Positions 1-64,000 of a DNA stretch of 64,000 bases are shown one piece after another. Source of the stretch: Candidatus Competibacteraceae bacterium. Its GTDB lineage: Bacteria; Pseudomonadota; Gammaproteobacteria; Competibacterales; Competibacteraceae. The notes beneath the pieces are model-generated. The model did not search any database, had not been told where the DNA came from, and worked only from the letters and a program-made list of their open reading frames with translations. How positions within the stretch are numbered: the first letter of the stretch is position 1; the number at the start of each line of letters is the position of its first letter. Where the stretch lies: assembly GCA_027492875.1 (NCBI GenBank), contig JAPUDV010000063.1, forward strand, positions 1-64,000, written 5' to 3'. Made by a program: the position numbers and the translations under genes.

Positions 1-1
1 T

Positions 2-820
2 AAACCGGAGTCAGGGAAGATATGCCCCTCAATTGATTTATGCACCAACGCCTCTCCATTCATAAATCAGCTCACCTTTCCGAAATGGTTGCTGAACTTT
101 CTAATACTTCCACAGGGTTTCTATATGTATTGGGCTTATGGGTCCCTAGTAATTCCCCAAACGTGGTCGCTGGGGCTAGAAATGACCTTCTATTTAGTTA
201 TCCCATGGATACTCATATATTTATCAAAACCGCAGATTTATGCTTTGGCTTGTGCGTCTTTCGGAGTTTTCTTAGCAGCATATCTTGGTAAGATTAATTC
301 AGACTATTTTGGCTACCGACTTCTTTTAGGGACATTCTTTATGTTTATTGTTGGCTGGTCATTTTTTCAAAATGATAGCGACTCAAGAAAATTTAGAGCT
401 ATTGTATTCTTATTGGCAGGTTCTTTACTGCTAGTTACATTTTTTAATAAATCTCTTTATAATCTGCCATACAACAAAGAGGTTTTAGTCGGATTGATGG
501 CTGGTATTTTAGTTGCTAATCTTGTTAAATATTTCAGTTTTTCAAGTCTAGATGAGTTTTTTGGGAATCTAAGTTATGGAGTATTTCTCAATCACTTTAT
601 TATTATTTGGCTTATGCAAAAAATCCTCGCAGTTCAAATATTTGACATCCTAAATATCGTGATACTCTTAATATCCTCCTGTACGCTGGCCTTGGGTTCG
701 TTTCTTTTTATTGAGCGCCCTGCTTTGAGATGGAGGCATACCATAAGAAGTGGAATTATGCATAGAAAGCCTAACCCGACTGTCAATACGGACGCTGCGC
801 AAAGCTGTTCAGGCCGCTGA
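2..820 (+). CDS. Acyltransferase-3 family membrane protein, 5' end outside window
   Basis: The reading frame is open from the left edge, so the gene starts upstream and only the 3' part is seen. An internal TTG at 89 would be an artificial start. The family (OafA/YrhL type) O-acylates surface sugars or lipids in the inner membrane. The segment QTWSLGLEMTFYLVIPW matches the family's conserved QTWSL-(x)-E-xxFYL motif, and several hydrophobic helices follow, ending in the usual FIERPALRWR tail. The last 25 or so residues (HRKPNPTVNTDAAQ...) do not look like the family and may come from inserted repeat sequence. The gene is markedly AT-rich compared with everything after 1.5 kb, which suggests horizontal acquisition. 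Confidence 0.8.
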   Translation, partial: KPESGKICPSIDLCTNASPFINQLTFPKWLLNFLILPQGFYMYWAYGSLVIPQTWSLGLEMTFYLVIPWILIYLSKPQIYALACASFGVFLAAYLGKINSDYFGYRLLLGTFFMFIVGWSFFQNDSDSRKFRAIVFLLAGSLLLVTFFNKSLYNLPYNKEVLVGLMAGILVANLVKYFSFSSLDEFFGNLSYGVFLNHFIIIWLMQKILAVQIFDILNIVILLISSCTLALGSFLFIERPALRWRHTIRSGIMHRKPNPTVNTDAAQSCSGR

Positions 821-893
821 TCTTCATTCGTGTGTGCCAAGTAAAAATTTATCAGGAGCGAGAGGTCGAGCAGAAAATTGAAGAGGCTAAGCA

Positions 894-1051
894 ATGAACG
901 ATAGCGCGAGGTATCTGAAAATTGTTGAATGGTCAGATGAGGATCAATGTTTTATTGGTCAATGCCCAGGAATTATTGGACCATGTTGCCATGGTGAAGA
1001 CGAGAAGAAAGTATATTCTGATCTCATTGTACAGGACAAAATCCGCTAACC
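894..1051 (+). pseudogene. HicB-like antitoxin, C-terminally truncated
   Basis: The frame codes for 51 residues starting MNDSARYLKIVEWSDEDQCF and continuing IGQCPGIIGPCCHGEDEKKVY. This is the beta-strand start of the partial RNase-H-like HicB antitoxin fold. Full proteins are usually 70-130 residues. The family-like sequence stops at about residue 44, exactly where a 26-bp repeat begins at 1025, and that repeat supplies the last residues and the TAA. The ATG overlaps the TGA (895-897) of a preceding short frame ending QEREVEQKIEEAKQ, which may be the tail of a former partner gene. No HicA toxin is visible. It is likely a remnant; the family call is from recalled motifs. Confidence 0.55.
1025..1050 (+). 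repeat. 26-bp direct repeat, copy 1
   Basis: This copy is identical over 26 bases to the one at 1209-1234, starts CATTGTACAGG and ends ATCCGCTAAC. It begins exactly where the HicB-like frame loses similarity to its family. It could be the end sequence of a small mobile element. Confidence 0.9.
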
Positions 1052-1208
1052 AAATGAATTTACGTTAAAATTCTGCCGGGTGGCGTATGGGTTAGAGGTG
1101 GAGAACAGCGATTTTGAGGGTTTGATTCCAACCGCTTAAAGAGCGACTCCAGCGCCTGATGAAAAGCGTATTGCCGGGCAGATTCTTGGTGATGGAATAA
1201 ACAACTTC
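1051..1208. other. Spacer between direct repeats, possible mobile-element debris
   Basis: This 158-bp stretch lies between the two repeat copies. A plus-strand frame reads CRVAYGLEVENSDFEGLIPTA then stop, and a minus-strand frame reads EVVYSITKNLPGNTLFIRRW and on to a stop. Either could be the C-terminal scrap of a transposase, but I cannot assign a family. There is no complete gene. Confidence 0.3.
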
Positions 1209-1234
1209 CATTGTACAGGACAAAATCCGCTAAC
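1209..1234 (+). repeat. 26-bp direct repeat, copy 2
   Basis: This is a perfect copy of the repeat at 1025-1050 in the same orientation, 184 bp downstream start to start. On the minus strand it supplies the stop codon that ends the IS630-like fragment next to it, so both copies interrupt other sequences. Confidence 0.9.
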
Positions 1235-1298
1235 TTTTTAACAAGATTTCTAATTCTTCTTGAGACTCTAAAACTTCAAGTTTAAACACACGACACAT
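1230..1298 (-). pseudogene. IS630-type transposase N-terminal fragment
   Basis: The minus-strand frame reads MCRVFKLEVLESQEELEILL then KS and a stop supplied by the 26-bp repeat. IS630-family transposases often begin with a similar pattern (KLELRES-EELEKLLKQQK). Only about 20 residues of several hundred remain, so this is a relic. The identification rests on a short motif and is tentative. Confidence 0.4.
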
Positions 1299-1520
1299 AA
1301 CATAACCCCTCATCTTAGCTAGTTGATATAATACATCTTTTTAGTAGTATTTGGTATAAGATACTCCCCATTATAGTCTGATGAGAGCCTCCAGCCGACT
1401 GCTCGTGGCGGCTGATTTCATCCACGGATTGCTTGGCGCGCCGCGCAACCAGCGGATCAACAGGCGATCGCGTTGGACCGCTCATGTGTGATAGAGATAT
1501 GAAACGACGGAGGTGAATCA
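1299..1520. other. Intergenic transition from AT-rich to GC-rich DNA
   Basis: Base composition changes from AT-rich to GC-rich within this gap at about 1380-1400. A TATAAT lies at 1327-1332 without a clear -35. A GTTGGAC at 1472-1478 fits the integron core pattern GTTRRRY, but I see no convincing folded partner arms before it. No gene is supported. Confidence 0.4.
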
Positions 1521-2078
1521 ATGAAGTCATATTCGGTATATCTCGTGGCGAATAGCGATATCGACGCGATTCGTAGCCTGTTCCGCTTGGTCGAGACGAT
1601 TGACGGCACGCCGTGGGTACGATGCGGCTTTGAGAAAGATGCAGAACCTCCGGACGATGAGGTGCTTGCTGGCGAGGAGTCGCTGGCACGAGACTACTCG
1701 GCACAACTCGGCGAGGTCGTGTTTGTCTATGGCGATACGTCCGTCGATGGCTTTGTCTACGAACACGCCCGCGACGGTGAAATTCTGCGAAAGCTCGTAT
1801 GGTTCCCGGCGCCACCTGACGGTACGCCCCGTTGGATGTGTGCGGACGGGGAGCCGGAGGCGTGGGAAAAGAAGCTCTATGATCCCGCTCGACTGGAATG
1901 GTTTCTCAACCTCGAGCGCGAGCGATACGGCGACGAAGGCCGGGCCGACGACTTCGGGGCCTACGAACGGCAGGTAAAATCCGAATGGGGATCGGGTCGG
2001 ATTCTCGAAGGGCGTTTATATCCGGACTGTGACGGTACGGTCGCGCAACTTGTCGAACGTCATTACGGTATTGGATAG
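1521..2078 (+). CDS. Conserved protein of unknown function, possible integron cassette gene
   Basis: This is a 185-residue soluble acidic protein with a very strong ribosome binding site (GGAGGTGAATCA before ATG). It has no signal peptide and no membrane segment. The core VVFVYGDTSVDGFVYEHARD, a later LVWFPAPP-x-GTPRWMCADGEPEAWE and a closing YPDCDGTVAQLVERHYGI look conserved, and I recall similar unnamed proteins in diverse bacteria. No function can be assigned. An attC-like inverted repeat begins about 18 bp after its stop, the layout of an integron gene cassette. It sits alone between mobile-element debris and the next gene. Confidence 0.85.
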   Translation: MKSYSVYLVANSDIDAIRSLFRLVETIDGTPWVRCGFEKDAEPPDDEVLAGEESLARDYSAQLGEVVFVYGDTSVDGFVYEHARDGEILRKLVWFPAPPDGTPRWMCADGEPEAWEKKLYDPARLEWFLNLERERYGDEGRADDFGAYERQVKSEWGSGRILEGRLYPDCDGTVAQLVERHYGIG

Positions 2079-2096
2079 CCGGAATAGAATACGGCG

Positions 2097-2189
2097 GCCC
2101 AACCAGCGGTTACCCCAGAGCCGGCGCAGCGGAGAATCCATCGGTCATCCGATGCCATCGCGCCGGCTCGGTGAATCTGATCGTTAGCA
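2097..2189 (+). repeat. attC-like folded recombination site
   Basis: The site starts with GCCCAAC (2097-2103), which fits the attC core RYYYAAC, and ends with GTTAGCA (2183-2189), close to GTTRRRY with mismatches in the last bases. Between them a perfect 10-bp inverted repeat (2118-2127 with 2160-2169) encloses a perfect 6-bp hairpin (2139-2144 with 2149-2154, loop TCAT). Total length of 93 bp is within the normal attC range. It lies directly after the stop of the 185-residue protein, as in a gene cassette. No integrase is in the window. Confidence 0.5.
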
Positions 2190-2270
2190 ACTACAAATAC
2201 AAGGGAGTGGGGATGAGGCTTATTGACCGCATTTTTTTTTGGGCCGCTACACGATATCGAGGAAGCGACC

Positions 2271-2768
2271 ATGACCCAGAATCAACGGCAGTCCGAGATC
2301 GAAAGCAACGCATCTTTCGGACCGATCGAGTTGAACTACTACCCGATCCCTCCAGGTGGCGACTGGTTCGCCAAATGGCTACCCGGCTATCCAGCCCCTC
2401 CACGAGGCTACAAGATTCATGTTTCGGTCTTTCCCGAAGATGCCGAGATCGTGGCGCGCAGTGTGCTGCCCGCCTTGCGCCGGTTGCGGGTCGCCCACAA
2501 GGTAGTCAGAAATCGGGAGCGTTACCGGATGCAGCTCGCCACCTCACAGCAAGGCAAGTTCATCACGATCTACACCCAGGATTCGGCCCAAGCGCAAGAG
2601 GTGCTGAACGCGATCAACCCGGAGCTTCAGCAGCTCCGGCAATTCGGCGGGATCAGACCGGGACCCGCGCCCACAACCCGCGAAAGCGGTCATGCCGAAA
2701 CGGAAATCCCGGTGGGTGGCAGCGGGTTTGTTTGGTCCCGCTGGTACGAGGAAGGCGACCAGGATTGA
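2271..2768 (+). CDS. Orphan protein resembling LanKC N-terminal lyase domain
   Basis: The 165-residue protein starts at an ATG behind GAGGAAGCGACC; an in-frame ATG at 2223 lacks a good site. Residues 46-52 (GYKIHVS) and 95-101 (GKFITIY), with the region RVAHKVVRNRERYR between them, resemble the N-terminal phosphoserine/threonine lyase domain of class III/IV lanthipeptide synthetases, which has OspF-like character. The C-terminal GGSGFVWSRWYE resembles that domain's closing strand. The kinase and cyclase domains are missing and no precursor peptide is obvious. A standalone lyase-like protein or a related carbohydrate/peptide tailoring protein is possible. The assignment comes from recalled motifs. 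Confidence 0.6.
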   Translation: MTQNQRQSEIESNASFGPIELNYYPIPPGGDWFAKWLPGYPAPPRGYKIHVSVFPEDAEIVARSVLPALRRLRVAHKVVRNRERYRMQLATSQQGKFITIYTQDSAQAQEVLNAINPELQQLRQFGGIRPGPAPTTRESGHAETEIPVGGSGFVWSRWYEEGDQD

Positions 2769-3021
2769 ATGCTGTGGGTGGGGTTTCAAGCCTTGGCCGG
2801 GTACGCCGCCGGCGCTGACCCTCACCGCGACCGACGGCTACGCCAACGCCTATCGCGACGAAGCCGGATTCCAGCAAGTCGCGTGGGACTTTTGGACGAT
2901 ACTGCGCGAGGAAGGCGAAGAGGCGGTGAGATCGCACCGGCGGGAAGGGTTGAACGAAGCCTCGCAACAGGGCAGCGGCGACGGCGACCTGCTCGAAACC
3001 GGACGATCACCCTTTCAGTAG
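2692..3021 (+). CDS. Hypothetical protein or fragment, uncertain
   Basis: A frame of up to 109 residues overlaps the 3' end of the LanKC-like gene in another frame. Only the second half (from about 2810) looks coding: ALTLTATDGYANAYRDEAGF followed by QQVAWDFWTILREEGEEAV, with GC-rich third positions. It could be the shifted C-terminal part of a longer ancestral protein or a small gene with an internal start. It ends 15 bp into the convergent malonyl-CoA decarboxylase gene. I do not recognise it. Confidence 0.3.
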   Translation: MPKRKSRWVAAGLFGPAGTRKATRIECCGWGFKPWPGTPPALTLTATDGYANAYRDEAGFQQVAWDFWTILREEGEEAVRSHRREGLNEASQQGSGDGDLLETGRSPFQ

Positions 3022-4461
3022 CGAACGGATCGCCGACGAACTCATCACCTTGCCCTCACCGCGGTAGGCTTCGTGATTGGCTTCGATGTCGCTGAGTTTG
3101 TAGAGGTAGTTCACCATCAGCCCGGCCGATTGGGCGATACCCTGAGACGAGGTGTTGGCTAGCCAGTTCAGCCGCTCGATGCGTGCGCCGTTCGACAGGT
3201 GAAAATGGGCGACGCGGTCGACCGTCGAACCCCCTTCGCGTTTTTCCTTGGCCAAAAAGCGGGCGCACAGTCGCAGCAGGGGTTTTTTCAACGCCTTGGC
3301 CAGTTCCTGATTCCGGGGCCAGTCCGGTATTTGCAGCAGGCTCGACAGCGAGGCGGGTTCGTTGCTGGCGCCGGTGGCGGCCAGCGCTTTCCGCTCGGCG
3401 GCGGTCAGCAGTTCCGCCTCCGCATCCTTGCCGGGTTCGTTCAGCTTGCCGTTCAGCCAGTGGCGAAAGTCGGGGATCGGCGACAGGGTGGCGAAGGTCT
3501 TGAGGTTCTTGAATTCGTGGGTCAGTTCGTCCACCACCCGCTTGATCAGGAAATTGCCGAAACTGATGCCGCTCAAGCCCTCGTGGGCGTTGGAAATCGA
3601 ATAGAAGATGGCGGTATCGGCGCTGTCGGGCTCAAGCACCGGCGCGGCTTCATCCAGCAGGGTATGGACATCGTCGGCGATGCCGTGCACCAGCGCCACC
3701 TGAACGATGATCAGCGGTTCGTCGGCCATGCGCGGGTGGAAGAAGGCGAAGCAGCGCCGGTCGGCGCTGAGCCGGTTCTTCAAGTCGTCCCAACTCTTGA
3801 TCGGATGCACGGCTTCGTAGGCGATCACTTTCTCCAGCAGCGCCGCCGGCGATTCCCAACTGATGCGCCGCAGTTCCAGAAAGCCGACATCGAACCAGGA
3901 AGCCAGCAGCGACAGCAGGTCCCGTTCCAGCGCCGCCAGCGCCGGGTCGTCCTTGCGCCACATCAACAGTTCCGCGCGCAGGTCCACCAGAAAGTGAAAG
4001 CCCTCCGGCAGGGCGTTGAGCTGGGTCAACAGCCGCAGTCGCGGCGGATGCAGGGCCTGGCGCAGCGTCCGCTCGGCCTTGGCGCGCTCGTCGTGGTTGT
4101 CTCCGGCCTTTTGCAGCGCCGTCACCGCCTTGTTCACCGCTTGGTGGTCGATATCGAATTCCCGGGCGAGAATTTGCAGGAACCGTTTGCGACCCTGGGC
4201 GTTGAGCGAGAGGTAAATTCGTCCCAGATTGGCGGCCCGGGCGCGGGCCGACACTTCGCCGCCGCGCGCTTCCAGGCAGTCGCGCATTTGCTCCTTCAAT
4301 GCCTCCGTATCCTTTTCGGGCAGGTTGGGACCGGGCGTCGCCGCGAACAGCTCTTCCCGCCAATCGGCCATTTCCCGCCAAGCTTCGCGGAGGTTGTGCA
4401 TGGTGCGGTTCAGCAGGCTGGCGCGGGTGATTTCAGACTCGCGAGTGGTCAGTTCGGACAT
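3007..4461 (-). CDS. mcd: Malonyl-CoA decarboxylase
   Basis: The enzyme decarboxylates malonyl-CoA to acetyl-CoA, lowering the fatty-acid synthesis precursor and its regulatory signal. The 484-residue length fits the bacterial/mitochondrial family. An alpha-helical N-terminal half (residues about 20-200) precedes a GNAT-like catalytic half with FHPRMADEPL (241-250), SISNAHEGLSGISFGNFLIK (288-307) and a later HLSNGARIERLNWLAN. It lies downstream of, and in the same direction as, the acyl-CoA dehydrogenase, but a terminator-like hairpin and 258 bp separate them. In this context it would shift acyl-CoA flux away from synthesis. Confidence 0.9.
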   Translation of the reverse strand: MSELTTRESEITRASLLNRTMHNLREAWREMADWREELFAATPGPNLPEKDTEALKEQMRDCLEARGGEVSARARAANLGRIYLSLNAQGRKRFLQILAREFDIDHQAVNKAVTALQKAGDNHDERAKAERTLRQALHPPRLRLLTQLNALPEGFHFLVDLRAELLMWRKDDPALAALERDLLSLLASWFDVGFLELRRISWESPAALLEKVIAYEAVHPIKSWDDLKNRLSADRRCFAFFHPRMADEPLIIVQVALVHGIADDVHTLLDEAAPVLEPDSADTAIFYSISNAHEGLSGISFGNFLIKRVVDELTHEFKNLKTFATLSPIPDFRHWLNGKLNEPGKDAEAELLTAAERKALAATGASNEPASLSSLLQIPDWPRNQELAKALKKPLLRLCARFLAKEKREGGSTVDRVAHFHLSNGARIERLNWLANTSSQGIAQSAGLMVNYLYKLSDIEANHEAYRGEGKVMSSSAIRSLLKG

Positions 4462-4652
4462 GACGGATTACCTGACTTTGCAAAGGGCTGCCGTATCGAA
4501 TGGGGGTGTCGGATCGCCGAAATGGCTGGCGTCGTGGAGACCGCGCGGACGCCAGCTTTTCAAAGTATAAGCGCTAACCTTAACCAAGGCAGGGGTTTCA
4601 CGGGTGTTGCGAGCCGGTGGAAGCGTTGGATCGGCCGGGGTTGGGCGGGCGG

Positions 4653-4689
4653 AAAGAAATCCCGCCGCCTCGAACGGGGCCGGCGGGAT
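4653..4689 (-). terminator. Rho-independent terminator-like hairpin after acyl-CoA dehydrogenase
   Basis: Read on the minus strand, a 9-bp stem (4681-4689 with 4659-4667) is followed by TTTCTTT. It lies about 30 bp beyond the dehydrogenase stop and would end the etfBA-dehydrogenase transcript before mcd. Confidence 0.5.
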
Positions 4690-4719
4690 CGCCCGGCGTC
4701 AAGCCGGGGAACGAGACGA

Positions 4720-6510
4720 TCAGAATTGCTCTTCGGTCAGCGCCATGATGGAAATGCCGCCGTTCTGGATCGAGCGCAGCAGCGCGCCCGCCTTGGGCAG
4801 TACGTGTTCGACGTAAAAGCGGGCGGTGACCAGCTTGGCTTCGTGGAACAGCGAATCCTCGCCGGTCATCAGCTTGTTCTGGGCCACCCGCGCGGCGCGG
4901 GCCATCTGCCAGCCGCCGCAGACGGTGCCGACCAACATCATATAGTCCACAGACACCGCCATCGCGTGGCTGGGGTCGCCGCTGGTCAGCATCTGCTCGG
5001 TGGCTTCGGCCAGCGCCCGCACGCCGTCGCGCAGCCCGTCGCGGATCACCGCCATGTCGTCGCCGGGGATCGGACCCAGCGCCTCGGCGGTGGCTTCGAT
5101 CTCGGCGATCAGGGTCCGCATCGCGGCGCCCTGGTCCGCGCTCAGCTTGCGGCCAGCCAGGTCGGCGGCCTGGATGCCGGTGGTGCCTTCGTAGATGGTG
5201 GTGATGCGGGAGTCGCGCAGGTGCTGGCAGGCGCCGGCTTCCTCGACGTAACCCATGCCGCCGTGGACCTGTAGCCCCAGCGAGGCGATTTCGATGCCGA
5301 TCTCGGTGCACCAGCCCTTGACCACTGGAATCAGAAGGTCCACCCGGGTCTGATGGGTCTGGCGCACCGCCGGGTCGGGATGGTGGCGGGCCAGATCCAT
5401 GTGCATGGCGACCCCGTAGGCCAGGGCGCGCATCGCCTCGTTCTGCGCCTTCATGGTCATCAGCATCCGCCGCACGTCGGGGTGGTGGATGATGGTGACC
5501 CGGTCGCCGCTCTTGATGCCGGCGGGCCGGCCCTGTACCCGGTCCTTGGCGTATTCGCGGGCGGCCTGATAGGCCCGCTCCGCGATGGCCAGCCCCTGCA
5601 GGCCAACCTTGAAGCGGGCCTCGTTCATCATGATGAACATGTAGGCCAGGCCCTTGTTCTCCTCGCCGACCAGATAGCCGATCGCGCCGTCCCGGTCGCC
5701 GAAGGCCATCACGCAGGTCGGGCTGGCGTGAATGCCCAGCTTGTGTTCGATCGACACCGCATGGACGTCGTTGCGCGCCCCCAGCGAGCTGTCCGGGTTG
5801 ACCAGAAACTTGGGCACCAGGAACAGCGAGATGCCCTTGACCCCCTCCGGCGCGTCCGGGGTGCGGGCGAGCACCAGATGGATGGTGTTCCCGGTCATGT
5901 CGTGCTCGCCCCAGGTGATGAAGATCTTCTGGCCGAAGATCCGGTAATGATCGCCGTGGGGAACGGCGCGGGTCCGCACCGCCGACAGGTCGGAGCCGGC
6001 CTGCGATTCGGTCAGGTTCATGGTGCCGGTCCACTCGCCGCCGACCATTTTCGGCAGGTACCGCGCCCGCAGTTCAGCGGACCCGGCGCGGCTGATGGCC
6101 TCGATCGCGCCAGCGTTGAGCATCGGGCACAGCGCGAAGGACATGTTGGCCGAATTCCACATTTCCTGGGTGGCGGTGTTGAACAGCTCCGGCAGACCTT
6201 GGCCGCCGTGTTCCGCCGGGCTGCCGATGCCGTTCCAGCCGCCTTCGATGAAGCTTCGGTACGCCCCGGCAAAGCCGTCGGCGGGAATGACCCCCCCGGC
6301 GCCGATCCGGGCGCCCTGAATATCACCTGACTTGTTGAGCGGCGCCAGCACCTCGGCGGCCAGCTTGGCGGCTTCCTCCAGCACGGCTTCCAATAGATCC
6401 GGGCCGACTTCCTGCTCGGCGAAAGCGGGGAGGGCGGCGATTTCGGAGAGACCGGCCAGCTCGTTGATGACAAACTGCATGTCGCGGATCGGGGCGAAAT
6501 AGGCGGTCAT
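4720..6510 (-). CDS. Acyl-CoA dehydrogenase, large AidB/DmdC-type
   Basis: This 596-residue FAD enzyme oxidises an acyl-CoA thioester to the 2-enoyl-CoA and passes electrons to ETF. It is longer than the classical 380-residue family and has the extended C-terminal region of DmdC-like members. Visible motifs are LTESQAGSDLSAVRT, the FAD-domain segment WGEHDMTGNTIHLVLART, and VHGGMGYVEEAGACQHLRDS followed by ITTIYEGTTGIQA. It is the last gene of an etfB-etfA-dehydrogenase run, so its electron acceptor is encoded with it. The substrate (straight-chain acyl-CoA or methylthiopropanoyl-CoA) cannot be told from sequence alone. Confidence 0.88.
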   Translation of the reverse strand: MTAYFAPIRDMQFVINELAGLSEIAALPAFAEQEVGPDLLEAVLEEAAKLAAEVLAPLNKSGDIQGARIGAGGVIPADGFAGAYRSFIEGGWNGIGSPAEHGGQGLPELFNTATQEMWNSANMSFALCPMLNAGAIEAISRAGSAELRARYLPKMVGGEWTGTMNLTESQAGSDLSAVRTRAVPHGDHYRIFGQKIFITWGEHDMTGNTIHLVLARTPDAPEGVKGISLFLVPKFLVNPDSSLGARNDVHAVSIEHKLGIHASPTCVMAFGDRDGAIGYLVGEENKGLAYMFIMMNEARFKVGLQGLAIAERAYQAAREYAKDRVQGRPAGIKSGDRVTIIHHPDVRRMLMTMKAQNEAMRALAYGVAMHMDLARHHPDPAVRQTHQTRVDLLIPVVKGWCTEIGIEIASLGLQVHGGMGYVEEAGACQHLRDSRITTIYEGTTGIQAADLAGRKLSADQGAAMRTLIAEIEATAEALGPIPGDDMAVIRDGLRDGVRALAEATEQMLTSGDPSHAMAVSVDYMMLVGTVCGGWQMARAARVAQNKLMTGEDSLFHEAKLVTARFYVEHVLPKAGALLRSIQNGGISIMALTEEQF

Positions 6511-6541
6511 GACGCCTCCTTGGACGTTCGGGAAACGGCGA

Positions 6542-6595
6542 TAAAAACCCCCGCCTCCGCCGTGCCCCGCGTTGGGGAAGGCGGTTGGGGCGGGG
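6542..6595 (-). terminator. Hairpin with T-run between etfA and acyl-CoA dehydrogenase
   Basis: On the minus strand CCCCGCC (6589-6595) pairs with GGCGGGG (6549-6555), with a nested GC hairpin in the loop, and is followed by TTTTTAT. It may partly terminate or attenuate transcription so that ETF subunits are made in excess of the dehydrogenase. Confidence 0.4.
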
Positions 6596-6618
6596 AAGCG
6601 GAGGGACTGGCCGGCGGC

Positions 6619-7569
6619 TTAGCCGGCGGCTTTCAGCGTGTCCAGTTCTTTGGATAGCTCGGGTATCGCGGCGAACAGATCGGCGACCAGGCCATAGTCG
6701 GCCACCTGGAAAATCGGTGCTTCCTCATCCTTGTTGATGGCGACGATGACCTTGCTGTCCTTCATCCCGGCCAGATGCTGGATGGCGCCGGAAATGCCGA
6801 CGGCGACGTACAGGGTGGGTGCGACCACCTTGCCGGTCTGGCCGACCTGGTAATCGTTGGGCACGAAACCGGCGTCCACCGCCGCGCGGGAGGCGCCCAC
6901 CGCCGCGCCCAGTTTATCGGCGACGTCTTCCAGCAGCTTGAAGTTGTCGCCGTTGCCCATGCCGCGCCCGCCGGAAACGATGATGCGGGCGGCGGTCAAC
7001 TCGGGCCGGTCGGACTGGGTCAGTTGCTGGCCGACGAAGCTGGAGATGCCGGCGTCGGCGTTCGGAGCGACCGATTCGACGCTGGCGGAGCCGCCGGTGG
7101 CCGCCGCCGCCTGGAAGGCGGTGCCGCGCACGGTCATCACCTTGACCGCATCCTTCGACTGAACGGTGGCCAGCGCGTTGCCGGCGTAGATCGGCCGCAC
7201 GAAGGTATCGGCGCTTTCCACCTTGATGACATCGGAAAGCTGCGCCACGTCCAGCAGCGCGGCGACGCGCGGCAGCGTGTTCTTGCCGGCGGCGGTGGCC
7301 GGGGCCAGGATGTGGGTGTAGCCACCCGCCAGCCCGACCACCAGCGCCGCCATGTTTTCGGCGAGCTGGTGGGCGTAGTGCGGGGCGTCGGCGACCAGCA
7401 CTTTTTTAACGCCCGCGACCTGGGCGGCGGCTTCGGCGACCGCGCCGCAGTTGTGGCCGGCCACCAGCACGGCGATATCGTCGCCCAGTTGCGCGGCGGC
7501 GGTGACGGTGTTCAGGGTCGCCGCCTTGAGGGTGGCGTTGTCGTGTTCGGCAATAACCAGGATGCTCAT
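6619..7569 (-). CDS. etfA: Electron transfer flavoprotein alpha subunit
   Basis: The 316-residue protein pairs with EtfB to carry electrons from acyl-CoA dehydrogenases to ETF-ubiquinone oxidoreductase. The N-terminal domain starts [20 protein letters not shown]. The FAD-binding C-terminal domain shows [20 protein letters not shown], then [41 protein letters not shown] and [20 protein letters not shown], all hallmark EtfA segments. It lies 18 bp after etfB and is certainly cotranscribed with it. Confidence 0.97.
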
Positions 7570-7587
7570 GATTCGATTCCAGCGGGC

Positions 7588-8337
7588 TTAGATGACGTGG
7601 GCTTCGTTGTGCAGCTTGTCCACCAGTTCGGCGACGCTGCCGACCTTGATGCCGGCCTGGCGCTTGGGCGGTTCCTGCACCTTCAGGGTGGTCAGCCGCG
7701 GCGCGACGTCCACGCCCAGATCGGCCGGCTTGAGCACCTCTAGCGGCTTTTTCTTGGCTTTCATGATGTTGGGCAGCTTGACGAAGCGCGGCTCGTTCAG
7801 GCGCAGGTCGGTGGTGACCAGGGCGGGCAGTTTCAGGGCCACCGTTTCCAAGCCACCGTCGACCTCGCGGGTGACCTCGACCGTCCCGTCGCCGAGCGCG
7901 ACCTTGGACGCGAAGGTGCCCTGTGGCCAGCCGAGCAGCGCCGCCAGCATCTGGCCGGTCTGGTTGGCGTCGTCGTCGATGGCCTGCTTGCCGAGAATGA
8001 CCAACTCCGGCTTTTCCTTCTCGACCACGGCCTTGAGCAGCTTGGCCACCGCCAGCGGTTGCAGTTCGGCGTCGGTTTCCACCAGGATGCCGCGGTCGGC
8101 GCCCATCGCCAGCGCGGTGCGGATGGTGTCCTGGCAGGCGGCGACGCCTAGCGAGACCGCCACGATTTCCTGGGCTTTTCCGGTTTCCTGCAGGCGAACC
8201 GCTTCTTCCACGGCGATTTCATCGAACGGGTTCATCGACATCTTGACGTTGGCGGTTTCGACGCCGGTACCGTCCGCTTTCGCTCGTACCTTGACGTTGT
8301 AGTCAACGACCCGCTTTACGGCGACTAGAATCTTCAT
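7588..8337 (-). CDS. etfB: Electron transfer flavoprotein beta subunit
   Basis: The 249-residue AMP-binding partner of EtfA begins [18 protein letters not shown] and contains [39 protein letters not shown] and the ETF-beta signature region [20 protein letters not shown]. The start is supported by AAGG nine bases upstream. It is first in the etfB-etfA-acyl-CoA dehydrogenase series. Confidence 0.97.
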
Positions 8338-8741
8338 CGTTTACCTTCGCTTGGGAGTGCTCAAATTTTAAGTGGTGGCGCGGGCGCCCGGCCGGGATCG
8401 TGGCGCAAACCCGACCCTTCGAGAACACGCGGCTTTCGGGTTGGATGGTGCATACGGAGTGGCCGGATCAAGGGTGGCGTCGCGCCCGAGGCATTCGAAA
8501 CCACAAATCCGTCCGGGTTGGAGCTTGTTAAGTTATGGTATTTATTCACTCCCGGCGATGCAATGGATTTATTGGTCAAGCCCGGGAGCGTCGGGGGCGC
8601 GGTTTCGTTGCGGCGGCGGTCGATCCGAATGCCTGGAATCCATCTGGGAATTTCCCACTATTCCGCTCGGTCGTGTAGCCTATGCGCCACCGCCGGCAGC
8701 CATGTTGTCCGCCGGAACCTTCACCGCTATCGGAGAAACCC
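8338..8741. other. Divergent intergenic region, no gene seen
   Basis: This 404-bp gap lies between the diverging etfB and MaoC/PhaJ-like genes and should hold both promoters. I see no ORF with a coding look, no clear sigma-70 pair and no structured RNA. Confidence 0.5.
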
Positions 8742-9197
8742 ATGTACCCCACCCACCAAGGTTATAACGACACCCTGCACGGCTACTATCTGGAGGATCT
8801 CCAGGTCGGCATGAGCGCTTCCCACGCCAAAACCGTCACCGAAACCGACGTGGTTCTGTTCGCGGGGCTGACCGGTGATAACAATCCGATCCATTGCAAC
8901 GACGTGTTTGCCACCCAGACGCAGTTCAAGAGCCGCATCGTCCACGGCATGTTCTGCGCCGGGCTGATCTCCTGCGTGGCGGGCACTCGCTTGCCGGGAC
9001 CGGGCTGCGTGTACGTGGACCAGCAACTGCGTTTCAAGGCGCCGGTGCGGATCGGCGATACCGTCACCGCGGTTTGCACCATCCAGGAGATCGTTCCGGA
9101 GCGCCGGCGGGTCATCATGCGCACGATCTGTACCGTGCAGGACAAGGTGGTGGTGGAAGGGAGCGCCACCTTCGTGGTGAACCGTCGCAATTCCTAG
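8742..9197 (+). CDS. MaoC-like (R)-specific enoyl-CoA hydratase, PhaJ-like
   Basis: The 151-residue hot-dog-fold protein likely hydrates trans-2-enoyl-CoA to (R)-3-hydroxyacyl-CoA, linking beta-oxidation to PHA synthesis. The hydratase-2 active-site region is present as FAGLTGDNNPIHCNDVFA (Asp and His), followed by FKSRIVHGMFCAGLIS and the hot-dog strand VYVDQQLRFKAPVRIGDTV. I chose the ATG after CGGAGAAACCC; upstream extensions do not resemble the family. It stands divergent from etfBA and alone. Other MaoC-domain dehydratases cannot be excluded. Confidence 0.82.
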   Translation: MYPTHQGYNDTLHGYYLEDLQVGMSASHAKTVTETDVVLFAGLTGDNNPIHCNDVFATQTQFKSRIVHGMFCAGLISCVAGTRLPGPGCVYVDQQLRFKAPVRIGDTVTAVCTIQEIVPERRRVIMRTICTVQDKVVVEGSATFVVNRRNS

Positions 9198-9216
9198 CGG
9201 CGGGCGGAGCGCCGTT

Positions 9217-11895
<2,679 letters not shown>

Positions 11896-11953
11896 CGGGC
11901 TTCCGTTGGGTGGTGGGCGCGGCGAGCCGGCAAGGCGCGGGAAACCGATGGCG

Positions 11954-12772
11954 CTAGCCGCTGCGGTCGAAAAGCGAGGTCAGGCCCGCCGACAACCGGC
12001 GCAGCCAGGGCGCGCGGTCGCCGGTGACGCCCGCGCGCAACAGAACCAGCGTGGCGTTATCCGCCGTCGTTCCACCGCGTCGCGCCGCCTGTTCGGCCAG
12101 TAACCGGGCGGCGGCGGCCGGACCGTGCTCGGCGGCGACGCTCCAGAGTTCGGTTTCGGCGATGTGCTCCCAGACGCCATCCGAGCACAGCGCCAATAAA
12201 TCGCCCGGCTGGACGGCAAACTGACCCTTGTCGGCCTTGGGGGATTCCTCGCCGCCCAGGCAGCGGTAGAGCCGGTTCTGCGCCGGATGGGTCGCCATCT
12301 GCGATTCGTCGATTTCCCCCATATCCATCAAAAGTTGCACGGCGGAGTGATCGCGGGTGCGCATCAGGCGCCGGCCGCGGCGAAAGTGATAGAGCCGGCT
12401 GTCGCCGAGATTCAGCCAGTGGGCGCGGTCGCGGTCGAGCCAGACCATCACCACGGTGCTACGGGCCGTTTCCGACCGGTGGTTGATGCTGTCGTGCATC
12501 CGCTGGCACAGGTGGTCGAGCGCGGCGGCGGGGTCGACGGGTAGCGGGATCGGTGGGTTCTGGACGAAATCCCGGGCCGCGTCGATGACGAGCTGCGCGC
12601 CCAGAGCGCCGTCGAGATGACCGCCCATGCCGTCGGCCACCACGGCCAACAACGCCTGCTGGCCGGGCAGTTGAAAAATCCCCCAGCGGTCCTGTTGTTC
12701 GTGGCGGCCACCTTGCTGGCTGGCGGCGCCGGGTTCCCACGGGTGGATCGGGCTTGGTTGGATCGGGCTCAC
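11954..12772 (-). CDS. PP2C-family Ser/Thr protein phosphatase
   Basis: The 272-residue metal-dependent phosphatase presumably reverses the kinase encoded 58 bp downstream. Motifs: HEQQDRWG, VVADGMGGHLDGALGA, LNLGDSRLYHFRRGR, RTRDHSAVQLL, LALCSDGVWEHI and DNATLVLL, supplying the metal-binding aspartates. I chose the GTG at 12772 because GGAG stands seven bases before it and the GTG overlaps the TGA of the small upstream ORF. A longer frame to 13021 has no family similarity in its extra 83 residues. Kinase-phosphatase pairs like this often control secretion or cell-envelope processes, but no target is adjacent. Confidence 0.9.
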   Translation of the reverse strand: MSPIQPSPIHPWEPGAASQQGGRHEQQDRWGIFQLPGQQALLAVVADGMGGHLDGALGAQLVIDAARDFVQNPPIPLPVDPAAALDHLCQRMHDSINHRSETARSTVVMVWLDRDRAHWLNLGDSRLYHFRRGRRLMRTRDHSAVQLLMDMGEIDESQMATHPAQNRLYRCLGGEESPKADKGQFAVQPGDLLALCSDGVWEHIAETELWSVAAEHGPAAAARLLAEQAARRGGTTADNATLVLLRAGVTGDRAPWLRRLSAGLTSLFDRSG

Positions 12773-12912
12773 AGCAGTATCTCCGGCGGCCGAGTGGGGT
12801 CGGTGACGGCCGGCGGTGGAACCGGGGCCACGGTGGATGGGCGGACAGGGGTCGCCCGGGCGGGAACCCGGCTGGCGGAACGACGGATGGCGCGAGCATA
12901 TCGTCCGGGCAT
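12769..12912 (-). CDS. Small basic proline-rich ORF coupled to PP2C
   Basis: A 47-residue frame (MPGRYARAIRRSASRVPARA...) sits behind an excellent ribosome binding site, GAGGAGATTTGC then ATG, and its TGA overlaps the GTG start of the phosphatase, the usual arrangement for translational coupling. The product is Arg/Pro rich with no membrane segment. It could be a leader ORF that sets phosphatase translation or a small substrate or partner. I do not recognise a family. Confidence 0.45.
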   Translation of the reverse strand: MPGRYARAIRRSASRVPARATPVRPSTVAPVPPPAVTDPTRPPEILL

Positions 12913-13115
12913 GCAAATCTCCTCGGCAATACTCTGGATAGTCTGATGGGTGGCCGCGGGATGGTTTCCGGCGCCGCGCGGGCGCCGGGTTCGGGTTCGT
13001 TTCCCGCACTCCGGCGACCACGCGATTATCTTACCGTCCCTCGGAGACAAACAATCCAAAATTCCAGTGCCGCCGTCCGGGTCGGGAGGGTCGAGGAGAA
13101 CGCCGTCCGGTGGTC

Positions 13116-13586
13116 CTACAGCAGCTTGAGGATTTCCTCGGCGTGATGGGCGGTGTCGGGGTTGTCGATGATGTGGGCGATGTGATCGCTTTCGTCGATG
13201 AGGAAGGTCATGCGGTTGGCGACGCCGAACAGGTTCATTGCCGTTCCCACCAGTCCACCGCCGCCGCCGCCGATCGCCCCGTAGGCCCGGCTGACGGCGC
13301 CGTCGGTATCGGCCACCAGCGGGAAGGGGAGGTTGTATTTCTCGGTGAAGCGCTGATGAGTCGCAACATCCTGGGTGGAAACGCCCAGAATGGCAGCATC
13401 CTTATTTTGGATTTCCTGGTAGTGGTCGCGCAGGGAGCAGGCTTGCTTGGTACAGCCCGGCGTGTCGTCCATCGGATAAAAGTACAACACCAGCTTTTTG
13501 CCGAAATAGTCGGATAGCTTGACCGTGCTGCCGTCGGTGGTGGTCGCGCTGAATTGGGGGGCGGGGTCGCCAATTTTGAGTTTCAT
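13116..13586 (-). CDS. bcp: Thioredoxin-dependent peroxiredoxin, Bcp/PrxQ type
   Basis: The 156-residue thiol peroxidase reduces hydrogen peroxide and organic hydroperoxides. The peroxidatic Cys lies in FYPMDDTPGCTKQACSLRDH, which also carries the resolving Cys five residues later, as in PrxQ. The family end FLIDESDHIAHIIDNPDTAHHA is present. I took the ATG giving MKLKIGDPAPQF; a longer frame to 13673 adds unrelated residues. A run of glycines (GGGGGG) near residue 118 is unusual but in frame. It is monocistronic, between the signalling genes and the fatty acyl reductase. Confidence 0.93.
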   Translation of the reverse strand: MKLKIGDPAPQFSATTTDGSTVKLSDYFGKKLVLYFYPMDDTPGCTKQACSLRDHYQEIQNKDAAILGVSTQDVATHQRFTEKYNLPFPLVADTDGAVSRAYGAIGGGGGGLVGTAMNLFGVANRMTFLIDESDHIAHIIDNPDTAHHAEEILKLL

Positions 13587-13810
13587 GGTTCTGCTCTCGC
13601 GGGTGGTTTGCAACAAAGGGCCGGTTCGAACCGCGGTTTTGGGATGCGGGCTTGCCCGAAATCGCGCGGACAAGCGCTTGTTCGATGCCGGGCGGGCGGC
13701 GCGATCCGCGCCAGTTTCTTTGACCGGTCGATGTCGGAAAGCGTCCGGATCGCGCGCCGCCTTGAGTAATTATGGCCCATCACCGGGACGATCGCGCCAA
13801 TCGGCGTCGA

Positions 13811-15796
13811 TCACCAGTAAATGCCCCGGGTAAATTGCGCGAAGGAAATCTGCTCCAGCGAAGGCTCCTGGGCATCGGGCTGCTGCCCCTTGGCCGCGTT
13901 CGATTCGGGAAACAGGCGGAACGCGGTGTTCATGATCACGGCGTAGACCTTGGGGGCCAGGGCGTGCAGCACTTGGGCAAAGATGCCGACCCGGGTGGCG
14001 ATGCGCTCTGGCCGATAGATGACCGCCTGCACGATCAGATCGGCCGCCTCCTCCGGGCTGAGGGTGGGCACATGCTGGTAGATCTGGGTCGGCGCGATCA
14101 TTTCGGTGCGCACCAAGGGCATGTTGATGGTGGTGAATTCGATGCCGCTGTCGGAAAATTCGGCCGCCGCGCAGCGCGAAAAAGCGTCCAGCGCCGCCTT
14201 GGAGGCGACATAGGCCGAAAAGCGCGGGGCGTTGCTGAGCACGCCGATCGACGAGATGTTGATGATGTGGCCGCGTTTCTTTTTCAACATGCTGGGGATG
14301 AAGCCCATGATCAGCCGCAGCGCGCCGAAGTAATTGAGCTGCATGGTGCGCTCGTAGTCGTGGAAGCGATCCAGCGAACTCTCGATGGCGCGGCGGATCG
14401 AGCGACCGGCGTTGTTGACCAGGATATCCACTCCGCCGTGATCGTCCAGCACCCGTTGCGCCAGTGCGTCGCAGGAGGCGATGTCGGCGACATCGGCGGT
14501 GTAGATGAACGCCTGGCCGCCGCGCGCCGCGATTTCCCGCTGGGTCTCCAGCAATTTCTCCTCGCTGCGGGCGACGATGAGGGTTTTGGCGCCGGCCTCG
14601 GCGATCTTGATCGCGGCAGCCTTGCCGATGCCGGCGGACGCGCCGGTGATCAGCACCACCTTGCCCTTGATCGCGCCGCTCAGGCTGCGGTCGATGAACA
14701 GATCGGGATCGAGATGGCGCTCCCAGTAGTCCCACAGCCGCCAGGCGTAGGTTTCCAGCGGCGGCACGGCGATGCCGGTGCCCTTGAGCGCCTTGAGGGT
14801 TTCGCGGCAGTCGAAGCGGGTGGGGTAGTTGATCAGGCCCATCACGTCCGGCGGAATGCCGAGATCCTTGAGAATCTGGTCCTTGATGCGCCGCGCCGGT
14901 TTGAGGTGCGCCAGCCCGGTTTTGATAATGTCGGGCACGAAGGCGAACATCAGGGCGTTGACCCGCAGGGTCATTTCCGGGGCATGGGCGGCGCGGGCGA
15001 ACAGGTTGAGGATATCGCCGACCCGGTGCGGGTTGGGGTCCACCAGATGGAAGCACTGGCCGTCCAGTCCGGGTTGGTGGGCGATGTGATCCATGGCGTC
15101 GACGATGAAGTTGACCGGGACCAGATTTAGCCGGCCGCCCTCGATGCCGATCATGGGCATCCACGGTGGCACCAGGTTGCGCAGTTTCTGGATCAGCTTG
15201 AAAAAGTAGTAGGGGCCGTCGATCTTGTCCATCTCGCCGGTGCGCGAGTCGCCGACCACCGCGCCGGGCCGGTAGACCCGCCAGGGACGCGCGCATTCGC
15301 GCCGGACGATGCCTTCGGACTCATGCTTGGTGCGGTAATAGGGATTATCGAGTTCCTCGGCTTCCTCGAACATGTCCTCGCGGAACACGCCTTCGTACAA
15401 GCCGGCGGCGGCGATGGAGCTGGTCAGGTGGAAGCAGCCGGCCTCGACCGCCTCGGCGAAGGCGACCACGTTGCGGGTGCCCTCGATGTTGACTTTTTCC
15501 TGAATCTCGGCGCTGGCCTTGAGATCGTAAATCGCCGCCAAGTGGAACAGGTGGTGAATATGGTTTTTGAGCCGGGCCAGATCGGCATCCGATACCCCCA
15601 ACCGTGGCTGAGTCAGGTCGCCCACGATGGGGAAAGTGCGGTCGGCGGCGGCGCCCCAACGCTGGCGTAATTGCTCCACCATGGGCAGTTCGCGTTCCAG
15701 AATCAGGTAATAAACGTGACCGTCCTGACGCTGAAGCAGCTTTTCGACAAGGCGGCGGCCGATAAAACCGGAAGCGCCGGTTATGAAGTAATTCAT
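13811..15796 (-). CDS. Two-domain fatty acyl-CoA reductase, alcohol-forming
   Basis: The 661-residue protein has the same length and layout as the Marinobacter-type reductase that converts fatty acyl-CoA (or acyl-ACP) through the aldehyde to fatty alcohol with NADPH. The N-terminal extended Rossmann domain has TGASGFIG (6-13) and the YxxxK pair Y153/K157. The second, classical SDR domain has TGASAGIG (384-391), NNAG (461-464) and Y529/K533. Both active sites look intact. It lies 3' of nothing in its own direction and close to a wax ester synthase, an acyl-CoA-binding protein and an acyl-CoA ligase, which supports a role in wax ester formation. Confidence 0.88.
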   Translation of the reverse strand: MNYFITGASGFIGRRLVEKLLQRQDGHVYYLILERELPMVEQLRQRWGAAADRTFPIVGDLTQPRLGVSDADLARLKNHIHHLFHLAAIYDLKASAEIQEKVNIEGTRNVVAFAEAVEAGCFHLTSSIAAAGLYEGVFREDMFEEAEELDNPYYRTKHESEGIVRRECARPWRVYRPGAVVGDSRTGEMDKIDGPYYFFKLIQKLRNLVPPWMPMIGIEGGRLNLVPVNFIVDAMDHIAHQPGLDGQCFHLVDPNPHRVGDILNLFARAAHAPEMTLRVNALMFAFVPDIIKTGLAHLKPARRIKDQILKDLGIPPDVMGLINYPTRFDCRETLKALKGTGIAVPPLETYAWRLWDYWERHLDPDLFIDRSLSGAIKGKVVLITGASAGIGKAAAIKIAEAGAKTLIVARSEEKLLETQREIAARGGQAFIYTADVADIASCDALAQRVLDDHGGVDILVNNAGRSIRRAIESSLDRFHDYERTMQLNYFGALRLIMGFIPSMLKKKRGHIINISSIGVLSNAPRFSAYVASKAALDAFSRCAAAEFSDSGIEFTTINMPLVRTEMIAPTQIYQHVPTLSPEEAADLIVQAVIYRPERIATRVGIFAQVLHALAPKVYAVIMNTAFRLFPESNAAKGQQPDAQEPSLEQISFAQFTRGIYW

Positions 15797-15937
15797 GGTT
15801 TATTGGCTCCTGGCTAAACTGTGCTTTAGTCACAAAAACATTATTATAGAATTGGCTATTCGGAAAATCTTTGTTTTACCGGTAACGGCGACCGGGCCGA
15901 AACGCGGCTAGCTCGGCGGTTGAGGAGGAGACGGTCG

Positions 15938-16423
15938 ATGAGTGGCGGACAATTACTGCTGCTGGTTTGCACCACCGCGCTGGCGTCGAGTCTGGCGACG
16001 CTGGGGTTGATCTGGCTGGTGTTTCAGCGCTGGCTGCGGCCACGGCTGGAATCCCGGCTGGCGGCGTTCGCCGATCTGCTGGAGGCGCGGGTTCGGGCGG
16101 GCGCTGGAGCGGCCGGTCAAGCGTTGCTGGAACCGGTGCGGGCGCGGGTTCAGGCGGGCGTGGAGGATGCGGTGGCCGGACTGTTGCCCCAAGTGCGGGC
16201 GGAGTTGACGGCGGGGGTGCGGGATGCGGCCACGGACAGCCTGCCGGCCTTCCGCGAGGAAGTGCGCGCGGGGTTCACCGAGGCGCTGAGCGCCAGCGCC
16301 TTGCTCGACCGAACCGCGCGCGGGGTAGTGCGCACTGGTTCGTCGCTGGTCGAAAGCGGCTTGAGCCTGCTGCGGCCGCGCCCTGATGATCGCGACGAAC
16401 CGCCGCGCGGAGCCGGTCGATAG
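15938..16423 (+). CDS. Single-pass membrane protein of unknown function
   Basis: The 161-residue protein starts at the ATG after GAGGAGGAGACGGTCG. Residues about 5-29 (LLLLVCTTALASSLATLGLI...) form one membrane helix, followed by a long amphipathic, Ala/Arg/Glu-rich helical region (FADLLEARVRAGAGAAGQAL...) and a charged tail. This resembles proteins with phasin-like or apolipoprotein-like surface helices only in general character. It lies between the fatty acyl-CoA reductase (divergent) and the acyl-CoA-binding protein (convergent). No family was recognised. Confidence 0.7.
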   Translation: MSGGQLLLLVCTTALASSLATLGLIWLVFQRWLRPRLESRLAAFADLLEARVRAGAGAAGQALLEPVRARVQAGVEDAVAGLLPQVRAELTAGVRDAATDSLPAFREEVRAGFTEALSASALLDRTARGVVRTGSSLVESGLSLLRPRPDDRDEPPRGAGR

Positions 16424-16453
16424 CGCGTCTCCCGGGCGGGTCCGGCGTGGGTT

Positions 16454-16714
16454 TCAGATGTTTTTCAGCGACTCGACCAGATCGACGTAGCTTTGCATGG
16501 CTTTTTCCTGGGGCGTACCCTTCAGCTTGGCCCAGGCGTCATGCTTGGCGCGGCCCACCAGATCGGTGAATCCAGGCCGTTTGCCGGAAACGTCTCCGCT
16601 CGAACCCTGCTTGAAGCAGGCGTACAACCGCAACAGGGTATCGTTGTCGGGGCGCTTGCCCAGCGTCTTGCTGTCGGCGACGGCGGTTTGAAAGCGGGCG
16701 GCTAGATCGGACAT
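16454..16714 (-). CDS. Acyl-CoA-binding protein
   Basis: The 86-residue four-helix ACBP holds long-chain acyl-CoA in the cytoplasm. The signature is complete: LGKRPDNDTLLRLYACFKQG, then GFTDLVGRAKHDAWAKLKG and KAMQSYVDLVESL. ACBP is common in eukaryotes and only scattered in bacteria. Its place between a fatty acyl-CoA reductase and a wax ester synthase suggests it buffers their shared substrate. Confidence 0.93.
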   Translation of the reverse strand: MSDLAARFQTAVADSKTLGKRPDNDTLLRLYACFKQGSSGDVSGKRPGFTDLVGRAKHDAWAKLKGTPQEKAMQSYVDLVESLKNI

Positions 16715-17034
16715 GGCGGATGCTCTCGGGTTGGTTTGCCAGTGCGCGCCAGCTTAGTCAATCCGGATGATCGGGCGATTGCATGTAGTGGCTATAATCA
16801 AACTTCATGCGGCGCGCGGTGAAAGTCCGTGCCGGCCAATTTGTTAAAGTCGGCGCCGACCGGCCTCTCTAAAATGGCCAGGTAAATAGGGTTGCGTCGT
16901 TGCGTCGTGCTGGAACGATAAAATACTTCACTGAAAGTAATTCGGTTTCACGTTATGAATGTCGGATCAAGATCGCCCGATGATCTGGATCGATTCCCGA
17001 CGTCCGATGCTCAATCATGATTTGGGATTTCCTC
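16715..17034. other. Intergenic region upstream of wax ester synthase
   Basis: This 320-bp gap between divergent genes contains a perfect TATAAT (16793-16798) but no -35 at a normal distance, and a GC-rich stretch at 16808-16876 that could fold. I see no ORF and no RNA family I can name. Confidence 0.4.
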
Positions 17035-18501
17035 ATGCCGAAGAACAAAGACAGCGAGCGCATCTCGGGAATTGATACCGCCTGGCTGCGAATGGAGCGC
17101 CCGACCAATTTGATGATGATCGCGGGCGTCATGGTTTTTGATCGCCCGCTGGATTACCCGCGATTGAAAGAAATCATCGAAATCCGCTTTTTGAAATATC
17201 CGCGCTTCAGGCAAAAGGTGGTGCAACAATCCGCCGGCGCGCTGTGGGAAAACGATCCTTATTTCGACATCAACCGCCATGTGCTGCGCACCGCGCTGCC
17301 GGGCCGGGCCGACAAGGCCGAGCTGCAAAATCTGGCCAGCGACTTGATGAGTACCCCGCTGGACTTCTCCAAGCCCCTCTGGCAATTCCATCTGGTCGAG
17401 GAGTATCAGGGTGGTAGCGCTTTGATTTTACGCATCCATCACTGCTACGCCGACGGCATCGCCCTGATCCAGGTGTTGCTGTCGCTGACCGATTCCACCG
17501 CCGACGCCCGCCCGGCGCGGACGGACGCGAAAGAATCTCCCGTCCACGGCGGGATCTTCCGGCGCTTCTTCGAGCCGGTGGATAAAATGTTGCACACCAC
17601 CGTCAAGCTGGGACGCGGCCTGATCGAGGAAGGCGCCGGCTTGATCCTGCATCCTTCCCACGCATGGGGTTACGCCCGCAACGGCGTGCGGCTGGCGGCG
17701 GAGATCGCCCGGCTGGCCCTGCTGAGCGACGACTCCAAAACCCGCTACAAGGGGGTGCTGGGCGTGTCCAAGCGGGTCGCCTGGGCCGAACCGCTGTCGC
17801 TGCGGGAGGTGAAGACGGTCGGCAAGGCGTTGGGCGGCTCGGTGAACGACGTGCTGCTGACCTCGGTGGCGGGGGCGTTGCGCGCCTACCTGGTCGAAAA
17901 GGGCGATCCGGTTCCCGAAGATTTGCAGGTGCGGGCCGTGATTCCAGTCAATCTGCGGTCCCGCGAAAAAGCCACTCAGCTGGGCAATTTCTTCGGGCTG
18001 GTCTTCCTGGCGCTGCCGGTCGGGATCGCCAATCCGGTCGAGCGCCTGTACGAAGTGCGCCGGCGGATGGACGAGCTCAAGGAGTCCTACCAGCCGCTTC
18101 TGGCCCTGGGCCTGCTGGGCACGGTGGGCATGGGACCCAACCTGTTGCAGCAGTCGCTGCTGGATATGTTGAGCAACAAGGCCTCGGCGGTCATGACCAA
18201 CGTGCCCGGTCCGCGCCAGCCGCTTTATCTGGCCGGGGCGCCGATTGCCGAGATGATGTTCTGGGTGCCGCAATCGGGCTCCATCGGCATGGGCGTCAGT
18301 ATTCTCAGCTACCACGAACAGGTCCATTTCGGTCTGGCGACCGACCAGAAAATCGTCGCCGATCCGGAGGCCATCATCGGCCGCTTCGCCGGGGAGTTTG
18401 AAAAGCTGCTGTTCGTGACCCTGATGAGCCCGTGGGATCAGACGGAGGATACCCACCAGGTCGAGCCTTCCCTCAAGGCCCTGACCGGCCCGGATCGGTA
18501 A
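17035..18501 (+). CDS. Wax ester synthase/diacylglycerol acyltransferase (WS/DGAT)
   Basis: The 488-residue acyltransferase joins acyl-CoA to a fatty alcohol (wax ester) or diacylglycerol (triacylglycerol) at the membrane or lipid-body surface. The catalytic HHxxxDG is HHCYADG (135-141). PLW occurs in DFSKPLWQFHLVEE, and the conserved second-half motifs GGSVNDVLLTSVAGALR and SNKASAVMTNVPGPRQPLY are present. I chose the ATG with GGGA seven bases upstream; another in-frame ATG lies 18 bp earlier. A phasin-like gene and a patatin-like lipase follow on the same strand, giving a storage-lipid cluster. Confidence 0.93.
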   Translation: MPKNKDSERISGIDTAWLRMERPTNLMMIAGVMVFDRPLDYPRLKEIIEIRFLKYPRFRQKVVQQSAGALWENDPYFDINRHVLRTALPGRADKAELQNLASDLMSTPLDFSKPLWQFHLVEEYQGGSALILRIHHCYADGIALIQVLLSLTDSTADARPARTDAKESPVHGGIFRRFFEPVDKMLHTTVKLGRGLIEEGAGLILHPSHAWGYARNGVRLAAEIARLALLSDDSKTRYKGVLGVSKRVAWAEPLSLREVKTVGKALGGSVNDVLLTSVAGALRAYLVEKGDPVPEDLQVRAVIPVNLRSREKATQLGNFFGLVFLALPVGIANPVERLYEVRRRMDELKESYQPLLALGLLGTVGMGPNLLQQSLLDMLSNKASAVMTNVPGPRQPLYLAGAPIAEMMFWVPQSGSIGMGVSILSYHEQVHFGLATDQKIVADPEAIIGRFAGEFEKLLFVTLMSPWDQTEDTHQVEPSLKALTGPDR

Positions 18502-18687
18502 AAGCCGGTCGGTCGAGCGCGCGGCGGCGCTGTCGCGGGTTCGCGGATATCCCCGAGGGCGTGTGGCGTCGGCCAGCCCGCCTTTAGGGTGTTTATTCTA
18601 AATATTGTCACTAAACTGAACGAAAATGAGGATGGAGGCTGGCGTGAAAATATCACACGGTCCCCAGAGCGTGCACGGGAGCGTTTT

Positions 18688-19095
18688 ATGGTCAAGAAAG
18701 CAAAGGGTAACGCCGACAGTCAGTGGACCCAGTCATCAGTGCGGGAGTCCGCCCATCTAATCTGGCTGGCCGGATTGGGGGCGTTCGCCAAGGTGAGCGC
18801 GGAAGGCGGCAAGTTGTTCGATTCGCTGGTCCAGGAAGGCGAACAAATCGAGAAGCAGACCCGTCGGGCGGCCGATACTCCACTCGAGGTGGCGCGGGAC
18901 AAGACCGATGAAACGCGCACCGAGATGGCCGATACCTGGGACAAGGTCGAACAGCTCTTTGAGGACCGGTTGCTGCGGGTGCTGGGGCGGCTCGGGGTGC
19001 CCGGCCGCGATGATCTGCGCGAACTGGCCCAGAGAGTCGACGCCTTGCAGCGACATATCGACGAATTAGGCAAGGCGCGGGAAAACCAGATCTAG
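18688..19095 (+). CDS. Phasin-like granule-associated protein
   Basis: The 135-residue protein starts MVKKAKGNADSQWTQSSVRE, followed by the phasin-type amphipathic helix HLIWLAGLGAFAKVSAEGGK and a long charged helical region ending in a heptad-like coiled coil (LRELAQRVDALQRHIDELGK). This is the layout of PhaI/PhaF-type polyhydroxyalkanoate granule proteins, which coat storage inclusions. The start follows CGGGAGCGTTTT. Its position directly after WS/DGAT could mean it coats PHA granules, lipid bodies or both. Confidence 0.82.
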   Translation: MVKKAKGNADSQWTQSSVRESAHLIWLAGLGAFAKVSAEGGKLFDSLVQEGEQIEKQTRRAADTPLEVARDKTDETRTEMADTWDKVEQLFEDRLLRVLGRLGVPGRDDLRELAQRVDALQRHIDELGKARENQI

Positions 19096-19206
19096 GAGCA
19101 TCACCCAAAACCCGCGCCAGCGGGTGCGGCGGGCCATGATCGCCGCCTGGCGAGGTGGAGATCGGCGGTTTCCCACCATTTTTCCAGCAGGGTTGACGGA
19201 GGCCAA

Positions 19207-20478
19207 ATGCTTGTTACCCAACCCGAAAGCACCGAGCGCCAGGCCAGCGGTCCCCGAATTGGGCTGGCGATGGCCGGCGGTGGGCCGGTCGGGTTGATTT
19301 ACGAGATCGGCGCGCTGCGCGCGCTCGATGAGGCGCTGGACGGCATCGATTTCAATCGTCTCGATGTGTACGTGGGAGTGAGCGCCGGAGCGGTGACGGC
19401 GGCGCTGTTGGCTAACCGGATGGAAACCGGACAGATCTGCCACACGTTCATCAGCAGCGAGTCGGAGGAACATCCGCTCGATCCGCAGATCTTCCTGATG
19501 CCGGCGCTGGGCGAGTACTGGCGGCGGCTGTCGTCGGTTCCCTGGCTGCTGTGGGAAGCCTGCTGGTGCTATCTTCAAAATCCGCTCGATCTAAGTTTCC
19601 TGCAATCGCTGACCCGGCTGGGGCGGGCCCTGCCGGTCGGCTTCTTCGATAACGAACCGATTCACGAGTACCTGACGCGGATGTGGAGCGCTCCGGGTCG
19701 GACCAACGATTTTCGTCAGTTGCCCAACAAGCTGTATGTGGTGGCGGTGGATCTGGATACCGGCGAATCGGTCCAGTTTGGCGCGCCCGGTTACCAGCAT
19801 GTGCCGATCTCGCGGGCGGTGCAGGCCAGCAGCGCGCTGCCGGGGCTGTACCCCCCGGTCAACATCGACGGTCGCTATTTCGTCGATGGCGCCCTGCGCA
19901 AGACCATGCACGCCTCGGTGGCCCTGCGAGAGGGGCTGGACTTGCTGCTGTGCCTCAACCCGCTGGTGCCGTTCGACGCCCGCCTGGCCGTCGAGGCCGG
20001 CCAGCCGACCCAGGTCGACCAACTGCGGGAAGGCGGCTTGCCGGCGGTGCTGTCCCAGACGTTCCGGGCCTTGATCCACTCCCGCCTGCAGGTGGGCATG
20101 CAAAAGTACGACACGGAGTTCGAACGCACCGACGTTATCCTGTTCGAGCCCAACCGCGACGACGCCAAGATGTTCTTCACCAACGTCTTCAGCTTTTCGG
20201 GCCGGCATTGGGTGTGCGAGCACGCCTATCAGACCACCCGTCGGGATCTGTTGGCCCGGCGCGAGACGCTGGAACCGATCCTGGCCCGGCACGGCATCCG
20301 GATGCGGCTGGATTTGCTGCAAGACGCCGGTCGGCATTACTACACCGGCTTGCCGGACCAGCACGGTCTGGCGACGCCGGCCCGGTACCGCGGTCCCCTG
20401 GCTCGAGACCTGCATTCAGCCCTGGACCGATTGCAGAAATGGATGGAGCCGGCGCGCGACAAACACCAGGCCCGGTAG
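19207..20478 (+). CDS. Patatin-like phospholipase/lipase
   Basis: The 423-residue cytoplasmic hydrolase has the patatin Ser-Asp dyad: oxyanion loop AMAGGGPVGL (21-30), nucleophile elbow GVSAG with Ser59, and DGA in RYFVDGALRKT near residue 226. GACGGAGGCCAA gives a strong ribosome binding site before the ATG. Members act on phospholipids, acylglycerols or, in some cases, stored PHA. Being third in line after WS/DGAT and the phasin-like gene, it probably mobilises the stored lipid, but the substrate is not readable from sequence. Confidence 0.85.
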   Translation: MLVTQPESTERQASGPRIGLAMAGGGPVGLIYEIGALRALDEALDGIDFNRLDVYVGVSAGAVTAALLANRMETGQICHTFISSESEEHPLDPQIFLMPALGEYWRRLSSVPWLLWEACWCYLQNPLDLSFLQSLTRLGRALPVGFFDNEPIHEYLTRMWSAPGRTNDFRQLPNKLYVVAVDLDTGESVQFGAPGYQHVPISRAVQASSALPGLYPPVNIDGRYFVDGALRKTMHASVALREGLDLLLCLNPLVPFDARLAVEAGQPTQVDQLREGGLPAVLSQTFRALIHSRLQVGMQKYDTEFERTDVILFEPNRDDAKMFFTNVFSFSGRHWVCEHAYQTTRRDLLARRETLEPILARHGIRMRLDLLQDAGRHYYTGLPDQHGLATPARYRGPLARDLHSALDRLQKWMEPARDKHQAR

Positions 20479-20523
20479 CGTGGCGCGCGTGTCCGCTGGG
20501 TCGATCGGCCGCGCCAGGCGGGT

Positions 20524-21156
20524 TTAGCTCAGATATTCACGGCTGATTTGACCCAGCAGCCGACGGGCCTCGTCGTTGAGGAAGGGGCCGACCAGGGAAA
20601 GCACCTGATAGACGCCGAGGGCAAGGTGGTCGCTGTCGCTGCCTGGCGCGGCGGCGCTGGCGCGAATGCTCTGAAAGTTCAGCCAGTAGGTTGCGACCAC
20701 GGCGATGTTGCGGGCCAGCGCCGCGATGTTTTCGCGGCTGGCGTTCATGACGCCCACCTCCACCAGACCCTGGCAGATGGCGGTGGCGGTATTCATCTTG
20801 CGCTCCAGGATGCGGCGGAAATGGGTTCGCAGTTTTTTATTGCGACCTAGAATGTTGTCGAGGTCGCGGTAGAGGAAGCGGTATTCCCAGATGGTTTCGA
20901 AGACCAGATGCAGGTAGAGCCACATGTCCTCCATGTCCGGGACGCGGCGCTCGGGGACTTGCAGGGTCGTTTCCATGCGCCGTTCGAACTGCTGGAACAG
21001 CAGGGCGATGATTTCGTCCTTGTTGCGGAAGTGGTAGTACAGATTGCCTGGACTGATGTCCATTTCGTCGGCGATGTGATTGGTGGTGATGCGGGGCTCG
21101 CCGCATTCGTTGAAGAGCTGCAGGCTGGTCTGCAAGATGCGGTCTCGGGTTTTCAT
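20524..21156 (-). CDS. TetR-family regulator, PhaD-like
   Basis: The 210-residue repressor has an N-terminal helix-turn-helix (MKTRDRILQTSLQLFNECGE then ITTNHIADEMDISPGNLYYH and FRNKDEII) that strongly recalls PhaD, the regulator of Pseudomonas PHA genes. The remainder is the usual all-helical ligand domain. I used the ATG giving MKTRDRI rather than a longer frame to 21489 that runs into the neighbour. It is divergent from an acyl-CoA ligase with 135 bp between, so it probably controls that gene and itself, with an acyl-CoA as likely effector. Confidence 0.85.
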   Translation of the reverse strand: MKTRDRILQTSLQLFNECGEPRITTNHIADEMDISPGNLYYHFRNKDEIIALLFQQFERRMETTLQVPERRVPDMEDMWLYLHLVFETIWEYRFLYRDLDNILGRNKKLRTHFRRILERKMNTATAICQGLVEVGVMNASRENIAALARNIAVVATYWLNFQSIRASAAAPGSDSDHLALGVYQVLSLVGPFLNDEARRLLGQISREYLS

Positions 21157-21230
21157 GGGCGCCGGTGGGTCCAGACGGGGTATTAAAACAGCGGAAGGCT
21201 TGGAGTGATCCGCTAATTGTGAGTGAATTT

Positions 21231-21250
21231 GCATTATTTTCCAGTAATGC
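21231..21250. promoter_or_regulatory. Candidate TetR operator palindrome
   Basis: GCATTA and TAATGC form perfect 6-bp arms with 8 bp between them, centred in the tetR-fadD gap. Its place 41 bp before the ligase start fits repression of both divergent genes. Confidence 0.35.
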
Positions 21251-21291
21251 TCGTCCGGCCGCGAATACGAATACGACAAGAGGAGAACCCA

Positions 21292-22956
21292 ATGGAAAAA
21301 ATCTGGCTGCGGGAGTATCCGGAAGGAGTGCCGGCCGAAATCGACCTGAACGAGTTTGCATCCCTGAAAGATATTCTGGAAAAAAGCTGTCGGCGTTTCG
21401 CCGATTTGCCGGCCTATTCCAACATGGGCGCGACCCTGCGCTATCGGGACATCGACCGGTTCAGCCGCGATTTCGGCGCTTATCTGCAAGGGCTAGGGCT
21501 GGGCAAGGGCGAGCGGGTCGCCATCATGATGCCCAACGTCCTGCAATATCCGATCGCCTTGTTCGGTGCGTTGCGGGCCGGCCTGACGGTGGTCAACGTC
21601 AACCCGTTGTATACGCCGCGCGAGCTGGAGCATCAGCTCAAGGACTCCGGCGCGGCCGCCATCGTCATCATTGAGAATTTCGCCCACACCTTGCAGGAGG
21701 TGCTGAGCAGGACGCCGATCAAGACTGTCGTCACCACTCAGTTGGGCGATCTGCTCCCGTTCCCCAAGCGCACGCTGGTCAATTTCGTGGTCAAGCACGT
21801 CAGGAAAATGGTGCCGGCCTGGCGCATTCCAGGCGCCGTGCCGTTCCGACGGGCGCTGGCGCGGGGCGCGGGGCAAACCCTGGGGGACGTGCCGCTGGGG
21901 CATGAGGATCTGGCGTTCCTGCAATACACCGGCGGCACCACCGGCGTATCCAAGGGCGCGATGCTGACCCACGGCAATCTGGTGGCGAACCTTCAACAGG
22001 CCTCGGCTTGGCTCAGCCCCTGCTCCAGGCCGGCCGAGGAGACCATCATCACCGCCCTGCCGCTGTATCACATTTTTTCGTTGACCGCCAACTGCCTGAC
22101 TTTCATGAAGGTGGGCGGTCACAATATTCTGATCACCAACCCCCGCGACATGCCGGGTTTCGTCAAGGAGTTGGGCAAGATCCGATTTACCGCCATCACC
22201 GGCGTGAACACGCTGTTTAACGGCCTGTTGAACGCCCCCGGCTTCGAGCAGCTCGATTTCGGCGCGCTCAAGATCAGCCTGGGCGGCGGCATGGCGGTGC
22301 AGCGGGCGGTGGCGGAAAATTGGAAGCGGGTGACCGGCACGCCGCTGATCGAGGCCTACGGCCTGACCGAAACCTCGCCGGCGGCCTGTATCAACCCGCT
22401 GACGCTCGGTGAATACAACGGCAGCATCGGCCTGCCGATTCCGTCCACCGAACTGTCGGTGCGCGACGACGAGGGCCGCGAGCTGGGCATCGGCGCGGAT
22501 CAGGTCGGCGAGATTTGCATCCACGGCCCGCAGGTGATGCACGGGTACTGGAACCGGCCCGAAGAGACCGCCAAGGTCATGACCCCCGACGGTTATCTTC
22601 GTACCGGCGACTTGGGCTATGTCGACGAGCGCGGCTACGCCCGGATCGTGGACCGCAAGAAGGACATGATCCTGGTGTCCGGGTTCAACGTCTATCCCAA
22701 CGAGGTCGAGGACGTGGTCGCCTTGCATCCGGGCGTGCTGGAATCTGCTGCGGTCGGCGTGCCGGACGAGAAGTCGGGCGAGGCGGTCAGGATCGTGGTG
22801 GTGGCCAAGGATCCGGCGCTGACCGCCGAGGCTTTGATCGAACACTGCCGCCAGCACCTGACCAGCTACAAGGTGCCGCGGCAGGTCGAGTTCCGCGCCG
22901 AACTGCCCAAGACCAACGTCGGCAAAATCCTGCGGCGGCTGCTGCGGGAGGGATAG
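21292..22956 (+). CDS. fadD: Long-chain fatty acid-CoA ligase
   Basis: The 554-residue AMP-forming ligase activates free fatty acids with ATP and CoA at the inner membrane. The ATP motif is [19 protein letters not shown], the AMP motif YGLTETSPA, and the C-terminal fatty-acyl signature [20 protein letters not shown] then [18 protein letters not shown]. The start is the ATG after AGAGGAGAACCCA. It diverges from a TetR regulator and would feed acyl-CoA both to beta-oxidation and to the acyl reductase/wax synthase encoded just upstream. Confidence 0.95.
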
Positions 22957-22963
22957 GCAAGAG

Positions 22964-23000
22964 GCCCTCGCCCCGGCCCGGCCCGGCCCGGCCCGAGGGC
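22964..23000. terminator. GC-rich hairpin between convergent genes with 5-bp microrepeat loop
   Basis: GCCCTCG (22964-22970) pairs with CGAGGGC (22994-23000). The loop is a run of CCCGG units. It lies eight bases after the fadD stop and six before the convergent hydrolase stop, so it may act on both transcripts, though it has no T-run. Confidence 0.45.
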
Positions 23001-23005
23001 GTGTT

Positions 23006-23824
23006 TCAGGCCGCAGCCGCCGGGCGGGTGGCGACAACCTGCTCCAGCCAGTTCAGCAGGGGGTCGGCCGCCTCGCGCCAGCTGAGTTCCAGCATCATGG
23101 CGTGCGCCATGTCGGGAACGATTTGGGCTTCGGTGCGGTAGAAACGGGCGGTTTCCCGCACCATCGCCGGCGAGATGAAGACATCGTTCTGTGCGCCCTG
23201 CACCAGGATCGGCAACCGTAGCTGTTCCGGCTTCAAGCGCAATGGGTTGATACCCATCATGTCCAGCGACACCACTTGCGATTCCGCCTGCACGTAGTCG
23301 AAATACTTCCGGAGCTTTGCAAGGGGCATGTCCTGGGAAAACAGCAGCCGCCGCATCATCTCGGGCGAGCCAACGCTGGGACCGAGCAGGGAGAACAGCA
23401 CCATCTGCTGGAACAGGAACGGATGCCGCATCGCCATGTGCAGGTTGCTCGGCAGCAGACCCTGCGGTGGCACCGAGGCCATCAGCGCCGCGCCCGGTAT
23501 CTCGGGATGGGTTTCCAGGTATTTCTGAACCACCATGCCGCCCATCGAATGTCCGACCAGCACCGGCGGGGCCGTCAGGGTCGCCGCTGCCTGGGCCAGG
23601 TCGGCGACGTAATCGGTCAGCCGCCAGGTGTGCAGGTGCTGGTGGCCCTCGCTGAGACCGTGGCCGCGCAAGCTGACGGCGTGCGCCTCATAACCCTGCC
23701 GGGTGAAGTAGGGCAGGAAGTTTTCATCCCAGATGCGGGCGTCCGAGAACGAGCCGTGCACGAACAACAACGGGGTCGGTTTGGGCGTGGTTTCCGGATA
23801 GCGGCTGATCAGGTCCAGCTTCAT
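23006..23824 (-). CDS. Alpha/beta hydrolase, lysophospholipase or lipase type
   Basis: The 272-residue enzyme has the oxyanion HGSFSDARIW, nucleophile elbow GHSMGG, acid in QGAQNDVFIS and the catalytic His in PDMAHAMML. There is no signal peptide, so it acts in the cytoplasm. I took the ATG giving MKLDLISRYPE, preceded by AGGA; a much longer frame merges with the neighbouring gene. It converges on fadD and probably hydrolyses esters of the same lipid pool, but the substrate is unknown. Confidence 0.85.
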   Translation of the reverse strand: MKLDLISRYPETTPKPTPLLFVHGSFSDARIWDENFLPYFTRQGYEAHAVSLRGHGLSEGHQHLHTWRLTDYVADLAQAAATLTAPPVLVGHSMGGMVVQKYLETHPEIPGAALMASVPPQGLLPSNLHMAMRHPFLFQQMVLFSLLGPSVGSPEMMRRLLFSQDMPLAKLRKYFDYVQAESQVVSLDMMGINPLRLKPEQLRLPILVQGAQNDVFISPAMVRETARFYRTEAQIVPDMAHAMMLELSWREAADPLLNWLEQVVATRPAAAA

Positions 23825-23940
23825 GACTATGATTCCTGTGGGGTGAAAAGGGACGGTCGGAGGGAGTGATCGGCCGACCGGCGGGGTACGGGCCGGCGAC
23901 GGCTGAAAGGATCGCCGCTCCAGACCCGGATGGAATCTCC

Positions 23941-24531
23941 TCAGCGCCACGCCACGGTTTCCACCCAGATCAATTCGCAGGCGCCGTCGCCGGTATCCTC
24001 GCGGCTCAGCGAACTGCGCCAGTGCCAGCCGTCGTCGCGGCGAGCTTCGACCAAATAGCCGCGCAAGCTGACGATATGGCCGGGGCGGATCGATTTCAAC
24101 TGGTCGGCGATGTAGCCGGTTGCGGGAATCAGGTGCATGTTGGCGCTGTGGGTTTCGATGTCCCGGCGCGGGATGAAAAAATCGTTGACGTGCCAGTAAT
24201 AGAAGCGGTGGCGTTGTTGGATCTCGATTCGCCCCAGCACGCTGCTGTCCGACATCGGCCCCCAACCGAGCGCCAGATCGAGCGGCGAGAGATCCGCGCC
24301 GCCGTCGAAGCGGTAATCCTCCCGGGCCAGCACCCGGGCTTCGAGCGTGAATTCCGCCAGCGCCTTGATGTGATAGCGGTCTTTTTGAAAGACCGGCGCC
24401 CCGGCGTCGAGCATCTGCTGCGAGGGCGGGTCCGGCGCCAGCACGCCCGGCGACCGCTCGATGGGACGGTCGCTCCAGGCCCAGTAGGCGCCCAGCGCGC
24501 AGACTAGCAGTAACCATCCCAGACGGCGCAT
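23941..24531 (-). CDS. Exported or membrane-anchored protein of unknown function
   Basis: The 196-residue protein starts with a short Arg-Arg then hydrophobic helix (MRRLGWLLLVCALGAYWAW), a signal anchor. The rest contains LAREDYRFDGGADLSPLDLA followed by LGWGPMSDSSVLGRIEIQQR and HRFYYWHVNDFFIPRRDI. I recall this as a conserved proteobacterial hypothetical family with no assigned function. It ends with SLRGYLVEARRDDGWHWRSS, so it may be an OB-fold-like periplasmic domain. Its start codon is 3 bp from the xseA stop, so the two may be cotranscribed. Confidence 0.8.
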   Translation of the reverse strand: MRRLGWLLLVCALGAYWAWSDRPIERSPGVLAPDPPSQQMLDAGAPVFQKDRYHIKALAEFTLEARVLAREDYRFDGGADLSPLDLALGWGPMSDSSVLGRIEIQQRHRFYYWHVNDFFIPRRDIETHSANMHLIPATGYIADQLKSIRPGHIVSLRGYLVEARRDDGWHWRSSLSREDTGDGACELIWVETVAWR

Positions 24532-24534
24532 CGG

Positions 24535-25923
24535 CTAGGGCTCCCCGTGGCCGGTGGGCATCCGGTCGGTTTCACGGTCTGGCCCCTGCGCCGGGTCCCC
24601 GATGTCGATGGCGGTGATCGCGCAGCGCAGACGACCGCGGCCCAGCAGGGTTTCCACCGAATCGCCGATCTGAAACTGGTCGGCCCGCCGCGCGATCGCG
24701 CCGTCCGGATACCGGCGCACGATCGCGTAGCCGCGCTTCAGGGTTTCCAGCGGGCTTAGGGCATGTAGCCCGACGCTCAGGTTTTGCAGGTATTGGGAGG
24801 CGCCCTGCAGGCGTTGGCGCAGCGCCTGTCGCAAGCGCTGATCCAATTCATCCAGTCGCTGGGCGCGATCCCGCAGGCGGCGATGCGGTTGCAACCGCGC
24901 CAACCGTTCCGCCAACGAGCTCAGCCGCTGGCGTCGCTCGTTCGAGCAACGCTGCGACGCCCGCTCCAGCCGCTCGGCCAGCAGACGGATCGCGCGCAGT
25001 AATTCCCGCCGGTCGGGGCTGGCCAGTTCGGCCGCCGCCGTGGGGGTGGGCGCGCGCAGGTCGGCGGCGAAGTCGGCGAGGGTGACGTCGGTTTCGTGGC
25101 CGATGCCGGCCACCAGCGGAACGGCGCAGTCCGCGATCGCCCGGGCCACGATTTCTTCGTTGAATGCTTGCAAGTCTTCCAGCGAACCGCCGCCGCGCAC
25201 CAGCAGCACTATTTCGCAGTCCTGGCGCGCGGACGCCAGTCGGATGGTGGCGGCAATGCGTTCCGCCGCACCGTCGCCCTGTACCGGCACGGGATAAAGC
25301 AGGACCGGCAGGTGAGGACAGCGGCGGCGCAGGGTGGTCAGCACGTCGCGCAGCGCCGCGCCGGTGGGCGAGGTGATCACGCCGATTCGCCGAGGAAAGC
25401 GGGGCAGCGGTTTTTTACGGTTCGGGGCAAACAGACCTTCCCGTTCCAGGCGTAGCCGCAGTTCGTCGTAAGCCCGCCGTAGCACGCCGGCGCCGGCTTC
25501 CTCCAGATGGTCGACCGCGATCTGAAAGTCGCCGCGCGGTTCGTACAGGCTGACCCGACCCCGCAGCAACACCTGCTGGCCGTTGCGCGGGCAGTCGCGG
25601 AACAGCAGGGCGCGGTTCTGAAACAGCGCGCAGCGAATTTGCGCCTTGGCGTCCTTGAGCGAGAAGTAGAGGTGGCCGGAGGACGGGCGGGACAGGTTGG
25701 AGACCTCGCCCCGCACCCAGACATCGGGAAAATGATTTTCCAGCAGCCACCGAACCGCTTGCGACAGCTCGGAAACGGTGTGCGCGTTGCGGCGAGACGG
25801 TATCAAGGCGTTCAAATCCAGTATCGATATTTTTTTGTCATTCCGGCCAGCCGTTTTCGCTGACCAGTTCACCCAGCGGTTGACGCCGCGCCCAGCCTTC
25901 CTGTTCCAGCATCGGTTTGTCAT
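24535..25923 (-). CDS. xseA: Exodeoxyribonuclease VII large subunit
   Basis: XseA with XseB degrades single-stranded DNA in both directions. It has an N-terminal OB-fold (VSELSQAVRWLLENHFPDVW, VRGEVSNLSRPSSGHLYFSL), the catalytic core FPRRIGVITSPTGAALRDVL and LLVRGGGSLEDLQAFNEE with GIGHETDVTLADFAADLRAP, a long coiled coil, and the C-terminal LETLKRGYAIV. The true start is unclear. The frame extends into bluB, but an ATG overlapping the bluB stop would fit perfectly if a run of seven A (25832-25838) were eight, giving MTKKISILDLNAL. The ends given are the maximal frame. Confidence 0.92.
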   Translation of the reverse strand: MTNRCWNRKAGRGVNRWVNWSAKTAGRNDKKISILDLNALIPSRRNAHTVSELSQAVRWLLENHFPDVWVRGEVSNLSRPSSGHLYFSLKDAKAQIRCALFQNRALLFRDCPRNGQQVLLRGRVSLYEPRGDFQIAVDHLEEAGAGVLRRAYDELRLRLEREGLFAPNRKKPLPRFPRRIGVITSPTGAALRDVLTTLRRRCPHLPVLLYPVPVQGDGAAERIAATIRLASARQDCEIVLLVRGGGSLEDLQAFNEEIVARAIADCAVPLVAGIGHETDVTLADFAADLRAPTPTAAAELASPDRRELLRAIRLLAERLERASQRCSNERRQRLSSLAERLARLQPHRRLRDRAQRLDELDQRLRQALRQRLQGASQYLQNLSVGLHALSPLETLKRGYAIVRRYPDGAIARRADQFQIGDSVETLLGRGRLRCAITAIDIGDPAQGPDRETDRMPTGHGEP

Positions 25924-26545
25924 AGAACTGTTCGACCGGTCCCAGGCATAGCACCGCCACGGGTCGCGCGCCCGGCGGCATCCGCAGCAGATCGGCCAGC
26001 GCGTTGGGGTCGAACAGCGATACCCAGCCCATTCCCAGCCCCTCGGCCCGCGCCGTCAGCCACAGGTTTTGAATGGCGCAGGCCACCGAAGCCAGGTCCA
26101 TCTCCGGCAGCGTGCGCCGGCCGAAGATATACCGCTCGCGTCCGTCCATCAGCGCCGCCACCAGCACTTCCGCGCAATCCAGCACGCCCTCGACCTTGAG
26201 GCGCATGAACTCGTCCTCGCGCTCGCCCAGGGCGCGGGCGGTGCGGATGCGTTCCTCGTCGATCTGGGCGTGAAGGGCTCGCCGCAAGGCGGCGTCGGTA
26301 ATGCGGACAAAACGCCACGGCTGCATGAATCCCACGCTCGGCGCTTGATGGGCGGCCGCCAGCAGGCGCGTGAGTTGTTCTTCCGGGATATGACCGCGCT
26401 GGAAATGACGCATGTCCCGGCGCAAGGCAATAGCTTTGTACACCGCGCTGATTTCAGCATCGCTGAATCGGTGCGCCAGAGTGAAGGTCGGGATATCGTC
26501 CGTGCTGGAAAAGAGTGGATCGGTGGCGGTCATGGTGGTTTTCAA
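25838..26545 (-). CDS. bluB: 5,6-dimethylbenzimidazole synthase
   Basis: This 235-residue flavin-destructase makes the lower ligand of cobalamin from reduced FMN. BluB hallmarks are FSDAEISAVYKAIALRRDMR, HQAPSVGFMQPWRFVRI, RLKVEGVLDCAEVLVAA and SVACAIQNLWLTARAEGLGM then GWVS. Ordinary nitroreductases share the fold, but the RRDMRHF and APSVGFMQPW motifs and length favour BluB. No other cobalamin gene or B12 riboswitch is nearby. Its stop lies within the start region of xseA, so the two may be coupled. Confidence 0.85.
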   Translation of the reverse strand: MKTTMTATDPLFSSTDDIPTFTLAHRFSDAEISAVYKAIALRRDMRHFQRGHIPEEQLTRLLAAAHQAPSVGFMQPWRFVRITDAALRRALHAQIDEERIRTARALGEREDEFMRLKVEGVLDCAEVLVAALMDGRERYIFGRRTLPEMDLASVACAIQNLWLTARAEGLGMGWVSLFDPNALADLLRMPPGARPVAVLCLGPVEQFYDKPMLEQEGWARRQPLGELVSENGWPE

Positions 26546-26691
26546 AGTGTCTTGCCAGTGTCGGGAAAATGCCGAGGGTATTCGCGCTGACGTCGTTCCG
26601 GCCCGGGTCGGTTTGGCTGATTTCCTTTTACCGGGCCGGTGTCATGACATAAACTTGTCCGCTTATTTTCGCCAAGTCTTGAGGTCCCGCC

Positions 26692-28155
26692 ATGCGAATC
26701 GTTCAAGAAGCCCTGACCTTCGATGATGTCCTGCTGCTTCCCGCGTATTCCGCGGTGCTGCCCAAGGATGCCAACCTCAAGACACAACTGACTCGCGCCA
26801 TCAGCCTCAACATCCCGCTGGTGTCGGCGGCGATGGACACGGTCACCGAATCGCGGCTGGCCATCGCCCTGGCTCAGGAAGGCGGTATCGGCATTATCCA
26901 CAAGAACATGCCCGTTGAGAAACAGGCGCAGGAAGTGCGGCGGGTGAAAAAGTACGAAACCGGGGTGATCAACGACCCCATCGTCACCGGAACGCACGCC
27001 AGCATCCGCGAAGTGCTGGCGCTGACTCGCGCCCACCATATCTCCGGCGTGCCGGTGGTCGATGGCGAGGATCTGGTCGGGATCGTGACCAGTCGCGACC
27101 TGCGTTTCGAGTACAACATGGATGCTCCGGTTAGCACCATCATGACCCCGAAGGAACGGTTGGTGACGGTGCGGGAAGGCGCGAGCCGTCAGGAAATCGT
27201 CGCCCTGCTGCATAAGCATCGTATCGAAAAAGTGTTGGTGATCAATGAGCGCTTCCAGTTGCGCGGCATGATTACGGTGAAGGATATCCAGAAATCCAGC
27301 GACTTCCCGCTGGCCTGCAAGGACGAATGGGGGCGTTTGCGCGCCGGCGCGGCGGTGGGCACCGGCGGCGACACCGAGGAGCGGGTGGCGGCCCTGGTGA
27401 GCGCCGGCGCCGACGTGCTGGTGGTGGACACCGCCCACGGCCATTCCCGCAACGTGCTGGATCGGGTGCGTTGGGTCAAGCAGCATTTTCCCCAGGTGCA
27501 GGTGATCGGCGGCAACATCGCCACCGCCGCCGCCGCCCGCGATCTGGTGGAGGCGGGCGCGGACGCGGTCAAGGTCGGCATCGGCCCCGGCTCGATCTGC
27601 ACCACCCGCATCATCGCCGGGGTCGGCGTGCCGCAGATCAGCGCCGTGGCCAACGTCGCCGAGGCGCTGCACGATTGCGACGTGCCGGTGATCGCCGACG
27701 GCGGCGTGCGCTATTCCGGCGATTTGGCCAAGGCCATCGCCGCCGGCGCCCATTCGGTCATGATCGGCAGTCTGTTCGCCGGTACCGAGGAAGCGCCCGG
27801 CGAGGTGGAACTCTATCAGGGACGGTCCTATAAATCTTACCGCGGCATGGGTTCGATCGGCGCCATGACCCAGCAGCACGGCTCCAGCGACCGTTATTTT
27901 CAGGAGGGCAGCGCGGTGGAGAAACTGGTGCCGGAAGGTATCGAGGGCCGGGTGCCCTACAAGGGCAGCGTGCTGGCCATCATCAATCAAATGATGGGTG
28001 GGTTGCGCTCCAGCATGGGCTACGTCGGCTGTCGGGATATCGCCGAGATGCGCGTCAAGCCGGCGTTTACCCGAGTGACGAGCGCCGGAATGCGCGAAAG
28101 CCATGTCCACGACGTGAGTATCACCAAGGAAGCACCGAACTACCGGGTGGATTGA
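26692..28155 (+). CDS. guaB: Inosine-5'-monophosphate dehydrogenase
   Basis: GuaB oxidises IMP to XMP with NAD, the committed step to GMP. The 487-residue TIM barrel carries two CBS domains (about 95-205), the catalytic Cys303 in GPGSICTTR, and the flap [18 protein letters not shown]. The ATG follows GAGGTCCCGCC. The gene precedes guaA with only 2 bp between the stop and the guaA ATG, the standard guaBA operon. Confidence 0.98.
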
Positions 28156-28157
28156 AC

Positions 28158-29738
28158 ATGACTGCTCGCGACATCCACCTCGACCCCATTCTGATTCTCG
28201 ACTTCGGCTCGCAGTACACCCAACTGATCGCCCGCCGGGTGCGGGAGATCGGGGTCTACTGCGAAATTCAGCCTTGCGACGCCGACCCGGCGGTATTGAG
28301 CGCGTTTCGCCCACGGGGGGTCATCCTGTCGGGGAGCCCCGAATCGACCACGGTGGCCGACGGACCACGCATCCCCCAGATCATCCTGGATTTGGAGACG
28401 CCGCTGCTGGGCATCTGCTACGGCATGCAGGCCATGGCGATGCAACTCGGCGGTCGGGTGGAGTCGTCCGATCATCAGGAATTCGGCTACGCCCAAGTCC
28501 GGGCCCACGCCCATTCCACCCTGCTGCGCGACATCGAGGATCACGCCAGCCCGGAAGGCTACGGCCTGCTGGATGTGTGGATGAGTCACGGCGACCGGGT
28601 GATCGAACCGCCGCCCGGTTTCATCCGCATTGCCAGCACTGAGACCTGCCCCATCGCCGGCATGGCCGACGAGCACAGGCGTTGGTACGGTGTACAGTTT
28701 CATCCGGAGGTAACGCACACCCGCCAGGGCGAGCGCATTCTGCGCCGTTTCGTGCGGGACATCTGCGGCTGCTCGCCGTTGTGGACCACCGGCAACATCA
28801 TTGAGGACGGCATCGCCGCTATTCGTGCGCAGGTGGGCGGCGACGAGGTGCTGTTGGCGCTGTCCGGCGGGGTGGATTCCTCGGTGGTGGCGGCACTGTT
28901 GCACCGAGCCATCGGCGACCAGTTGACCTGTGTATTCGTGGATACCGGCCTGCTGCGCTTGCACGAGGGCGATCAGGTGATGGCGACCTTTGGTCAGCAT
29001 CTCGGGGTACGGGTGATTCGGGTGGACGCTGGAGAGCGTTTTCTGAGCGCCCTGGTGGGCATTAGCGACCCCGAGCAAAAGCGCAAGATCATCGGCGGGT
29101 TGTTTGTGGCGATCTTCGAGGAAGAAGCCGCCAAGCTGCGCGATATCCAATGGTTGGCCCAGGGCACCATCTATCCCGATGTGATCGAATCGGCCGGCGC
29201 CAAGACCGGCAAGGCCCACGTCATCAAATCCCATCATAATGTCGGTGGCCTGCCGGCGGCGATGCGGATGAAGCTGGTCGAGCCGCTGCGCGAGTTGTTC
29301 AAGGACGAGGTGCGCCGGTTAGGGGTGGAGCTGGGGCTGCCATCCGAGATGGTTTACCGCCATCCGTTTCCGGGGCCGGGGCTGGGGGTGCGCATTCTGG
29401 GCGAGGTGCGGGGGGAATATGCCGAGCCGCTGCGTCGGGCCGACCATATTTTCATCGAGGAGCTGCGCCGGGACGAGTTATACGGCCGGGTCAGCCAGGC
29501 GTTTGCGGTGTTCCTGCCGGTCAAGTCGGTGGGGGTGATGGGCGACGGTCGTCGCTACGATTACGTGATCGCCTTGCGCGCGGTCGAGACGGTGGATTTC
29601 ATGACCGCCCGCTGGGCGCATTTACCCTACGAGTTTTTGGATCGGGTATCGCGGCGCATCATCAACGAAGTGCGCGGCATCTCGCGGGTGGTCTACGACG
29701 TGTCCGGCAAGCCGCCGGCCACGATTGAGTGGGAATGA
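28158..29738 (+). CDS. guaA: GMP synthase (glutamine-hydrolysing)
   Basis: GuaA converts XMP to GMP using glutamine ammonia and ATP. The amidotransferase half has the nucleophile in [17 protein letters not shown] and the His/Glu in [10 protein letters not shown]. The synthetase half has the P-loop [16 protein letters not shown] and the dimer region [14 protein letters not shown]. It has 526 residues from the ATG; a TTG 6 bp earlier overlaps the guaB stop. It is translationally linked to tadA by an ATGA overlap. Confidence 0.98.
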
Positions 29739-30304
29739 GCCCCGCGCCGGCCACGGGCGGGCCGCCAGGTAGGGATGCGGACGAAGAGAGCAGCGCGCCG
29801 GGCGCCGAGCAGGATCGGTATTGGATGGGTCGGGCGCTGGATCTGGCGCGGCGGGCGGCGGCGGCCGGCGAGGTGCCGGTCGGTGCGGTGCTGGTGCGGG
29901 GGGGCGAGGAGATCGGCGAGGGCTGGAACCGGCCGATCGGTGGTTGCGATCCGACCGCCCACGCCGAAATGCTGGCGCTGCGGGCGGCGGCGGCGCGGAT
30001 CGGCAACTATCGTTTGGCGGGCAGCACGCTGTACGCAACGCTGGAACCCTGCCCGATGTGCGCCGGCGCTCTCGTGCATGCGCGGGTGGCGCGGGTGGTG
30101 TTCGGCGCCGCCGATCCGCGCGCCGGCGCGGCCGGTACCGTGTTCGACCTGCTGCAATCCCCCGTGCTCAATCATCGGTGCGCGGTGACGGGTGGCGTTC
30201 TGGCCGGGGAGTGCGGGCTGGTGTTGCGGGAATTTTTCCGCGTCCGCCGGCTTAAACCCGATCCACCCGCGCCCGGCGAGGAGTGCCCGCTCAGCGCTGG
30301 TTGA
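29735..30304 (+). CDS. tadA: tRNA-specific adenosine deaminase
   Basis: TadA deaminates A34 to inosine in tRNA-Arg(ACG), an essential wobble modification. Zinc and catalytic motifs are [13 protein letters not shown] and [16 protein letters not shown]. The closing [13 protein letters not shown] is typical. The 189-residue product is about 20-30 residues longer than average because of an N-terminal Gly/Pro/Asp-rich stretch. The ATG overlaps the guaA TGA, so tadA is the third gene of the guaBA operon. Its 3' end overlaps the convergent next gene by 14 bp. Confidence 0.94.
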
Positions 30305-31241
30305 ATCCGCTGCTCTCTTGGCTGGGTGGCTGCTGCCACCAGGGCTGCGGCGCTTCCAGTTCGCTGCGCCGGAATTCTTCCTGCCGTTGCCGTTCGGTTT
30401 GCTGGCGGCGTATTTCTTCCCGCAAGGCCTGTTCTTCCTGTTCTCGCTGCTTGGCCAGTTGGGTTTCGCGACGCAGGCTGAGCAGCGCCTGATCGTTAGG
30501 TATGGCGCGTAGCCCGCGGTTGAGGTAGGACAGACTTTCGTCTGGTTGTCCCTGTCGCAGGCTCTGTTCCGCCGCGTTCTGGTAGTAGGCCGCAATGCGT
30601 TGGATGCCCGCGAGCGCCACCGGGTTTTCAGGCTGTAGTTCCAGCACGCGCCGATAGGTGCTCAATGCGTTGCCGCTGGTGGGAGCGGTGATCCGACGGC
30701 TATCCATTTGTTGCTGGGCTTCGGCGAGCAACTGCTCGATTTCCGCTTGCGGCGTTGGGGCAGGGGGGGCTGGTTCCTCGGCGGGAGGCGCGGCTGGCGT
30801 TTCGGTGGATGCGGTTTGGTTGTCCGGTGCGTCCGGCCGAGGTTCCGGAGTGGTCGGAGGCGCGTCGGGGTCGCTGGCGAGATTCGCGGCCGGGGCGGGC
30901 GGCGAGCCAGCGAGAGCGACGGGCACGGCGGTCGGCTGAGATGAAGGCTCTCGCGGTTGGGTGGGTCGGGAGAGTGGCGCCACCGCCGCCGCGAGCGGTT
31001 TGTAAATCCCTTCGCCGCCGAGCGACCGCGGCAGTTCATGCACGAACGGAATTTGCCAGAGAAAGAGAAGACCGGTCGCGCAGGCGGCTAGGACCGCGCC
31101 CATGTAAACGGCAAAGTGCCGCAGCCACCTGAAAAAGCCCGACGGCAAGGCCGTTCCAATGGTTTCGGAGGGTGCTCCGTCATCGCTCGTCGGCGGGCTG
31201 TCCGGAAAATGGGGGTCGGCGGTAGAGGGTGCCAGTTTCAT
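30291..31241 (-). CDS. Membrane-anchored proline-rich coiled-coil protein with TPR-like repeat
   Basis: The 316-residue protein has a cytoplasmic N-terminus, one membrane helix (about 40-64), a Pro/Ala/Glu-rich spacer (85-165), a helical repeat region (166-255: EIEQLLAEAQQQMDSRRITA, then RVLELQPENPVALAGIQRIA, SLSYLNRGLRAIPNDQALLS) and a Gln/Arg/Glu coiled coil (260-300). The spacing of the repeats recalls TPR units and resembles the short repeat between the coiled coil and FGE domain of the kinase at 9.2-11.9 kb. I used the ATG giving MKLAPSTADP. Function unknown; a scaffold for an envelope complex is possible. Confidence 0.75.
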   Translation of the reverse strand: MKLAPSTADPHFPDSPPTSDDGAPSETIGTALPSGFFRWLRHFAVYMGAVLAACATGLLFLWQIPFVHELPRSLGGEGIYKPLAAAVAPLSRPTQPREPSSQPTAVPVALAGSPPAPAANLASDPDAPPTTPEPRPDAPDNQTASTETPAAPPAEEPAPPAPTPQAEIEQLLAEAQQQMDSRRITAPTSGNALSTYRRVLELQPENPVALAGIQRIAAYYQNAAEQSLRQGQPDESLSYLNRGLRAIPNDQALLSLRRETQLAKQREQEEQALREEIRRQQTERQRQEEFRRSELEAPQPWWQQPPSQESSGFNQR

Positions 31242-31388
31242 CGCGTCAGTACGGCGGGGTAAACGATGCGCCCGCCGGACGGTTCGCGTGACCGGGCTTC
31301 GGCGGGAATTTCGCGTGGGGATTGGCAAAATTGCTCCATGCGGTAGAATATAAAGCTGTTCCGCATTCGCTCCAAGCGATTCTTCCCG

Positions 31389-31480
31389 GAGAGGTACCGA
31401 AGCGGTCATAACGGCGCCGACTCGAAATCGGATGGGGGCTTAACCGCCCCACAAGGGTTCGAATCCCTTCCTCTCCGCCA
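31389..31480 (+). tRNA. tRNA-Ser (anticodon CGA)
   Basis: The acceptor arms GGAGAGG and CCTCTCC pair over 7 bp and CCA is encoded. The anticodon loop is CTCGAAA, giving CGA for UCG codons. A long variable arm (class II tRNA) and the T-loop GGGTTCGAATCCC complete the serine tRNA shape. It stands alone, upstream of the exosortase pair. Confidence 0.95.
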
Positions 31481-31731
31481 ATTCAAGCAGTTTGACCTTT
31501 CACCGGCTGTCGGTTTCGACCACGGTTTTGGACCGTGACGAAAACGTAGTGATGGTTTCCGCGAAGGGCCGTGGCGACTCGACGCTCAGATGAGCGTAGC
31601 GCAATGCCCTCACTTAACGTCTTGTCCGGATCAATCGGCATCCCCCGCGCGGAATGTCGGCGATGTTCTTGGTAAAAGTCATATCGCCGAATCGGGCCGT
31701 GTTGAAGCAGGACACGGGTCTTGCGGCGCCG
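31481..31731. other. Intergenic, no gene seen
   Basis: This gap lies between tRNA-Ser and the convergent exosortase partner gene. I looked for an integrase, a tRNA-end duplication and small genes and found none. Confidence 0.5.
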
Positions 31732-32367
31732 TCACTCCGACCCGGGCGACGTCGGCCGCGCCCGTCGAACCCGCGGCAATAGTTCGCCCAGAAAATCCCG
31801 GTGGAACGCCGCCCAGATCAGGATCGGCGTCACCGCTGGCAGGATCAAGTACCCCAGTTGATAAGCAAGAACCAACAACTCCCGCGTCAACGGCGTGGTG
31901 CCCATCTGTAGAGCGACGGCGGGGTCCATGTCAAAGACCAGCGTTTTGAGCGCCTCGCAGGCCACGCCCCAGACCGGTACCGGTAACAGCAACAAGCCGC
32001 CCATGACTGCGCGGTACAGCTTTTCGCCCCAAGCCGTCGGCGCCGCCAAGGTCAGCGCCAGCAGCAGCGGCAAGCCGTAGGTGTACTTCAGCGCGTTGAT
32101 CGTGAACAGCAATTGTCCGTGCGTGCCGGGTGGCGTCGAACCGTCCGCCGACGTGGCCATGACGAACCGGGTGACGATATCGACCGTCGTGCCCCGTGGC
32201 TCGACGGCGGCGATGGCGTGCGGGAACACATGGCCGAGGACGAAATGAGCCCAGCCCGCGACCGGCATCAACAGCAGCGGCGCCAGCACGGACCAGAATA
32301 CGAACAGCGGCGCCAGCCACAACAGCGTGTGGAGGAGGAATCGATCGATCGGGCGGCGCGGCATCAT
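31732..32367 (-). CDS. Exosortase H-associated membrane protein
   Basis: The 211-residue protein has several membrane helices: LLHTLLWLAPLFVFWSVLAP near the start, LKYTYGLPLLLALTLAAP, VMGGLLLLPVPVWGVACEAL and LAYQLGYLILPAVTPILIWA. Its ATG overlaps the stop of the exosortase gene (ATGA), so the two are translated together. A multi-spanning protein of this kind regularly accompanies XrtH, where it probably helps sort or process target proteins; its biochemical role is not established. The frame extends further upstream, but only inside xrtH. Confidence 0.78.
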   Translation of the reverse strand: MMPRRPIDRFLLHTLLWLAPLFVFWSVLAPLLLMPVAGWAHFVLGHVFPHAIAAVEPRGTTVDIVTRFVMATSADGSTPPGTHGQLLFTINALKYTYGLPLLLALTLAAPTAWGEKLYRAVMGGLLLLPVPVWGVACEALKTLVFDMDPAVALQMGTTPLTRELLVLAYQLGYLILPAVTPILIWAAFHRDFLGELLPRVRRARPTSPGSE

Positions 32368-32870
32368 GGCGAGACCGTCGGCGTGGAGAGCGGCTCCTTG
32401 ACCGCCGGCAGCATCCGCACCCACAGCAGGTAGACGATGAGGCCATCCAGCATGATCAGCGCCTGCCACAGATAAAGGTGCGCCCATTCAAACCAGACCG
32501 GATTCCATTGCAGCAGATAAAACAGGCTGATGATTCGAACCACGTTCAGGATTTGAATGGCCAAAACACCGAGCGCGAGCCCGATGAACTTCTGTTTCCA
32601 GCCCGCCGGCGTGGCGGCGATGGCGGCCAATACGACGATCATCGCCTCGACTCCGTTGCAGCCGGGCTGAATGCTCACCGACGCTCCAGTCGTCATGTTG
32701 CTCAGCACGATGCCTTGGGCCTGCACCGTGCCATCGAAGGTTTGGAGCACGACGGCGCTCGCCTGGGCCACCGCCGCAGTGAATGGCTGGATCACCCAAA
32801 CCTGTACCGGCTCCAACAATTCGATGATGAACAGTATTATAAGAAGTATGGCGAAAACAATTAATTGCAT
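32364..32870 (-). CDS. xrtH: Exosortase H
   Basis: This 168-residue inner-membrane transpeptidase cleaves C-terminal sorting signals (IPTLxxWG type for XrtH) on exported proteins. The exosortase triad is visible: Cys71 in QPGCNGVEAM, Arg112 in LNVVRIISLF and His131 in FEWAHLYLWQ, on membrane helices. It is short, as XrtH is compared with 280-residue XrtA. No substrate with the matching C-terminal signal is encoded in this window, so targets must lie elsewhere in the genome. Confidence 0.88.
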   Translation of the reverse strand: MQLIVFAILLIILFIIELLEPVQVWVIQPFTAAVAQASAVVLQTFDGTVQAQGIVLSNMTTGASVSIQPGCNGVEAMIVVLAAIAATPAGWKQKFIGLALGVLAIQILNVVRIISLFYLLQWNPVWFEWAHLYLWQALIMLDGLIVYLLWVRMLPAVKEPLSTPTVSP

Positions 32871-33063
32871 GATGCGCGGGCCTCTTGAATCGATCCGGAT
32901 ATCAGCCGGACACGAGGACGAGTCGATCGCCGTCCTGCATAAATTCCAAAGGCTATCTTAGCGCGTCGCAAAGGTTTTTCCCCCTCCGAATTCCCGGATG
33001 CGCTCCGGTGCGCGGCCGGGCGAATACGGCCATGACAGCCGCCCGAACTCCCGCCCCCGGCTG

Positions 33064-33072
33064 TGCTAAAAT
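33064..33072 (+). promoter_or_regulatory. Candidate extended -10 promoter for gyrA
   Basis: TGCTAAAAT fits the extended -10 form TGnTAnAAT and lies 55 bp before the gyrA ATG. The -35 region is weak, as is common with extended -10 promoters. Confidence 0.35.
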
Positions 33073-33126
33073 TCACCGCTTCATGGTCGCCCCAGCGGCC
33101 AAGCCGGGTGCTGACGAGGGTTCCGC

Positions 33127-35735
<2,609 letters not shown>

Positions 35736-35739
<4 letters not shown>

Positions 35740-36821
35740 ATGAAGCGGACAGCCTGCGCGCGCTGCGCGAGCACATCGATGCACTGGACCGGCAAATCCA
35801 GACGCTGATCTCCGAGCGGGCGCGTTGCGCGCAGCAAGTGGGTGCGATCAAGCAGGCCGCTGGCGCCACCGGCAATTTTTACCGCCCCGAACGCGAGGCG
35901 CAGGTGTTGCGCCGGGTGATCGAAACCAATCCGGGGCCGCTGAGCAGCGAGGAAATGGCCCGGCTGTTCCGCGAGATCATGTCGGCCTGCCTGGCGCTGG
36001 AAGAGCCGCTGCGCATCGCCTTTCTCGGCCCGGAAGGCACCTTTACCCAGGCGGCGGCGCTGAAACACTTCGGCAAATCCATCCACAGCATCCCCTTGCG
36101 GGCCATCGATGAGGTGTTCCGCGAAGTCGAGGCCGGCTCCGCCGACTACGGCGTGGTGCCGGTGGAAAACTCCACCGAGGGGGTGGTCAACCACACCCTG
36201 GACATGTTTCTGCAATCGCCGTTGCGGGTTTGTGGCGAGGTGCAGATTCGTATCAACCATCACCTGATCACCCGCGCCGTCGATCTGGCGACCATCCGTC
36301 GCATCTATTCCCACCGGCAGTCGCTGGCACAGTGCCGCGAATGGCTGGATGCGAATTTGCCCCGGATCGAGCAGATCGAGGCGAGCAGCAACGGCGAGGC
36401 GGCGTTGCGGGTGCGCGACGAGGCGGACGCGGCGGCGATTGCCGGGCAGTGCGCGGCGGACGTCTATCAGTTGCCGACCCTGGTGCGTAACATCGAGGAC
36501 GAGCCGAACAACACCACGCGCTTCCTGATCATCGGCACCCAGCCGATCGCCCCGTCCGGCGACGACAAGACCGCGCTGCTGGTGGCCTCGCTCAATCGGC
36601 CCGGCGCGCTGTTCAATCTGTTGGAACCCCTGGCCCGGAACAAGGTCAGCATGAACCGCATCGAGTCGCGGCCCTCGCGGCGCGGCATGTGGGATTACGT
36701 GTTCTTCATTGATCTGGATGGCCATGCTCAGGACGAGCCAGTGGCCAGTACGCTGACCGAATTGCGCGAGCAGGCCAGCCTGTTCCGGGTGCTGGGCTCG
36801 TATCCCAAGGGCGTGCTTTGA
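35736..36821 (+). CDS. pheA: Bifunctional chorismate mutase/prephenate dehydratase
   Basis: PheA turns chorismate to prephenate and on to phenylpyruvate for phenylalanine. Residues 1-90 are the AroQ mutase helices ([20 protein letters not shown]). The dehydratase follows with [37 protein letters not shown] and [12 protein letters not shown]-terminal ACT domain ([25 protein letters not shown]) gives feedback inhibition by phenylalanine. Many relatives carry serC between gyrA and pheA; here the two overlap by 4 bp and serC is absent. Confidence 0.97.
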
Positions 36822-36960
36822 GGTCGATGGGCGGCGGGCAGAATTTTCCCTCCCTGGATGAAAGGGGATCGGCGTTTGGCGTCGAGTTGGTTTGAACACG
36901 GCGGTGTCCCACTGCCTTGATATGAGAAGCGATCTTCAAGCTCGAAGGAACTCATTCCCC

Positions 36961-38085
36961 ATGACCTGTGATTTCCTCTCCCTCGCCGCCCCCGGCGTGC
37001 GCACCCTGCAACCCTATCAGCCCGGCAAGCCGGAGAGTGAATTGCGGCGGGAATACGGCCTGAGCGATATCGTCAAGCTGGCCTCCAACGAGAATCCGCT
37101 CGGTCCCAGCCCCAGAGCCATGAGCGCCGTGCGGGAAGCACTCGGCCATCTGGCCCGTTATCCCGACGGTAACGGTTTCGAACTCAAGGCGGCGCTGTCC
37201 GCCAAGCTCGGCATCTCCACCTCGGCGCTGACGCTCGGCAACGGCTCCAACGACGTGCTGGAACTGGCGGCGCGAGCGTTTCTGACGCCGGAGCACGAGG
37301 CGGTGTTCTCCGAACACGCTTTCGCTGTGTATCCCATTGTTACCCAGGCCATCGGCGCGACCGCGCGCGTCGCCAAGGCCAATCCGCCCGACCATGCGAT
37401 GCCTTACGGCCACGATCCGGCGGCCCTGCTGGCGTCGATCGGTGATCGGACTCGGGTGATGTTGATCGCCAATCCCAACAATCCCACCGGCACCTGGCTG
37501 AAGGCGGCGGAACTGGAAGCCTTGCTGGAAGCCGTGCCCGCGCGGGTCATCGTGGTGGTGGATGAGGCGTATCACGAATATGTCGAAGCCGAGGCGGACT
37601 GTCCCAACGCCCTGAATTGGCTCGACCGTTTCCCCAACCTCATCGTCACCCGCACCTTCTCCAAGGCTTACGGCTTGGCCGGGCTGCGGGTCGGGTACGC
37701 GGTTTCCCATCCTCAGGTGGCCGATCTGTTGAATCGGGTGCGCCAACCGTTCAACGTCAATAGCTTGGCGTTGGTTGCGGCGGCGGCGGCGCTGGATGAT
37801 GTCGAGCACTTGGATCGCGGTCGAGCGACCAACCGTACCGGCATGAAGCAGTTACAGGATGCTTGTCGGCAATGGGGTTTGAGCTGGCTGCCATCGGCCG
37901 GCAACTTCCTGTGCGTGGATCTGAACCAGCCGGGACGGGAGGTATTCGTGGAGTTGCTGAAGCGCGGTGTCATTGCCCGTCCGGTGGACAACTACGGCTT
38001 GCCGCGCCATCTGCGGATCAGCATCGGTACCGAAGCGGAAAACGCCCGCTGGATCGAAGCCATGCACGGCATATTGCGAGGTTGA
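36961..38085 (+). CDS. hisC: Histidinol-phosphate/aromatic aminotransferase
   Basis: This is a 374-residue fold-type I PLP enzyme. The substrate-side motif LASNENPLGPSP, the Asp region NPNNPTGTW, DEAYHEYVE and the Schiff-base lysine in RTFSKAYGLAGLRVGYA are present. Located between pheA and tyrA, it probably serves tyrosine and phenylalanine transamination as well as histidine synthesis. I chose the ATG giving MTCDFLSLAAPG; an upstream in-frame start at 36892 adds 23 unrelated residues. Confidence 0.95.
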   Translation: MTCDFLSLAAPGVRTLQPYQPGKPESELRREYGLSDIVKLASNENPLGPSPRAMSAVREALGHLARYPDGNGFELKAALSAKLGISTSALTLGNGSNDVLELAARAFLTPEHEAVFSEHAFAVYPIVTQAIGATARVAKANPPDHAMPYGHDPAALLASIGDRTRVMLIANPNNPTGTWLKAAELEALLEAVPARVIVVVDEAYHEYVEAEADCPNALNWLDRFPNLIVTRTFSKAYGLAGLRVGYAVSHPQVADLLNRVRQPFNVNSLALVAAAAALDDVEHLDRGRATNRTGMKQLQDACRQWGLSWLPSAGNFLCVDLNQPGREVFVELLKRGVIARPVDNYGLPRHLRISIGTEAENARWIEAMHGILRG

Positions 38086-38086
38086 T

Positions 38087-38965
38087 ATGGCGACGGAGCG
38101 ACCGTTGATCCAGCGCTTGTGCGTGATCGGTGTCGGCCTGATCGGAGGCTCGCTGGCCCGCGCGCTCAGGCAGGCGGGCGAAGTGGGCGAGGTGATCGGT
38201 TCTGGGCGTGGCGAAGACAATCTGTGCGCCGCCGTGCGATTGGGCGTGGTAGACCGTTACGACACCGATCCCACTCGCGCGGTGGCCGATGCCGATGTAG
38301 TGGTGGTTGCCGTGCCGCTGGGCGCCATCGAGCCGGTACTGCGCGCCATCGTTCCGCATTTGGCCCCCGCTGCGGTGATGACCGATGTCGGCAGCGCCAA
38401 GGGCAGCGTGGTGGCAGACGTCGAGCGGATTTACGGCCATATCCCGCCGCATTTCGTGCCCGGCCATCCCATCGCCGGCACCGAGCAGAGCGGGGTGGAG
38501 GCTTCGTCCGCCACCCTGTTTCAAGGCCGGCGGGTGATTCTGACCCCGCTGGCGGAAACCGCCGCCCGCGCGCACCATCGAATCAAGCGGATGTGGGAAC
38601 TGACCGGCGCCGAGGTGGTGGACATGGGGGTGCGCCATCACGACGCGGTGCTGGCCGCCACCAGCCACCTGCCGCACATGCTGGCCTACACTCTGGTCGA
38701 TACCCTGGCGCGGCTCGACGACCGGGCGGAGATCTTCCGCTATGCCGCCGGCGGTTTCCGCGACTTCAGCCGCATCGCGTCCAGCGATCCAAAAATGTGG
38801 CACGATATCTGTGTGGCCAATCGCGAGCAAGTGCTGGAGATGATCGCCCTGTTTGGCGCCGATCTGGCGCGGTTGGCCGAAGCGATCCGCGCCGACGACC
38901 GCGCCGCGATTCTGGCCACTTTTCAGCGGGCCAAGCGCGCCCGCGATAACCTGTATCTCGACTGA
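38087..38965 (+). CDS. tyrA: Prephenate dehydrogenase
   Basis: The 292-residue NAD(P)-dependent enzyme oxidatively decarboxylates prephenate (or arogenate) to the tyrosine precursor. The Rossmann motif is IGVGLIGGSLARAL. The catalytic His region is FVPGHPIAGTEQSGVE, and the helical dimerisation domain contains HDAVLAATSHLPHMLAYTLV. There is no mutase or ACT domain, unlike E. coli TyrA. The ATG is 1 bp after the hisC stop, so translation is coupled. Confidence 0.95.
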   Translation: MATERPLIQRLCVIGVGLIGGSLARALRQAGEVGEVIGSGRGEDNLCAAVRLGVVDRYDTDPTRAVADADVVVVAVPLGAIEPVLRAIVPHLAPAAVMTDVGSAKGSVVADVERIYGHIPPHFVPGHPIAGTEQSGVEASSATLFQGRRVILTPLAETAARAHHRIKRMWELTGAEVVDMGVRHHDAVLAATSHLPHMLAYTLVDTLARLDDRAEIFRYAAGGFRDFSRIASSDPKMWHDICVANREQVLEMIALFGADLARLAEAIRADDRAAILATFQRAKRARDNLYLD

Positions 38966-38973
38966 CGTTCCCC

Positions 38974-40293
38974 ATGACCGACTTGACCTTTACCGTCGAA
39001 CCCGGCGGCGCGCTACACGGGTGTTTGCGGGTGCCCGGCGACAAATCGATTTCCCACCGCGCCATCATGTTCGGCGCGCTGGCCGAGGGGACGACCGCCG
39101 TGACCGGTTTTCTGGAAGGCGAGGACTGTCTGGCTACGCTGCGAGCTTTCCGCGCCATGGGCGTGCGCATCGACGGCCCGGACCAGGGCCATGTGACCGT
39201 ACATGGCGTCGGACTGCGCGGGCTGCGCGGGCTGGCCGGATCGCTGGATATGGGTAATTCCGGTACCTCGATGCGCTTGATGAGCGGCCTTCTGGCCGGG
39301 CAGGTGTTCGATACGGTGCTGTCCGGCGATGCGTCGCTGAACCGCCGGCCGATGCGGCGAGTGACGGAACCGCTGGCGCTCATGGGCGCGCGCATCGAAG
39401 CCACCGAATCAGGCACCGCGCCGTTGCGGATTCGTGGCGGCCAGCGCTTGACCGGTATCGATTATGTGCTGCCGGTGGCCAGCGCTCAGGTCAAATCTTG
39501 CCTGCTGCTGGCCGGACTTTACGCCGCCGGAGTCACCCGGATCACCGAACCGGCCCCGACCCGTGATCACACCGAGCGCCTGTTGGAAGGGTTCGGCTAT
39601 CCGCTGGTGCGCGAGGGTGGTCGCACCGTTGCGATCACCGGCGGCGGGAAACTGACGGGGACCACGATCGACGTACCGGCCGACATCTCCTCGGCGGCGT
39701 TCTTTCTGGTCGGCGCCAGCATCGCGCCGGGTTCCGATCTGCTGCTGGAACACGTTGGCATCAATCCCACCCGTACCGGCGTGCTCGATATCCTGCGCCT
39801 GATGGGCGCCGATATCGAAATGCTAAACCCGCGGTTGGCTGGCGGCGAGCCGGTGGCCGATTTGCGAGTGCGCCACGCGCCGTTGTATGGCATCCACGTT
39901 CCCGAGGCGTTGGTGCCGCTGGCCATCGACGAATTTCCAGCCCTGTTCATCGCCGCCGCCTGCGCCGAGGGGGAGACCGTGCTGACTGGCGCCGAGGAAT
40001 TGCGGGTCAAGGAAAGCGACCGCATTCAAGTGATGGCCGACGGTTTGACAGCATTGGGTATCGCTGCTGGGCCGACCACGGACGGCATCGTCATCCGCGG
40101 TGGCGCGCTGTCCGGCGGCATGGTTGACAGCCACGGCGATCACCGCATTGCCATGAGCTTCGCCATGGCCGCGCTGAGATCCCGCGACCCGCTCTCGATC
40201 CGGGATTGCGCCAATGTCAACACCTCCTTTCCCGATTTCGTGGCTTTGGCCCACGCCGCCGGGCTGGATCTGGCGGCACGGGAGATGGCATGA
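38974..40293 (+). CDS. aroA: 5-enolpyruvylshikimate-3-phosphate synthase
   Basis: This 439-residue shikimate-pathway enzyme makes EPSP from shikimate-3-phosphate and PEP. Motifs are [20 protein letters not shown] near the N-terminus, the PEP-loop [19 protein letters not shown] and [20 protein letters not shown] near the end. The sequence [12 protein letters not shown] with Ala nearby is of the class II type, a class noted for lower glyphosate sensitivity. It overlaps cmk by 4 bp. Confidence 0.97.
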
Positions 40294-40985
40294 GCGACAA
40301 AGCACCGGTGATCGCCGTCGATGGGCCGAGCGGGGTTGGCAAGGGCACGCTCTGTCAATGGCTGGCGGCGCGGTTGGGCTGGCATCTGCTCGACAGCGGC
40401 GCGTTGTACCGCCTGACCGCGCTGGCGGCGCAGCGCCGTGGCCTGCCGTTGGAGGACGAAACACGGGTGGCGGCGGTGGCCATCACACTGGATGTGGTGT
40501 TCGTGGCCGGCGCCGTGGGAGCTTCACAGGTGTTGCTGGACGGTATGGAGGTGGGCGACGTCCTGCGCGGCGAAGCCACCGGTAGTGCTGCGTCCCAGGT
40601 AGCGGCACTGCCGGCGGTGCGCGCCGCGTTGCTGCAACGGCAACGGAACTTCCGCCGCCCCCCCGGTCTGATCGCCGACGGTCGGGATATGGGTACGGTG
40701 GTGTTTCCACAAGCCGGACTCAAGCTGTTCCTGAACGCCAGCGCCGAAGAGCGCGCCCGCCGACGGTATAAGCAGTTGATTGAAAAAGGCATGGATGCTA
40801 ACCTTTCCGGCCTTATTGAGGAGATTGCCGAACGCGATGCTCGCGACGCCCACCGCGCGGTGGCGCCGCTTCGGCCTGCCGCCGATGCGGAAATGCTGGA
40901 TACCACCCAACTAGGCGTGGCCGAGGTCTGCGAGTGGGCGCTGGCGCTTGCGGTTCAACGGCTGGCGGTAACGGTAATCCCCTAG
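40290..40985 (+). CDS. cmk: Cytidylate kinase
   Basis: The 231-residue kinase phosphorylates CMP and dCMP. The P-loop is [17 protein letters not shown], followed by [15 protein letters not shown] and the lid region [40 protein letters not shown] is the NMP-binding hallmark. The ATG overlaps the aroA TGA. It precedes rpsA, the usual order, with a long leader between them. Confidence 0.97.
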
Positions 40986-41220
40986 AGTTTCGGCCTTTAC
41001 GTCGGCGCCGCCCTTGGCTACGCTTTGACGTTACTAACTACACTTTGACGTTACCGAATTAGCCGAGCGCCGGGACTGGGCGCTCTGGGCACAAGCCCTG
41101 AAGGTTTCCGCCGTGGCGGAAGCACAGTCACTCGAAGCCGGTTCGGGCGCCCCGTCGTTGCCGAACCCTATGCAAACCAACCCGAGGCGGTTTATGCCGC
41201 CGGTTCTTGAGCTATAACCC
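40986..41220 (+). promoter_or_regulatory. rpsA leader with twin 12-bp repeats and stem-loops
   Basis: Two identical 12-bp units (41023-41034 and 41043-41054) recur at 20 bp spacing; each contains TTGACG, close to a -35 box. Stem-loops lie at 41106-41121 (7-bp perfect stem, 2-base loop) and 41186-41201. There is no proper Shine-Dalgarno just before the rpsA ATG. This matches the known habit of rpsA leaders, which use folded structure and are repressed by free S1, but the details here are inferred. Confidence 0.45.
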
Positions 41221-42894
41221 ATGACCGAAAGTTTTGCCGAACTGTTTGAACAGAGCCTGGTCGACAAGCAGATGCAGCCCGGCGCCATTGTCCTAGGATT
41301 GGTGGTGGAAATCCGGGCGGACGCCGTGGTGGTTAACGCCGGCCTGAAATCGGAAGGACTGATTCCGCTCGAACAGTTTTACAACGAGGAGGGCGTGCTT
41401 GAAGTCAAGGTCGGAGACGAGGTCGAGGTTGCCCTGGATGCGCTCGAGGACGGCTTCGGAGAAACCCGGCTCTCCCGCGAAAAGGCTAAGCGCGCCCGTG
41501 TCTGGAGCGCCCTAGAGAAGGCATTCGAAGGCGAAGAAATCATCAAGGGCCTGATCAGCGGCAAGGTCAAGGGCGGCTTCACCGTGGATATCGGTGAGAT
41601 TCGTGCTTTTCTGCCCGGTTCGCTGGTGGATGTGCGGCCAGTGCGGGACGCCGCCTATCTGGAGGGTAAGGAACAGGAGTTCAAGGTGATCAAGCTGGAC
41701 CGCCGCCGCAATAACGTCGTGGTCTCCCGCCGGGCGGTGGTGGAGCAGGAATACAGCGCCGAACGCGAGGCTCTGCTACAGAATTTGCAGGAAGGTCAGC
41801 TGGTCGACGGCGTGGTCAAGAATCTTACCGACTACGGCGCCTTCCTGGACTTGGGTGGCATCGACGGCCTGCTGCACATCACCGACATGGCCTGGCGACG
41901 GGTCAAGCATCCCTCCGAGGTCGTCGCCGTTGGCGATCACATCCAGGTCAAGGTGCTCAAGTTCGACCGCGAGCGCAACCGCGTGTCACTGGGGCTCAAG
42001 CAGTTGGGCGATGATCCCTGGATCGCCTTGGCGCGCCGCTATCCGGTCGGCACCCGGGTGTTCGGCAAGGTGACCAACATCGCCGACTACGGCTGCTTTG
42101 TGGAGATCGAGGAAGGTGTCGAAGGCTTGGTCCACGTTTCCGAGATGGATTGGACCAACAAGAATGTGAATCCGAACAAGGTGGTGGCCTTGGGCGATGA
42201 AGTCGAGGTGATGGTGCTCGACATCGACGAGGACCGCCGCCGCATCTCCCTGGGCATGAAACAGTGCCAGCAGAACCCCTGGGAAGAGTTCGATCAGAAC
42301 CACGCCAAGGGCGACCGTGTCTCCGGCAAGATCAAGTCGATTACCGATTTCGGCATCTTTATTGGCCTGGACGGTGGCATCGACGGTCTGGTTCACTTGT
42401 CCGACATTTCCTGGAACATGCCGGGCGAGGAAGCAGTGCGTCAATACAAGAAAAGCCAGGAAGTCGAGGCGGTGGTGCTGGCGGTCGATCCCGAGCGCGA
42501 GCGCATCTCGTTGGGCATCAAGCAACTCGACAAGGATCCGTTCTCCAACTTTGTCGCTGATCATCCCAAGGGCAGCGTGATCATGGGCCGCGTGGTCTCG
42601 GTGGATTCCAAGGGCGCCATGGTCGATCTGGGCCACGGCGTCGAGGGGACGCTGCGCGCTTCCGAGTTGTCGCGCGAGCGGGTTGACGACGCCCGCTCGC
42701 TGTTAAAGGAAGGCGAGGAAATCGAGGCGAAGTTCATCGGCGTCGACCGCAAGAACCGCACCATCACCTTGTCGATCAAAGCCAAGGATATGGCGGAGGA
42801 AGCAGAAGTTCTGCAGGACTACAGTCGCAAGTCCAGCACCGGTGCGACCTTGGGAGATATCTTCAAGGAGCAGATGGGCGCGCAAGACGAATAG
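41221..42894 (+). CDS. rpsA: 30S ribosomal protein S1
   Basis: The 557-residue, six-domain S1 protein binds mRNA leaders on the 30S subunit. S1 motif domains recur from residue about 20 onward, e.g. [40 protein letters not shown] and [20 protein letters not shown]. The length equals E. coli S1. The leader lacks a strong ribosome binding site, consistent with autogenous control. It is followed by ihfB. Confidence 0.98.
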
Positions 42895-42911
42895 GACGCT
42901 GTGACAAAATT

Positions 42912-42956
42912 CCTCTCTCCTGCGGGAGAGGGGTTGAACGAGCGTTTTTTCAACCG
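42912..42956 (+). other. Tandem hairpins between rpsA and ihfB
   Basis: CTCTCC and GGAGAG pair around TGCG at 42915-42930, and GGTTGA with TCAACC at 42932-42955 around a T-rich loop. These could slow or partly stop transcription so that ihfB is made at a lower level than rpsA. They are weak as full terminators. Confidence 0.35.
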
Positions 42957-42965
42957 GGGGATTTC

Positions 42966-43280
42966 ATGACGAAATCGGAATTAATCGAGATTCTCGCGCA
43001 CAAACGCAGCGATGTTCCCTATAAGGACGTGGAGCAGGCGGTCAAGACCATGCTGGAACAGATGAGCGAGTCGCTAGCCGGTGGCGAGCGGATCGAAATC
43101 CGTGGTTTCGGCAGTTTCTCGCTCCATTTTCGCCCCCCGCGAATCGGCCGCAATCCCAAGACGGGTGATGCCGTGACGCTGGTTGGCAAATACGTGCCGC
43201 ATTTCAAACCGGGCAAGGAACTGCGCGAACGAGTTAACGATTACCACGCTTATCATGACGGTGGCGATGGGTTTTTGTAA
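42966..43280 (+). CDS. ihfB: Integration host factor beta subunit
   Basis: The 104-residue HU-fold protein bends DNA as an IHF heterodimer. It starts [20 protein letters not shown], has [20 protein letters not shown], and the DNA-intercalating arm [21 protein letters not shown] Shine-Dalgarno GGGGGA precedes the ATG. Its place after rpsA and before lapA is conserved in gammaproteobacteria. A strong terminator follows. Confidence 0.97.
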
Positions 43281-43324
43281 TATCCACGTCAATCCGGCAG
43301 GTGGTCGGCTGTCATTGGCCGTTC

Positions 43325-43353
43325 AAAAACCCACGGTATAGAGTGGGTTTTTT
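43325..43353 (+). terminator. Rho-independent terminator after ihfB
   Basis: AACCCAC pairs with GTGGGTT around an 8-base loop, with an A-run before and a T-run after, about 45 bp past the ihfB stop. It separates ihfB from lapA. Confidence 0.8.
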
Positions 43354-43455
43354 GTTGAGAAGCTGGAAAAATGGGCTGAAATCAACAGGTTTACGCAGTT
43401 GATCGCCCGATCTCATCGATTGCAAGCCGTTCCGGCGGCGGTGGGGGAAGCTCTG

Positions 43456-43764
43456 ATGTTCTGGGTTAAATTTATTCTGATCGCCGCAATTTTTCTGGTG
43501 GTGCTGTTGTTGGGGGTGGAATTTTCCACGCTCAATGCCGATGAAGTGACCGTTAAGTACCTATTGGGCGAGGGTGAGGCAAAGGTATCGCTGGCGCTGG
43601 TGGTGGTGTGCGCTTTCGCTGCCGGCGTATTGGTGACCGCGCTGATTGGGACCTTCGTCGTATTGCCATTGCGCTGGCAGGTGGCTCGCTTGCGTCAGGT
43701 CGTATCCGGCAAGGAACAGGAAATCAGCGTGTTGGTCAGGAAAGCAGGCCGGGAAATGCGTTGA
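43456..43764 (+). CDS. lapA: Lipopolysaccharide assembly protein A
   Basis: The 102-residue inner-membrane protein has two helices (FILIAAIFLVVLLLGVEFS and LALVVVCAFAAGVLVTALIG) and a charged cytoplasmic tail (RLRQVVSGKEQEISVLVRKA). This is the LapA/YciS architecture. With LapB it tunes FtsH-mediated degradation of LpxC and so the rate of LPS synthesis. The next gene is lapB, 25 bp away, as expected. Confidence 0.9.
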   Translation: MFWVKFILIAAIFLVVLLLGVEFSTLNADEVTVKYLLGEGEAKVSLALVVVCAFAAGVLVTALIGTFVVLPLRWQVARLRQVVSGKEQEISVLVRKAGREMR

Positions 43765-43789
43765 GCGACCGGCGCTGTTCCGCTGGGCC

Positions 43790-44959
43790 ATGATGGAATT
43801 ACTGTGGCTGCTATTGCCTGTTGCCGCTGCCTCTGGCTGGTGGGCGGCCCGGCGCGACCGTGCGCGGCGGGATGATGAGACCGTGCGCAGCACCGAATAT
43901 TTCAAGGGCCTGAATTACCTGATCGACGACAAACCAGACCAGGCCATCGAGGTTTTTACCCGCATGGCTGACGTTGACCAAGATACCGCCGAAACGCATC
44001 TGGCTTTGGGGAACCTGTTCCGCCGTCGCGGCGAAGTGGACCGGGCGATCCATATTCACGGTAGCCTGATCGCGCGAACCAAGCTGACCGACGACCAGCG
44101 CCGTCGGGCCATGTTGGAACTGGGCGAAGACTATTTGCGCGCCGGTTTGCTCGACCGGGCCGAGACGTTGTTCCAAGAGTTGGTGGAACAGCCCGATCAC
44201 ATGGAAGTGGCGCTGTCCCGCCTGATCCACATCTTGCAGCAGGAAAAGGACTGGCGCCAGGCGATGACCTATTGCGACCGGTTGGAGCGGATCGGCGGCG
44301 AGCCCAGGCGGCGGCAGACCGCGCATTTCTGTTGTGAGCTGGCCGAGGAAGCGAACTCGCGCAACCAGCTTGCCGAAACAAAAATGTGGCTGCTCGACGC
44401 GCTGGCGCGCGATCCGGACTGTACCCGGGCCAATCTGCTGCTGGGCAACTTGGCGATGCGCGCGGGCGACCATCAGGCGGCGATCCTGGCGTTTCAGGCG
44501 GTCGAACGGCAAGATCGCGGCTATTTTCCGGAAGTGATCGCGCCCCTCGGTCAGTGCTACGATGCGTTGGGCCAACTCGATCAATGGGTGGCCTACCTGC
44601 GCGATGTCCAGCAGCGAGACCACGGTGGACGGATCACGGATGCGCTGGCCGAGTGGCTGCTGCGGCAGGAGGGTGAGGCGGCGGCGCTGCGGTTTCTCGA
44701 ACGCGAGCTGCGGGGGTATCCGACCCTGCTCGGATTGCGCCGGTTGGTCGATATTAAACTGGGGCGGGGCGAGGGCGCGGAATACGCTGACTTGAAAGCC
44801 CTGCACTGCATCAGTACTCAGATGCTCAACAATGCCGCTCGCTATCGCTGCGATAACTGCGGCTTTGTCGTCAAATCCCTGCACTGGTGTTGCCCCAGTT
44901 GCTTGCAGTGGAGCACGATCAAGCCGATACCCGATCTGGTGATGAAGACCGGCGCTTAG
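43790..44959 (+). CDS. lapB: Lipopolysaccharide assembly protein B (YciM)
   Basis: The 389-residue protein has an N-terminal membrane anchor (LLWLLLPVAAASGWWAA), about nine TPR repeats (e.g. QAIEVFTRMADVDQDTAETH) and a C-terminal rubredoxin-like zinc ribbon YRCDNCGF...HWCCPSC. It recruits FtsH to LpxC. Either of two adjacent ATG codons (43790 or 43793) could be the start. Confidence 0.95.
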   Translation: MMELLWLLLPVAAASGWWAARRDRARRDDETVRSTEYFKGLNYLIDDKPDQAIEVFTRMADVDQDTAETHLALGNLFRRRGEVDRAIHIHGSLIARTKLTDDQRRRAMLELGEDYLRAGLLDRAETLFQELVEQPDHMEVALSRLIHILQQEKDWRQAMTYCDRLERIGGEPRRRQTAHFCCELAEEANSRNQLAETKMWLLDALARDPDCTRANLLLGNLAMRAGDHQAAILAFQAVERQDRGYFPEVIAPLGQCYDALGQLDQWVAYLRDVQQRDHGGRITDALAEWLLRQEGEAAALRFLERELRGYPTLLGLRRLVDIKLGRGEGAEYADLKALHCISTQMLNNAARYRCDNCGFVVKSLHWCCPSCLQWSTIKPIPDLVMKTGA

Positions 44960-45062
44960 CCGTTATATTTCCAAGGATACAGACCGTGGGGGGCTCCTCG
45001 CGGGTGGTAAACGCATTTTTGGGTCGTTTCCAGGTTTTTTGCCGCTTCGGGCTTCATTCAGG

Positions 45063-45090
45063 TTGCATTCGCACTTTTATTGTCTATTTT
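45063..45090 (+). promoter_or_regulatory. Candidate sigma-70 promoter for comEA-like gene
   Basis: TTGCAT and TATTTT are spaced 16 bp apart and lie about 65 bp before the ATG of the helix-hairpin-helix protein, in a locally AT-rich gap. Confidence 0.3.
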
Positions 45091-45153
45091 CATGGAATGT
45101 CGGCGCGCTGTGCGCTGGCAAGAAACTTTATTTGATTTGATAAGGAGCCATAA

Positions 45154-45603
45154 ATGAAATTTATTAATGTAATCTTTGGCCTGTTGTTGGTTTTCTGTTC
45201 CGCCGTGGTGTTCGCGCAAGCAATCGATATCAACACGGCGACCGCCAAGCAACTGGAAAAAGGTTTAAAGGGAATCGGTCCGAAGAAAGCGGCCGAAATC
45301 GTGAAGTATCGCGAGGCCAACGGGCCTTTCAAGTCCGTGGGGGATTTGACCAAGGTGTCTGGCGTTGGCGCGAAGACATTGGCCGCCAATAAGGATATGT
45401 TGATGGTCGGCGGGGTTTCTCCCATGCCCGCCGCGCCGAAGGCGCCCGAGATGCCAGCGACGCCGAAGGTGCCCGAGATGCCAAAAGCCGCCACGATGCC
45501 CGCCGCGCCGAAGGCGCCCGAGATGCCAGCGACGCCGAAGGTGCCCGAGATGCCAAAAGCCGCCACGATGCCCGCCGCGCCGGCTGAACCCGCCAAACAG
45601 TAG
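45154..45603 (+). CDS. Secreted ComEA-like helix-hairpin-helix protein with repeat tail
   Basis: The 149-residue protein starts after AAGGAGCCATAA. It has a signal peptide (MKFINVIFGLLLVFCSAVVFA), a ComEA-type DNA-binding helix-hairpin-helix domain (IDINTATAKQLEKGLKGIGP, KKAAEIVKYREANGPFKSVG and VSGVGAKTLAANK) and a Pro/Ala/Met/Lys-rich tail made of two identical 24-residue repeats. ComEA binds incoming DNA in the periplasm during transformation; comEC is 2 kb downstream. The repeat tail is not part of the usual family. Confidence 0.9.
   Translation: MKFINVIFGLLLVFCSAVVFAQAIDINTATAKQLEKGLKGIGPKKAAEIVKYREANGPFKSVGDLTKVSGVGAKTLAANKDMLMVGGVSPMPAAPKAPEMPATPKVPEMPKAATMPAAPKAPEMPATPKVPEMPKAATMPAAPAEPAKQ
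45424..45582 (+). repeat. Perfect 72-bp tandem repeat in comEA-like tail
   Basis: Copies at 45424-45495 and 45496-45567 are identical base for base, and a third begins with 15 matching bases. Each codes for MPAAPKAPEMPATPKVPEMP then KAAT. Identity at all third positions points to very recent duplication. Within each unit the halves are also similar (PKAPEMPA and PKVPEMPK). Confidence 0.95.
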
Positions 45604-45721
45604 CCATCGCGCGACGCTAAAAATTTTGTGAGGAATCGCATTGGCCGCCCTCAGGGCGGCCAACGTCCTATAATGACGCGCTTCCCGGCAGCCGCCGCAA
45701 CTCATGATCGGGATCGTGTCC

Positions 45722-46972
45722 ATGTTTCGCCCCCTGGAATTATTCATCGGCTTGCGCTACACCCGCGCCAAGCGTCGCAATCACTTCATTTCCTTCATTT
45801 CCCTGACCTCGATGCTGGGCATCGCCTTGGGGATTACCGCATTGATCACCGTGTTGTCGGTGATGAACGGGTTCCAGCAGGAACTGCGCGGACGCATCCT
45901 GGCCATGACCGCCCATGCCACGATCAGCCGCTGGAACGGGCTGCTGGAGGATTGGCGGGCCGTGCGGGAGCAGGTGCTGCAAAATCCCGAAGTTCAGGGC
46001 GGAGCCCCGTTTATCCGCGGCGAGGCGATGCTGAATAACGCTTCGCTGGTCAGCGGTGCGTTGATCCAGGGGATTCTGCCGGCCGAGGAGCAGCGGGTTT
46101 CCGATATCGGCGGCAAAATGGTGCAAGGTTCGCTGGCCGATCTGCGCCCTGGGAGGTTTGGCATTATTCTTGGCAAGGAGTTAGCCAACGCCCTGGGATT
46201 AATGCTGGGCGATAAGGTGACGGTCATCACCCCACAGGCTAACGTAACCCCGGCCGGAGTGTTGCCCCGGCTCAAGCGGTTCGATGTGGTGGGGATCTTC
46301 AAGGCCGGCATGTACGAGTACGACCGTGGGTTGGCGCTGGTGCATGTCGCGGATGCCGGTAAGCTGTTTCAGTATCCGGATGGAGCGGTCAACGGCGTGC
46401 GGCTGAAGCTGCGCGATCTGTTTCAGGCGCCGCGATTGGCCCGCCAACTCGCCGATCGGTTGCCGGACGGTTATCTGGCCCGCGACTGGACCCAGGATCA
46501 CGCCAGTTTTTTTCGGGCGGTGCAGATCGAAAAAACCGCGATGTTCGTGATTTTGACCCTGATCGTGGCGGTGGCGGCCTTCAATATCGTGTCTGCCCTG
46601 GTGATGGTGGTGACCGACAAACAGGCGGATATCGCCATCTTGCGCACGCTGGGTGCGACGCCGCTCAGCATCATGGGTATCTTCATCGTGCAAGGTATTA
46701 CCATCGGTCTGGTTGGCACCCTGCTGGGTTTGGCCGGCGGGGTGGCGCTGGCGACCCATGTCGATGTGGTAGTGCCGTTCATCGAGCGGACGTTCGGTGT
46801 CAGATTCCTGGCCCCGGACGTGTATCTGATCAGCGATTTACCCTCGCAGGTCCAATGGAGCGATGTCACGACCATCGGTCTGGTGGCGTTCGGACTGGCC
46901 ACGCTGGCGACGTTGTATCCCGCTTGGCGCGCGGCGCGGACCCAGCCGGCGGAGGCACTGCGTTATGAATGA
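45722..46972 (+). CDS. lolC: Lipoprotein-releasing ABC transporter permease LolC/LolF type
   Basis: The 416-residue permease extracts outer-membrane lipoproteins from the inner membrane. It begins [20 protein letters not shown] with a first helix [20 protein letters not shown], then a large periplasmic domain, then FtsX-type helices ([40 protein letters not shown] and [20 protein letters not shown]). I preferred the ATG at 45722 over 45704 because the family starts at this point. Only one permease gene is present; no lolE follows lolD. Confidence 0.93.
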
Positions 46973-47681
46973 GGCCGAGACGATGGAAGTGGCGAACGAG
47001 GGAACGATGGTGTTGGAATGCCGTCGGTTGGCCAAGGCGTTCCGGCAGGGCAGCGAGCGGTTGGAGGTGTTGCGGGAAGTCGATTTTCGGATCCGGCGCG
47101 GCGAACGGCTGGCCATCGTCGGCAGTTCCGGGTCGGGCAAGAGCACCTTGCTGCATCTGCTGGGCGGTCTGGATACGCCGACTGCAGGTTCGGTGTGGGT
47201 CGCGGGGCGGGAACTGAGTCGGCTGGGCGATGCCAACCGGGGTCGGTTGCGCAATCGTTGGCTGGGGTTCGTCTATCAATTCCACCATCTGCTGTCGGAA
47301 TTCACGGCCTTGGAGAATGTGGCGATGCCGTTGCTGATCCGCGGCGAGACGTCAGCCGAGGCGACCAAGCGCGCGGCGGGGTTGCTGGAACGGGTCGGGC
47401 TAGGTCCGCGGTTGAAGCACAAGCCGGGCGAACTGTCGGGCGGCGAGCGCCAGCGGGCGGCGGTGGCGCGGGCCTTGATCACCGAACCGGCCTGCGTGCT
47501 GGCCGACGAACCGACCGGCAATCTCGACCGGCATAGCGCCGAGCAGGTGTTCGAACTGATGCTGGAACTCAACCGCGACCTCGGCACCAGCTTCGTGGTG
47601 GTCACCCACGATCCGGTGTTGGCGGCTCGCATGGACGCGGTATGGCGGTTGACGGATGGAGTGTTGGCGCGAGAGTGCTAA
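46965..47681 (+). CDS. lolD: Lipoprotein-releasing ABC transporter ATPase
   Basis: The 238-residue ATPase powers LolC. Walker A is [19 protein letters not shown], the signature is [15 protein letters not shown] and Walker B is [13 protein letters not shown]. The start overlaps lolC by 8 bp; another ATG 18 bp downstream is possible. The segment [20 protein letters not shown] is typical of LolD. Confidence 0.95.
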
Positions 47682-47698
47682 GACGGCGGTGACTGCTC

Positions 47699-50023
47699 GT
47701 GCGCTCGGGGGCCATCGCTTTTTTGCTGGGGATTCTGGCCGTGCAGGCGCTGCCGGAACTGCCGGTCCGCGCTTGGACCTTGGGATTGCCCGGTGTGCTG
47801 GCGGTGCTGGCGTTCGTGCCCCGCTGGCGGTTGCCAGCCTGGGCGGTGGCCGGGTTCTTGTGGGCGTTGTGGCTGGCGCCGCCGCCCGTCCTGTTACCGG
47901 TGGAACTGGAAGGCGTCGATGTGTGGGTGGAGGGTTGGATCGCCACTATCCCCGACCACGAGAGACGCAGCACCCGGTTTGAGTTCGTGGTCGGTCGGGC
48001 GCTGGCGCAGGGCGAAGAGTCCGCTGTCCTCATCGGCCGACGATTGCGGTTATCGTGGTGGAGCGATGGCGATGCCGGCGCCGCTGAAAATGCGGCGGCG
48101 GCAATCCGCCCGGCGTTGCGGGCCGGCGACCGCTGGGGTTTCACGGTACGGCTAAAAAGGCCGCATGGCCTGCTCAATCCTGGCGGTTTTGACTACGAAC
48201 GCTGGCTGTACGCCAGAGGCATCGTCGCTAGTGGCGCCATCCGTTCCCGTCCGGTTCCCCGCCTGCTGGCCGAGGCCGAGCGCTATCCGCTGGACCGGTA
48301 CCGCCAGCAGGTGGTCGAGACCTTCGCGCGTTTGCTTCCCGGTAACCCGCAAACCGGGATATTGACCGCGCTGGCGGTGGGCGAGCAGGGCGGCATCACA
48401 CCCTGGCAATGGGAGGTGTTCAACCGCACCGGCGTTGGCCACCTGATATCCATTTCCGGCTCGCACATCGGCTTGGTTGCCGGCATGGTGTTCGCGCTGG
48501 TCTGGGGATTGTGGAGCCGAATTCCGGCGTTGGCCCTGTGTTGGCCAGCCGCGCGAGCGGCGGCGCTAGCCGCCCTGGTCGGAGCGGGCGGTTACGCACT
48601 ATTGTCCGGCCTGTCGGTGCCGGCGCAGCGCTCTTTCCTTATGCTGGCGGTAGCGATGACCGCTTTGATCTTCCTGCGAGCCGCCGCGCCTGGCCGCATT
48701 CTGGCCCTGGCGCTGTTGGTGGTGCTGGTCACCGATCCGGGAGCGTCGCTGCGAGTGGGGTTCTGGCTGTCGTTCGGCGCGGTGGCGGCGATTCTCTACA
48801 GCGTCGGCGGGCGCTGGCGCGAGTACTGGCCGCTCGGCCAGACGATCCACTTGCAGTTGAGCGTCACCTTGGCCTTGTTGCCGCTGTCGCTGCTGTTTTT
48901 CCAGCGGTTTCCGCTACTTTCACCGCTGGCCAACCTGATCGCTATTCCCTGGGTGGGCTGCACGGTGCTGCCATTGACTTTGCTGGCGGTGCTGGCGGGC
49001 TGGATCGGCCCCGCTGTGCAGGCCCCGTTGCTGGAAGGCGCGGCGCTGACTCTGGAAGGGCTTTGGCGGATTTTACTCTGGCTGGATCAGTGGCCGGGCA
49101 TGGTGTGGTACAGGCCGGAGCCGCCGCTGTGGGCGCTGGCGTTCGCCCTGCCGGGCGTGGCGCTGCTGCTGGCGCCGCGTGGCCTGCCGGGTCGTTGGCT
49201 GGGATTGCCGCTGTGTCTACCCCTGCTGTGGCCGCCCGTCGCCGTTCCGCCGCCGGGCGGGGTCTGGTTCACCCTGTTGGATGTGGGGCCGGGGCTGGCG
49301 ACGGTGGTGCGGACCCGAAATCATGTGCTGGTGTACGATACCGGGCCGCGATTGGGAGAAACGCTGGATGCCGGTCGAGCCGTGATCGCGCCTTTTCTGC
49401 GCCAGCACGGCGTGGCCAAGCTGGATATGCTGATCGTCAGCCACGCCGATAAACAGCACACCAGCGGCGTGCGCTCGCTGCGAGAGCAGATGCCGGTCGG
49501 ACGTATTTTGACCTCATCGCTCGAACAGATGCCGATCGATGGGGCCGAACGCTGTCGGGCGGGCCAGGACTGGGAGTGGGATGGCGTGCGGTTTCGGCTG
49601 TTGCACCCACCAGCAACGGGGTTTGTTGGTGACGAGGCCTCCTGCGTGCTCCAGGTAATCGGATCGGCCGGTCGCGTGTTGTTGCCAGGGGATATCGAAA
49701 CGCGCGCCGAGACCGCCCTGGCCGCCCACTACGGTACCGAACTGGCCGCCGAAGTATTGGTCGCGCCGCATCAGGGCCGGCGCGACCTGTCGGTGCCCGC
49801 GTTTTTGGCTGCGGTACGTCCGCGTTACGTCCTGTTCTCGACCGGCTACCGCAATCGATTCGGCTATCCCCGCCCAGAAACCGTAGCCCACTATCAGGCC
49901 AGAGGCGCCACGCTGCTCGACGCCTCCCATGAAGGGGCGCTCACTTTCCGGCTGGAGCCGGGCCAACCGCTGGCGCCGGAGCGGTACCGGCGCGACCACC
50001 GTCGCTACTGGACCGCGCCCTGA
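47699..50023 (+). CDS. comEC: DNA uptake channel ComEC/Rec2
   Basis: The 774-residue inner-membrane channel passes single-stranded DNA during transformation. An N-terminal OB-like domain, the multi-helix competence core (GVGHLISISGSHIGLVAGMV then LSGLSVPAQRSFLMLAVAMT) and a C-terminal metallo-beta-lactamase-like domain (LDVGPGLATVVRTRNHVLVYDTG, LIVSHADKQHTSG) are all present. The start is GTG. The beta-lactamase HxHxDH motif reads SHADKQH, so it is degenerate. The stop lies in a 12-bp triplicated repeat. With the ComEA-like gene it implies natural competence. Confidence 0.92.
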   Translation: MRSGAIAFLLGILAVQALPELPVRAWTLGLPGVLAVLAFVPRWRLPAWAVAGFLWALWLAPPPVLLPVELEGVDVWVEGWIATIPDHERRSTRFEFVVGRALAQGEESAVLIGRRLRLSWWSDGDAGAAENAAAAIRPALRAGDRWGFTVRLKRPHGLLNPGGFDYERWLYARGIVASGAIRSRPVPRLLAEAERYPLDRYRQQVVETFARLLPGNPQTGILTALAVGEQGGITPWQWEVFNRTGVGHLISISGSHIGLVAGMVFALVWGLWSRIPALALCWPAARAAALAALVGAGGYALLSGLSVPAQRSFLMLAVAMTALIFLRAAAPGRILALALLVVLVTDPGASLRVGFWLSFGAVAAILYSVGGRWREYWPLGQTIHLQLSVTLALLPLSLLFFQRFPLLSPLANLIAIPWVGCTVLPLTLLAVLAGWIGPAVQAPLLEGAALTLEGLWRILLWLDQWPGMVWYRPEPPLWALAFALPGVALLLAPRGLPGRWLGLPLCLPLLWPPVAVPPPGGVWFTLLDVGPGLATVVRTRNHVLVYDTGPRLGETLDAGRAVIAPFLRQHGVAKLDMLIVSHADKQHTSGVRSLREQMPVGRILTSSLEQMPIDGAERCRAGQDWEWDGVRFRLLHPPATGFVGDEASCVLQVIGSAGRVLLPGDIETRAETALAAHYGTELAAEVLVAPHQGRRDLSVPAFLAAVRPRYVLFSTGYRNRFGYPRPETVAHYQARGATLLDASHEGALTFRLEPGQPLAPERYRRDHRRYWTAP

Positions 50024-50048
50024 CCCGCGCCCTGACCCGCGCCCTGAC
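50013..50048 (+). repeat. Three perfect 12-bp tandem repeats across the comEC stop
   Basis: The unit CCGCGCCCTGAC occurs three times without change. Being 12 bp it keeps frame, so each copy repeats the in-frame TGA. Confidence 0.95.
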
Positions 50049-50148
50049 GGGGCGAGTCTGCGATAAACCCCGCTAAATCCAGTATGATTGAACGCCCACT
50101 ACGAAATTGGGACAAAGTGACGATGCAAAGCATGGCGGAGACGGTGGC

Positions 50149-50778
50149 GTGCCCGAATTGATCAAGGCTGGAGGTTGGCTGATCGTGCCGATTCTGGTCT
50201 GCTCGCTGGCGGCGGCGATCATCATCTTCGAGCGTCTGCTGGCGCTGCGGCGGGCACGGGTACTACCCAGGCAGTTGATGGCGATTCTCCAGCACTGGAC
50301 GGAACTCGGCGCGGTCAGCCAGCAGCAGGAGGTGCATACGCTGCCGCTGGCTTCGCCGTTGGGCCGGATCGTGGCGGCGGGTTTGGCCAACCGCGGCCGT
50401 TCCCGAGAAATTTTGCGAGAACGAATTGAGGACACCGGTCGCCATGTGGCGCACGAGCTGGAGCGATTTCTCAACACCCTGGGCACCATCGCCGCCATCA
50501 GTCCGCTGTTGGGGCTGCTGGGCACCGTGGCTGGCATGATCAAGATCTTTCAGGTGGTTTCCGTGCAGGGCAACAGCAATTTCAGTCTGCTGTCGGTGGG
50601 GATCGCCGAGGCGCTGGTGACGACCGCCGCCGGGCTGACCGTCGCCATTCCCAGCCTGTTGTTCTACCGCTATTTTCAAGGCCGGGTGGACGAATTGGTG
50701 GTGCACATGGAGCAGGAGACCCTGCAATTGATCGACTTGCTGGATGGCGGGACGGTCGTGGAGGAGCGGCGGCCATGA
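50149..50778 (+). CDS. exbB: ExbB/TolQ-family proton channel protein
   Basis: The 209-residue inner-membrane protein has three helices (LIVPILVCSLAAAIIIFERL, NTLGTIAAISPLLGLLGTVAG and LVTTAAGLTVAIPSLLFYRYF) with the conserved MotA/TolQ/ExbB region LLGLLGTVAGMIKIFQ. I chose the GTG behind GGAG. It forms with the next gene a proton-driven motor energising TonB transport or a related process. The next ATG overlaps its stop. Confidence 0.9.
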   Translation: MPELIKAGGWLIVPILVCSLAAAIIIFERLLALRRARVLPRQLMAILQHWTELGAVSQQQEVHTLPLASPLGRIVAAGLANRGRSREILRERIEDTGRHVAHELERFLNTLGTIAAISPLLGLLGTVAGMIKIFQVVSVQGNSNFSLLSVGIAEALVTTAAGLTVAIPSLLFYRYFQGRVDELVVHMEQETLQLIDLLDGGTVVEERRP

Positions 50779-51272
50779 ACCTGCGCCCCCGACGCCGCGA
50801 CGATCCGGAACTCAATCTGGTGCCGATGATCGATGTGGTGCTGGTGCTGCTGATTTTTTTCATGATCGCCACCAGCCTGCGGCACGAGTCCGTACTGGAG
50901 ATTCGCCTGCCGGAGGCGTCAGGGCAGCCGTTGTCGGATAACTTGGCGCCGCTGGAGGTGAGCATCGACGCCACGGGGCGTTACTCCATCCACGGCGTCG
51001 AGGGCCGGCTGCTGGATTCGACGACCGATGTGGCGGTGTTGCGGGAAGAATTGCTGAAAGCCTCCAGCGGGCGGGAGTTGCCGCTGATCATCAGCGCCGA
51101 TGGCCAGACCCCGCATCAGGCGGTGGTGACGGTGCTGGAAGTCGCCGGCCAACTGGGTTTGAGACAGGTGGCCATCGCCACCGCGAACGCCGCGCCCACC
51201 CCCGCCGCGCCGCCGCCATCCACCCCCAACCCGCCGCCGCCATCCACCCCCAACCCGCCGCCGAAAACTTGA
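50775..51272 (+). CDS. exbD: ExbD/TolR-family protein with proline-rich C-terminal repeat
   Basis: The 165-residue protein has the conserved start LNLVPMIDVVLVLLIFFMIAT (helix with the proton-path Asp), then a periplasmic domain ending VLEVAGQLGLRQVAIATA. The final 25 residues are a Pro/Ser/Thr/Asn tail built on PPPPSTPN, which ordinary ExbD lacks. ATGA overlap with exbB and TTGA overlap with lpxK mark a tight operon. Confidence 0.9.
   Translation: MNLRPRRRDDPELNLVPMIDVVLVLLIFFMIATSLRHESVLEIRLPEASGQPLSDNLAPLEVSIDATGRYSIHGVEGRLLDSTTDVAVLREELLKASSGRELPLIISADGQTPHQAVVTVLEVAGQLGLRQVAIATANAAPTPAAPPPSTPNPPPPSTPNPPPKT
51207..51263 (+). repeat. 24-bp repeat in exbD tail
   Basis: Two 24-bp units differ only in the first base and a partial third follows. 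They encode PPPPSTPN twice, then PPP. Confidence 0.85.
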
Positions 51273-51274
51273 TC

Positions 51275-52336
51275 ATGAACTGGCTGGATCGCTACGGGTA
51301 TTCCCTGAATCTGGTCGCCGTGTTGTTGTGGCCGTTCAGCCTGTTGTTCGGGGTTGCGGTGCGAGCGCGGCGGCGGCTGTACCGGCATGGTTTTCTGCAC
51401 AGCGAAGCGGTCGGTGCGCCGGTGGTGGTGGTGGTGGGCAACATCAGCGTCGGCGGCACCGGCAAGACGCCGCTGGTGGCCCGCTTGGTGGAACTGCTGC
51501 GGGAATCCGGCTACAAACCCGGTATCGTCAGTCGCGGCTACGGCGGTCAGTCCGCCGAATGGCCGCGCCACGTCACCGCCGACAGCGACCCGAGCCAGGT
51601 GGGCGACGAGCCGGTCATGCTGGCCCGGCGCTGTCGGTGTCCGGTGGTGGTCGATCCCGACCGGGTCGCGGCGGCGCGAGTCCTGATCGAGACTTACGAC
51701 TGCAACGTGATCCTGAGCGATGACGGTTTGCAACACTATCGCCTGCGGCGCGATATCGAAATTGCCGTGATCTGCGGATCCCGCCGGCTGGGCAACGGGG
51801 CCTGTCTGCCCGCCGGGCCGCTGCGGGAACCGCCCTCCCGTTTGCGCGAGGTCGATTTCGTGGTCGGCAACGGCGCGGCTCGCGGCGGGGAGTATCTAAT
51901 GTCCCTGCGCGGCGAAACCGCGGTGAATCTGAACGATGCCTGCGTCAGCAGCGCGCTGGCCGGGTTCCGCCACGGCACCGTCCACGCCGTGGCCGGTATC
52001 GGCGATCCGGGGCGGTTTTTCGATCACTTGCGGCACGCCCGGCTGCGGCTGATCGAGCATCCGTTTCCGGACCATCATCGCTTTAAGCCCGAGGATCTGC
52101 ATTTCCGACAGGATTTACCGGTGCTGATGACCGAAAAGGATGCCATCAAGTGCCGGGCTTTCACGGCCGAGGGGTGCTGGTGCGTGCCGGTCGATGCGTG
52201 GCTCGATCCGGATTTCGAGGAACGCTTTCTCAAGCGGCTGGCGACGATCGCCCTAGCCAAGGGCATACAACGCGAACAGGGAAAATCGGGTCGCGGGGTT
52301 GACGTGCATCCCCAGCCCGATGTTTTCCGAGGGTGA
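51275..52336 (+). CDS. lpxK: Tetraacyldisaccharide 4'-kinase
   Basis: LpxK phosphorylates the lipid A precursor disaccharide at the inner membrane. Its 353 residues begin with a membrane helix ([19 protein letters not shown]), the Walker A variant [17 protein letters not shown], then [16 protein letters not shown] and LPAGPLREP. Many relatives encode the flippase MsbA just upstream; here lpxK follows exbD directly and msbA must lie elsewhere. Confidence 0.95.
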
Positions 52337-52346
52337 GGTCAACGAT

Positions 52347-52535
52347 ATGGACAAGAAATTACTGGATATTCTGGTTTGCCCAGTCAGTAAGGCGCCGCTG
52401 ATCTACGATAAAGCGCGGCAGGAGTTGATCTGCTGGGAGAGCCGCCTGGCCTATCCCGTCCGCGACGGCATTCCGGTCATGTTGGAGGCCGAAGCCCGGC
52501 GTTTGACGGATGACGAGGTCGATCCGAGTGCGTGA
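52347..52535 (+). CDS. ycaR: Trm112/YcaR-family protein
   Basis: The 62-residue protein reads [20 protein letters not shown], then [23 protein letters not shown]. It is the usual small gene between lpxK and kdsB. Of the Trm112-like zinc-ribbon cysteines only CP..K and the later ICW remain, so metal binding is doubtful. The stop overlaps the kdsB start region. Confidence 0.92.
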
Positions 52536-53346
52536 GGGCGGTCCCCGATTTCGCGTGGCGATTCCGGCCCGTTACGCCTCGACCCGCCTGCCGGGCAAGC
52601 CGCTGCGCTTGCTGGCCGGTCACCCACTGCTCCAGCATGTGTACCGGCGGGCGCTGGCCAGCGGCGCGCTAGAGGTGGTAATCGCCACCGACGATTTCCG
52701 CATCCGCGAGGTGGCCGAGGGGTTCGGCGCGGTGGTGTGCATGACTGCGCCCGAGCACCTGTCCGGCACCGACCGGCTGGCGGAAGTGGCCGACCAGCGC
52801 GGTTGGCTGGATGACGACATCATCGTCAACCTGCAGGGCGACGAACCGCAGATGCCGGCCTCGTTGGTCCGGCAGGTGGCGGCGGCGCTGGAGGCGTGCC
52901 CCGAAGCTGGCATCGCCACGGCTTGCACTCGAATCCGGCGGCTGGAGGAGGTGTTTGACCCGAACGTAGTCAAGGTGGTGAGGGACGCGCGGGACGGTGC
53001 ATCGTACTTCAGCCGCGCTCCGATCCCCTGGCACCGCGAGATGTTTGCGACCGGCGTGGATGGTGCGGCCGGACTGCCGGATGATGACGCCGTTTATTTC
53101 CGCCATATCGGGATCTACGCCTACCGGGCGGCGGTGTTGCGCCGCTATCCCCGCCTGGCGCCGTCGCCGACCGAACGAGCCGAATCGCTGGAGCAGCTGC
53201 GCGCCCTGTGGCACGGTATCCGCATCCATGTGGTCGAGGCCGCCGAAGCTCCGCCGCCCGGAATCGATACCGAGGCCGACCTGGCGCGAGTGACGGCGGA
53301 ATTCGAACGCTTAGGCCAGCAGGTCGAGCGCGGCCAGTTCGGGTAG
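52528..53346 (+). CDS. kdsB: CMP-KDO synthetase
   Basis: KdsB activates KDO with CTP for LPS core synthesis. The nucleotide-binding start [38 protein letters not shown] and [11 protein letters not shown] are characteristic. I chose the GTG with GAGG upstream and overlap with ycaR, giving 272 residues; an in-frame ATG at 52510 adds six. The last 36 bp overlap the convergent small gene. Confidence 0.95.
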
Positions 53347-53580
53347 GTCGGGGTTGAGACGGTTGCGGCCGGCATCCAGAAGGGCGACGCTGAAGGTGTG
53401 CGGCGCCCAGCCGCTGGCGTCGCCGTATTGGTTGGTTTGCAGGATCTTGCGGTCCTGGCGGTCGCGCAGTACCAGCGCCGGCTCCTCGCTCAGGATCTCG
53501 ATGACCTGGTAGGCGTGGCCTTGGTAAAGCAGGACCCGGCCCAGCAGTTTTTTCAGTTTTTCCGGATCAATCGGTGGCAT
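53311..53580 (-). CDS. Small conserved hypothetical protein
   Basis: The 89-residue protein reads MPPIDPEKLKKLLGRVLLYQ, then GHAYQVIEILSEEPALVLRD and a Leu-rich tail. It looks like a compact beta fold (possible SH3-like barrel) and I recall similar unnamed proteins in gammaproteobacteria. It overlaps kdsB by 36 bp on the opposite strand and diverges from the phosphatase gene. Function unknown. Confidence 0.65.
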   Translation of the reverse strand: MPPIDPEKLKKLLGRVLLYQGHAYQVIEILSEEPALVLRDRQDRKILQTNQYGDASGWAPHTFSVALLDAGRNRLNPDLPELAALDLLA

Positions 53581-53672
53581 GGGCGGCGACCAAGGTGACC
53601 AAATTCAAACTCATGCAGGCGGTGCGCACGATATTCGGTTCCGTGCGGCCGCTGGCGGCAGCGAGGTCCAAG

Positions 53673-54155
53673 GTGAAAGTGAAGGTGTTGTTCGTGTGCA
53701 TGGGCAATATTTGTCGCTCTCCGATGGCGGAGGGGGTATTCCGGCACTTGCTGGAAGGGGCTGGCCTGGTCGAACAGGTTTATGTCGATTCGGCTGGCAC
53801 CCATTCCTACCACATTGGTGCGCTGCCTGATAGCCGCAGCCAAGCCACCGCGTTGAGTCGGGGTGTGGATTTGCGTGGGATCCGCGCCAGACGGGTGACG
53901 GCGACCGATTTTGTTGAGTTCGATTACCTGCTGGCGATGGATCGCGCCAATTATCAGGACCTACTGGCTGCGTGCCAGGACGAGGAACTGCGGTCCCGCA
54001 TTCGCTTGTTCATGGATTTTGCCCCCGCCTTGCCGGAACGGGAAGTACCGGACCCCTACTACGGTGGTCCGACCGGTTTCGAAAGGATTATGGATTTGGT
54101 CGAGGAAGGGGCGCAGGGTCTGCTGCTCCATCTGCGCGAGCGCTATCGGATTTGA
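53673..54155 (+). CDS. Low molecular weight protein tyrosine phosphatase
   Basis: The 160-residue cytoplasmic phosphatase has the P-loop VCMGNICRS with Cys9 and Arg15 and the general acid Asp127 in VPDPYYGG. I chose the GTG behind GAGG; upstream residues in the longer frame do not fit the family. Relatives reverse tyrosine kinases of exopolysaccharide export or act on arsenate, but no such gene is near. It ends before a shared terminator with rne. Confidence 0.9.
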   Translation: MKVKVLFVCMGNICRSPMAEGVFRHLLEGAGLVEQVYVDSAGTHSYHIGALPDSRSQATALSRGVDLRGIRARRVTATDFVEFDYLLAMDRANYQDLLAACQDEELRSRIRLFMDFAPALPEREVPDPYYGGPTGFERIMDLVEEGAQGLLLHLRERYRI

Positions 54156-54181
54156 TCTGGCGGCTGACCGGTTTCTCCGAC

Positions 54182-54214
54182 AAAAAGCGGGGCTGTTATC
54201 AGCCCCGCTTTTTT
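54182..54214. terminator. Bidirectional rho-independent terminator
   Basis: AAAAAGCGGGGCTG pairs fully with CAGCCCCGCTTTTT around TTAT. It has A- and T-runs on either side and so can stop both the phosphatase and the convergent rne transcript. Confidence 0.9.
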
Positions 54215-54223
54215 GCTGGTCAA

Positions 54224-57200
54224 TCAGGCTGCTGGTTTCTGATCGGCGTCGGATTCCGGTTGCGGTGAATCAGTCGATCCGGCGGATTGCGGCTCGTCCG
54301 GGGCGGGTGTGGCCTGATCGGCATCATCGAGCACGGCAAGGGTTGCCACCACCATTTCGCCCTCAACCTCGACCGAAATCGTGTCTTCCTGGTAAGGCGT
54401 GGCGGTGACCGTCTCGTTTTCCGCCAAGGAGGCGGTTTTCGCCGAGGTTGTTGTTTCCAACACGTCGGATTCGGAACTGGCCACGACCGCGACCGGCGAT
54501 GCGGTGGCCAGTGCGCCTCCGGTTGCAACCGGAATCGAGTCGGGCGCCAGGGGGTCGGATTCCGGAGTTTCAGCCGATGGTCCCGCTGCATCCCCGGCGA
54601 CAGTTTCGCCTCCGGTTGTGTCTGGTGCGACCTCGATATTTTTGGCCTCGTCGGTCGTGGTCTCCCCAACGATGGGCGCCGGCTGGTCTGTCGAAACCTC
54701 GTCGGGGGCTTCCGGGAGAAGCGATTCGAGCAAGATCGGCGCTGTCTCGCGAAAGGCGGCGGAGACAATCGGTGCTCCCATCCGGGCGGTTTCCGATTCG
54801 GAGGGATCCCCCGATTCGGCCGGGGGCGGCGGGAGTTCCGAATCGGTCAGCTCGGTCCGCGTCGGGGGCAGGGCGGTTTCGCGGTCATCCACGGGTCGTT
54901 CCGTATTGTCCCCAGCTACTGGATATTCCATGGGGAAGGGCGGCGGCGGGATCAGCGTTTCGGGTTTTGCCGGCGGCGGGACGGGGTCTGTCGGTTGGGT
55001 TTTGACCGGGGTTGTTGTTCCCCGGGACAAGCGAGGGCGACCGCTGCGGATGCGGCGCTGCGGCGCGGCCGGCGCTGCGGCGGTCGTGATGGGGGCCATG
55101 TCGGCGGCACGCGATTCAGTGTCGCGAGTGCTGGGTGCGGCGGTCTGGTCGGTCTGATCGGTCTGGTCGGTCTGATCGGTCTGGTCGGTCTGGTCGATTT
55201 CGCCGCCGGAATCAGCGTTGGTCGGGGTTGCCTCCGTCGGGGTTGCTTCGCCGCGCCGCCGCCGCCGACCACCGCGCCGGCCGCGCCGATTGCGCGCGCC
55301 GGCGGTTTCCTCGTCAGCTTCCTCGGTGCTGGCAACCGGTTCGTCGGTCGGCTCGCCGGAGACCGCCGCCGGAGCTTCGACAACGGGTCTGAGTTCTGGC
55401 GGCAAGTCCTCGGCCGGGGCGGCGATCGGCGGCGCGGAAGCGGCTGGCGCGCTGCTGTCCCTGACCACGGCGGGTTCCGTGGCGGGCTCCGCCTCGGGTC
55501 GCCGGCCGGGCCGGTCGCGGCGCTGCTGCCGTTCCGGTTTGGCGGGGCGGGTTCCCGGCCGGGCCGGTCGCTCCTGCTGGGGTTGTTGCTGCGGGGCTTG
55601 CCCGAAGAGATTGCTCCATAGCCAGCGGAAGAAGCTCGGGTTCACCTCGGGCTTGGATGCTGGCGCGGGCGGTGGCGGAGCCGGGGTGGCCGGCGCGACG
55701 CCCTTGACCGCCGGTTCCTCGTCGGCGCCCCGCATCGCGGCGCCCGCCGGCGCCTCCAAGTGTTCCTCGAAGTCCTCGACCAGGGTGTACGACGGCAACT
55801 GAGCTTCCGACAGTTCCTCCATCCGCAAGCGATTGAGCTTGAAGTGCGGAGTTTCCAGCGATTCGTTCGGCACCAGTATCACGGTGACCCGATGGCGTTG
55901 CTCGATGGCGCGAACCGCCTCACGCTTCTCGTTGAGCAGGAAGGTGGCGACCTTGACCGGTAACTGAACCACGACTCGGCCGGTCTTATCCTTCATTGCT
56001 TCTTCCTGGATCAGCCGCAGCACGCTGAGCGCCAGCGAATCGATGTTGCGGATGGTACCCTGGCCGTTGCAGCGCGGGCAAATCATGTGGCTGGCTTCGT
56101 CCAGCGACGGGCTCAGCCGCTGCCGCGACATTTCCAGCAGACCAAACCGGGAGATCCGGCCAACCTGCACCCGGGCGCGATCCATTTTCAACGCCTCGCG
56201 CAGCCGGTTTTCCACCTCGCGCTGGTTGCGGGCGATGTTCATGTCGATGAAATCGATGACGATCAGGCCGCCCAGGTCGCGCAACCGCAACTGTCGGGCG
56301 ATTTCCTCGGCGGCTTCCCGATTGGTGGTCAGCGCCGTTTCCTCGATATCGGCCCCCCGGGTGGCGCGCGCCGAATTGATGTCGATGGACACCAGCGCCT
56401 CGGTATAGTCGATCACGATCCCGCCGCCGGAGGGCAGGCTGACCTCGCGCAGGTAGGCGGTTTCGATCTGCGATTCGATTTGGTAGCGGGTGAACAGGGG
56501 CACGTTGTCCTGATACAGCTTGAGCTTGTTCAGGTTGTGCGGCATCACCTGCTGCATGAAATCCTGCGCCTGGCGGTGGACGGTGGGGTTGTCCACCAGG
56601 ATCTCGCCGATATCGGCGCGCAGGTAATCGCGCAAGGCCCGGATGATGATGTTGCTTTCCTGGTAGATCAGGAACGGGGCCTTTTTCTGGGAGGAGGCGG
56701 TTTCGATCGCTTGCCACAGGTGCAGCAGGTAATCGAGATCCCACTGCAGCTCTTCCTGCGAGCGGCCCACGCCGGCGGTGCGGACGATCAGACCCATGCC
56801 GTCGGGAATGTCGAGGCTGCTCATCACCTCGCGGATTTCCTGGCGATCATCGCCTTCGATCCGTCGCGACACGCCGCCGGCGCGCGGGTTGTTGGGCATC
56901 AACACCAGATAGCGGCCGGCCAGGCTGATGAAGGTGGTTAGCGCCGCGCCCTTGTTGCCGCGCTCTTCCTTTTCCACCTGGACCACCAGATCCTGACCTT
57001 CCTTGATGGCTTCCCGGATGTTTGGCCGGCCGCCGTCGGCGATGGATTGGGGGTCGAAGTAGTTGCGGGTGATTTCCTTGAAGGGCAGAAACCCGTGCCG
57101 GTCGGCGCCGTAATCGACGAACGCCGCTTCCAGCCCCGGCTCGACGCGGGTGACGCGGCCCTTGTAGACGTTGGATTTCTTTTGCTCCCGCGCGGGAGTT

Positions 57201-57289
57201 TCGATATCGAGATCGTAAAGTTTTTGGCCTTCCACGAGGGCCACGCGCAACTCTTCCTGCTGAGTTGCGTTGATCAGCATGCGTTTCAT
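54224..57289 (-). CDS. rne: Ribonuclease E
   Basis: The 1021-residue endonuclease starts mRNA decay and processes rRNA and tRNA. The N-terminal half has the S1 domain ([20 protein letters not shown]), 5' sensor, DNase-I-like region with catalytic aspartates ([20 protein letters not shown]) and the Zn-link CPRCNGQG. The C-terminal half is a disordered Pro/Ala/Glu scaffold with an Arg-rich segment ([16 protein letters not shown]) and a TDQ repeat. I chose the ATG giving [14 protein letters not shown]. Confidence 0.96.
55144..55200 (-). repeat. 9-bp repeat coding (DQT)n in RNase E scaffold
   Basis: Units alternating GGTCTGGTC and GGTCTGATC (plus strand) encode about six DQT/TDQ steps in the disordered region of RNase E. 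Such a repeat can change copy number by slippage without loss of frame. Confidence 0.8.
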
Positions 57290-57613
57290 TCGGAAAGATT
57301 CCCTGCGCTCGACCATCACCGGCGGCGCCGCAGTTGTCGCCGAGGCGTGGCTGGGATAGGAGAAGGCCCGGAGAGATCAGGTGCGTCGGGCGGACCCAGA
57401 TACGCCGCGAGGTCGTAACCAGCCGGCTGGGAGCGCGGTCAAGAGCCGCTCATGGAAGGTCGGGTCGAGCGGCGGATAAACCCGTTTAAAAACCCTGCCC
57501 GCCGGTGTTGCTGGCGTGCGGGCGCGAAAACCGATATCGTGTGCCGATCCTGTTTCGTCGGCCTTTCGGGCCAATCGGCGACAACTTCCACGAACTATAA
57601 CAGTCCGACTGGT
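57290..57613. promoter_or_regulatory. Divergent rne/rluC leader region
   Basis: This 324-bp gap should hold both promoters and the long rne 5' leader. In E. coli that leader folds and is cut by RNase E itself, giving feedback control. The same gene order suggests the same here, but I did not identify the conserved stem-loops. Confidence 0.4.
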
Positions 57614-58594
57614 ATGCTTCAAACGATGCCTGCGTCCATGTCCGCCGGTGGGGTGCGCCACCTGGAAATCACTTCGGAGCATGCCGGGCAGCGGCTCGAT
57701 AATTTTCTGCTGCGCGAGCTGAAAGGTGCGCCCAAGAGCTTGATCTATCGAATCCTGCGCAAGGGAGAAGTCCGCCTGAACGGAGGCCGGGTGCAGCCAA
57801 GCCAGCGACTGCAAGCCGGCGATAGACTGCGCGTTCCCCCGGTGCGCCTGGGCGAGCGAGATGAAAGGGTGTTCCGGCCGCCGCCAGGGTGGGTGGAGCG
57901 CCTGCGGGCGGCGGTACTGCATGAGGATCGCGAGGTATTGGTGCTCGACAAGCCGGCCGGCTTGGCGGTGCATAAAGGCAGCGGGGTCGATTATGGCGTG
58001 ATCGAACTCTTGCGTGCCCTGCGTCCGCAAGAGCCGTTTCTGGAACTGGCGCACCGACTGGATCGCGATACCAGTGGCTGTTTGCTGCTGGCCCGGACTC
58101 CGGCGGCGCTGCGGCTGATTCAGGACGCCTTGCGGACCGGACGGGTGGAGAAACGCTATCTCGCCTTGGTGCGAGGCTACTGGAACCACGGTCCGCGTGA
58201 GGTGAACCCGCCTTTGCGCCGCAACGTCTTGCGCGGTGGCGAGCGGCTGGTCGAGGTGGCGGACGATGGCAAGCCGGCCCTGACCCGGTTTCGCCCAATC
58301 AACCTGTTCAAACTGGCTTCGCTGCTGGAGGCGAACATCGCCACCGGTCGTACCCATCAGATCCGCGTTCATGCCGCTCACGTGGGCTATCCGCTGGCCG
58401 GCGACGCGAAATACGGCGATGCCGCGTTCAACCGGGCGATGGCCGAGCAGTGTGGCCTGCGTCGGTTGTTTTTGCACGCCCACAGCTTGAGCCTGTCCCT
58501 GGGTGGCCGGGACATCGCGGTGAGCGCCCCGCTGGATGCCGAACTCACGGGCGTACTGGAAAGTCTGCGTTCGGCGAACCCGATTGGAAGGTAA
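57614..58594 (+). CDS. rluC: 23S rRNA pseudouridine synthase RluC
   Basis: The enzyme makes pseudouridines 955, 2504 and 2580 in 23S rRNA. The 326-residue protein has an S4 domain (QRLDNFLLRELKGAPKSLIY then RILRKGEVRLNGGR) and the catalytic Asp in AHRLDRDTSGCLLLAR, plus GRTHQIRVHAAHVGYPLAGD. Three in-frame ATG codons (57614, 57626, 57638) are possible. It is divergent from rne, as in E. coli. Confidence 0.94.
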   Translation: MLQTMPASMSAGGVRHLEITSEHAGQRLDNFLLRELKGAPKSLIYRILRKGEVRLNGGRVQPSQRLQAGDRLRVPPVRLGERDERVFRPPPGWVERLRAAVLHEDREVLVLDKPAGLAVHKGSGVDYGVIELLRALRPQEPFLELAHRLDRDTSGCLLLARTPAALRLIQDALRTGRVEKRYLALVRGYWNHGPREVNPPLRRNVLRGGERLVEVADDGKPALTRFRPINLFKLASLLEANIATGRTHQIRVHAAHVGYPLAGDAKYGDAAFNRAMAEQCGLRRLFLHAHSLSLSLGGRDIAVSAPLDAELTGVLESLRSANPIGR

Positions 58595-58608
58595 GCGAGA
58601 GACACGCC

Positions 58609-59580
58609 ATGACCGATCCGAGTCCGAACTCAAAACTACCCGACGACGAGCGCTGGGCGCGCGAAGTATTAAGCAAATTGGCGTTCGCCGCCGTGACCGA
58701 GCAGCGACGGACCCGACGCTGGGGAATTTTTTTCAAGCTGCTGTTTTTTGCGTATCTGGTGCTGCTGCTGGTGTTGGCCTGGCCGGATAGTCTCGATACC
58801 ACCACCGGTGGCAAGCGCCACACCGCGCTGGTTCGGATTGACGGGTTGATCGCCAGCAACACCGAGGCCAGCGCTAAAAACGTGATCGAGGCGCTGCGCA
58901 AGGCGTTCGAGGATGAGAAAACAGCCGGAGTGATCGTGCAGATCAACAGTCCGGGCGGCAGTCCGGTGCAGGCGGGCGAGGTGTACGACGAGATCCAGCG
59001 ACTGCGTCGGAAGTACCCCAAGATTCCGGTCCATGCGGTGGCAAGCGACGTGTGCGCCTCGGGTGGTTACTACATCGCGGCAGCGGCGCAGAACATCTAC
59101 GCCAACAAGGCCAGCATCGTCGGTTCCATCGGAGTGCGGATGGACAGCTTCGGCTTCACCGACGCCATCGCCAAGCTGGGCATCGAACGACGGGCGTACA
59201 CGGCGGGGAACAACAAGGATTTCCTCGATCCGTTCAAGCCGGTCAATCCGGCGGAAGTCCAGCATTTACAGGGGATGCTCGATGCGATCCACCAGCAGTT
59301 CATCGCGGCGGTCAGGCAGGGTCGGGGCGAGCGCCTGAAGGACAATCCGGAGGTGTTCAGCGGTCTGATGTGGACCGGCGAGCAGAGCGTCGAACTGGGA
59401 CTGGTGGACGCGCTGGGCAACACCCGCTACGTGGCCGAGGAAGTGATCGGCGAGAAAACCGTGGTGGATTACACCAAACACACCCGTTGGGTGGAGCGGT
59501 TGTTCGATGGAGCGGAAGCCAGTCTCGGCGCGGCGCTGCTGAAGGTGCTGGGGATCGATGGAATGGCGCAATGGCGGTAG
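58609..59580 (+). CDS. sppA: S49-family signal peptide peptidase SppA
   Basis: The 323-residue membrane-anchored serine protease degrades cleaved signal peptides and some membrane proteins. One membrane helix (about 40-58), nucleophile Ser151 in VCASGGYYIAAAA and general base Lys203 in GNNKDFLDPF form the Ser-Lys dyad. This is the short, single-domain form. It follows rluC by 14 bp and is probably cotranscribed. Confidence 0.93.
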   Translation: MTDPSPNSKLPDDERWAREVLSKLAFAAVTEQRRTRRWGIFFKLLFFAYLVLLLVLAWPDSLDTTTGGKRHTALVRIDGLIASNTEASAKNVIEALRKAFEDEKTAGVIVQINSPGGSPVQAGEVYDEIQRLRRKYPKIPVHAVASDVCASGGYYIAAAAQNIYANKASIVGSIGVRMDSFGFTDAIAKLGIERRAYTAGNNKDFLDPFKPVNPAEVQHLQGMLDAIHQQFIAAVRQGRGERLKDNPEVFSGLMWTGEQSVELGLVDALGNTRYVAEEVIGEKTVVDYTKHTRWVERLFDGAEASLGAALLKVLGIDGMAQWR

Positions 59581-59758
59581 GTTTGCCGACCCGCAGGTTT
59601 CGGTACAGAGGCGTTTCGGATGTCCGCTCAACTTAAACCCTAAATATGCGATATGCGACGATCCGCTGGCGGAATTGAACTTGCCCTGCACCGGCCTGAC
59701 CGTCCGGCTGGTGGATCTTTACGACCGGAGGGGCTGCCTGACGCGGGATCGTCCGCGC

Positions 59759-60358
59759 TCACAACACGGTCACCCCCGCCGCCTCCAGCATCCGGGCGAG
59801 TCGGATCAGCGGCAAGCCGATCAGGCTGGTGGGGTCGTCGCCCTCCAGCCGCTCGAACAGGGCGATGCCCAGTCCCTCGGATTTGAAGCTACCCGCGCAA
59901 TGGTACGGCTGCTCGCGCCGCAGATAACCCTCGATCATCTCCGCCGTCAGCGTCCGGAACACGACCCGGAACGGCTCCACCGCGATCTGGCATCGACCGC
60001 TGGCGCTATCCAGCAGGCACAGCCCGGTGTAGAAAGCGACCGTGCGTCCCGCCGCCCGCCGCAGTTGCGCCGTTGCCCGCGAGTGGTCGCCGGGCTTACC
60101 GATGACCTCGCCATCCAGTTCGGCCGCCTGGTCCGAACCGATCACCAGCGCCGCCGGTTCACGCCGGGCGACCGCGCGGGCTTTCGACTCCGCCAGCCGC
60201 ACCGCCAGCGCCGCCGCCGGTTCGCCGGGCGAGTGGGCTTCATCGACATCCGGATCCCGGACGGCAAACGGTAAATCCAGCCGCGCCAGCAATTCACGGC
60301 GGAACGGCGAGGTGGACGCGAGAATCAGACGACGGCCATCGGATAGGGTCTCGGGCAT
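59759..60358 (-). CDS. Maf-family nucleotide pyrophosphatase (YceF-like)
   Basis: The 199-residue enzyme hydrolyses modified or non-canonical nucleoside triphosphates; YceF-type members prefer m7GTP. The nucleotide-binding start RLILASTSPFRRELLARL, DVDEAHSPGE, VIGSDQAAELDGEVIGKPGD and the GSFKSEGLGIALFERLEGDD-PTSLIGLPL end are typical. It is divergent from yceD, the conserved arrangement around rpmF. Confidence 0.92.
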   Translation of the reverse strand: MPETLSDGRRLILASTSPFRRELLARLDLPFAVRDPDVDEAHSPGEPAAALAVRLAESKARAVARREPAALVIGSDQAAELDGEVIGKPGDHSRATAQLRRAAGRTVAFYTGLCLLDSASGRCQIAVEPFRVVFRTLTAEMIEGYLRREQPYHCAGSFKSEGLGIALFERLEGDDPTSLIGLPLIRLARMLEAAGVTVL

Positions 60359-60456
60359 GGCGGCAGCTCGGCGAATGGCTTGGAAATAGGGGTAATTGTG
60401 CGGAATCTGGCTTTATTTTGACAGAAATCCAGCGTGCCTATATTATTCCGCGCCTT

Positions 60457-60990
60457 ATGCAAATCCCAGTGCTTCCCGACCGGATCAACCCCTGGCAACT
60501 GGCCGCAGAAAGCGGGCGGTTGGACGGTGAGTTGAAGCTGGCGGCGTTGCCGCGATTGGCCGCTTTGCTCGAACATGCGAGTGGCGAGGTCAAGGTGGCG
60601 TTGGCGGCGGGGGTCGACGAGCAGGGGCTGCGATTCATCGAGGGCACGCTGCAAACCGAGGTCGATCTGGTTTGCCAGCGTTGCCTCGGTCCGCTGCGGT
60701 TGCCGCTGAAGGTCGCGGTCAACCTGGCGCTGGTGCGCGCCGACGCTGAGTCCGCCCGCCTGCCCGATCAGCGCGAGCCGCTTTTGGCCGCCGAAGCCGA
60801 TCTTGCCGTCGCCGACCTGGTGGAGGATGAGTTGTTGCTGGCTTTACCGCAGATTCCCCGCCATCAGAATGCGCGAGAGTGCGAGGCCAACGGTTATCTA
60901 TCGCCCGGCGAACCGGTGCCGGATGCCAGGCAACACCGGACCTTTGCGGCGCTGGCGTCCCTGTTGCAAGATTCCAAGAGGAGCAATTAG
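60457..60990 (+). CDS. yceD: YceD/DUF177 protein, 23S rRNA accumulation factor
   Basis: The 177-residue protein carries the DUF177 core with [16 protein letters not shown] and a closing LPQIPRH with a Cys in [10 protein letters not shown]. YceD is needed for normal 23S rRNA and is regularly followed by rpmF. The start giving [13 protein letters not shown] is supported by family length. The ATG of rpmF lies 2 bp after the stop. Confidence 0.9.
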
Positions 60991-60992
60991 TC

Positions 60993-61187
60993 ATGGCCGT
61001 ACAAAAATCCCGTAAAAGCCCCTCCAAGCGCGGCATGCGCCGCGCCCACGACGCCCTGACCGTCGCTACGCTATCGACGGATCGCGTCTCCGGCGAACTG
61101 CATCGCCGCCATCACGTCACGCCGAACGGTTTTTATCGCGGCCGCAAGGTCATCAACGAGCCCGTCGCGGCCGACGGCGAAGAATAA
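60993..61187 (+). CDS. rpmF: 50S ribosomal protein L32
   Basis: The 64-residue protein begins [20 protein letters not shown] and continues with [20 protein letters not shown]. It lacks the zinc-binding Cys pairs seen in some lineages, which is normal for gammaproteobacterial L32. AGAGGAGCAATTAGTC gives a strong ribosome binding site inside the end of yceD. Confidence 0.97.
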
Positions 61188-61233
61188 TCATCGTGCCCCG
61201 CGCGCCGGATTTCTCCACCGTTTTGCCTGGTCC

Positions 61234-62262
61234 ATGACCCCACCGTTCACCATCGCCCTGGATGGCATGGGCGGCGATGTCGGTCCCGACATGGTCGTGC
61301 CCGCCGCTTTGCGCGCGCTCGAGACCGCTGGCGATTCGCTGCGCCTGATCCTGGTCGGGCAGGAGGATGTGCTATTAGCCGCGTTGCACGGGTTCAAGGC
61401 CGGGGGTCATCCTCAAATCGTCATCCGCCACGCTTCGCAACTGGTGAGCATGGGCGAGTCGCCCGCCCAGGCCCTGCGCGTCAAGAAAGACTCCTCGATG
61501 CGAGTGGCGATCAACCTGGTCAAGCAGGGCGAAGCCGACGCCTGCGTCAGCGCCGGCAACACCGGCGCGCTGATGGCGACCGCCCGTTTCGTGCTCAAGA
61601 CCCTGCCCGGCATCGACCGCCCCGCCATCTGCACCACGCTGCCGACCGTGCGCGGCCAGACCCGGATGCTGGACTTGGGCGCCAACGTCGACAGCAAGGC
61701 CGAGCACCTGCTGCAATTCGCGGTGATGGGTTCGGTGCTGGCGGCGGTCAACGGCATCGAACGGCCGCGAGTCGCTCTGCTGAATATCGGCGAGGAAGAC
61801 ATCAAGGGCAACGAACAGGTCAGGGAAGCCGCCCGGCTGCTGGCGGCCAGCGACCTCAATTACATCGGTTTCGTGGAAGGCGACGGCATCTATATGGAGG
61901 ATGTGGACGTGGTGGTCTGCGATGGCTTCGTCGGCAATGTCGCACTCAAGAGTAGCGAGGGTGTGGCCCGGTTGATCCGCCATTACATGACCCAGGAATT
62001 CAAGCGAAACCTGCTGACCCGCTTGGCCGGGCTGGTCGCCCTGCCGGTGCTGCGCGCCTTTAGCCGCCGGATCGATCCCCGCCGTTATAACGGCGCCAGT
62101 TTGCTCGGTTTGCAGGGTATCGTGATCAAGAGCCACGGTGGCGCCGACGCCCTGGCGTTCGCCAACGCCATCCAGGTGGCGATGCTGGAAGTCGAGCAGG
62201 CGGTGCCGCGGCGCATCGATGCCCATCTGGCCGTCCTTCACGCCGCGAGGCAAGCGCTTTGA
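61234..62262 (+). CDS. plsX: Phosphate acyltransferase PlsX
   Basis: PlsX converts acyl-ACP to acyl-phosphate for phospholipid synthesis. The 342-residue protein begins [20 protein letters not shown] and has [31 protein letters not shown]-like [20 protein letters not shown] and [18 protein letters not shown]. Its stop overlaps the TTG start of fabH. Confidence 0.96.
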
Positions 62263-63227
62263 ATCACGCCAGAATCATCGGAACCGGCGGCTATCTGCCG
62301 GAAAAGGTGCTGACCAACGCCGATCTCGAACAGATGATCGAGACCACGGCGGACTGGATCGTCGAGCGAACCGGCGTCGAAGCGCGCCATATCGCTGCCC
62401 CTGGAGAGACCACCTGCGACTTGGCCGAGCACGCTTCCCGCCGCGCGCTGGAGGCCGCCGGCATCGAGGCGCGCGATATCGACCTGATCGTGCTGGGCAC
62501 CACTACGCCCGATCATGTGTTTCCCAGCGTCGCCACGCAGTTGCAGCATCGGCTGGGTTGCCACGGGGGTCCCGCCTTCGACGTGCAGGCGGTTTGCACC
62601 GGTTTCGTTTACGCTTTGGATATCGCCCGGCGGTTTATTGCCACCGGCGCGGCGCGGCGGGCGCTGGTGGTGGGGGCGGACACCTTCACCCGCATCATCG
62701 ACTGGCAGGATCGTGGCACCTGTATCCTGTTCGGCGACGGCGCCGGCGCAGTGGTGCTGGAGGCCGCGGACGAACCGGGGATCATCGACAGCCGGCTGCA
62801 CGCCGACGGCCGCTACAAGGAGCTGTTGTGGGTGCCGGCCGGCGTATCCAGCGGTTACGACCAGACTCGACGGAACGCCGCTTTCGTGGAGATGCGCGGC
62901 AGCGAAGTCTTCAAGGTGGCGGTTCACACCCTGAAGGAAATCGCCGAACAAATTTTGACCGCCAACGGCATGACGGTCGCCGACGTCAACTGGCTGATCC
63001 CCCATCAGGCCAACCGCCGTATCCTGGCGGCTACCGCCAAGCGGCTGGGCTTGCCCGAAGCGCGGATGGTGGATTGCGTGCGCCTGCACGGCAACACTTC
63101 GGCGGCCTCGGTGCCGCTGGCGCTGGACGTGGCGGTGCGCGACGGTCGCATCCAGCGCGGTGATATCCTGCTGCTGGAAGGTTTCGGTGGCGGGTTCACC
63201 TGGGGCGCGGTCCTGCTGAAGTATTGA
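62259..63227 (+). CDS. fabH: 3-oxoacyl-ACP synthase III (KAS III)
   Basis: FabH starts fatty acid synthesis by condensing acetyl-CoA with malonyl-ACP. The 322-residue protein has the Cys-His-Asn triad: Cys113 in [11 protein letters not shown], His in [12 protein letters not shown] and Asn in [14 protein letters not shown]. The start is TTG overlapping the plsX stop (TTGA), implying coupling. Confidence 0.96.
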
Positions 63228-63246
63228 ACGCGAAGGAGAATTCACG

Positions 63247-63993
63247 ATGACGACGCTGGATGGCGAAATCGCCTTGGTGACCGGCGCCAGCCGCGGCATC
63301 GGCCAGGCCGTCGCCCGCGAACTGGGGCGCAGAGGCGCGACCGTGATCGGCACCGCGACCACGCAAGCCGGCGCCGAGGTGATCGATCAGGATTTGCGCG
63401 ATCTTGACATCAGGGGGCGCGGCCTGTGCCTGGACGTTACCGACCCGGCAGCCGTGGACGCGGCGCTCAAGACGGTGGTTCAGGAATTTGGCGCTCCGAC
63501 CATCCTGGTCAACAACGCCGGCATCACGCGCGACAACTTATTGCTGCGGATGAAGGAAGACGAATGGACGAGCGTCCTCAACACCGATCTGACTTCGGTT
63601 TACCGGCTGAGCAAGGCGGTGTTGCGGGGGATGATGAAAGCCCAGCGTGGGCGCATCATCAACATCACCTCGGTGGTCGGCGTCACCGGCAGCGCCGGGC
63701 AAGCCAATTACGCTGCGGCTAAAGCAGGTATCATCGGTTTCACCAAGTCGCTGGCGCGCGAGGTCGGCTCCCGCAACATCACCGTCAACGCCGTGGCGCC
63801 GGGCTTGATCGATACCGACATGACCCGTGCGTTGCCGGAAGCGCAGCGTCGGGCCCTGGTGGAGTCGATTCCGCTGCAACGGCCGGGCGAGCCGCGAGAC
63901 GTCGCCCATGCGGTGGCGTTTCTGGCGTCGGCGGACGCGGACTACGTCACGGGAGCGACCCTGCATGTCAACGGTGGGATGTACATGGCCTAG
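63247..63993 (+). CDS. fabG: 3-oxoacyl-ACP reductase FabG
   Basis: The 248-residue NADPH-dependent SDR reduces 3-oxoacyl-ACP in fatty acid elongation. It shows TGASRGIGQ (12-20), NNAGITRDNL (89-98), Ser142, Tyr155 and Lys159 in YAAAK, and the end DYVTGATLHVNGGMYM. An AAGGAGAATTCACG site precedes the ATG. fabD, normally between fabH and fabG, is missing; the gap is only 19 bp. acpP is expected just beyond the window. Confidence 0.96.
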   Translation: MTTLDGEIALVTGASRGIGQAVARELGRRGATVIGTATTQAGAEVIDQDLRDLDIRGRGLCLDVTDPAAVDAALKTVVQEFGAPTILVNNAGITRDNLLLRMKEDEWTSVLNTDLTSVYRLSKAVLRGMMKAQRGRIINITSVVGVTGSAGQANYAAAKAGIIGFTKSLAREVGSRNITVNAVAPGLIDTDMTRALPEAQRRALVESIPLQRPGEPRDVAHAVAFLASADADYVTGATLHVNGGMYMA

Positions 63994-64000
63994 TCGTTGC

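What the first reader, a model, noticed from the sequence alone, without database searches (positions are those of the whole stretch)
2271..2768. Orphan LanKC-lyase-like protein without kinase or cyclase
The protein matches the look of the N-terminal lyase domain of class III/IV lanthipeptide synthetases (GYKIHVS, GKFITIY), yet the kinase and cyclase domains and a precursor gene are absent. It may be a free-standing phospho-lyase acting on another protein, like the OspF/SpvC effectors, or a scaffold that lost catalysis.
Basis: partly seen in the sequence, partly recalled or inferred. Interest (0 to 1): 0.55.

Follow-up and report, generated by a model that had tools for sequence, protein, structure and literature searches.

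The report
Free-standing phosphate-removing lyase on mobile gene
A small bacterial gene makes only the phosphate-stripping part of a peptide-antibiotic enzyme, with its key catalytic residues kept, and seems to travel as an accessory gene; it may permanently switch off phosphorylated proteins, but that activity has not been shown.

Summary
Window 2271-2768 (+) encodes a 165-aa protein that is only a RamC_N domain, the lyase domain of class III/IV lanthipeptide synthetases (59.7 bits, cut-off 27). The own genome (97.6% complete) shows no other RamC_N, no LanC and no HrcV type III marker, but 16 Hanks-kinase matches. Full-length orthologues (76-92%) occur in three other Competibacteraceae genomes; dN/dS is 0.07-0.19. 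Eight solitary relatives, this one included, were found.

The predicted fold matches the ThurKC and CuvL lyase domains (Z 15.3), then SpvC, OspF and LxmY (Z about 10). K48, H50, K77, K96 and Y101, counterparts of known catalytic residues, are invariant in 8 of 8. R157 remains in 5 of 8. The C-terminal segment with ThurKC R191 is absent; Glu145 may replace the catalytic Asp.

An attC-like site precedes the gene (21.0 bits) and the genome has an integron integrase: moderate evidence for a cassette.

Best reading: a free-standing phospho-Ser/Thr lyase acting inside its own cell. Chemistry is inferred; the target is unknown. New variant of a known kind.

The parts
2271..2768 (+). Free-standing LanKC/LanL-type phospho-Ser/Thr lyase ORF, 165 aa. 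Codons of residues discussed: K48 2412-2414, H50 2418-2420, K77 2499-2501, K96 2556-2558, Y101 2571-2573, E145 2703-2705, R157 2739-2741
   Evidence: PF25816 59.7 bits; fold; residues; selection
2259..2265 (+). Ribosome-binding-site-like GAGGAAG before the ATG
   Evidence: Read by eye; lies inside the stretch shared with L022
2237..2772 (+). Stretch of DNA shared with the orthologous locus L022 (91.8% identity); homology stops on both sides
   Evidence: blastn
2097..2189 (+). attC-like integron recombination site, 81 bp before the lyase ATG and after ORF 1521-2078
   Evidence: Model R2 21.0 bits, E 0.0015 in 12 kb; model R1 did not find it; DNA hairpin z -3.2, 1 of 200 shuffles as stable; best chance score in the other 60.9 kb is 17.7
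1521..2078 (+). Preceding ORF of 185 aa, probably another cassette; no Pfam, NCBIfam, PADLOC or PHROGs match
   Evidence: found in 3 of 39 family genomes, own included
769..814 (+). Possible degenerate attC remnant; not significant
   Evidence: 6.5 bits with R1, 10.3 bits with R2, E 0.52
9217..11895 (-). Hanks-type kinase with a C-terminal FGE-sulfatase domain; a possible source of phosphoproteins, not in the lyase's operon
   Evidence: Pkinase 130 bits, FGE-sulfatase 165.5 bits;

Best explanation
The ORF makes a free-standing phospho-Ser/Thr lyase of the LanKC/LanL lyase type. It should bind a phosphorylated Ser or Thr in a protein made by a separate kinase: K77 takes the alpha proton, K48 and Y101 hold the backbone carbonyl, H50 protonates the leaving phosphate, and K96 and R157 hold the phosphate. 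Phosphate then leaves by beta-elimination and an irreversible dehydroalanine or dehydrobutyrine remains. With no LanC or LanKC in the genome and no co-moving partner gene, it most likely acts on phosphoproteins inside its own cell, either products of the resident Hanks kinases or those of an invader, rather than making a lanthipeptide. The gene is a patchily held accessory gene that appears to have moved as an integron cassette in this genus. Shown by computation: domain, fold, retained residues, purifying selection, solitary state, patchy distribution. Inferred: catalysis, substrate and role. The cassette origin is moderately supported.
For: RamC_N only. Fold: Z 15.3 to ThurKC and CuvL, 10.2 to SpvC, 9.9 to OspF and LxmY, first unrelated row 6.9; the branch-B model behaves alike. 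K48, H50, K77, K96 and Y101 in 8 of 8 solitary proteins; the first Lys and the base are 29 residues apart in 8 of 8 solitary and 6 of 6 LanKC. Alanine changes at ThurKC K65, K94 and R163 stop modification (PMC10604976 section 9). The isolated VenL lyase domain eliminates phosphate in trans, with incomplete conversion (PMC2843593 section 11). dN/dS 0.07-0.19. No LanC, no second RamC_N, 16 kinase matches. Mobility: homology limited to the gene, attC-like sites, integrase.
Against: No activity has been measured. The segment holding ThurKC R191 (SpvC R220) is absent, since the model's last residue aligns with ThurKC 168-169. There is no clear counterpart of Asp152; E145 (7 of 8) is only a candidate. 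Branch B has Gly at R157 (3 of 8). MAFFT does not put R157 over the LanKC Arg of the RYG motif: that match rests on the V-W/Y-x-R-W/Y motif and on the aligned range. The kinase linkage is not conserved. R1 missed the attC site, no attC was found on the own integrase contig (L092), nor beside the lyase in L023, L024, L025, L026 or L032, and no attC follows the lyase.
Confidence: 0.58

Rival explanations
1. Same chemistry, different target: a cassette-borne anti-phage protein, or one delivered to competitor cells, that ruins phosphorylated proteins of a phage or rival.
For: Patchy, single-gene mobility; integrase and attC context; NADAR-domain and other accessory genes beside the L022 copy. A type VI system is present. 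That chromosomal integrons often hold phage-defence cassettes is recalled; one search showed listings only.
Against: No PADLOC or PHROGs match for the protein, no relative in viral contigs or phage records; no delivery domain in a 165-aa protein.
Confidence: 0.18
2. A phospho-Ser/Thr-binding protein that keeps the fold but has lost turnover; it reads or shields phosphosites.
For: Missing R191 segment and unclear Asp; branch B also lacks R157.
Against: The base, acid and carbonyl-binding residues are invariant in 8 of 8, which a mere binder would not need; K-to-K spacing is exact.
Confidence: 0.15
3. A split lanthipeptide-like pathway: the lyase works with a separate kinase on a precursor peptide, without a LanC cyclase. 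Khater and Mohanty report lanthipeptide-like clusters with kinase and lyase as standalone proteins, for archaeal BLES03-like proteins (PMC4159009, Discussion passage).
For: Kinases exist in the genome; a kinase ORF lies about 1.8 kb from the L015/L024 copy.
Against: No LanC; no partner gene moves with the lyase; the kinase is not conserved as a neighbour in the loci read. Small precursor genes were not searched for.
Confidence: 0.07
4. A decaying leftover of a LanKC gene.
For: Two family genomes hold damaged copies: a frame-broken one in L016 and a 3' remnant in L020.
Against: dN/dS 0.07-0.19; four intact copies; no LanKC in the genome; solitary proteins branch apart from LanKC, though only at 89/88 with long branches.
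Confidence: 0.02

Closest known systems
Lyase domain of class III lanthipeptide synthetases (ThurKC 8sap/8sam, CuvL 8car/8cav; Pfam PF25816 RamC_N)
   Same: Sequence family above cut-off; best fold match, Z 15.3 over 131-137 residues; K65/H67/K94/K117 kept as K48/H50/K77/K96
   Different: Not fused to kinase and cyclase; HK instead of FK before the base (8 of 8 against 6 of 6) and 17-18 residues (21 in L032) instead of 22 from the base to GKF; no segment with R191; no clear D152
Class IV LanL lyase domain (VenL)
   Same: VenL K51, H53 and Y108 correspond to K48, H50 and Y101 (passages of PMC2843593); NF038150 41 bits
   Different: VenL has Arg83 where this has a Lys; solitary here
OspF/SpvC/VirA phosphothreonine lyases (PF03536)
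   Same: Solitary lyases of the same fold, Z 8.8-10.2; the four SpvC residues K104, H106, K136 and Y158 have counterparts
   Different: No PF03536 match at E <= 1; 11-16% identity in the structural alignment; no HrcV in the genome; no R220 counterpart
LxmY / HopA1-type lyases of class V lanthipeptides
   Same: Separate lyase proteins of the same broad fold, Z 9.3-10.2
   Different: Longer chains (255-316 residues), 9-14% identity; LxmY acts with a partner kinase in the LxmKY complex (entry title)
BLES03-like predicted phosthreonine lyases
   Same: Predicted solitary phosphothreonine lyases outside pathogens; in archaea with separate kinases (PMC4159009 abstract, section 14 and a Discussion passage)
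   Different: P0001 matches only RamC_N in Pfam at E <= 1, so it is not of the BLES03 sequence family as far as Pfam shows

Membership tests
LanKC/LanL lyase domain family (PF25816 RamC_N) | Profile score over the curated cut-off | tested here: met
   59.7 against 27 bits, profile positions 18-115 of 191 only
LanKC/LanL lyase domain family (PF25816 RamC_N) | Lyase fold | tested here: met
   Predicted model, pLDDT 73; Z 15.3 to 8sap_B and 8car
LanKC/LanL lyase domain family (PF25816 RamC_N) | Lys65, His67, Lys94, Lys117 and the Tyr of GKFITxY | tested here: met
   K48, H50, K77, K96, Y101 in 8 of 8 solitary and 6 of 6 LanKC rows
LanKC/LanL lyase domain family (PF25816 RamC_N) | Arg163 of the RYG motif | tested here: inconclusive
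   R157 in a VWSRW motif like LanKC VYARY, 5 of 8 by motif; not in the same MAFFT column as LanKC; Gly in branch B
LanKC/LanL lyase domain family (PF25816 RamC_N) | Asp152 | tested here: inconclusive
   No Asp in the window protein; E145 in 7 of 8 falls near it; L027 has an Asp 11 residues before its Arg
LanKC/LanL lyase domain family (PF25816 RamC_N) | Arg191 in the C-terminal segment | tested here: not met
   The protein ends at ThurKC 168-169
LanKC/LanL lyase domain family (PF25816 RamC_N) | Elimination of phosphate | not testable with these tools
   Needs an enzyme assay
Class III/IV lanthionine synthetase (LanKC, LanL) | Lyase, kinase and cyclase in one chain | tested here: not met
   165 aa; NF038151 57.9 against 575 bits, NF038150 41 against 650
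OspF/SpvC effector family (PF03536) | Sequence family match | tested here: not met
   No match at E <= 1
OspF/SpvC effector family (PF03536) | Type III secretion | tested here: not met
   No HrcV match at E <= 0.001 in the own genome, 97.6% complete
OspF/SpvC effector family (PF03536) | Same fold | tested here: met
   Z 8.8-10.2
Integron gene cassette | Integron integrase in the genome | tested here: met
   G000:C23:502-1443, 490.6 bits, cut-off 265; on another contig, so no physical link shown
Integron gene cassette | attC at the boundary with the preceding cassette | tested here: inconclusive
   R2 21.0 bits at window 2097-2188 and 23.9 bits before the L022 copy; R1 missed the window site; chance reaches 17.7 in 60.9 kb
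Integron gene cassette | attC after its own stop codon | tested here: not met
   No R2 match after 2768 near the gene or after the L022 copy

The most novel reading that the evidence does not exclude
Non-pathogenic bacteria use irreversible eliminylation inside their own cells: a cassette-borne, free-standing phospho-Ser/Thr lyase permanently converts sites phosphorylated by resident Hanks kinases, or by a phage's kinase, into dehydro amino acids. It would be an endogenous counterpart of the SpvC/OspF trick and a living example of the stand-alone lyases from which LanL enzymes were proposed to have evolved (PMC2843593, abstract passage).
Probability: 0.4. Interest if true: 0.78.

Novelty: new variant of a known kind. 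Interest (0 to 1): 0.52.

Why it matters
Phospho-Ser/Thr lyases are known as parts of lanthipeptide synthetases and as injected effectors of pathogens, and have been predicted for BLES03-like proteins (PMC4159009). Goto et al. proposed that LanL enzymes arose from stand-alone kinases, lyases and cyclases (PMC2843593, abstract passage); natural stand-alone lyases of the LanL sequence type outside pathogens would make that testable. An enzyme that erases phosphorylation irreversibly would also be an unusual way to end Ser/Thr kinase signalling in bacteria, and the dehydro amino acids it leaves could be looked for by mass spectrometry. At 153-169 aa the solitary proteins are smaller than the separate lyases listed (resolved chains of 195-316 residues), so they may show the smallest working lyase.

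Tried and rejected
Viral origin: 69 stretches matched the pattern in viral contigs, none a relative; no phage record matched. Plasmids: one match, a Streptomyces LanKC. Wider sampling: RamC_N in 3 of 369 genomes of the class, one below cut-off; alignment A2 in 1 of 398 of the phylum, the own genome. The samples are partial, so the solitary form looks rare but is not counted in full. Known defence or phage family: none for this protein.

attC work: a first scan and a loose palindrome scan gave many chance hairpins. Whole-site MAFFT was too ragged to model, so trimmed sites were used. R1 did not list the window site among 8 matches at E <= 10; R2, built from 27 array matches of R1 that include its 13 training sites, did. 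The E-value of 0.0015 is for 12 kb; for 64 kb it would be about 0.008. In one search no site at E <= 1 fell in L087, L089, L092 (the own integrase contig) or L094. A text pattern for R''...L'...R' matched twice in the window, at 2097 (+) and at 37734 (-). A second-best R2 hit, 22289-22362 at 17.7 bits, lies in a coding region that looks like an acyl-CoA ligase and is taken as chance.

Kinase linkage: of the lyase loci read, only L015/L024 has a kinase gene within about 2 kb. A tree of 17 lyase domains puts the solitary proteins together at 89/88 with a long-branch warning, too weak to settle their origin.

Papers: 16 papers hold both 'phosphothreonine lyase' and 'integron'; their listed titles are on enteric or plant pathogens, Salmonella above all, or type III secretion. 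Four hold Competibacter and integron. None holds any of the five terms. Searches were read as listings. Rows left out of the 8-protein counts: the broken copies in L016 and L020, and the larger or fused relatives L021, L029, L030 and L033; the last two have lost the K-x-H motif.

Full report
What is there. Window 2271-2768 (+) is a 165-aa ORF with a ribosome-binding-like GAGGAAG before its ATG. Pfam gives one family, RamC_N (PF25816), 59.7 bits against a cut-off of 27, over residues 29-122. NCBIfam sees only the first part of LanKC and LanL, at 57.9 and 41 bits against cut-offs of 575 and 650. Of 14 PDB sequences at E <= 10, twelve are synthetase-length or named LanKC/SalKC chains, the best at E 6.9e-5; two are unrelated. 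In the own genome (3.83 Mb, 97.6% complete) RamC_N has this single match, LANC_like none, Pkinase 16 matches of which 13 are over the cut-off and two of these share a frame, HrcV none, and the type VI component TssC one match over and one under the cut-off.

It is a real, selected gene. A protein search of 59 genomes found 7 with a match, own included: full-length orthologues in G002 (92% identity), G028 (76%) and G024 (78%), a distant homologue in G029, and damaged copies in G022 (frame broken) and G003 (26 residues of the 3' end); G002 also holds a second, distant copy. With alignment A1, 6 of 39 family genomes match. dN/dS over the six pairs of the four intact close copies is 0.07-0.19. The genome-collection scan gave 16 loci. 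With the window protein this makes eight: four close orthologues of 165-166 aa, branch B (L025, L026, L032; 153-164 aa from the chosen starts) and L027 (169 aa). The other nine are six LanKC-like loci (four confirmed with RamC_N, kinase-type and LANC_like matches; L036 by length only; L034's ORF is 326 aa as it stands), two lyase-kinase ORFs without LANC_like at E <= 0.1 (L030 Poribacteria, L033 Chitinophaga) and a 3199-aa archaeal ORF, L029.

Fold. AlphaFold2 with an 8-row alignment gave pLDDT 73 and pTM 0.73; residues 1-39 are mostly under 50. Foldseek's first 13 rows are LanKC-type chains, then OspF, VirA, SpvC, a P. syringae effector and LxmKY. VIA-align gives Z 15.3 to ThurKC 8sap_B (3.2 A, 137 residues) and CuvL 8car (2.3 A, 131), 10.2 to SpvC-type 2z8o_A (3.3 A, 128), 9.9 to OspF 3i0u_A and LxmY 9dk2_B, and 6.9 to the first unrelated row. 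A model of the branch-B protein L026 (pLDDT 70) gives 15.4 to 8sap_B, 10.0 to 2z8o_A and 7.3 to the first unrelated row.

Catalytic residues. ThurKC residues K65, H67, K94, K108, K117, D152, R163 and R191 are closely conserved, and K65A, R163A and K94A block modification (PMC10604976 section 9). SpvC K104, H106, K136 and Y158 correspond to VenL K51, H53, R83 and Y108; the SpvC Lys136 is the base and His106 the acid (passages of PMC2843593). The solitary proteins keep K48, H50, K77, K96 and Y101 in 8 of 8, as do 6 of 6 LanKC rows; the first Lys and the base are 29 residues apart in all 14. R157 lies in VWSRW, like LanKC VYARY: the motif is found in 5 of 8 solitary and, by the same text pattern, in 4 of 6 LanKC proteins, the other two having RYG with another spelling. 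MAFFT sets R157 a column or two away from the LanKC Arg, so this equivalence is by motif and by the structural range, not by column. Missing are the C-terminal segment with R191, since the protein ends at ThurKC 168-169, and a clear D152; E145 (7 of 8) is a candidate, L027 having an Asp near that place. R137 (6 of 8) is a possible extra phosphate ligand. Two marks set the solitary proteins apart from LanKC: HK instead of FK at the base (8 of 8 against 6 of 6), and 17-18 residues (21 in L032) instead of 22 from the base to GKF. In ThurKC that loop holds K108, faces the kinase domain, and is absent in SpvC and OspF (passages of PMC10604976), so the shorter loop fits a lyase without a fused kinase.

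Mobility. Window DNA is homologous to L022 only from 2237 to 2772 and to L023 only from 2271 to 2770; the window, L022 and the L023/L024 pair, which share one context, lie at three different places. The neighbour ORF 1521-2078 occurs in 3 of 39 family genomes, and the other two lack the lyase. Integron integrase TIGR02249 is over the cut-off in 18 of 39 family genomes, among them all 4 with an intact close orthologue, but not G029 (branch B only). attC sites in arrays beside integrases were modelled: R1 from 13 trimmed sites gave 27 matches at E <= 0.01 in six loci, from which R2 was built. R1 did not score the window site. R2 scores window 2097-2188 (+) at 21.0 bits, the next in 12 kb being 11.6; in the other 60.9 kb the best is 17.7. 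Before the L022 copy R2 finds sites at 6293-6397 (31.2 bits) and 7681-7795 (23.9 bits), the latter 205 bp before the lyase and in its orientation, and in L020 one at 6183-6240 (19.8); L023, L024, L025, L026, L032 and L016 have none above 13.1. So the cassette reading is supported for this genus, not for the others, and the lyase's own 3' attC is not seen. The fold of the window site has z -3.2 as DNA.

How it most likely works. A lyase fold, an intact base, acid and carbonyl-binding pair, one sure and one likely phosphate ligand, selection on the protein, and the VenL result that an isolated lyase domain works on peptide phosphorylated by a separate domain (PMC2843593 section 11) make beta-elimination of phosphate from pSer/pThr the likeliest function. 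The lack of LanC and of a conserved partner argues against a lanthipeptide, though standalone kinase and lyase clusters have been reported for archaeal BLES03-like proteins (PMC4159009, Discussion passage). The lack of HrcV argues against an SpvC-like injected effector. Own phosphoproteins are the likeliest target given the kinases present; defence is a real alternative. Catalysis, target and role are inference.

Known or new. Khater and Mohanty found SpvC-like lyases only in pathogenic bacteria, VenL-like domains in several bacterial classes, and predicted the activity for BLES03-like proteins (PMC4159009: abstract, sections 10 and 14, one Discussion passage). I saw no solitary VenL-like protein described in those parts; the supplementary lists were not seen. 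Passages of PMC7268733 speak of standalone elimination-domain proteins of class I, a different family. The searches listed no paper whose title or abstract start names such a protein. I rate it a new variant of a known kind.

Noticed in passing
L029:138-9737 (Diapherotrites archaeon AUK171): A 3199-aa ORF, coiled-coil-like by eye, carries a RamC_N domain (67.3 bits) in its last third.
   Followed up: no
L030:2134-3459 (Poribacteria) and L033:7947-9362 (Chitinophaga arvensicola): RamC_N fused to a kinase domain without LANC_like in the ORF; the K-x-H motif is lost in both.
   Followed up: partly
   Followed up: no
window 1025-1050 and 1209-1234: A perfect 26-nt direct repeat, possibly ends of a small mobile element.
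   Followed up: no
Competibacteraceae genomes: Integron integrases are over the cut-off in 18 of 39 genomes, with attC arrays beside several of them; only four papers in the library hold both words Competibacter and integron.
   Followed up: partly
L020:2437-7791 and L022:2600-8500: Accessory genes and attC-like sites lie between two genes that look like parts of the tryptophan pathway (names by eye); one of them in L022 is a NADAR-domain gene (180.4 bits).
   Followed up: partly
L025 (as L017:5322-9399): The branch-B lyase gene lies antisense between genes that look like a type I secretion ABC transporter and its membrane fusion protein (by eye).
   Followed up: no
window 9217-11895 (-): A Hanks-type kinase fused to an FGE-sulfatase domain.
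   Followed up: no
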